A DNA stretch of 32,004 nt, from NCBI GenBank assembly GCA_022703485.1, contig JAKLDO010000037.1, positions 1 to 32,004 on the forward strand. The letters are read 5' to 3'. Below, in pieces: positions 1 through 32,004 of the stretch. The first letter of the stretch is position 1. Each line of letters opens with the position of its first letter. The stretch is from a bacterium. GTDB lineage: Bacteria; UBP6; UBA1177. Made by a program: the position numbers and the translations under genes. The notes below the pieces were generated by a model. That model was not told where the DNA came from and did no database searches. It saw only the letters and a program-made list of their open reading frames with translations.

Positions 1-1031
1 AGCCAGGCTATTAGCGGCACAAAAAAGACGATTATGACCGGATTCAGAACTCCGTATATGTTACCTATTTTAGCACCCTCACCGAGAACCCTTATGCCGT
101 ATTTGGGAAATGTATAGTGGAAATGATAGAAAACATAGTTAACTCCGAGCAGGATCCCCAGAAGAGCCATGAATTTCCAGAATGCAGGCTGTTTTGAGAC
201 ATTTATGAAGATCCCTGCCGCATCTTTGAAAGAATCCCTGACCGAATGAACCATCACAGGAATAAAAGCACCTTCCTTTTTTTCTTTTTTCGGAAGGAAT
301 TCAAGAACACCGTCATCATTAAGGTCTATTCCGTCACGAAGTATCGCAATGAACACCATCGCCGGGAAACTGATGAGGAACGCCGCAAAAAGTATGAATC
401 TGTATGTGCTGATCTCGCCAAGCAGAGGAATGGCCACATTTCCATATTCACCGAATGACTGCCTTATCCAGTCGAATATAAGTCCTCCGCATGCAAATCC
501 GATGTTCATCAGAGTGTAGAACATGGCGAATCCCATCGCGGAAGTGTCCGATTTCGTATATCTTTTCAATGCCACCGATATTACAGGACTGAGGAAGGCA
601 ACAGATACAGCCTGAGGTACGAACCCGAGGATAGTGACAACCCAGAAATTGGTCGATACAAAAAGGAAAAACCTTGAAAATATAGCAAGGATCGTCCCGA
701 TAACCAGTATTTTCTTAATACCCACAGAATCAACAAGAGAACCCACACCGAAAATAAGAAGCGTATAGCTGAGATTCCAGTAACCCATGTAATTGCCGGC
801 ACTTACATCACTGAGTCCCACATCGCTTGAAAGCCAGAGGGTAAGCGTCATGAGCATGATGGAATAGGCTGTGTATTCAGTGACCTGTGAAATTGAAACG
901 AACCACAGTTCACGCGGTGATGCCTTCAGACCGGTTATATAATTCCTGATAATGTAGACCAGATAGATAAGCGCCGCGCCGAAAACAAGATAAATAAAGG
1001 GGTACAGCCATTCAAGAGAGATGTGGTTCAT
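1..1031 (-). CDS. MFS transporter, partial (C-terminus beyond window)
   Basis: I translated this by hand; it stays open to the left edge, giving 343 codons from ATG 1031, so the last part of the protein is missing. The ATG is preceded by GGAGG with a short spacer. The protein is a chain of hydrophobic segments. Residues 97-107 read GSLVDSVGIKK, a good match to the MFS cytoplasmic loop 2-3 motif (G-x-L-x-D-x-x-G-x-K/R-K/R). The segment TEYTAYSIM near residue 51 recalls the E-R-F-x-Y-Y-G-M stretch of proton-dependent oligopeptide (POT/PTR) transporters, but this is only a resemblance. A charged loop of about 45 residues (LNDDGVLEFLPKKEKKE region) splits the two halves. It lies 63 bases downstream of the lipoprotein gene on the same strand and may be co-transcribed. 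The substrate cannot be told. Confidence 0.8.
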   Translation of the reverse strand, partial: MNHISLEWLYPFIYLVFGAALIYLVYIIRNYITGLKASPRELWFVSISQVTEYTAYSIMLMTLTLWLSSDVGLSDVSAGNYMGYWNLSYTLLIFGVGSLVDSVGIKKILVIGTILAIFSRFFLFVSTNFWVVTILGFVPQAVSVAFLSPVISVALKRYTKSDTSAMGFAMFYTLMNIGFACGGLIFDWIRQSFGEYGNVAIPLLGEISTYRFILFAAFLISFPAMVFIAILRDGIDLNDDGVLEFLPKKEKKEGAFIPVMVHSVRDSFKDAAGIFINVSKQPAFWKFMALLGILLGVNYVFYHFHYTFPKYGIRVLGEGAKIGNIYGVLNPVIIVFFVPLIAW

Positions 1032-1094
1032 ACTGCCTCCGGAAAAAAGTAATGAAGCAACCTATCAGATGTGGTGAAAAAAGTCAAAGACGGA

Positions 1095-2993
1095 TCATTC
1101 CTGAAGGTTTATGGCTTTCAGATCGAGCCCTGCTGTGTAAGCATAGGAAACATACTGCGAGAAGCCGTACACATAAAGTCCCACTGGCTTGGTAGCTGTC
1201 AGGTTGTATGCGCCCGTAGACATATCCACCCAGCCTTTGTACCAGTCCGTGCCGGGAATGTTCATGAAACTGTTCGATGAATAACTTGTACCGCCTACTT
1301 CGATGTTGGTGTCCTTCTGGGCGATTATGGTTATTCTGTTGAAGTCATAATTTGGCGGGACCAGGAATATGTACTCATTTCTGAGCTGTTCATTCGGAGC
1401 GAGGAGCATCATTGCCGGATCACCCGTTCCTGCACCGGCATCCTGACTTGCAAGGAACTGCCCCACAAGTATGGGTTTTTCTGAATGTATCGTAAAATCG
1501 GTGTTCGTGTTGAAATCATGATACCAGCCAGCCTGAAGGGTTACACCTCCTGTAAGCCCTCCGGACCACGAAACCACTGTATCATTCTCTGAAGCAAGTA
1601 TCCTGAAGTAATCATTTTCGCCGCCTCTGGGCTTAGTTCTTCCGGCAACGAAATCCTTTCCCCAGCTCTGAAGAGGGAATATCTGGTGCTCCATGTGATC
1701 GCATGCTGTCTTATCTGCAGGGATCCTTGTACAGACATGACCTCCGAAAACAGCAACCTTTCTGTCGGCCTGGATGAACGAGCCTGTAAGATCGGCTCCG
1801 TAACTGTTTGACCCGCCGTTTGTGGAATTAATATTAAGAACCTGATATTTGTTCAGTGTATAACTGACAGTAGATCCGGGATTTTCTGCATTGATTCCCC
1901 CGCCACCTGTTGATGTTGCTGTATATGTTACTTTCACGATTGTCTGACCATCTTCAACAGCAATTACTGTAATAAATCCGGGAAGAGATGACCAGCCGGG
2001 CCATGACATCGCATAATATTTCTCTGCAAGAGCTCCTATCGGAAGAAGAAGAGTGGCATCATTTGAATACATTAGAACATTGCCGAACGGGTTCATCTGA
2101 GTCACGGTCACAGGTTTTGATGATACCAGTTTAAATCCGAGATCGCTTATGCCCGGTCCCATGATCCTTCTGCTCTGACCGAGTTCAAATGAATACAACC
2201 CTTTGGATTGGATCGTGTTCTCAGCTATCAGTGCATCTCCTGAACCGTATACTTTCACATTGACATCTGTGGCATTCGGATTCGCAACTACAAGAGCGTA
2301 TGTAGCCTGGTCCTCATATCCCCCGCCCTGCTGAAGGAAAGCACCCCAGTATTCACAACCCACATAGCTTTTATCTTCTGCGGCAATTCCGCATGCGTCA
2401 AGACATTTTCCCTTGTAACAGACAACTCCTTCACCCGAACAGGTCTCCTTATCGACAAATTCCGTTCCGGTTTCATTGCATTCAACAACAACCAGCCCCC
2501 GGCACGAAAGAGTTTCCGGTTCGCACAGTTTAAGGACACAGTTAGGGTAGCCTTCATATCCCGGTTCGCACTGTTCGCAGAACTCACCTGCATAACCGGT
2601 GTAACATGAACAGCCTCCTATTGATTCAAGACATTTGCCGTGATCATTACAGTTGATCCCCTTGCAGGCTTCTCCCTCCTCTTCACAGTCAGGATACCCC
2701 GTGTAGCCCATTGCACATTCGCTGCACTCGCTTCCGCCGTAACCTTCATCACATTCACAAAGGTTCTGTGCATTAAGCGTTCCATGCCCGTTGCATTGCT
2801 CACCCGGGATGAAACCGTCATTATCAGGTTTGACCACCGTACCTTCTTCAACACATTTTCCTGTCACAGGATCGCATTCATATCCCACAGGACAGTCCTG
2901 TGTTGTAAGACATGCTTTATTTTCCCCTTCTTCATCCTTCACACAGGCTGTGAAAAGTAGGAACGAAACAATAATAAAAACTATTAGTTTCAT
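1095..2993 (-). CDS. EGF-repeat / IgGFc-binding-type surface lipoprotein
   Basis: 632 residues. The N-terminus is a lipoprotein signal peptide: Lys2, a hydrophobic core, and a lipobox ending F14-T15-A16-C17; the residue after Cys17 is Val, not Asp, which in Lol-type systems favours the outer membrane. Residues 18-60 hold a C-x5-D-C-P-x-G-Y-x-C motif common in secreted lipoproteins. Residues about 65-155 form EGF-like, laminin-style cysteine repeats (for example ECDEGYGGSEC and GCSCYTGYAGEFCEQC). Residues about 215-630 resemble the IgGFc-binding N-terminal domain, starting at SYVGCEYWGAF and containing VAVFGGHVC, where a further cysteine pair is likely. Such proteins occur mainly in Myxococcota and relatives; their role is unproven, and adhesion or surface display is the usual guess. 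Start ATG 2993 has GGGTG upstream and a good promoter at 3027-3054. Confidence 0.85.
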   Translation of the reverse strand: MKLIVFIIVSFLLFTACVKDEEGENKACLTTQDCPVGYECDPVTGKCVEEGTVVKPDNDGFIPGEQCNGHGTLNAQNLCECDEGYGGSECSECAMGYTGYPDCEEEGEACKGINCNDHGKCLESIGGCSCYTGYAGEFCEQCEPGYEGYPNCVLKLCEPETLSCRGLVVVECNETGTEFVDKETCSGEGVVCYKGKCLDACGIAAEDKSYVGCEYWGAFLQQGGGYEDQATYALVVANPNATDVNVKVYGSGDALIAENTIQSKGLYSFELGQSRRIMGPGISDLGFKLVSSKPVTVTQMNPFGNVLMYSNDATLLLPIGALAEKYYAMSWPGWSSLPGFITVIAVEDGQTIVKVTYTATSTGGGGINAENPGSTVSYTLNKYQVLNINSTNGGSNSYGADLTGSFIQADRKVAVFGGHVCTRIPADKTACDHMEHQIFPLQSWGKDFVAGRTKPRGGENDYFRILASENDTVVSWSGGLTGGVTLQAGWYHDFNTNTDFTIHSEKPILVGQFLASQDAGAGTGDPAMMLLAPNEQLRNEYIFLVPPNYDFNRITIIAQKDTNIEVGGTSYSSNSFMNIPGTDWYKGWVDMSTGAYNLTATKPVGLYVYGFSQYVSYAYTAGLDLKAINLQE

Positions 2994-3021
2994 GATACAC
3001 CCTTAAATAATTGCACACACA

Positions 3022-3049
3022 TTGAAATTCTACTTCTTAACAATATAAT
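3022..3049 (+). promoter_or_regulatory. Sigma-70-type promoter of the YkgJ-type gene
   Basis: The -35 is TTGAAA (3022-3027) and the -10 is TATAAT (3044-3049, perfect), with a 16-base spacer. The expected start near 3056 gives a leader of about 27 bases to ATG 3083. Its -10 shares base 3049 with the opposing -35, and its -35 shares base 3027 with the opposing -10. Confidence 0.65.
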
Positions 3050-3054
3050 GTCAA
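3027..3054 (-). promoter_or_regulatory. Sigma-70-type promoter of the lipoprotein gene
   Basis: On the minus strand the -35 is TTGACA (3054-3049, perfect) and the -10 is TAGAAT (3032-3027), 16 bases apart. The predicted start lies near 3020, giving a leader of about 27 bases before ATG 2993. Both boxes share bases with the plus-strand promoter described separately, so two polymerases could not bind at once. Confidence 0.65.
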
Positions 3055-3082
3055 TCCGGCTGTTTTATAAATGGAGTTATTA

Positions 3083-3631
3083 ATGCAGTTTGACACGAAG
3101 ATGTTCGAGAAATACTTCGAACTGAGAAAAAAAACAGATGAAATTACGGCAAAACTCACTTCCATCCACGGAAAGAACATAGTATGCAGACCGGGATGCT
3201 CCTCCTGCTGTGTCAATCTGACAGTGTTCCCTGTTGAATTTGAAGCGATCAGCTATGAAATGGGCCGTGACGGATTTGACAAAGATTCCGTTATATTTGA
3301 CAGCGGTGCATCCTGCGGCTTTCTGAAAGACGACCTCTGCCAGATCTATAAATACAGGCCCGTTATCTGCCGGACTCACGGCATTCCCATATCATTCCTC
3401 AATGATGATGATCCTTCAGAACCATATAATGCCGTATCGTTCTGCGAACTGAACTTCAATGAAGATGATCTTGACTATGAAAGCGACGATGACGACTATG
3501 AAGGTGTCAGATTCGACGAGAACAACACTCTGGACATTGACGAACTTAACAGACAGCTTTTTGCAATAAACATTGAACATTGCGGCGATCCGGAAAAAAG
3601 GATCGATCTGAAAGGCCTTCTTAAAAAGTGA
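3083..3631 (+). CDS. YkgJ-type cysteine-cluster protein
   Basis: 182 residues from ATG 3083. I prefer this start to the in-frame ATG at 3071 because GGAG at 3073-3076 lies six bases upstream of 3083. The family signature C-x3-C-x2-CC is present (Cys35, Cys39, Cys42, Cys43), followed by Cys78, Cys86 (DLCQIY) and Cys96 (RPVICRTHG), with Cys121 and Cys167 further on. These cysteines are thought to bind zinc or an iron-sulphur cluster; no reaction is established for the family. Residues 122-147 form an unusually acidic insert (many Asp and Glu in a row) between conserved cysteines, perhaps a flexible or cation-binding loop. The stop codon directly abuts the stop of the opposing glutamine synthetase gene, with no base between them. 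Confidence 0.85.
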   Translation: MQFDTKMFEKYFELRKKTDEITAKLTSIHGKNIVCRPGCSSCCVNLTVFPVEFEAISYEMGRDGFDKDSVIFDSGASCGFLKDDLCQIYKYRPVICRTHGIPISFLNDDDPSEPYNAVSFCELNFNEDDLDYESDDDDYEGVRFDENNTLDIDELNRQLFAINIEHCGDPEKRIDLKGLLKK

Positions 3632-4984
3632 TCAGCATTTGAAATAAAGTTCATATTCCTGAGGTGTCGGAGCGTTGTAGACATATTCCGCTTCGTCCTT
3701 TTTTATCTTCACCCACAAGTTGATCAGCGCTTCAGGGAATGCCGGTTTCAGATATTCCTTATCTTTCTGCAAACCGTCAAGTACCGCATTCAGGCTGAGC
3801 GGGAACACCTTTCCGTTATGCGGATCATCATAATTTGAAGCCACGGGGTCCCGTCCTTTCTTTATGCCGTCGACTCCTGCAAGCACCATCGCACTCAGGA
3901 AATAATAAATGTTCGCCGTGGCATCACCAGTCCTGTATTCTATTCTCTCCTCACCTTTGGAAAGATATCCCGGGATCCTGACAGAAGCCTCTCTCGAAGC
4001 CTTGGCAAATGTCGCACTCACTGGAGCCTCATATCCCGGAACAAGCCTTTTATAGGAGTTGGTGCTCGGATTTGCAAATGCGAGGAGCGATCCGGTCAGA
4101 CTGTGATCAAGCAGCCCTGCCGTGTAAGCAAGAGCCTCTTTCGTAAGTCCGTGCAGTTCCGAACCGGCGAAAATGGTTTTTCCCTTTTTTTCAAGGAACT
4201 GATGCACATGCATGCCGTTACCAGCCGCTTTATATATCGGCTTAGGCATGAAAGTTATGAAAAGACCGTGTTCGTTCGCGACATTGCATGCGATCCATTT
4301 TGTAAGGCTCACCTTATCAGCCGCCTCAAGAATGGACATGAAATTAAGTTCTATCTCAAGCTGGGCCGCACCGACCTCGTGATGATGATATTTTACAGGA
4401 ATTCCGACAGCTTCGAGCGCAACAACAATGTCATTTCTCACATTGAAATACCTGTCGTCAGGATAGATCCTGTGATAACCTTTGTGAATATTGAACCTCG
4501 GCAGGTCGTCATAATCGGTCCCTATGCCTTCCGCACTCTGGATCTTGTAGTATGAGTGGCTGTAATCCGCCGCATAGTTCACATCTTCGAACATGTGGAA
4601 CTCAAGCTCCACAAGCATCTTCGCGTCATCAGCGATCTTTTCGTTCTTGAGATGTTCCAGCGTCTTTCTCGCAACATATCTGGGATACTGGTCAAAAAGT
4701 TCTCCTTCGATAAGATAGATGTCGCAAAGCACATGAAGGATCGAATGTCCCCCTTTTTCCTCTATGAAAGCTGTTGTCATATCAGGTCTTGCAAGCATGT
4801 CCGATTTCGTCACTTTCGCAAAACCGAAGTTCGAAGCATCGAATCCTATTCCCTGTTTAAGGACTTTCTCATTGATGTAGCCTTTAGGAACGGTCACATG
4901 GCGTATATTGCCATAAATGTCAAGCATCAGCATATCAAGGAAATCAACACTTTCGAGCTTTCCATCATACTTACGGATGTTCAT
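3632..4984 (-). CDS. glnA: Type I glutamine synthetase (GlnA family)
   Basis: 450 residues, the usual length of GSI-alpha enzymes, which condense glutamate and ammonia to glutamine with ATP. ATG 4984 is chosen over the upstream in-frame ATG 5032 because GGAGGA sits just before it. The beta-grasp domain is at about 10-95. Metal and substrate residues are recognisable: Glu126/Glu128, HHEVGAAQLE (Glu203, Glu210), AAGNGMHVHQ (His259), KRLVPGYEAP (Arg313), SVRIPGY (Arg336) and EYRTGDAT (Glu349, Arg351). Departures from the textbook family: FDASN for FDGSS near residue 48, Phe263 where the ATP signature ends in Ser, and SATFAKASREASVRIP instead of the usual RNRS-type segment. No NLYDLPP-like adenylylation tyrosine is seen, consistent with GSI-alpha. 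A distinct subfamily is likely, but glutamine synthesis remains the best call. Confidence 0.88.
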   Translation of the reverse strand: MNIRKYDGKLESVDFLDMLMLDIYGNIRHVTVPKGYINEKVLKQGIGFDASNFGFAKVTKSDMLARPDMTTAFIEEKGGHSILHVLCDIYLIEGELFDQYPRYVARKTLEHLKNEKIADDAKMLVELEFHMFEDVNYAADYSHSYYKIQSAEGIGTDYDDLPRFNIHKGYHRIYPDDRYFNVRNDIVVALEAVGIPVKYHHHEVGAAQLEIELNFMSILEAADKVSLTKWIACNVANEHGLFITFMPKPIYKAAGNGMHVHQFLEKKGKTIFAGSELHGLTKEALAYTAGLLDHSLTGSLLAFANPSTNSYKRLVPGYEAPVSATFAKASREASVRIPGYLSKGEERIEYRTGDATANIYYFLSAMVLAGVDGIKKGRDPVASNYDDPHNGKVFPLSLNAVLDGLQKDKEYLKPAFPEALINLWVKIKKDEAEYVYNAPTPQEYELYFKC

Positions 4985-5022
4985 TTCTTCCTCCATGGTC
5001 AAAAAACAGTTTAGGGACGCAC

Positions 5023-5051
5023 AGTCTATCAAAGAGAAATTTATTTTTCAA
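5023..5051 (-). promoter_or_regulatory. Promoter of the glutamine synthetase gene
   Basis: On the minus strand the -35 is TTGAAA (5051-5046) and the -10 is TAGACT (5028-5023), with a 17-base spacer. A start near 5016 gives a leader of about 32 bases to ATG 4984. If transcription starts there, the upstream ATG at 5032 would lie outside the mRNA, which independently supports the shorter protein. Confidence 0.5.
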
Positions 5052-5069
5052 GTTAGAAAATGATTTTAA

Positions 5070-5098
5070 TTGACGATTAGATATTTTTTACATAGATT
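5070..5098 (+). promoter_or_regulatory. Possible promoter of the comEC-like gene
   Basis: TTGACG (5070-5075) and TAGATT (5093-5098) are separated by 17 bases. A start 6-8 bases downstream would fall at or next to ATG 5105, and no Shine-Dalgarno is visible before that ATG, so the transcript could be leaderless. Confidence 0.4.
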
Positions 5099-5104
5099 TG
5101 CAAC

Positions 5105-6667
5105 ATGAAATTTTATGATAGAGAAAATATCCGGAATATTTTCAAGCTGATGCCGTGCATCCTTTTTTTCTGCAGTTATTTTTTCCCGCTGACAGCTTTG
5201 ATCACGACCGTTTTATGGCACATCTGCATCATAATAAGAATGAAAGATCTGCAGATCAGCAGAACAGTGATCCTCTTTTCATTTTTTATTTCGATATCGG
5301 GACTGGCTGTAAAAGAAAGGGACGAACTGTCAGGACCGGGCGGTTTTTCAGTAAATGTACCGACCCCTTCAAAAATAGATTCATACAAAAAAGAGCTTGA
5401 GAATTTCTCACAGAAACTAAAAAACAGAGAGCTTGTCACGGCCCTCACGACAGGCACAAGAGGTTTTTCAGACAGATTCAGGAACGACCTCGTCAACACC
5501 GGCACGATGCACATCGTCGCCATATCGGCCTTTCATGTAGGACTTATGCTTATAATGATAAACTTACTTTTGAAAATATCAGGAGCGGCACTTTTCTTCA
5601 GACCCCGTCATTTCGCCGCATTTTCCCTTGTTCTGAAATTGGCCGTTTCGTTCTACTATTTTTATATTACCGGAGCTTCAATACCGACTCTCAGGGCGCT
5701 TTTTTTCATGCTTATTTTCGACATCTACATCCTGACAGGACATAACCCCCACTCTATAACACTGTTCCTTTATTCCATTACGGCTGTATGCATAGCAATA
5801 CCTTCGAGCGTAACTAGCATAAGCTTCATCATGAGCGCTCTCTGTGTGGCCGTGATAATAAACATCTGGGGGATCCTCCCTCGCTCCGTAACAGTGAAAC
5901 TCATAACCGTATCTATCATGATGAACTACATTCTAATACCTGTAAGTGCCACTATCAACGGAGCGTTCCCTCTTTTCTCTCCATTAGTGAACCTTCTTGT
6001 GATCCCGGTTATCTCTTTGTCCCTTCCATTTATAACAGCCGCCCAGTTCATTGTCCCTTTCTCGGTAAAAATATCAGGAATGTTACTTAATATCACTGAC
6101 ATTCTCATATCACCGGCATATTTTATCATCGGTTTTACAGGGGAGACCGCAGAAAGATCGCTCATTCCCCTGATAGAACCGCACTTTTATGTAAAACTTA
6201 TGTTTGTATGCACTTTTTTCGGGGCTCTTTTCTTAAAAAAGGGCAAACCCGTGTTGATAGCCTGCAATTTGATCCTTCTCGTTCCGTTTCAGGTCAACTT
6301 AAGCGAAACCGCGGTCAGACCTGAGATATTTTACGGAAAAGTCCTTTGCATGAAGAACAGTTCAGGTGAAGGACACCTGATATTTGATAAGTACAGAAGA
6401 AACCCTTCAGCCGGCATATCACTGCGTCAGAAAATTGAAAAAGGGGCGTCCGAATGCGGCATAAGAGAACTGATCTCGATACATTTTCCGCAAAATACCG
6501 GGCATGAAACACTGCAAGATCTTAGAAAAAGGATAAGAATGCGTTCAGTTAAATTCTACTCTCTAGATGAAGATCTGCTCAACGCGGAATATCTATTTTA
6601 TGAACCATACGGCCCAGATCATGGTCGTATTCGGTCACAGAAAGACCTGTCACACCGAAACTTTTAA
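5105..6667 (+). CDS. Short ComEC/Rec2-like membrane protein
   Basis: 520 residues against roughly 700-800 for typical ComEC, the inner-membrane channel for DNA uptake. The Competence domain is clear: residues 108-120 (ELVTALTTGTRGF), 134-146 (TMHIVAISAFHVG, matching the family's H-L-L-A-I-S-G-L-H-V-G) and 189-200 (TGASIPTLRALF), followed by about eight membrane segments to residue 395. Two usual parts are altered. The N-terminus has only about 60 residues of membrane-spanning sequence before the linker, so the OB-fold (DUF4131) domain appears to be missing. The C-terminal 405-500 region still follows the layout of a metallo-beta-lactamase domain but has HFPQNTGHE where H-x-H-x-D-H should be. 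Its last 89 bases overlap the opposing RNA-ligase-like gene. Whether it still transports DNA is uncertain. Confidence 0.75.
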   Translation: MKFYDRENIRNIFKLMPCILFFCSYFFPLTALITTVLWHICIIIRMKDLQISRTVILFSFFISISGLAVKERDELSGPGGFSVNVPTPSKIDSYKKELENFSQKLKNRELVTALTTGTRGFSDRFRNDLVNTGTMHIVAISAFHVGLMLIMINLLLKISGAALFFRPRHFAAFSLVLKLAVSFYYFYITGASIPTLRALFFMLIFDIYILTGHNPHSITLFLYSITAVCIAIPSSVTSISFIMSALCVAVIINIWGILPRSVTVKLITVSIMMNYILIPVSATINGAFPLFSPLVNLLVIPVISLSLPFITAAQFIVPFSVKISGMLLNITDILISPAYFIIGFTGETAERSLIPLIEPHFYVKLMFVCTFFGALFLKKGKPVLIACNLILLVPFQVNLSETAVRPEIFYGKVLCMKNSSGEGHLIFDKYRRNPSAGISLRQKIEKGASECGIRELISIHFPQNTGHETLQDLRKRIRMRSVKFYSLDEDLLNAEYLFYEPYGPDHGRIRSQKDLSHRNF

Positions 6668-7106
6668 AAAATACCGGCTCGAGGGCGATCTCCAGAATAT
6701 CCGAAAAACAGTTAAAACTATCTGCAAGGAAACAGTGAGGAACCCAGTTGGACGGTGAATAGAACGGGCTCATTTCACGCTGAACCGGACTCACTCTGTC
6801 AAAAACCTTTTTATGGAACATCAACAGCTCACATGACGGATTTATCCCAAGGAAAAGTGTCCTTTTTGCTTTGAACAGTCCGAAATGCGAAAATGTAACA
6901 TCAGGTATTTTAGATCCGCGAAGTTCTGCAATAGCTTTTTCAACCTTATCAGGGCTGGAACCGTTAGAGATCGTGAATGTGATATGAGGAACATCCAGAA
7001 GACTCGATGTATTGAGACCGCTTTTTCTGTTTATGCGCTCTTTAAGATCTTTTATGATACTAGAGCACTCCCTGTCGAAATATCCTAGAACAGCTATTGT
7101 TTTCAT
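6579..7106 (-). CDS. 2'-5' RNA ligase / LigT-like phosphoesterase superfamily protein
   Basis: 175 residues from ATG 7106, four bases after the recG stop, with GGGG seven bases upstream; a longer reading would start inside recG and is unlikely. Two sequence halves each carry a histidine motif as in the 2H phosphoesterase superfamily: His41-Ile-Thr43 (PHITFTI) fits H-x-T/S exactly, whereas the second, His124-Cys-Phe126 (PHCFLAD), has Phe in place of the expected Thr/Ser. The second histidine itself is kept, so weak activity is possible. Members act on cyclic or 2'-5' nucleotide bonds; the substrate here is unknown. It is the last gene of the greA-recG operon and overlaps the 3' end of the comEC-like gene on the other strand. 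Confidence 0.65.
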   Translation of the reverse strand: MKTIAVLGYFDRECSSIIKDLKERINRKSGLNTSSLLDVPHITFTISNGSSPDKVEKAIAELRGSKIPDVTFSHFGLFKAKRTLFLGINPSCELLMFHKKVFDRVSPVQREMSPFYSPSNWVPHCFLADSFNCFSDILEIALEPVFFKSFGVTGLSVTEYDHDLGRMVHKIDIPR

Positions 7107-7110
7107 TAAC

Positions 7111-9216
7111 TTACCCCGTTTTAAAGCGGTTAAATGATCCTTTGAAAAACAGGGAGAAGACTTTCTCGACATCTCTTACTGTTCCGCTGTCATTATCATT
7201 TTCGTATATTTTCCGTACATGTTCCCCTGCCCGTTCAACGAACTCGCCATATTGTGCGGCAAGGAGGAAATAAGGATCGTTCTTGTACCCTGACTGGTCA
7301 AAACCGGCAAGAGAACCCGGACCTCTCGCCAACATGTCAAATTCAGCTATTTTAAAACCATTGTCGTTCCTTGAAATGAAATCCAGTCTGGAATCCGCCT
7401 TTCCGCTCAGATCAGGGCTTGCTATCAACGCACAGAATGACTTTCTGTCCCCTCTGCCGACCCTTCCTCTTAACTGATGAAGCTGCGCCAGACCGAACCT
7501 GTCCGCATTCTCTATGACCATGAACTCTGCATCGGTAACATCTACGCCGACTTCGATAACGATGGTGGAAATTATAATATTTATATCTCCTGTTTTAAGC
7601 CTGCTTATTATCCCGTTCTTCTCATCCCCCTTCATTCTGCCGTGAAGAAGAACGGCCTTTTCACCCAGAACAGTCCTGAACTCTTCATAAACACCCTGCA
7701 CATGCCTGAGGTCCATTTTCTCGCTTTCCTCGACCAGAGGACACACCCAGTAACCTTTGGCACCGTTTTTAATAATGATGCCGGTTACATAGTCGAATAC
7801 TTTTCCTCTATCTCCGTGCTTCACAAATCTTGTCTTGACCGGAACCCTTCCGGGAGGCATTTCATTTATGACACTTATATCCGTTACGCCGTATATCGTC
7901 ATGGCAAGTGATCTCGGAATAGGAGTTGCAGAAACGATCAGCACATCAGGAAGGAACGATTTGTTCATGAGCCTCATCCGCTGTGCGACACCGAACCTGT
8001 GCTGCTCATCAATTATAATAAGCCCTATATCCGGCATGAAATCGAGGTTCTCATAAAGAGCATGCGTCCCTACAATGAAGTCTGCCAGTTCAGCTTGCGC
8101 CAGCATTTCCTTTTTTCTTTTCTTTCCGGTGACACCGCCTGTCATTATCTGACATTTCACACCTTCAGGAGCTATTTTTCTTATCGAATCACAGTGCTGT
8201 TTTGCGAGTATTTCTGTCGGCGCCATTATAACCGTCTTAAAGCCTGCCGCCGCCATGTCAAGCCCTGCAAGTATCATCACGGCGGTCTTGCCGCTTCCGA
8301 CATCACCCTGAAGTAGCCTGTTCATGGGGTATTCTGAAACCATATCTCTTCTTATCTCCTCGAGCACTCTCTTCTGTGCGACTGTGAGTTTGAACGGCAT
8401 GTTTTTTTCAGCATCAGCGGCCAGAACCGATAACGGCCTTATTACCCTGTTCTTATTCTTTCTGCTCGCTATTTTTTCATTGTATGCACCGAACTGAAGG
8501 AAAAACAGTTTATCAAAAGCCACTCTTTTATGCCAGGGGCTCTCCTTCTGCTGTACCGTTAAAAAAGGAACATCCGCTTTCGGAAAATGGACATTCATCA
8601 GAGATGTTACAAGAGGCGGCATTTTTTCTTCTTCAATGACACGGGACGGCATCCAGTCGCCATCAAAACCGGCAAGTTTTAACAGAACGGCTCTGACGGT
8701 CCTTAGCATGAAAAGATGTGAAACCCCGGGTATCTTTCTGTAAACCGGGACGATTCCGCTCAGAAGCTCCTTCCACTGTGCATCATGTTTAAAAAGCTCA
8801 GGATTTACAAACCCCGGGAAAACCTGTCTGGGATTGACCTCTCCTGACACAAGCACCTCGTCGCCGGGAGAGAATACAGTGATGTATATATCACCGACTT
8901 TTCCAAAAAATGTGAGATTTATAATGTGTCCGTCAAATTCGACCGATATAACAGCCGGAACCTTTCCGAAACCTTTCTTTGATCTTATGACAGTACCTTT
9001 GAATGTTGACATTTCACCCGGCACCAGATCTGCAATATTTAAGGCAAGAAGCCTTGTTTCATACTTATCAGGAATATTATCTACGATCAGATCGAAAACC
9101 TTCGGACCTAAATTTCCTGTGATCTTGTTCAACTGCGCCTTTGAAAGACCTACTACCGATTCAAGAGGCTGATTCAGGAATGAAAGCAGCTCATTTCTGG
9201 TGTCGACAGGGCTCAT
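7111..9216 (-). CDS. recG: ATP-dependent DNA helicase RecG
   Basis: 701 residues, normal for RecG, which remodels stalled replication forks and branch-migrates Holliday junctions in the cytoplasm. The N-terminal wedge (OB-fold) domain covers about 55-145. Helicase motifs are intact: Walker A QGDVGSGKTA at 303-312, the RecG-type motif II DEQH at 403-406, motif III SATPIPRSLAM at 429-439, and motif VI QLRGRVGRG at 581-589. The C-terminal TRG-type region DNGFKIAEFDMLARGPG is present. The start ATG overlaps the greA stop by one base (TGATG), indicating translational coupling to greA; no separate promoter is seen. Confidence 0.97.
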   Translation of the reverse strand: MSPVDTRNELLSFLNQPLESVVGLSKAQLNKITGNLGPKVFDLIVDNIPDKYETRLLALNIADLVPGEMSTFKGTVIRSKKGFGKVPAVISVEFDGHIINLTFFGKVGDIYITVFSPGDEVLVSGEVNPRQVFPGFVNPELFKHDAQWKELLSGIVPVYRKIPGVSHLFMLRTVRAVLLKLAGFDGDWMPSRVIEEEKMPPLVTSLMNVHFPKADVPFLTVQQKESPWHKRVAFDKLFFLQFGAYNEKIASRKNKNRVIRPLSVLAADAEKNMPFKLTVAQKRVLEEIRRDMVSEYPMNRLLQGDVGSGKTAVMILAGLDMAAAGFKTVIMAPTEILAKQHCDSIRKIAPEGVKCQIMTGGVTGKKRKKEMLAQAELADFIVGTHALYENLDFMPDIGLIIIDEQHRFGVAQRMRLMNKSFLPDVLIVSATPIPRSLAMTIYGVTDISVINEMPPGRVPVKTRFVKHGDRGKVFDYVTGIIIKNGAKGYWVCPLVEESEKMDLRHVQGVYEEFRTVLGEKAVLLHGRMKGDEKNGIISRLKTGDINIIISTIVIEVGVDVTDAEFMVIENADRFGLAQLHQLRGRVGRGDRKSFCALIASPDLSGKADSRLDFISRNDNGFKIAEFDMLARGPGSLAGFDQSGYKNDPYFLLAAQYGEFVERAGEHVRKIYENDNDSGTVRDVEKVFSLFFKGSFNRFKTG

Positions 9217-9689
9217 CAGATGTATTTTACTTCGAGTATCTCGTACTCGCGGACACCTGACGGAGTGACGACTTTCACTTCATCACCTTCACTTTTACCG
9301 ACAAGGGAGCGGCCTATCGGGCTTGATACCGAGATCTTTCCTTTCTTTGGATCGCTCTCGACCTCACCCACAAGCGTATACTGTATCTCCGATTCATTTT
9401 CAACATCCATCAGCACAACAGTAGCTCCGAAAAGCACTTTGTCCCCGCTTAGCTTGGAAACATCTATGATCTGTGCATCTGCGATTATACCTTCAAGATA
9501 ACCTATCCGGCCCTCGATGAAACTCTGCCTTTCTCTTGCGGCATGATACTCGGCATTTTCACTTAGATCCCCATGGCTCCTTGCTTCAGCTATTTTTTTT
9601 ATGATATCAGGTCTATCAACTTTTTTTAAATGTTTCAACTCTTCAGAGATCTTTTCAAAACCGTCTTTAGTTATTGGAATTCCTGCCAT
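9216..9689 (-). CDS. greA: Transcription elongation factor GreA
   Basis: 157 residues, the standard length. ATG 9689 is preceded by GGAGG with a five-base spacer and is preferred over the in-frame ATG 9701. The N-terminal coiled coil (about 8-75) contains the acidic tip [16 protein letters not shown], whose Asp and Glu reach into the polymerase channel to stimulate cleavage of backtracked RNA. The C-terminal FKBP-like domain contains [20 protein letters not shown]. It is the first gene of the greA-recG-ligT operon, pairing rescue of stalled transcription with rescue of stalled replication. Confidence 0.97.
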
Positions 9690-9728
9690 TTCAACCTCCA
9701 TGGATCAAGTCCCGGCATTTAGGAAAAG

Positions 9729-9756
9729 ATTATATACCCTGCATACACTGAATCAA
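9729..9756 (-). promoter_or_regulatory. Promoter of the greA-recG operon
   Basis: On the minus strand the -35 is TTGATT (9756-9751) and the -10 is TATAAT (9734-9729), with a 16-base spacer. The leader is about 33 bases to ATG 9689. It occupies one end of the 252-base space between greA and the aminotransferase; apart from this and the sigma-54 site I see nothing definite in that space. Confidence 0.6.
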
Positions 9757-9886
9757 GTTTTTGTATAAACAGTAAACTCCGCATAAAATGCAAAATATCT
9801 TTACACAGCTTACAGGCATTCTTTGTTTTTGTAAATCAAATTGCATTGCGCCGCACCGCTAACATTAATAAATTCAGCATGTTAGG

Positions 9887-9903
9887 CTGGCACACTTTTT
9901 GCT
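9887..9903 (+). promoter_or_regulatory. Sigma-54 (-24/-12) promoter of the hisC-like gene
   Basis: CTGGCAC at 9887-9893 and TTGCT at 9899-9903 match the RpoN consensus, with the invariant GG (9889-9890) and GC (9901-9902) separated by exactly ten bases. The start would be near 9914, some 28 bases before ATG 9942. Transcription would need a AAA+ activator bound further upstream; the AT-rich 9770-9860 stretch is the natural place, but I could not pick out a convincing operator palindrome. Confidence 0.72.
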
Positions 9904-9941
9904 TTTAGTGCGCGTTGTTTTTTATGTAAAAGGGCATAAAA

Positions 9942-11072
9942 ATGAAAGGAAATGTAAGTTACATCGCTCCGGAAAGAGCACTTATCAGCACTACGGTAAA
10001 AGAGATTCAGCCCTATGCCACAATTTCAAGCAGGAACAAGATCCTTTCCGGTGAAACATCCAAGGACATCACACCTTTGAAACTTGACTGGAATGAATCG
10101 ACACAGCCGCCGTCCGATGCTGTTAAAAATGCTATAAAAGAATCAATTGACAACAATGAGAACATTCTTAACTGGTACCCTGAGCTTTACAGCAGAAGTT
10201 TAAGGCATAAGCTTGGAGAGTACTGCAATAGAAATGCCGAAGACATTCTTGTAACCAACGGAAGTGATGATGCGCTGGAACTTATCTGTAAAGTTTTTCT
10301 TGATCCGGGTGATCAGGTAGTCGTTCCATATCCGACATACACTCATTTCATAACTTATGTTCAGTCAAGAGGGGCCGATCTTCGAAAAGTTGAACTTACA
10401 GACCCTTTCAAACCGGATATCACATCTATATTGAGTCATGTGACGCCTGATACTAAACTTATATATATAGTCAATCCTAACAACCCGACAGGTGTCCTTC
10501 TCAGCAAAAAACAGATATCCACAATATGCACTATCGCAAATCATTCGATAGTTATTGTTGACGAAGCTTACTTTGAGTTCGCTGGCGAAACTGTGATGGA
10601 TCTCATAGACAGGAATCCGAACCTGATAATAACAAGAACTTTTTCAAAAGCATGGGCTCTTGCCGGACTCAGGATCGGTTATCTTGTAACGAATCAGGTA
10701 CTTATTGATCAGCTTGCAAAGGTCCTCAATCCTAAAAGTGTCAGCGTAATGGCACAGGTTGCAGCTTTTGCCGCCCTTTCCGACAAAGGATATATGGAAA
10801 AATATGTTGCCGAAGTAAAAACAAGCAAAAAAATGCTGCTCGACTTTTTTGCAAAGTTCAAAATCAGCGCTTTCGACTCACGCGCTAACTATATAATGGT
10901 TCAGCACCCTGAACTGAATCTTCTGCTTGAGAAAATGGAACAGGAGAACATTTTTGTAAGGGATAGAAGTTCCTTCAAAAACCTTCCTAATTTTTTCAGG
11001 ATCACTCTGGGCACAGTGGACCAGACAGTTGAACTTATTTCCAGACTTGACAGGATACTATCCTCTTTCTGA
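9942..11072 (+). CDS. HisC-like class I/II PLP aminotransferase
   Basis: 376 residues, fold type I. Key residues are in place: VNPNNPTG at 177-184, DEAYFEF with Asp207, the Schiff-base lysine in TFSKAWALAGLRIGY (Lys236) and Arg244. The KLDWNES segment (47-53) corresponds to the histidinol-phosphate aminotransferase start KLSSNENP, and DDALELICKVFLDPGD resembles the family as well. It has an extra N-terminal stretch of about 25 residues. No other his gene is nearby and it is driven by a sigma-54 promoter, so histidine synthesis is not assured; transamination of an aromatic or other amino acid, or decarboxylation as in CobD-like relatives, are alternatives. It appears to be a single-gene unit followed by the ECF sigma gene 96 bases away. 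Confidence 0.8.
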   Translation: MKGNVSYIAPERALISTTVKEIQPYATISSRNKILSGETSKDITPLKLDWNESTQPPSDAVKNAIKESIDNNENILNWYPELYSRSLRHKLGEYCNRNAEDILVTNGSDDALELICKVFLDPGDQVVVPYPTYTHFITYVQSRGADLRKVELTDPFKPDITSILSHVTPDTKLIYIVNPNNPTGVLLSKKQISTICTIANHSIVIVDEAYFEFAGETVMDLIDRNPNLIITRTFSKAWALAGLRIGYLVTNQVLIDQLAKVLNPKSVSVMAQVAAFAALSDKGYMEKYVAEVKTSKKMLLDFFAKFKISAFDSRANYIMVQHPELNLLLEKMEQENIFVRDRSSFKNLPNFFRITLGTVDQTVELISRLDRILSSF

Positions 11073-11101
11073 ATCTTAATTCTTTATTTTTTTATTTTTT
11101 T
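11071..11101 (+). terminator. Weak terminator-like site after the hisC-like gene
   Basis: A four-base-pair inverted repeat (GAAT / ATTC, 11071-11082) is followed by a T-rich run to 11101. The stem is too short to be convincing; the T tract is the main evidence. Confidence 0.25.
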
Positions 11102-11168
11102 CTGGAATAACATGGCGTGTCAGACTGTTTTTAATATCGTTTAATCCGTTAATTGCAGGAAACGGGAA

Positions 11169-11717
11169 ATGGAAGAGCTACTGAAAAGCAATCTTGACAA
11201 AATATTCAGCTATTCCCTGTTCATAACAGGAAATAGAGACCGGGCACTTGATCTGATGCAGGATACTATTGTGACAGTACTTAACAAAAAACACCTTTAT
11301 AAAGAGGAATCTCATTTCAGATCATGGATATTCAGAGTACTGAAAAACAATTACCTTAATCAACTGAAAAAAGAAGGTGTTAAAAAGGAGCTCTTTCTCG
11401 GTGACCTTGCAAATGACGGTGACAGTTCTTCCGTTTTCATCAACGAATCAAACGGGAAGATAGAGGAGCTTAACGATCCGATACTTCGTGAAAGGATCAA
11501 TTCAGTAATAGCTTCGATCCCCATGGATTACAGGGAAGTTGTCATTTTCATAGAAATGGACGGGATGTCATACGAAGAAGCGGCAAAAGAGCTCGGCATC
11601 CCTGTCGGAACAGTTATGAGCAGACTGCACAGAGGCCGGAGCTATCTCAGAAAAATGCTCCGGAAAGAGGCCGGCGAATTAAGGATCATTACAGAAAAGG
11701 TGAGAAAAAATGCATGA
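11169..11717 (+). CDS. ECF-type RNA polymerase sigma factor
   Basis: 182 residues with the two-domain layout of extracytoplasmic-function sigma factors. Region 2 spans about 5-70 (ALDLMQDTIVTVLNK, then HFRSWIFRVLKNNYLN). Region 4 spans about 105-162 with the helix-turn-helix SYEEAAKELGIPVGTVMSRL followed by HRGRSYLRK. There is no SnoaL or other C-terminal add-on. ATG 11169 is preceded by AGGAAACGGGAA. The gene overlaps its anti-sigma factor by eight bases, the usual sigma/anti-sigma pairing. I could not identify a convincing autoregulated GGAAC/GTC promoter upstream. Confidence 0.93.
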   Translation: MEELLKSNLDKIFSYSLFITGNRDRALDLMQDTIVTVLNKKHLYKEESHFRSWIFRVLKNNYLNQLKKEGVKKELFLGDLANDGDSSSVFINESNGKIEELNDPILRERINSVIASIPMDYREVVIFIEMDGMSYEEAAKELGIPVGTVMSRLHRGRSYLRKMLRKEAGELRIITEKVRKNA

Positions 11718-12519
11718 CACCAGATGCAATTTAAATGAGATCTTCATTGAACAGTTTGCTGACGGCGAACTTGACCTTAAAGAAAGTTCTGAAATTTCGG
11801 CTCATCTTGAAAACTGTCCTGAATGCAGAAAAAAATATGATGAGATAAAACTTGTAAAGCGTGTTATTACAGGAATAAAGGAACGGGAAGTGCTGTCTGT
11901 TATCGAAAAAGAGGGTTTTATAAGTCTGATAGACCGTGCCGTAAAACCATCTTTCGCGACAAGAATTGGAACTGTGATGAAAAGTCACGGTTTTTCTGTC
12001 GGCTTCAGTTTTTTTTCATTTGCATCTTTTATTTTTCTTTTTTCTTATTACATATATACATCTGACAAAGAGAATAGCCTTGTCGTCAACGAAATCATTT
12101 CGGCCCATAGGCATTCTCTTCCTGACGAATTTAATGGAACAGAAAACACAGAGGCTGAACTTCAGAAAAATTTCAAAGTAGATAAAAAACTTATGAAAAA
12201 ATTGGCAAAGATCTCGCCTGTAGTTCGTGGAAGATATACATCCATAGCTGCGAACCCCGTTGCCAAAATAAATCTGGAAGGCATCGGGAAGAACAAGGGA
12301 ACCCTTTTTATGTCAAAAAAGAACCATCATCTTAAAGAACTGTTCGACGATAAAGACTGTGTTGTGAAGACTCATGATGAAGAGTGTAAAGCAAGACATT
12401 TTCAGGAAAAAGAAAATGACCTTGTTTATTGGGAGAACCAGGACAACGACTATATCTTTATAACGGAAAGTAGCGGGATGATGGCAGAAATGGTCCAGTT
12501 GATCAGCTCAGACTACTGA
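11710..12519 (+). CDS. Membrane-spanning zinc-finger anti-sigma factor
   Basis: 269 residues. The cytoplasmic N-terminus has an anti-sigma domain with H-x3-C-x2-C (His32, Cys36, Cys39 in AHLENCPEC), expected to bind zinc and hold the sigma factor. A single membrane segment lies at about 97-116. The outer 150 residues have a layout resembling other anti-sigma sensor domains: an ISAHRHSLP segment, a segment ending NHHLKELF, and a closing [15 protein letters not shown]. They contain just two cysteines, Cys217 and Cys226, which could form a disulphide switch; that is inference. Its eight-base overlap with the sigma gene implies coupled translation. The 3' end overlaps the opposing receptor gene by seven bases. 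Confidence 0.9.
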
Positions 12520-15500
12520 TTCTCAGTATCCTGTATCTTTGCAACTTCTTTTCTGAGATTAGCAGTTTCTGCATTAAGCCTTCTTGAAACCTGATATACA
12601 CCATCGACCATTGTCGTGCTCTCCTGTGTTATCCTTCTTATGTCGCTCAGAGAATGGTCCACGCTGCCGACTTCATTAACATGAAGCTCTATGACTCTGC
12701 GGATCTGGTCTATCTGATGGGAAATAGACCTGAATTCGCTTACGAGTTCATTTATAAAACTTACAATGTTGTTAACGGAACTTCTTCCGGACGAAACCTT
12801 GCTTATTGCGTCATCAATAAGCTTCTGTATTGTCTCAACCGCACTTGCAGTCTGCACTGAAAGTTCTCTTACAGATTCGGCTACAACTGCAAAACCTTTC
12901 CCGGCATCCCCTGCTCTGGCAGCTTCTATCGCAGCATTAAGTGAGAGAAGATTTGTCTTAAAAGCTATTTCATCAACTACTTCGACAATATTGGAAACCT
13001 GGTTTGCACTTGATTCTATTCTTTCTATTGCCTCCACAGCATCGCTCAGAACAACAGTGGAACTGTCCGCTTTCCCTGAGATCCTTGTAAGCGTCCTGTT
13101 CATTTCCTGAACACTTTCACTTGTTTCAGAAAGTTTTGCCGTTATATCAGAAAGAGTTGAAGAAGCCGTATCTATCATCGCATATGTGGCATTGAACTTC
13201 TCAGCAGTTATCCCGGTATTGCCAGATATTGTCTTTGATATATCAGCAAGTGTGTCTGAAAGCGTTTTGATATGAAGTATTATGTCCCTGAGGTTTTTAG
13301 TCCTGGACTGAATTGTCCGGCTCAGAAGGTTTTCTCTGTTCCTGACCTCGGTCACCTTTCTGTTTATCCAGAAAACCAGCCCTGCAAGAAAAGCAAGCGT
13401 TATTATTATTTTAAACCACAATGTCTGCCAGAAGAACGGTTCTATTACAAAAACCACAGAATCCCCTTCTTTGTTCCAAACATTGTCATTGTTGGCAGCG
13501 ATCACTTTAAATACGTACTTTCCAGGATCAAGATTTGTATAATATGTGTACCTTTGTGTTCCGGCATCGTTCCACTTAGTCTCAAGACCTTCAAGCATAT
13601 ATTTGAATTTAACCTGTTCTGGGAACAGAAAGCTCAGCCCTGTAAACTCAAAAGAGACCGATGCTGTCCCCGGCTTCAATTTGATAGAATCGCCGTTAAG
13701 ACTTGTAAACCTCTTATCATTTGCTGAAACTGAAACTATATGCACAGGTGGAACAATCGCATTCGTTTTTATGTCTGACGGATCTACTACTGCCGCTCCT
13801 TCAGCAGTGGGGATCCATATCTTGCCATCGCTGGCTTTCCATATATTAGGCTGCGTGCCTCCATTACATTCGGGGGTAAGCAATCCATCCTTGAAACCGT
13901 ATGTTACAGGGTTGACTCTGGGAATACTGCCATCAAGGAAACTTTCGAATTCTTTTCTTTCAATGAACTTTATTCCCTTGTTCGATGTAAGCCACAAATT
14001 GCCGTTATTATCCTCTATTACATCAAATATTGTTCTTACATCTATACCCTTCTTTCTATCTATGGTGATAGCTCCCATGCTTTTTTCGTATACCGTCAAT
14101 CCGTTATCGGATGCAAAAATAAGTTTTCCGTCAGAGGCCGGATATATCGAAAGAGTGCTTATGTTCTCAAGATTCGTGAAATCCTGTATCAGAGACTCGC
14201 CCTGTATTTTATAGGGACCTCTCTTTGTTCCGATCCATATATTGCCGGACTGGTCCTCAGTTATGGCAGAAACGCTCATATGATCGCTGTTCGCTATGGC
14301 CGAGATGATCTCATCTTTCATATATGCGACGCCTTTGGACATTGTGCCTATCCAGAGGATTCCTTTCGAGTCCTTGAAAACAGCCGAGATCATCTTATCG
14401 GGAAGACCGTCTTTATCGGTGTAAAGCTTTGTTGCAGCTCCGTTATCTGTTATTTTTAAAAGTCCCTTTCCGTAGACACCGGCCCATAGAACATTTGCAC
14501 TCTTCTCCTGATAAAGGGTCAGCACCGTATCAAAGCTTTCCAGAGATTCACCGAAAGTTATCTTGCTCAGTTTATTGTCTTTAAGTTTATAAATAGCTCC
14601 GGCCCAGGTGCCCAGCCACATTCCGCCATCACGGCTTTCAGTAAGCGGGAAAACTACGGCTTCAGCAAGTCCGTTCTTTCTTCCGTAGGTTATGAACTTG
14701 CCTTCCTTGACCCTGTAAAGACCGTATCCTCTCGTACCGAACCATATACTTCCTTCTGTATCCTCCATAATTGAAACGACATAGTTATTAGGAAGCCAGT
14801 TCGATTTATCATCGTCTCTGCTGCAGAATCTGAAAAAACCGTCATTGTATGTGCCTACAAAAGTACATCCGTGCCTGTCAATGCTTATGGCGCTTATCAG
14901 CTTATCGGATAGAACTTTCGATCTGAACTTGCCTGTATCTTCGCTCTGAGGATCGAATGTGAATATTCCGTCGCCCGCAGTACCGATGAGGAACCGTTCC
15001 TGACTTTCAAAATAAACCGTGGTGACCTCTGAAGGAAATGTTGCAACTTTTTTAACTGAAGTGCCTTCTATTTTTGAAAGGTAGTTCTTTGATGCGACCC
15101 ATATCGAATTATTCGATCTTCCAATAAACTTAACTTTGTTGTCGGGCAGTCCCTGTGAACGGTCAATTATGGAAATGTTCCCGTCAGGCTTTATGACCGC
15201 CACGCCGGACTTATCGGTTCCTGCATAGAAAACACCGTCATCTGTCTGAGCTCCCGTATTTATTATATTGTCAGGAAGACCTGATCTTGTATCGAATATT
15301 TTGAACTCTTCAGTTTCGTAGTTCAGATTTAAAAGACCTCCTCCATCTGTTCCTACCCAGATATTGGGGGACTTTATATCCTCGAATATGAATTTTGTAC
15401 TGTGATTTTCAAGAGGAAGAGAAGAATCATCGTAAAGTCTGAACTTTATTCCGTCAAACTTCACGAAACCCTCTTCTGTACCCATCCAGATGAACCCGTC

Positions 15501-15653
15501 ACGGGTCTGGACCATGGTTGTCACACTGTTCTGAGGCAGACCGTTCGAATTGTCCCACCTGTCAAGCATGAACTGGTTCAAGGAAACATCCTTTGAAAGT
15601 CCGCTCAATGAAAAACAGAATAAAAACAGGATGATTAATGAAGATCTTTTCAC
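12513..15653 (-). CDS. Reg_prop/Y_Y_Y beta-propeller receptor with methyl-accepting chemotaxis domain
   Basis: 1046 residues, GTG start at 15653 with AGGTG upstream. Signal peptide about 1-20. Residues about 30-615 contain a dozen or so degenerate two-component-regulator propeller repeats of the form GLP-x-N...D-x-G-x-I-W-x-G-T (for example [39 protein letters not shown]). A Y_Y_Y domain follows at about 645-735 ([29 protein letters not shown]). One membrane helix is at about 746-763. The cytoplasmic part is not a histidine kinase but an MCP coiled-coil hairpin whose tip, about 894-926, reads [18 protein letters not shown] then [17 protein letters not shown]. No C-terminal CheR-tether pentapeptide is seen. 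It would sense a periplasmic ligand, perhaps a glycan, and signal to CheA/CheW. No che genes are nearby. Confidence 0.9.
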
Positions 15654-15732
15654 GGTCGCACCTGAAAAATAAATAAATAATTCCTGAAAATGTTATGAAA
15701 AAAGAGAGAAAATCTCAAGTTAATTTGTCTTC

Positions 15733-16611
15733 TCAGGACTTGAAGAGCGTTTTTAGTCTCTCTTTAAGAACCAGCAATGTTGCTATACTCAAAATCAGCA
15801 GACCGGAAAAAAAAGTCCCGGAAAGCCTTTCATCAAGAAAAACATATGCAAATACAACTGCGACGGCCGGTTTGAAGAGGAATATCAGTGAAGCCCCCAG
15901 CGCCGTAAATCTTTTTATGGTCTCAAAGAAGGTTACATATCCGAACCCTGTCACGATAAAACCCAGATAAATGAATGCCGCGATCTTTTCCGTTTCATAA
16001 AAACCGGCATCCGGCATGAAAGGTGCTCCGTAAACAATTATAAAAATAAGATTTGCCGCCGATCCGGCGAAAAAGGATACCAGGTTAACAGTGAAAGGTG
16101 ATATTTTCAACAATGTTCTTTTGCTGAGTACCGTGTAAAAAGCAAAGATCACAGCGGCAAGCAGGGCAAACAGCATTCCGCCGCTCAGAACGAAACCCTT
16201 TTCGCTCATGATGACTGCAACTGCGGCAAAGCCTGCAAGCACTCCAGCCATCTTTCCTGCAGTAAAGCTTTCAAGTCTGAACAACGACGCAAAGAGAAGT
16301 ACAAAAACAGGATTTGAACAGAAGATCGTGGCGGCAGTTGCGGCAGAGCTCATTTTAACGGCTACCTGCAGAAAGCTCATTGCAAGGAAGGAATTAAGTA
16401 TCCCCAGCAGTATCAAAACCCGCCATTCCTTAAAACCGAGTCCTGCGATCTCACTGAACCTTTTTCTGATCCCGGGGTAAAACAGGAAAAAAAGGAACCC
16501 TGCCGTAAAGCGCCAGAAAGTAAGCACAAAAGGATCGATCGTTCCCATAAGTGGTTTGGATACCGCCTCCATTGAAGCGAATATGACAAGTGTTACCAGA
16601 AAATAGAGCAT
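15733..16611 (-). CDS. EamA/DMT-family transporter
   Basis: 292 residues with ten predicted membrane segments in two homologous halves, the EamA (drug/metabolite transporter) plan. Recognisable family features are PFVLTFWRFTAG near residue 27, MSFLQVAVKMSSAATAATIF in the first half, and GASLIFLFKPAVAVVFAYVF with FLDERLS near the end of the second half. It probably moves a small metabolite or amino acid across the inner membrane; the substrate cannot be told. GGACC precedes ATG 16611. The stop lies 79 bases before the start of the propeller-chemoreceptor gene on the same strand. Confidence 0.88.
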   Translation of the reverse strand: MLYFLVTLVIFASMEAVSKPLMGTIDPFVLTFWRFTAGFLFFLFYPGIRKRFSEIAGLGFKEWRVLILLGILNSFLAMSFLQVAVKMSSAATAATIFCSNPVFVLLFASLFRLESFTAGKMAGVLAGFAAVAVIMSEKGFVLSGGMLFALLAAVIFAFYTVLSKRTLLKISPFTVNLVSFFAGSAANLIFIIVYGAPFMPDAGFYETEKIAAFIYLGFIVTGFGYVTFFETIKRFTALGASLIFLFKPAVAVVFAYVFLDERLSGTFFSGLLILSIATLLVLKERLKTLFKS

Positions 16612-16644
16612 TTATAAGGTCCGGATAAACAAAATATCACCCAG

Positions 16645-16673
16645 TTGATATTGTTTTTGTTTGCAAAAGTCAA
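16645..16673 (-). promoter_or_regulatory. Promoter of the EamA transporter gene
   Basis: On the minus strand TTGACT (16673-16668) and TATCAA (16650-16645) are separated by 17 bases. The leader would be about 28 bases. The -35 is strong, the -10 moderate. Confidence 0.45.
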
Positions 16674-16698
16674 ACATCCGCTGCAATATTGCATTTTT

Positions 16699-16726
16699 TT
16701 GTATCTTTTTCAGTTTGGAATAAAAT
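16699..16726 (+). promoter_or_regulatory. Possible promoter of the flavodoxin gene
   Basis: A good -10 (TAAAAT, 16721-16726) has only a poor -35 (TTGTAT, 16699-16704) 16 bases upstream. It lies just before a strong AGGAGG ribosome-binding site. Confidence 0.3.
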
Positions 16727-16754
16727 CATCCTGTTTTAAGTCAAGGAGGTTAAA

Positions 16755-17336
16755 ATGTGGTTTCTGATATTATTTTCGGTTGTCAGCATTATGGGAGACC
16801 TAAATACCGGTAATAGCGGAGTTGAAGTGGAAAAAAGGTCCCCGAAAATACTTGTTGTCTATTACAGCAGTTCTGGCATTACAGAAAAGGTCGGTGGACT
16901 TCTTGCCGTAGCACTTGAGGCCGATCAGGAAAAACTCGTCGACAAAAAAGAAAGAAAAGGTGTGTGGAACTACCTTGTGGCAGCAAAAGATGCAATGATG
17001 AAGTATGAGACAGATATAGAAACTCCGAAGTACAATCCTGCGGACTATGATCTGGTCATAATAGGAACCCCGGTATGGGCATGGACAATGACACCTGCTG
17101 TAAGAACTTATATAACAAAGAATAAAGACAAACTTAAAAATGTTGTCTTTTTCACCACATCAGGAGGAACGGTTTATGATAAGATCGTCCCTGAAATGGA
17201 AACTCTGTCAGGCAAAAAGGCCGTGATCTCAAATGGTTTTTTTGAAAAAGAAGTAAAAGAGGATTCTAAGGAGATGATAGACAAACTCAACAAATTCCTC
17301 GAAAATATAAAGAGTTCTCTTTCTGTGAAGATCTGA
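16755..17336 (+). CDS. Flavodoxin-like protein with N-terminal extension
   Basis: 193 residues. AGGAGG five bases before ATG 16755 fixes the start. The flavodoxin fold begins near residue 31: KILVVYYSSSGITEKV supplies the FMN-phosphate loop, GTPVWAWTMTPAVRTYI the loop packing on the flavin, and FFTTSGGT the third binding loop. The arrangement, including WNYLVAAKDAMM, is that of the flavodoxin_4-type family of electron carriers or quinone reductases. The first 13 residues (MWFLILFSVVSIM) are strongly hydrophobic but lack a positively charged start, so they may be a poor signal sequence or a membrane anchor; both are unusual for a flavodoxin. It seems to be transcribed alone. Confidence 0.85.
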   Translation: MWFLILFSVVSIMGDLNTGNSGVEVEKRSPKILVVYYSSSGITEKVGGLLAVALEADQEKLVDKKERKGVWNYLVAAKDAMMKYETDIETPKYNPADYDLVIIGTPVWAWTMTPAVRTYITKNKDKLKNVVFFTTSGGTVYDKIVPEMETLSGKKAVISNGFFEKEVKEDSKEMIDKLNKFLENIKSSLSVKI

Positions 17337-17351
17337 TATTATTTCAAAAAA

Positions 17352-17380
17352 TTGACCAATACTCGAGATTATGGTAAATT
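17352..17380 (+). promoter_or_regulatory. Promoter of the first polysaccharide block
   Basis: TTGACC (17352-17357) and TAAATT (17375-17380) are 17 bases apart. The start would be near 17387, leaving a leader of about 80 bases before ATG 17469. It precedes four tightly packed plus-strand genes reaching to 23700. Confidence 0.6.
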
Positions 17381-17386
17381 CCTCTG

Positions 17387-17416
17387 TTTTACAGTCCGAT
17401 TTGTTCTGATGTAAAA
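17387..17416 (+). repeat. Inverted repeat at the start of the polysaccharide transcript
   Basis: TTTTACA (17387-17393) and TGTAAAA (17410-17416) are perfect seven-base arms around a 16-base spacer, beginning at the predicted transcription start. It could be an operator or a 5' stem-loop stabilising the mRNA. Confidence 0.35.
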
Positions 17417-17468
17417 AGCAGAAGAATATTAGGCAGTTGTATAAATTAAATCAATGAAGGTGGAATAT

Positions 17469-19556
17469 ATGGAAGAATTGAAACTGAAACTTGCGATAGA
17501 TATTCTGAAAAAAGATCGTTTATTGCTTCTAAAACTCTTTATTTTTATTTTTGGTATACTTTCCATAATCATTCTTTTTGTAGAACCGAAATATCCTATT
17601 TCATCTTCTATAATCGTTGAAGAAAAAGACAACTCTATGTCTGCAACTTCAATTACTATGTTGATGTCTGGACAATCGCAGAAAATACTAAATGAAATTG
17701 AAATCCTGAAAAGCAGAACTCTCTTTGATAATGTAATAAACGAATTGAACCTTACATACAAAATTGAAAGGAACAATAACTTTTTCATAAGTTATCTGTT
17801 CAGAGTAATTTCCGGTAAACCGCCTTTTGAAGGATCCATTTATGCCGTGAACATTCCTGATAAGCTAAAAGAGACCGAAAGCGAGATCATTATAACAGAT
17901 AACGGATACAGAATAAGCAACCGTATTGAGACAAAAGAATGTCAATTCTCACTTGAATGCAGCTATATGGGCGGCTCTTTGATACTTAACAGACTGGGAG
18001 ACATTTCGGCAGGAACATCTTTTAGCGCTGAATATGTAAATATAATTAAAAGAAGAGAACAGCTTTCAGGGGATTTTGTTTTTGCAACTATAGGTGACAC
18101 AAAAGAAAGCAATGTTTTTCAAATTGTTTATAACAGCTCAGAACCAATGCTCGGTGTAAGAATCATTGAGGAATTCGATAAAAAATATGTCGATAAAAAG
18201 CTGGAATGGAACTCCAACGATGCCGATGACCAGCAAAAATTCATGGGTAAAATTCTGGACGATGTAAAAAAAGAACTTGACGCCAAAAGCCAGAAACTTG
18301 CTGTTTACCAGAAGGACAATCTGACGGTTCTTCCAGATCTCCAGTTCACAGAAATAATGAAAAGGAATGTCGAAATAGAAAAAGAGATCGCCATTTTAAA
18401 ACTGCAGTTTGAGATAGTAAGCAAATATAATGATTCAATAGATATTGAAAAGATAGCACCTGTTCCTGCTCCAATTGTAATTGATGATCTTTCGGTACAA
18501 ATGACTGTAAAAGCTCATAATGAGCTTATTGCTAAGTATTCAACACTTGCAAGCAATTTTACTGAAAACCATCCATTAATTTTACAATCTAAATCAGACA
18601 TTAGACAAGCGAGAGTTGGTCTCAAAGAACTCCTTCAAAAAAGTGCCGACAATTACTCCAAAAGTATTGCTATTTTGAAAAAACAATCCGACCTGATATT
18701 CTCTACAATAGAAAATCTTCCAAAGAATCTCATGAATATCGCTGATTTACAAAGAGAAGTACTTATTACCGAAAAACTATATGCATTTTTAGCTCAAAAA
18801 ATATACGAAGCCAGAATTTCACAAACTGTAGAAATTGCACCTATTAGAATAATGGATAAACCGACACATCTTGTAAAAAAAGCGTTCCCGAGTTTCTCTA
18901 TTTCTTTTTCTGTAATACTCATACTCTCTTTTATCTTTTCGATATTTATTTTTGTTCTATATGAAATTTTCAGAAAAAACATTGTTTCGCCTTATGAAGT
19001 ACTAATTTCAGCAAAAAAGAATGATGTTTTCCATAATAGTGTTGCTTCGGGAATTGAAAAGTTCGTTTCTGATTTTATTTATGGACGTGTTTTTAATTCC
19101 GGAACAGTAGTTTTGTTTGATACCTCAGGACAAGGTATAGATATAAACAAGCTGCAATGTTGCTCTTTCGGTCAAAGAAAGATTTCCTGTTTTGATATAT
19201 TTATCAACAATGGAACCGACGGCGAAGCAGATCCGTTAAAGTGTTTCATAAAAACCGAATACAGTCCTGCTTTTTCTTACTATAAGTGTGAACTTAACAC
19301 AAATTCTTCAGTTTCGCTTCTGGAATCATTAACATTTCAAACCATGGCCACAAGACACTCATCCAAAACCGAAGAGATATCACTTGTAATTGTAAGAGAA
19401 ATAACCCCCGATTCTTTCTCTGAAAACTTCTTTCATGCAAATCCGAATATTCTGTTTATTATAAAAGTATTAAAAACCGATAGGATCCATATAAGTTCCA
19501 TAAAAAATGTTTTTAATGGTTCCGAAGGCATAAAAAAGATCCTGCTTGAAGATTAG
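17469..19556 (+). CDS. Wzc-like chain-length protein with P-loop-less kinase domain
   Basis: 695 residues from ATG 17469, chosen over the in-frame ATG 17454 because AAGGTGG lies between them at the right distance. It has the Wzz/polysaccharide co-polymerase plan: membrane helix at about 19-38, a periplasmic region with long coiled coils (about 255-320 and 370-440), and a second helix at about 478-500. The C-terminal 190 residues sit where BY-kinases of the Wzc type carry a MinD-like ATPase, and the order of hydrophobic strands fits. Where Walker A (G-x-x-G-x-G-K-S/T) should be it reads VVLFDTSGQGIDIN, without the lysine. No Walker A' or B aspartate pattern and no C-terminal tyrosine cluster are visible. 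It probably controls polymer length without kinase activity. Confidence 0.75.
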   Translation: MEELKLKLAIDILKKDRLLLLKLFIFIFGILSIIILFVEPKYPISSSIIVEEKDNSMSATSITMLMSGQSQKILNEIEILKSRTLFDNVINELNLTYKIERNNNFFISYLFRVISGKPPFEGSIYAVNIPDKLKETESEIIITDNGYRISNRIETKECQFSLECSYMGGSLILNRLGDISAGTSFSAEYVNIIKRREQLSGDFVFATIGDTKESNVFQIVYNSSEPMLGVRIIEEFDKKYVDKKLEWNSNDADDQQKFMGKILDDVKKELDAKSQKLAVYQKDNLTVLPDLQFTEIMKRNVEIEKEIAILKLQFEIVSKYNDSIDIEKIAPVPAPIVIDDLSVQMTVKAHNELIAKYSTLASNFTENHPLILQSKSDIRQARVGLKELLQKSADNYSKSIAILKKQSDLIFSTIENLPKNLMNIADLQREVLITEKLYAFLAQKIYEARISQTVEIAPIRIMDKPTHLVKKAFPSFSISFSVILILSFIFSIFIFVLYEIFRKNIVSPYEVLISAKKNDVFHNSVASGIEKFVSDFIYGRVFNSGTVVLFDTSGQGIDINKLQCCSFGQRKISCFDIFINNGTDGEADPLKCFIKTEYSPAFSYYKCELNTNSSVSLLESLTFQTMATRHSSKTEEISLVIVREITPDSFSENFFHANPNILFIIKVLKTDRIHISSIKNVFNGSEGIKKILLED

Positions 19557-19572
19557 TCGGAATCTCTAAACA

Positions 19573-20850
19573 ATGAAGATCGATTCACATATACTTCTCC
19601 TCTTCTATCCTTTACTTGTCATTGATTCCATAAATGGTTTTTTTCTTTTAAACGGTAATTCTATACCTGTGTCCCAGATATATAAATTTATCCTTCTATT
19701 CCTAATTTTTTCAAGGATAATTTCACTTTCTCCTAAAATTTTTATAGAATTGTTTTTTCTTTTTTCATTAATAATGGGACAGATATTCATCATCTCAATC
19801 TACAACGGAAGCGTATTCGAAAAAGTGCTCTCCATCATTGTTGTGTTTTTTAAATATTTTTTATTCATTTTATCTTTCTTTTATTTCAAAATACTGCTCA
19901 AAAACAACCTAATAAATGAAAATACTATCAAAAACATATGTCTCTTTAATTTTATTATAATTATTATAAACATGACGATAGGGCTGTTCGGATTCGGTTT
20001 TCCTGTTTATTCATCAAGTGATTCGGATGTTTCAGTTGGAGTAAAAGGTTATTTTTTTGCAGGAAATGAACTTTCTGCGGTATATGTCCTTCTTTCATCA
20101 ATTGTTATCGCATTTTTTGTTGCAGATATTAAAAAGAAATCGTCTATTTATATTCTACTGTTCACGCTGTTCATATACTCGGCACTGTTGGCAACGAAAA
20201 CAGCAACAGGCGGAATATTGATCCTTTCAATAGCAACCATTATTTTCAGAAAAAAATATATCGAAAAAACCCCTTTTGATTTAAAAAGCATCTTTATAGT
20301 TACATTTTCAAGTGTCTCTGTTACTTTGGTTTCAATATATTTTTTTATGCAGAGTGAAGCATATGAAAGAATGAAATATTATTATAATGAATTATCAAAT
20401 ATATATAAGTTTCTCATGTCAGGCAGAGATCAATTTCTTACCAGAAAGATTTTCTTATTTACTTCAGAAAATAGTGCATTCAAGTTTTTCTTCGGCATGG
20501 GAGAACACACTTCAGTGGAAATGGACTTTTTTGATACATTTCTGACATTTGGAACATTGGGCATACTCAGTATCTATTTAATTTACCTTGTAATAAGTCT
20601 TTTCATTATTTATTCTTACCAGAAAAATACTAGATCTTTCAAAGGATCGATACTAAATGTCACGCTCCTTCTTCTTTTTATTCAAAGTTTTGTTTCAGGA
20701 CATGTTCTTTATTCGGGCATGGCAGGAATATTTTACGGAATGATAATGGCCCTATCTTTGAATCTTAGCCAGAAAAACATTGAAACAGAAATGAAACCAT
20801 TTTATATTGCAAGCTGCCAGAATGAAAAATCTCGTTTTTCTAACCACTAG
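19573..20850 (+). CDS. O-antigen polymerase/ligase-like (Wzy-type) membrane protein
   Basis: 425 residues, very hydrophobic, with about ten to twelve membrane segments and a larger outer loop in the second half (about 265-320, YERMKYYYNELSN...SGRDQFLTRK), the arrangement of Wzy polymerases and WaaL ligases. FFAGNELSAVY near residue 160 and LATKTATGGIL near 210 match positions where these families are conserved. It lies between a chain-length protein and a flippase, so Wzy is more likely than ligase. It begins 17 bases after the Wzc-like stop with only a weak GGAA before it. Composition is very AT-rich: 13 of 60 bases at 19681-19740 are G or C. Confidence 0.7.
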   Translation: MKIDSHILLLFYPLLVIDSINGFFLLNGNSIPVSQIYKFILLFLIFSRIISLSPKIFIELFFLFSLIMGQIFIISIYNGSVFEKVLSIIVVFFKYFLFILSFFYFKILLKNNLINENTIKNICLFNFIIIIINMTIGLFGFGFPVYSSSDSDVSVGVKGYFFAGNELSAVYVLLSSIVIAFFVADIKKKSSIYILLFTLFIYSALLATKTATGGILILSIATIIFRKKYIEKTPFDLKSIFIVTFSSVSVTLVSIYFFMQSEAYERMKYYYNELSNIYKFLMSGRDQFLTRKIFLFTSENSAFKFFFGMGEHTSVEMDFFDTFLTFGTLGILSIYLIYLVISLFIIYSYQKNTRSFKGSILNVTLLLLFIQSFVSGHVLYSGMAGIFYGMIMALSLNLSQKNIETEMKPFYIASCQNEKSRFSNH

Positions 20851-22192
20851 TTCTATAATAGGGAAGTTAGCAAGCTTTGTCCTGTATTCTCTTCTTGCAT
20901 ATAATTTTGGCAAAGAATCTCTCGGATATTTTTCTTACTATTTCATTGTTGCAAATATTTTCTATTTACTCTTTGACTTCGGCGGAAACATATATGAGGT
21001 GAAATTCTTCACCAGCGAAACATATGAAAAAAATGTTGCTGATGTTTTTTTTGTAAAAATCTTCACTTATTCTATTTTTGCACCTTTTATTTTCTTATTT
21101 ATAAGTGATCCTTTTTTTATCATTCTTTATGTCTCTTTTTTCCTAGAATCATTATTTACTGTTGTAAAATCAGGTTTGTTTTGTAAAAAACAATTCCTCA
21201 CCTTTTCATATTATATGATAATTGAAAAAGTTTCTCTGATTATTATTGCACTGACAGGGACTTTTGCCATAAAAAGTCTTTTCATTTTTTACTTTGCATT
21301 ACTTATTTCAAAAATTATTGTTTTGTACATAATCTTTTTAAGAAAACCTGCCAAAAAAAACATTCTGAATATTTCCAATTTATCATTAAAAAGAATGCAT
21401 ACATTTGTAAGTGATTCATGGAGTTATACTTTCTACAGTTTTTTTGCTCTCGTTTATGGTAGAGTCGGTGTAGTAATCATGAAACATTTATCTGAAAACA
21501 GTATGGGAGATATCGGAATATATTCCTCCTATGAAAATATAATTATGTCAACCCTGATAATACCGGAGATTTTTTTCAAAAGTTATTATCCTGCTATCAC
21601 TGAAGATTATGTAAAGAAAGATATATCATCGATGTACGAGAAAATAACTTCTGTCTTAAAAATCAGCTTGATTTCGTCTTTTCTTATAGCTCTTTTTGTT
21701 GCAATATTTTCTAAAGAAGTTTCTAGAATTCTTTTTGGACCTGATTTTGTTGAATCAAAAATCCTACTAAGCATTTTTTCAATCAAAATTGTTTTTCGAT
21801 TTGCGCTTCGCCCTTATCTTTCAATTGTGGCATCATCCGATTTTACTGGATTCAGGACATATATTTCGTTTGTTATTTTTCTTTTCAGTATAGGTATTAA
21901 TTTAACCCTAATCCCTTTCTTTGGACTTCAGGGATTGGTTGGAGCCGCACTACTTGTTGAACTGATTTTGTTTTTATCATATCGTATTTTCTGTCAATTG
22001 AGAATTATAAAAAGAACTTTTCTCAAACATGATATTGCTCTTCTAACTCAGATTGCTTTAATTTTATTAGTTACACTTTTTTTGAATGACATTGATATAT
22101 ATTTAAGAATGCTGGCATTTACACCAATAGTTGTATTGACACTTTTTATGCTTTTAAAAGAAAAAAATAATTTTATTTTCAGGAAAGAATAA
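20822..22192 (+). CDS. Wzx-type polysaccharide flippase
   Basis: 456 residues with about 12-14 membrane segments. The pattern is that of the MATE-like oligosaccharide flippases: an N-terminal MKNLVFLTTSSIIGKLASF, then GKESLGYFSYYFIV, and FSKEVSRILFGPDFVES in the second half. It would flip undecaprenyl-linked repeat units across the inner membrane for the neighbouring Wzy. A TTG at 20807 could extend it by five residues, but neither start has a clear ribosome-binding site. The start lies inside the last 29 bases of the polymerase gene, and the stop shares one base with the next start, so translation is probably coupled through the block. Confidence 0.8.
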   Translation: MKNLVFLTTSSIIGKLASFVLYSLLAYNFGKESLGYFSYYFIVANIFYLLFDFGGNIYEVKFFTSETYEKNVADVFFVKIFTYSIFAPFIFLFISDPFFIILYVSFFLESLFTVVKSGLFCKKQFLTFSYYMIIEKVSLIIIALTGTFAIKSLFIFYFALLISKIIVLYIIFLRKPAKKNILNISNLSLKRMHTFVSDSWSYTFYSFFALVYGRVGVVIMKHLSENSMGDIGIYSSYENIIMSTLIIPEIFFKSYYPAITEDYVKKDISSMYEKITSVLKISLISSFLIALFVAIFSKEVSRILFGPDFVESKILLSIFSIKIVFRFALRPYLSIVASSDFTGFRTYISFVIFLFSIGINLTLIPFFGLQGLVGAALLVELILFLSYRIFCQLRIIKRTFLKHDIALLTQIALILLVTLFLNDIDIYLRMLAFTPIVVLTLFMLLKEKNNFIFRKE

Positions 22193-23700
22193 TGAAAGGT
22201 TTTTATTTAAATTGCAAAAAGGACAAGGCACTTGAATTTGTTAATAAAATTGAATGTGCTTACAGGATTGATGATCTTCCACAACAATTCGGAGTTAATG
22301 GTTTTATAATAAACGACCCTTTTGAATGGAAAGAGTCTCCTATTTATCAAAATGATGAGCGAAATATATTTTGTGCTTGCTACGGATGGATTATTTACAA
22401 AAATAAGAAAAACAATATCTCAGAATTTGCAAATGACTTTTCAGAAAACAGATTAATGGCTTTAAAGGAAATATCCGGAGGGTTATTTATAATTGTTTTA
22501 AAGAGCTGTAATGAACTTCATATTATCAACGACCCTTTTGGAACATCTAATCATTATTACAGAAAAGAAAATGATATTTTTGAGATTGCACCATCTCCTT
22601 ATTTTCTGGGAGGAGAAAAGAAAATTTCAAAAACAGCAAATTCAATAATGAGAAAACTTGGACATTTATTCGGTGATATGACTCTTTTTGTTGATATAAA
22701 AAGAATAAACCCGGCATCTATCTTTAATCAAAACCATTTTGAATCATACTATCTTCCTGAAATTAGATCCTTCAACCCTGAAAAAGTTGTTGAAACAATA
22801 AACCATCTTGTAAATTTCTGGAATTATGACAGCCGTGGATTAGCCTTAAGCGGAGGGCTCGATAGTCGTCTTATACTTGCCTGTTCAAAATTCAAAAATG
22901 GATATACTTTCGGTCCCGAAAAATCAGGTGACAGATCAGTGGCAGCCATTTTCAGAAATGAATTTGAAAATTACTATGGCTTTTCAATATTAAATCTGAA
23001 ATACTATAAAAAAGACATTCAGACTGTTAAGGATATTTTTACAGGACTTTGTCCAACACCCATTTCAGCACTTTTTCCAATTTATAGGCATGTCAGAAAT
23101 CATTTCGGAGATAATGCTTATGTAGCATTTGATGGATATCTGGGAGATGTTCTTCAAAGAGGATCCCTTTTGAATATAAATAAGGGCATTTTAGGGTATT
23201 TTCTAAAAGCCTTCCCTTCCTTTACATTTAAAATCTCTGTAGAAAAGATTTTGAAAGAACGCTATAAATCTTTTGATGAAAATGAGTTTGACATCCTACT
23301 TAAAGATTTCAGGAAAAGAACCAAAAACCTGCTTACAGATGATTATCATAAATTGCTTTATTATGAATTTGCTTTTGTCAGAGGAAGGCTAGCTGCCAAC
23401 GGAGGTATTGTAATGAATTCTCAATTTTTTACAGTAGTTTCTCCATTTACATATATCCCGTTATTTGAAAATCTGTTTTCAGCTGATTTATCAAAAACCC
23501 TTTCTTTTAAGACCGTTCAAAAAATCTGGAAAAGAGTTGAAAAGAAATATTCTACAGCACCGACTCAATCAATCTTTTCACCAGCTTCATCACCATTTTT
23601 AATAAGATATCAGCGACTTTATTCGCGACTTTTATCAAAACTATTTCATAAAAAAAATATCAGTTATGCAGGTGAAATCAAGAAAATAGAGTGGCTTTAG
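22192..23700 (+). CDS. Asparagine-synthetase-like enzyme lacking the glutaminase cysteine
   Basis: 502 residues. The C-terminal half carries the ATP-pyrophosphatase loop LALSGGLDSRL (Ser220-Ser225), and FDGYLGDVLQRG at 313-324 stands where AsnB has the GDGGDELFGGY segment. The N-terminal 170 residues follow the Ntn glutaminase fold (EISGGLFIIVL, then INDPFGTSNHYY matching the R-D-x-x-G-x-x-P-L-Y-Y region). The protein starts MKGF, not MCGI, so the Cys nucleophile that hydrolyses glutamine is absent. It would adenylate a carboxylate and pass it to free ammonia or another amine. In a polysaccharide locus, amidation of a uronic acid or attachment of an amino compound is plausible; that is inference. 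It overlaps the flippase stop by one base. Confidence 0.78.
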   Translation: MKGFYLNCKKDKALEFVNKIECAYRIDDLPQQFGVNGFIINDPFEWKESPIYQNDERNIFCACYGWIIYKNKKNNISEFANDFSENRLMALKEISGGLFIIVLKSCNELHIINDPFGTSNHYYRKENDIFEIAPSPYFLGGEKKISKTANSIMRKLGHLFGDMTLFVDIKRINPASIFNQNHFESYYLPEIRSFNPEKVVETINHLVNFWNYDSRGLALSGGLDSRLILACSKFKNGYTFGPEKSGDRSVAAIFRNEFENYYGFSILNLKYYKKDIQTVKDIFTGLCPTPISALFPIYRHVRNHFGDNAYVAFDGYLGDVLQRGSLLNINKGILGYFLKAFPSFTFKISVEKILKERYKSFDENEFDILLKDFRKRTKNLLTDDYHKLLYYEFAFVRGRLAANGGIVMNSQFFTVVSPFTYIPLFENLFSADLSKTLSFKTVQKIWKRVEKKYSTAPTQSIFSPASSPFLIRYQRLYSRLLSKLFHKKNISYAGEIKKIEWL

Positions 23701-24617
23701 TAATAATCCGTATCAGCTAGTTCCAGCACCAGTCTGCGGCTTAGTTCCTGAGATAAATTTCTTGTTGTATAATGGATCTTTGAACTTGTCCTCAACACCA
23801 CAAATTTAGAAAAAAAGAAATCTATAACACCCTGATTCAATCCGTTGTACAATACGGCAGGGACGCCGTTTTTTGACAGATATCTGAGAAATTCCCCACA
23901 TAAAGCCCTGTAATCAGATGACTGTGCAAGCATTATGACAGAAGTCTTGAACCCTCTTACTGTAATGATCCTGTATATCATAAATTCTTTTGATGAAGGG
24001 CTGAAAGAATAGTATGTGTTGAAAGGATGTTCTCTGAATCTCCAGTTTATAGAAGTTTCATTCCAGTCAGTACAGGCATTATGAATGAATTTTTTCTGGC
24101 TTATTGAAGGCTGTCTGAACTCGCCTTCCATATATTTTCTGAAAACAGCCCCGTGACCTGTAATTGAAAAGAACCAGTTCATATCAGATATCTGTTTCCA
24201 GCCTAGAGAAATATATCCGGGAAGAGTGTTCTCGTTAGGAAAATTAAAAAAGAAACTGTTTTCTGATTCTATCTTTTCGATAGCTTTTTTGGTCATTGCA
24301 GAAAATATCCCTTTTCTTCCATGGTCAGGATGAGTAGCCGTATCAACGAGTTGATAACCTGTGAAAATATCATCACCCATCCTGAATCTATTTGGAATAA
24401 GAAGTCTCAGGCCGACAATTTCGTTGTTGCTTTCTGTAACCCACCCGAGAGGATCGCCGAAAGGGTTCCGTAGATATTTCCACTCCCACCACTCTTTTGA
24501 GAATACAGTGTCGGGAAAAACAGTTCTGAGAAGTGTAAGCGCCCTGTCAACAAAAGTCTTTTGAGAAAAATCTATATCATTAATAGTGTATGTGTTATCT
24601 CTTTTCAGCTCTGGCAA
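23697..24617 (-). CDS. GNAT-family acyltransferase
   Basis: 306 residues. The TTG start at 24617 has GGAGG six bases upstream, a strong site, and lies within the last 13 bases of wecB, implying coupling. The N-terminal part holds the acetyl-CoA-binding motif A: LVDTATHPDHGRKGIFSAMT at 90-109, close to the R/Q-x-x-G-x-G/A pattern. WEWKYLRNPFGDP near 44-56 is typical of a GNAT subgroup common in surface polysaccharide loci. About 140 further residues follow, with a GYISLGW segment and a C-terminal half I do not recognise. It probably acylates an amino sugar made by the locus. The 3' end overlaps the opposing AsnB-like gene by four bases. Confidence 0.75.
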   Translation of the reverse strand: MPELKRDNTYTINDIDFSQKTFVDRALTLLRTVFPDTVFSKEWWEWKYLRNPFGDPLGWVTESNNEIVGLRLLIPNRFRMGDDIFTGYQLVDTATHPDHGRKGIFSAMTKKAIEKIESENSFFFNFPNENTLPGYISLGWKQISDMNWFFSITGHGAVFRKYMEGEFRQPSISQKKFIHNACTDWNETSINWRFREHPFNTYYSFSPSSKEFMIYRIITVRGFKTSVIMLAQSSDYRALCGEFLRYLSKNGVPAVLYNGLNQGVIDFFFSKFVVLRTSSKIHYTTRNLSQELSRRLVLELADTDYY

Positions 24618-25702
24618 TCTTTGCCTCCGTAAGCAAGAAGCGTCTCAATGATCTTTCTTGAAGCACTTCCGTCACCGTATAGATCTGCTTTAAAGTCACA
24701 TTGTTTAGATCCTGACCTGAAATAAGAATCCATTATTTTCTGATATTCACTCCCTACAACATCATTAAATCCGCCCTCGACAAGTTCCACCCATTCAGTT
24801 TCATCTCTCAGCGTAATACATTTCTTTCCAAAAAAATAAGCCTCTTTCTGCAAGCCGCCGCTGTCGGTCATAACAACAGCGCAATTTTTTATAAGCTCCA
24901 GCATATCAAAATAACCCACAGGATCTATCACATCCACTTTAAGGCCCAGCTTATTCTGCTGCAGGATCTTTTTTGTTCTGGGATGGATCGGCAGTACGAC
25001 CCTTTGATCCCTGGCTATCTCATTCAAAGCTTTAACGATCGAAGACAGCCGCACCATGTCATCTGTATTTTCAGCTCTGTGAATAGTTGCAAGGACATAC
25101 TGATCTTTTTTAAGGAGTTTGTCGACAAGGATCAGACTTTTTGCGCTGCTTTTGCCTGCATAATATAAAGCGGCATCGTACATTACGTCACCCGACCGGA
25201 TAATTGAGCATCCGAAATTATCAAAACCTTCTTTTTTAAGATTGTTCACCGCCGTGCCGGTAGGACAGAAAAGAACATTGGATATACGGTCCACGATTAT
25301 TCTGTTGACCTCTTCAGGCATACACATGTTGAAACTTCTGAGACCGGCTTCGACATGAGCCACCTTGAAATGAAGTTTCGAAGCACAGAGAGCTCCCGCA
25401 AGAGTTGAATTTGTATCACCGTAGACAAGAACAAAATCCGGTCTGACATTCATTAATATCGTATCCAGCTTTTCCATCATCTGTCCTGTCATCGCTCCGT
25501 GAGAAAGCCCGTTTATGTTCAGATTGAAATCAGGTTTAGGGATCTCCATCTCATCAAAGAAAATATCGGACATTGATCTGTCAAAATGCTGACCGGTATG
25601 AACTATCGTCTCTTTGATCCCTTTATGTTTTTTTATTTCCCTTGAAACCGCCGCTGCTTTTACAAACTGAGGTCTGGCACCGATGACTGTAAGAATTTTC
25701 AA
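24605..25702 (-). CDS. wecB: UDP-N-acetylglucosamine 2-epimerase (non-hydrolysing)
   Basis: 365 residues, the family length. Converts UDP-GlcNAc to UDP-ManNAc, or in WbpI-type members acts on the 2,3-diacetamido uronic acid form. Conserved elements: IGARPQFVKAAAV (7-19), HTGQHFD (35-41), VYGDTNSTLAG (93-103), HVEAGLRSF (116-124), PEEVNRIIVDRISN, the LPIHPRTKK loop, and DSGGLQKEA, which contacts UDP. The start is a TTG at 25702; GGGGT is the only upstream ribosome-binding candidate, at slightly long spacing. I cannot decide WecB from WbpI activity by eye, though the DegT-family gene at 29-30 kb makes the WbpI alternative worth considering. Confidence 0.93.
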   Translation of the reverse strand: MKILTVIGARPQFVKAAAVSREIKKHKGIKETIVHTGQHFDRSMSDIFFDEMEIPKPDFNLNINGLSHGAMTGQMMEKLDTILMNVRPDFVLVYGDTNSTLAGALCASKLHFKVAHVEAGLRSFNMCMPEEVNRIIVDRISNVLFCPTGTAVNNLKKEGFDNFGCSIIRSGDVMYDAALYYAGKSSAKSLILVDKLLKKDQYVLATIHRAENTDDMVRLSSIVKALNEIARDQRVVLPIHPRTKKILQQNKLGLKVDVIDPVGYFDMLELIKNCAVVMTDSGGLQKEAYFFGKKCITLRDETEWVELVEGGFNDVVGSEYQKIMDSYFRSGSKQCDFKADLYGDGSASRKIIETLLAYGGKDCQS

Positions 25703-25780
25703 TATAATCTACCCCATATCCAAATTCGCAAGTTAAGTATCATTATTTTACAAAAATATCAAGAAAGCGATGCCTTCTTT

Positions 25781-25809
25781 TTGATTTATAAGAATCTTTC
25801 TGATAGTAT
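25781..25809 (+). promoter_or_regulatory. Promoter of the deacetylase-GNAT pair
   Basis: TTGATT (25781-25786) and TAGTAT (25804-25809) are separated by 17 bases; the leader is about 30 bases to ATG 25846. The rest of the 143-base gap up to wecB holds no clear signal. Confidence 0.5.
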
Positions 25810-25845
25810 TCTGTTGTTTTTAATTTTTTATTATTTGAGGCTTCG

Positions 25846-26643
25846 ATGAATGCCGAGATAGAGTTGATTCTTGAAAAAATAAATACAAAAAGGATTTGGG
25901 ATGAAGAACCTGTATTCTGCTATACATCTGATGTAGACTGGGCAAGTGAGGATGTAATGGAGGAATATTTCCTCCAGATCGACAAATTCGGCATTGAACC
26001 GACCCTGTTTGTCACGCATGATTCGCCTATTATAGATCGTTATTTTCAACAGAAAAAAATTGAAAGAGGGATACATCCCAACTTTTTAAATGGAAGTTCA
26101 CACGGTTCGACTTTCGAAGAAATTGTCCAAACCTGCATAAAATTCGCCCCTGAAACTAAAGCTTTCAGAAGTCACAGGCTGTTTGATGTCACCGATATCA
26201 CCCACCTGCTTAAAGAAAAATACGGATTCCGGTATGTTTCAAATCTCGGAACAATAATGCAGCCGATGATACGGCCTATTCTCCACGAGTCAGGTCTTAT
26301 ACATTTTCCCATATTTTTTGAAGACGGAACCCATTTATGGAACAGACTTGACATTGATATTAAAAAATACGAACACTTGTTTATTTCACCCGGAATAAAA
26401 ATAATCAGTTTCCATCCAATGAACTTCGTTTTCAACTCCCACTCAATAAAATATATGAGAGGGATCAAAGATTCCATGTCTAGAGATTCATTTAACAACA
26501 TTGGCAAAGAATATATTGCCAAATTTAGAAATAAAGCCTCTTCAGGAATTGCAAATACTGTTGAAATGATAATAAATCTTACCAAAAAAAAGAGCTTTAA
26601 AACGATGAAATTAAGTGATTTATACAACGAATCAATAAGGTGA
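25846..26643 (+). CDS. WbmS-like polysaccharide deacetylase family protein
   Basis: 265 residues; ATG 25846 has GAGG five bases upstream. It resembles the carbohydrate-esterase-4-like proteins found in O-antigen loci, such as Bordetella WbmS. The opening CYTSDVDWASED (Asp29, Asp31) corresponds to the NodB Asp-Asp motif, TLFVTHDSP (53-61) to the next strand, HPNFLNGSSHG (77-87) to the metal-histidine motif H-x3-H, FRSHRLFD (107-114) to the catalytic arginine region, and ISFHPMNF (187-194) to the last histidine motif. It may remove an N- or O-acyl group from a sugar nucleotide or lipid-linked sugar. No signal peptide is present, so it acts in the cytoplasm. The stop overlaps the ribosome-binding site of the next gene. 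Confidence 0.65.
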   Translation: MNAEIELILEKINTKRIWDEEPVFCYTSDVDWASEDVMEEYFLQIDKFGIEPTLFVTHDSPIIDRYFQQKKIERGIHPNFLNGSSHGSTFEEIVQTCIKFAPETKAFRSHRLFDVTDITHLLKEKYGFRYVSNLGTIMQPMIRPILHESGLIHFPIFFEDGTHLWNRLDIDIKKYEHLFISPGIKIISFHPMNFVFNSHSIKYMRGIKDSMSRDSFNNIGKEYIAKFRNKASSGIANTVEMIINLTKKKSFKTMKLSDLYNESIR

Positions 26644-26647
26644 AAAA

Positions 26648-27202
26648 ATGCGAATTTTAGAATCTGAAAGACTAATCATTAAGCCTGTTGAAGAAAATGA
26701 TCTCCAATATTTACTGAATTTAAGATGGGATGCATCTGTAACTAACTTTCTTCTTCATGATCCTATTTCAATGAAAGATCAGAAAAACTGGTTTACAAAC
26801 CTTTCAAAAAAAGACTTTGCTATGTCGATTTTTCTTAAACATCCTGACAATCAGTTGCAAATCATTGGGACAACTGGATTATATAATATAGATCATAGAC
26901 ACCAAAGAGCAGTTACAAAGATACGAATAGATTCAGCATTTCAACGACAAGGAATTGCATCCGAAGCTCGTTTGATGATACTTGACTATGGGTTTAATAT
27001 TTTAAATCTAAAGAAAATCACTGCTGATTGTTTTGCTGACAATGAAGCTATTGTTAATCTTAATTTAAAGTTGGGTTTTAAAAAAGAAGGGGTCTTCAGA
27101 AAACACTATTATCACAATGGAAAATTCATGGATGCTGTTCAATTCGGCATCTTAAAGTCTGAATATCTTGCAATGATAAAGAAAAAGAAAGTTATCTCTT
27201 AA
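26648..27202 (+). CDS. Small GNAT acetyltransferase (RimJ/RimL/PseH-like)
   Basis: 184 residues. The full GNAT fold is visible: LESERLIIKPVEENDL at the start, the acetyl-CoA loop FQRQGIASEARLMI near 99-112, then ADCFADNEAIVNLNLKLGF and KEGVFRKHYYHNGKFMDAV, the ending typical of RimJ/RimL and of amino-sugar N-acetyltransferases such as PseH. Its position suggests N-acetylation of an amino group placed on a sugar by an aminotransferase, possibly the DegT-family protein encoded 2 kb away. AGGTGA, formed partly by the deacetylase stop codon, lies four bases before ATG 26648, so the two are translated as a pair. Its end overlaps the opposing WecG-type gene by 11 bases. Confidence 0.82.
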   Translation: MRILESERLIIKPVEENDLQYLLNLRWDASVTNFLLHDPISMKDQKNWFTNLSKKDFAMSIFLKHPDNQLQIIGTTGLYNIDHRHQRAVTKIRIDSAFQRQGIASEARLMILDYGFNILNLKKITADCFADNEAIVNLNLKLGFKKEGVFRKHYYHNGKFMDAVQFGILKSEYLAMIKKKKVIS

Positions 27203-27932
27203 AAAGTTTCTTTGTAAATGCTGTAAAAAGAAGTTTTATCATAAAAACAGGCAAAATCCACTGTCTTTTTATTCTTTTAAGAGATCCTGGAGAACGAAGA
27301 AGTCTGAATAACCACTCAAGATTATTATATCTAAAAAAATCAGGAACTGGTCTAACCTTACCTGCAAGAGTATCCAGCGACCCGCCGCATCCAATAAAAA
27401 TCATTTTGGAAAATTTGGAACTCATTTTAAATGAGAAAATTTCCTGTCTCGGTGATCCTAAAGCAACCATCACAATCTGTGGACTTTGTTTTTCAATAAG
27501 CTCTACGATCTCTTCATCATTTTTAAAGAATCCATCATTTCTGCCTGTTATAATCATCTGAGGATAGCGTTCAAACAGCTTTTCGACTGCTTTTTTGTTG
27601 ACATCTTCCTTCGAACCAAGAATGAACAATCTATACTTTTTTTCATTGGCAAGTTCAAAAACGCTTCTCGGAAGATTTAATTTCATACATTTCTTACCGT
27701 AGAGCCATTTCATTCCGAGTACTGCTCCAGCACCATCGGGAGTAGGAAGCAGTGAATTATCTATAACTTCCCGCATTTGAGCATTTCTGCTGTACATCAT
27801 TATCTTTTCTGCATTTATTGCAACGCTGTATCCGCCCTGGCCTTTTTTAATAAGACCGGATATGTATTCCTTTATCTGTTCAACACTTTCAACAGCAAGA
27901 CATTGTGCACCTAGAATTTTAAATATTTCCAT
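27192..27932 (-). CDS. WecG/TagA/CpsF-family glycosyltransferase (GT26)
   Basis: 246 residues. The conserved blocks of GT26 are present: INAEKIM (39-45), LPTPDGAGAVLG with the catalytic-site Asp66 (62-73), ALGSPRQE (157-164), GCGGSLDTLAGKVRP (181-195) and NNLEWLFRLLRSP (203-215). The last 30 residues are basic and hydrophobic, as expected for membrane attachment. WecG and TagA transfer ManNAcA or ManNAc to the undecaprenyl-linked first sugar, so this protein would be the second-sugar transferase of the repeat unit and fits with a ManNAc-type donor from the epimerase at 25 kb. ATG 27932 directly follows the stop of the GT4 gene, whose last codons provide AGGAG. Confidence 0.9.
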   Translation of the reverse strand: MEIFKILGAQCLAVESVEQIKEYISGLIKKGQGGYSVAINAEKIMMYSRNAQMREVIDNSLLPTPDGAGAVLGMKWLYGKKCMKLNLPRSVFELANEKKYRLFILGSKEDVNKKAVEKLFERYPQMIITGRNDGFFKNDEEIVELIEKQSPQIVMVALGSPRQEIFSFKMSSKFSKMIFIGCGGSLDTLAGKVRPVPDFFRYNNLEWLFRLLRSPGSLKRIKRQWILPVFMIKLLFTAFTKKLFKR

Positions 27933-29027
27933 CTACATCTCCTGTGAATTCAATGACCACGCCAATTTTTTATATAGAAGAGCAGCTATTCTGTTACGGT
28001 CATAGTCTTTAGCAGTATTAAGAGCACTTTCACGGAATCTCATTTTTTCAACTTTTGAGAAGTTCATCCATTTTTCTATCTTTTCAGCAAGATCAGGAGC
28101 ACTCCCTGTTTCAAAGAAAAAACCGTTTTGATCTTCTGTAAGATATTGTGCGATTCCACCGATTCTTGAGCCGATAACAGGAGTTCCGCAAGCCATTGCT
28201 TCCAATCCGATAAGGCCGAGACTTTCACTATATGAAGGAAAAACTAAAACATCTACTGTATTAAAAAAGCCGGGGAATCTTGTCTGTTCCCCTGTCTTTA
28301 CAAAAACAATGCTGTCTGAAAGGTCCAGAGCAGCAATTCTCTTTTGCACATAATCATCGTCAGGCCCGGTTCCTGCAAGCAAAAATTTCTGTGTAGTGAT
28401 AGCACCTTTTCTTTTTAATATGCCGATAGCATCGAGATAAACTTTCCAACCTTTGGATTCACTTATCCTCGAAACGAATCCGGCAGTATATTCTTTTATA
28501 CTTGCGGGATTATCATCATCCATTTTAAAAAGTGTAAAATCAACTCCCCCTGAAGGTGAAACAAACACCATCTCTTCTTCAATATGAAATTTCTCACAAA
28601 CAACCTGTTGCAAATGCTTTGAGGGAACAACTATCAGTCTTGCACATTTCACAGCTCTTTTCAGAAGTTTATCAAAAAAACGAAGTGTTCCAGAATTGTT
28701 ATTCAGTAGATCTGTCCCATGAAAATTAAGTACTGCCGGTTTTATCATAAAAAAAGAAAGAATATATAAAAGAGGTGCAAAATGAAGTGGATAATGAAAA
28801 TAAACTGCATCAGTTTTCTTAAAGAGAAGATTAAAAACTGTATCGAAATAGAGTTTTAAGTATTTAATTATTTTTTTAAACTTATTCTGTTCTTTGCCTT
28901 TAATAACACAAAGAAATGTAACTTCAGCCCCCTTTTTAATAAGAGACTCTGTAATACCCTTAACAAAAATCCCGTACTTACTATCATTTTCTGAAGGATA
29001 CATATTTGAAACAATTCCGATTTTCAT
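27933..29027 (-). CDS. Glycosyltransferase family 4 (GT-B fold)
   Basis: 364 residues. The N-terminal domain begins MKIGIVSNMYPSEND and carries a glycine-poor loop and a NFHGTDLL segment (101-108). The C-terminal GT1/GT4 domain has TAGFVSRISESKGW, LLAGTGPDDDYV and the EX7E motif Glu268...Glu276 in SESLGLIGLEAMACGTPVIGS (267 onward, split here only for description). It adds a sugar from a nucleotide donor to the growing lipid-linked repeat on the inner face of the membrane; the sugar is unknown. It lies 15 bases after the DegT-family gene and abuts the WecG-type gene, forming a compact minus-strand operon. Confidence 0.9.
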   Translation of the reverse strand: MKIGIVSNMYPSENDSKYGIFVKGITESLIKKGAEVTFLCVIKGKEQNKFKKIIKYLKLYFDTVFNLLFKKTDAVYFHYPLHFAPLLYILSFFMIKPAVLNFHGTDLLNNNSGTLRFFDKLLKRAVKCARLIVVPSKHLQQVVCEKFHIEEEMVFVSPSGGVDFTLFKMDDDNPASIKEYTAGFVSRISESKGWKVYLDAIGILKRKGAITTQKFLLAGTGPDDDYVQKRIAALDLSDSIVFVKTGEQTRFPGFFNTVDVLVFPSYSESLGLIGLEAMACGTPVIGSRIGGIAQYLTEDQNGFFFETGSAPDLAEKIEKWMNFSKVEKMRFRESALNTAKDYDRNRIAALLYKKLAWSLNSQEM

Positions 29028-29042
29028 TTTTTATCCGCGAAC

Positions 29043-30146
29043 TCAGATATTTTCTAAAATATTTTTTATAACATACTTCTGGTCTTCCAATTTCAGGAAA
29101 GGTCCCATCGGGATGCTCAGAATGTGCTCTGCGGCATTTTCAGATACCGGGAAGTCCCCTTTTTTGTATCCAAGTCCTGAATATGCATCCTGGAGATGGA
29201 GCGGTCTCGGATAGTGCACAGCTGTCGGAACTCCGTTATCATTGAGCTTTTTCATCAATTTTTCTCTATCCGGCACCATTATTGAGTACTGGGCGAAAAC
29301 AGAGGTTCTGTCGCTTTTTACTACAGGAAGGACTATACTGCTGTTTCCTGCGAGCGCCTCAGAATAAATGCCGGCGATCTCCTCTCTTTTTGCTATCTCA
29401 TCTTTCAGATATTTCATTTTCACATTCAGCACTGCCGCCTGAACCGTATCAAGTCTTCCGTTTATACCGATGTACTTATGAAAATAACGGCTCGTCTGGC
29501 CGTGAACCCTGAGACTTTTTATTTTTTCAGCCAGAGCGGCATCGTCTGTGAACAATGCACCTCCGTCCCCGTAACAGCCGAGAGGTTTGGAAGGAAAGAA
29601 GCTGGTGCATCCTATTTTTGAAAGATTACAGCTCATTCTGCCTTTGTAAGAAGCACCGAAACTCTGGCATGCGTCCTCAATGACAGTTATTCCGTATTTT
29701 GCCGCGATCGAATTTATCTCATCCATGTCCGCCGTCTGCCCGTAAAGTCCTACGGGAATGACAGCCCTGGTTTTTGCCGAGATTTTCTTCTCTATCTCCC
29801 TGTAGTCGAGATTGTATGTTACAGGATCGATGTCTGCAAAAACCGGTTTAGCTCCAAGAAGAGTGATCACTTCGGCAGTAGCAATGAAAGTGAACGGTGT
29901 TGTTATGATTTCATCGCCGGGTTTTACATCTATAGCCATCAGAGCAAGAAGAAGAGCGTCAGTCCCGCTTGCACAGGAAATGGAATAAGGCGATCCCGTG
30001 AATCCGGAAAGGTTCCTTTCGAGATCTACGACTTGGGGACCCATTATGAAAGCCGCATTTCTGCATACATCTTCAATCGCTTTATCGATTTCAGTCTTAT
30101 ACTGTCTGTACTGCTCTTTCAGGTCAATGAATTCAACTTTTCTCAT
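29043..30146 (-). CDS. DegT/DnrJ/EryC1-family sugar aminotransferase (WbpE-like)
   Basis: 367 residues from ATG 30146, which has AGGAG eight bases upstream; a GTG at 30173 could add nine residues but has no ribosome-binding site. PLP-enzyme residues: SCASGTDALLLAL (57-69), VIEDACQSFGA with Asp158, and SFFPSKPLGCYGDGG with the Schiff-base Lys187. The KPLGCYGDGGA wording closely recalls WbpE, which puts an amino group on C3 of UDP-GlcNAc uronate. Other family members act at C4, so the exact sugar is unproven. In WbpE pathways a dehydrogenase pair (WbpA/B) and an N-acetyltransferase (WbpD) are also needed; neither is in this window except that the small GNAT might replace WbpD. Confidence 0.9.
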   Translation of the reverse strand: MRKVEFIDLKEQYRQYKTEIDKAIEDVCRNAAFIMGPQVVDLERNLSGFTGSPYSISCASGTDALLLALMAIDVKPGDEIITTPFTFIATAEVITLLGAKPVFADIDPVTYNLDYREIEKKISAKTRAVIPVGLYGQTADMDEINSIAAKYGITVIEDACQSFGASYKGRMSCNLSKIGCTSFFPSKPLGCYGDGGALFTDDAALAEKIKSLRVHGQTSRYFHKYIGINGRLDTVQAAVLNVKMKYLKDEIAKREEIAGIYSEALAGNSSIVLPVVKSDRTSVFAQYSIMVPDREKLMKKLNDNGVPTAVHYPRPLHLQDAYSGLGYKKGDFPVSENAAEHILSIPMGPFLKLEDQKYVIKNILENI

Positions 30147-30173
30147 AAACAGTTCTCCTGCTGGCTGAAGCAC

Positions 30174-30956
30174 TTATTTATATATAATTCCATTAAAATA
30201 ATCCAGTCCCTGCTCTATATTTTTTTCATCAAATATCATACATTTTCCCTTCGACACCACAGTTTCTATTTTAACAACTCTGGTGGGGCTCCCTTTCAGT
30301 CCGGTAAAAGAAGGATCACAGCCGGCAGCCTTTGCATCAAGTACAGTCACCTTTTTTTTAAAAGCTGACCGGACATCATTTAAAGACGGCATCCTTCTTA
30401 TGTTCGATCCGCTTCCGACCGTCATAAGGACAGGAAGCCCTGATCTCAATGTAAGGAGCTCACTATCCATCTCACAGACCGCCTCCGCAAAGTCGCAGAC
30501 TTCCGTAACACGGTTTACATAAGGAAGCACAGGAATATCAAGTATGGTTGCAATTTCTCCAGGAACCTGAGCAGTATCACCGTCAACTGCCTGTTTTCCG
30601 CATATTATCATGTCCGGAAGGCCTTCAAACACCTTCAATATCCCGGATGAAAGAGTGTATGCGGTAGCCCAGCAGTCAGAACCTGCAAAAGCCCTGTCAC
30701 ACAGCATTACACCTTCATCGGCACCGAGCGCCATAGCTCTTCTGAGAACGGCTTCTGAACTTGACGGACCCATCGTGAACGCTGTTATCTTCACTCCGCC
30801 GCATCTTTTCTTTATATCCACGGCAAGGTCAAGCGCATATTCACAGTAAGGGTTCAATATTGATTCGACACCGCTTCTGATGAGAGTTCCGGTTTCATGG
30901 TCTATCTTTATTCTGTCGGTCCTCGGGACCTGTTTAATAAGGACTGCTATATTCAA
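30174..30956 (-). CDS. etfB: Electron transfer flavoprotein, beta subunit
   Basis: 260 residues. MNIAVLIKQVPRTDRIKID is the family start; the adenine-nucleotide-binding signature CGKQAVDGDTAQVPGEIA lies at 119-136 and LRSGLPVLMTV near 171-181 corresponds to the conserved LP-x-V-x-T-V stretch. It pairs with EtfA to carry electrons between a flavin dehydrogenase and another acceptor; no etfA is visible here. The TTG start (30956) overlaps the stop of the upstream FAD oxidoreductase as TTGA, with AGGGAG before it, showing coupled translation and a shared operon. The stop is 27 bases before the DegT-family gene, so read-through into the polysaccharide genes is possible. Confidence 0.93.
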   Translation of the reverse strand: MNIAVLIKQVPRTDRIKIDHETGTLIRSGVESILNPYCEYALDLAVDIKKRCGGVKITAFTMGPSSSEAVLRRAMALGADEGVMLCDRAFAGSDCWATAYTLSSGILKVFEGLPDMIICGKQAVDGDTAQVPGEIATILDIPVLPYVNRVTEVCDFAEAVCEMDSELLTLRSGLPVLMTVGSGSNIRRMPSLNDVRSAFKKKVTVLDAKAAGCDPSFTGLKGSPTRVVKIETVVSKGKCMIFDEKNIEQGLDYFNGIIYK

Positions 30957-32004
30957 GGTCTCTCCCTGTATTCTAACATGTTATTACGGTTAAGAAGCCA
31001 CTGCGGATCTAAAAATGATTTCACTCCCGCCATCTCAGAGATCCCTTTTTCACCATACATTTCAATAAGATAGTTGCGTTTTATCTTACCTATTCCATGT
31101 TCTGCCGATACTGTTCCTTTAAGCTCCACAGCCTTTGCCGCAAGCTTTTTATATATATCAAACCCTTTTCTGAGCTCATCTTCATTCTCCGGTATTATGT
31201 TTATGTGAAGATGATCGTCGCCTATGTGACCGAATGCGACATATTTCAGCCCGCTTTCATCAAGAAGTCCGTGATAGAATGCCGACATCTCCCTGAATTT
31301 TTCAGACGGCACGGCAAGATCGGTTCCTAGTTTATGGATCGCGGGATGGGTCTTCTTTATCTCTGATATCGCAGTATTAACTGTTTCAGGAAGAGCATGT
31401 CTGAAAGCCCGTATCCGCTCGGTTTCAATATCTTCCCATGCACACCAGCTCTTTCCATCCTCTATTCCGAGACCATTTTCGATCCTGCCTATGATCTCCG
31501 CCGCCATAGGTATGTCCATCCCGTCTAGAAGCAGATCGAAGAAAACAGCGGTTCTGAGATCTTCTCCGATATCCGGAATGTTGATAGAAGATGTATCGTT
31601 CTTTCTTTTTTTACGAAGCAGATCCATACCTCTTTCATCAACATATTCTATGAAAACGGGTTTGAACTCAGTGCTTTTCCTCAAGGCTTCCACGAAATCA
31701 AATGCAATACTTTCACTTTCAAGGAATTTTATAACGCTGATGGATGGTAATTTCCTTTCAAGCCAGAGTTCAACACCTGTTATTGTTCCGAGGATACCCT
31801 CCGAGCCTATGAAAAGATCAATCAGGTCCATTCCGGGTCTGGAGTACAATCCTGCCGCGTTTTTGCATTGCGGCATATGAATATCAGGAATTGCAAGTCT
31901 TTTTCCGTTTACGGAAAGCATTCCTGAACTGTCGGCAAAATGCTCTCCCCGTTTGACATTTATTATTGCTCCATCCGGCAGGACGATCTCCAGGGATCTC
32001 ACCC
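30953..32004 (-). CDS. GlcD / D-lactate dehydrogenase-type FAD oxidoreductase, partial
   Basis: The frame is open to the right edge, so about 350 C-terminal residues are visible and the N-terminal FAD-binding part is mostly missing. The visible start VRSLEIVLPDG is an internal segment of the FAD_binding_4 domain, continued by DLFIGSEGILGTITGVELWL. The C-terminal FAD-oxidase domain has the typical HIGDDHLHINI and SAEHGIGKIKRNYL motifs; the histidines belong to the active site of the GlcD/DLD family, which oxidises 2-hydroxy acids such as glycolate or D-lactate. The immediate overlap with etfB suggests an Etf-linked hydroxy-acid dehydrogenase, as known for the lactate dehydrogenase-Etf complexes of anaerobes. 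The C-terminus ends shortly after the motif, with no Fe-S (GlcF-type) extension. Confidence 0.88.
   Translation of the reverse strand, partial: VRSLEIVLPDGAIINVKRGEHFADSSGMLSVNGKRLAIPDIHMPQCKNAAGLYSRPGMDLIDLFIGSEGILGTITGVELWLERKLPSISVIKFLESESIAFDFVEALRKSTEFKPVFIEYVDERGMDLLRKKRKNDTSSINIPDIGEDLRTAVFFDLLLDGMDIPMAAEIIGRIENGLGIEDGKSWCAWEDIETERIRAFRHALPETVNTAISEIKKTHPAIHKLGTDLAVPSEKFREMSAFYHGLLDESGLKYVAFGHIGDDHLHINIIPENEDELRKGFDIYKKLAAKAVELKGTVSAEHGIGKIKRNYLIEMYGEKGISEMAGVKSFLDPQWLLNRNNMLEYRERP

Follow-up and report, generated by a model that had tools for sequence, protein, structure and literature searches.

One gene in the window (the whole stretch of DNA analysed, 32,004 bp, equal to the entire contig G000:C171) encodes a protein that carries, in a single chain, a periplasmic sensor of the type found in hybrid two-component systems (HTCS), with which gut bacteria recognise sugar chains, a membrane helix and the signalling hairpin of a methyl-accepting chemotaxis protein (MCP). 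The protein is real, apparently rare in its architecture and conserved within one uncultured lineage. Based on the features described below, it is rather probable that this protein is a transmembrane chemoreceptor, in which the HTCS-type sensor acts through the hairpin on CheA and thereby on type IV pili and MglA, with no adaptation of its own.

The receptor gene is a single open frame with no internal stops. Pfam and hydropathy agreed on the layout proposed in the first-pass annotation, that is, a Reg_prop and Y_Y_Y sensor, a membrane helix and an MCP hairpin in one chain (Table 1). The matches to Reg_prop (118 bits, in five stretches) and Y_Y_Y were both far over the cut-off, and that to MCPsignal reached 118 bits against a cut-off of 34.6. 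The Reg_prop repeats and Y_Y_Y lie ahead of the transmembrane helix, which makes the sensor one of HTCS type. No histidine kinase, receiver or AraC output was detected in the receptor by Pfam, and thus the protein itself is not an HTCS. The nearest solved structures by sequence (phmmer) were 3v9f (E 6e-51), 4a2l (E 1.7e-38) and 3ott, all sensors of Bacteroides thetaiotaomicron. An AlphaFold2 model of modest confidence (mean pLDDT 65, pTM 0.40; the propeller mostly 75–90) consisted of short, repeating strands, followed by a Y_Y_Y region rich in strands and by long helices. The top Foldseek match of this model was BT4663 (E 2e-43) with a low TM-score of 0.25, and the match therefore concerns the local order of the fold rather than the overall arrangement. 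The ligand of the sensor is probably an oligosaccharide or a similar compound.

Table 1. Positions in the window of the receptor gene, its domains and its neighbours
Feature	Position	Strand	Remarks
Whole receptor gene	12513..15653	(-)	1046 aa, GTG start
Signal peptide or first membrane helix, residues 1-25	15579..15653	(-)	Hydropathy peak 1.69
Periplasmic beta-propeller sensor (Reg_prop repeats), residues about 26-625	13779..15578	(-)	PF07494; phmmer to 3v9f, 4a2l; model and Foldseek
Y_Y_Y domain, residues 675-737	13443..13631	(-)	PF07495, 55 bits
Transmembrane helix, residues 739-768	13350..13439	(-)	Hydropathy peak 2.24; helical in model
Cytoplasmic linker helix, residues 769-800, R/K-T-x-x-L pattern, without HAMP	13254..13349	(-)	Pfam; linkers compared by eye
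MCP signalling hairpin, residues 801-1046	12516..13253	(-)	PF00015 match at residues 859-1025 (12579-13079)
Hairpin tip, residues 899-915	12909..12959	(-)	T900-G915 invariant in 7/7 orthologues
Equivalents of Tsr sites 297, 304 and 311, residues 821-836	13146..13193	(-)	Methylatable Glu/Gln pair absent
Equivalent of Tsr site 493, residues 1017-1018	12600..12605	(-)	Asp-Gly in window receptor
EamA-type transporter gene, just upstream of receptor	15733..16611	(-)	Adjacency kept in 4 family genomes
ECF sigma factor gene, convergent neighbour	11169..11717	(+)	Context only
Zinc-finger anti-sigma gene (zf-HC2), tail to tail with receptor gene	11710..12519	(+)	Context only

A che cluster on contig C1 of the host genome encodes CheY, CheA (with Hpt, H-kinase_dim, HATPase and CheW domains), CheW, a longer CheW-domain protein, CheR, CheD and CheB, so that cheA and cheW, for which a check had been recommended, are both present together with cheR, cheB and cheD. 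Directly after CheB come the genes of a receiver-DUF4388 protein and an anti-sigma-type ATPase (L027:6760-9385), through which the Che pathway may have a further branch of output. Contig C166 encodes PilB, PilT, PilC, PilS and PilR, and contig C1, at distances of about 8 and 18 kb from che, also has a second PilT-type ATPase and MglA; the latter matches MglA of Myxococcus xanthus at E 1.5e-68. FlhA was found in none of the 24 genomes of the order that were searched, but three genomes from a different family in the phylum have it; its absence rules out a flagellar output of the receptor for the order. The motility suggested in the first-pass annotation would thus be of a kind without flagella, and the receptor is probably coupled to CheA. 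Given that flhA is absent and that a pilus locus, MglA and che are present, surface motility through type IV pili and MglA is the most likely output. Since type IV pilus-type ATPases are encoded in all these genomes, including those of a genus without che, the control of pili is argued from exclusion and gene content.

The same receptor might feed a Che pathway that governs not movement but c-di-GMP, gene expression or development. Such an output is unlikely, yet has several points in its favor: the receiver-DUF4388 and anti-sigma-type ATPase genes follow the che cluster, sister sensors of the same genome carry AraC and GGDEF outputs, and flagella are absent. On the other hand, the second PilT-type ATPase and MglA share a contig with che, and CheD, CheB, CheR and a stand-alone CheY are the usual parts of motility systems. 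Control of pili and MglA is hence retained as the preferred reading.

Over 214 residues, the hairpin of the receptor needs no gap against E. coli Tsr (1qu7; E 7.6e-25), and its alignment with 13 MCPs from other genes, of 232 columns, is likewise gap-free. The hairpin thus has the length of that of Tsr, a member of the 36H length class. The tip sequence given in the first-pass annotation was exact. The columns invariant among seven orthologues include F898 and T900-G915, which span residues that in Tsr serve in CheA/CheW contact and in the formation of trimers, and from the alignment the tip is predicted to be equivalent to the CheA/CheW-contact tip of Tsr. HAMP is common in chemoreceptors but not universal, and no match to HAMP (PF00672) was detected by Pfam in the receptor or its orthologues; the control MCPs did match. 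The methylation consensus, taken as [ASTG][ASTG]xx[EQ][EQ]xx[ASTG][ASTG], was found in none of the seven receptor orthologues. As a control, canonical MCPs of the same genomes carry this consensus at -94, -87, -80 and +102 from the tip glycine, the positions of Tsr sites 297, 304, 311 and 493, respectively. At the first three sites, the receptors of the window family have N-A, D-T and S-D, followed by D-G, D-N or D-S at +102, and those of the other family have S/G-D, D-L and T-D, followed by E-E at +102. In the orthologues of family f3, this EE pair (LVEEVHRA) is missing the flanking small residues, and its methylation is possible. Because the consensus is absent from all seven proteins, the term “chemoreceptor” is used here and is not meant literally as “methyl-accepting”. 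The hairpin thus stands as first annotated, but the absences of HAMP and of methylation sites had been missed.

A tree of hairpins, which was midpoint-rooted and contained long branches, grouped all nine receptor hairpins together with 100/100 support, on a long stem (2.5 changes per column). Three MCPs of the order (G005:C312, which has a HAMP domain, G020:C199 and G021:C45) fall on this side of the tree as well, and all three retain the methylation consensus at +102 only, which suggests that the methylation sites may have been lost stepwise. The simplest reading of the tree is that one fusion event gave rise to the receptor, a reading that is tentative because of the midpoint rooting and the long branches. 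The long stem, together with the absence of both HAMP and the methylation consensus, would also fit a degenerate hairpin that has lost CheA signalling, so that the receptor would be left with the role of a scaffold or decoy in arrays; this is improbable, however, because no orthologue differs at the tip residues through which CheA/CheW are contacted and trimers form, and the length of the hairpin is kept to the residue. A hairpin that signals to CheA remains our preferred reading.

By searching a total of 61 genomes (the host and 60 others), six further full-length copies of the receptor were identified, in addition to copies split between contigs in G019, G020 and G024. The seven full-length receptors, including that of the window, align end to end with 41–68% identity to the window protein (59–68% within the family and about 44% for a further family in the order), share the same Pfam architecture and are ungapped from the transmembrane helix through the linker and hairpin except at the extreme C-terminus. 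The lineage of the receptor recurs under separate public records in a contig scan. The host genome is a draft in 239 contigs, and its contamination is estimated at 5.4%, but an assembly or frameshift artefact uniting a Reg_prop protein with an MCP is excluded, because the frame is single and stop-free and the identical junction, with the same domain order, is found in seven genomes, several with separate public records.

The neighbouring genes tell little about the ligand. The ECF sigma and zf-HC2 anti-sigma genes noted before are indeed located beside the receptor gene (11169-12519). The arrangement of EamA and receptor genes on the same strand with convergent anti-sigma, ECF and aminotransferase genes is kept in the four receptor-bearing genomes of the window family, but not at the orthologues in other families. 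The polysaccharide locus (Wzz, O-antigen-ligase-like, Polysacc_synt, epimerase, WecG and glycosyltransferase) is also present as described; its role, however, is biosynthesis, and its adjacency is not kept at any orthologue, and thus it is uninformative on the ligand of the receptor. The proposal of glycan sensing from these neighbours has accordingly been dropped, the ECF pair being convergent and kept in one family only. Elsewhere in the window (1095-2993), a 632-aa protein with an IgGFc_binding domain (258 bits) is encoded, likely a surface protein.

Relatives of the sensor carry other outputs. Among the four other Reg_prop/Y_Y_Y proteins found in the host, three end in an AraC-type HTH and one in GGDEF, indicating the swapping of outputs within the lineage, and the best other relatives examined in sister genomes were GGDEF proteins. 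The linker pattern R/K-T-x-x-L is, by eye, common to the kinase, GGDEF and MCP versions. Three candidates for further fusions were rejected: a distant match in G055 was a Reg_prop histidine kinase/receiver hybrid, and L167 and L203 were GGDEF proteins by eye.

The receptor is present in all 10 genomes of the order that have any MCP. In the sister genus g3 (G002, G004 and G006-G017), none of 14 genomes has the receptor, an MCP, CheA or CheW, and pilus-type ATPases and Reg_prop-like sensors are retained. The absence of receptor and che from this genus may represent one loss event, and the pattern is therefore taken as a consistency check and not as independent replication. CheW was found in 8 of the 10 receptor-bearing genomes; neither CheA nor CheW was found in G003 and G024, both of which are incomplete assemblies, and in G001 CheW is present with a CheA-like CheW domain only as an end fragment. 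Most che-bearing genomes contain a near-fixed trio: one MCP of canonical type, the propeller receptor and a small soluble protein that resembles a receptor. The last is a protein of 230 aa (L029:6682-7374 on G000:C174; L211-L217), with a Rossmann-like N-terminus (IAFIGATESEL..., recognised by eye and with no Pfam match) joined to an MCP tip hairpin that is very short (PF00015, 64.8 bits). Those genomes of the order that have che conserve this protein, the tip of which, TKNIDILAINASIEAARAGE, hardly varies, and by its sequence it has the appearance of a minimal cytoplasmic receptor. A 1133-aa MCP of the flagellated sister family (L199:285-3683, G025:C124) contains several near-identical internal repeats, VKPINVTAEYVDRISKGDIPPKITD..., which are HAMP-like by eye.

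The architecture had been thought to be rare, and the searches agree with this view within their scope of three other phyla. Among 160 loci of sensor homologues, sensor and hairpin were found in one frame only in this lineage. With a search profile that spanned Y_Y_Y, the transmembrane helix and the hairpin, the matches listed for 670 genomes (195 + 80 + 395) of these phyla were to one half or the other and included no chain covering both, where 3 to 19 candidates were scored per genome and an exception could be missed. In the literature searched, no paper was found that pairs Reg_prop propeller sensors with chemoreceptor or MCPsignal terms; the matches to Reg_prop plus chemotaxis concern, to judge by their abstracts, c-di-GMP and quorum sensing.

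A route of signalling can be proposed from these features. Binding of ligand to the periplasmic double-propeller/Y_Y_Y sensor would move the juxtamembrane helix, which would act directly on the Tsr-length hairpin with no HAMP relay. The intact tip would join CheW and CheA of the single che cluster, and CheA would control regulators of CheY type whose targets are type IV pili and/or the polarity of MglA, not a flagellar motor. With all consensus methylation sites lost, the receptor itself should escape adaptation by CheR and CheB, and would either impose a constant bias or depend on neighbours in mixed arrays that are methylated. What is added here to the first-pass annotation is the loss of HAMP and methylation sites, the absence of flhA, the order-wide conservation and the sister sensors with AraC and GGDEF outputs. 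More broadly, and with somewhat less than an even chance, the receptor could be an ancestral chemoreceptor of the whole order and belong to a near-fixed repertoire of about three types of receptor in each cell. Its HTCS-type polymer sensor would then drive CheA directly, with neither HAMP nor methylation-based adaptation, for non-adapting control of surface motility through pili and MglA in bacteria that have no flagella.

The HTCS sensor module could then be coupled to a chemotaxis array in addition to kinase, GGDEF and AraC outputs, and movement may thus be steered by a polymer sensor whose usual role is in gene expression. As a natural receptor with a CheA-contact tip but without HAMP and methylation sites, the protein also provides a probe of how far these elements are necessary for signalling.

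The Frz system of Myxococcus xanthus and the Pil-Chp system of Pseudomonas aeruginosa are Che-like and reportedly act on MglA polarity or type IV pili (PMC10329633, PMC4546325, PMC12632253). Like them, the host combines a Che-like pathway with type IV pili, and like Myxococcus it also has MglA, but it differs in the type of sensor and in having CheD, the link between che and pili in the host being predicted from its genes. The Reg_prop/Y_Y_Y proteins of the order with GGDEF or AraC ends (for example, those on G000:C101, C181, C210 and C112) share the sensor, transmembrane helix and linker helix with the receptor and differ in the output domain. Compared with E. coli Tsr, the hairpin is gap-free and the tip residues are kept, but HAMP and the methylation consensus are lacking, and the sensor is unrelated and much larger. 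The HTCS of Bacteroidota, BT3049 (3v9f), BT4663 (4a2l/4a2m) and BT4673 (3ott), have the periplasmic Reg_prop propellers and Y_Y_Y in common with the receptor, but their output is HisKA/HATPase/receiver/AraC, whereas that of the receptor is an MCP hairpin, beside which no polysaccharide-utilisation locus is located.
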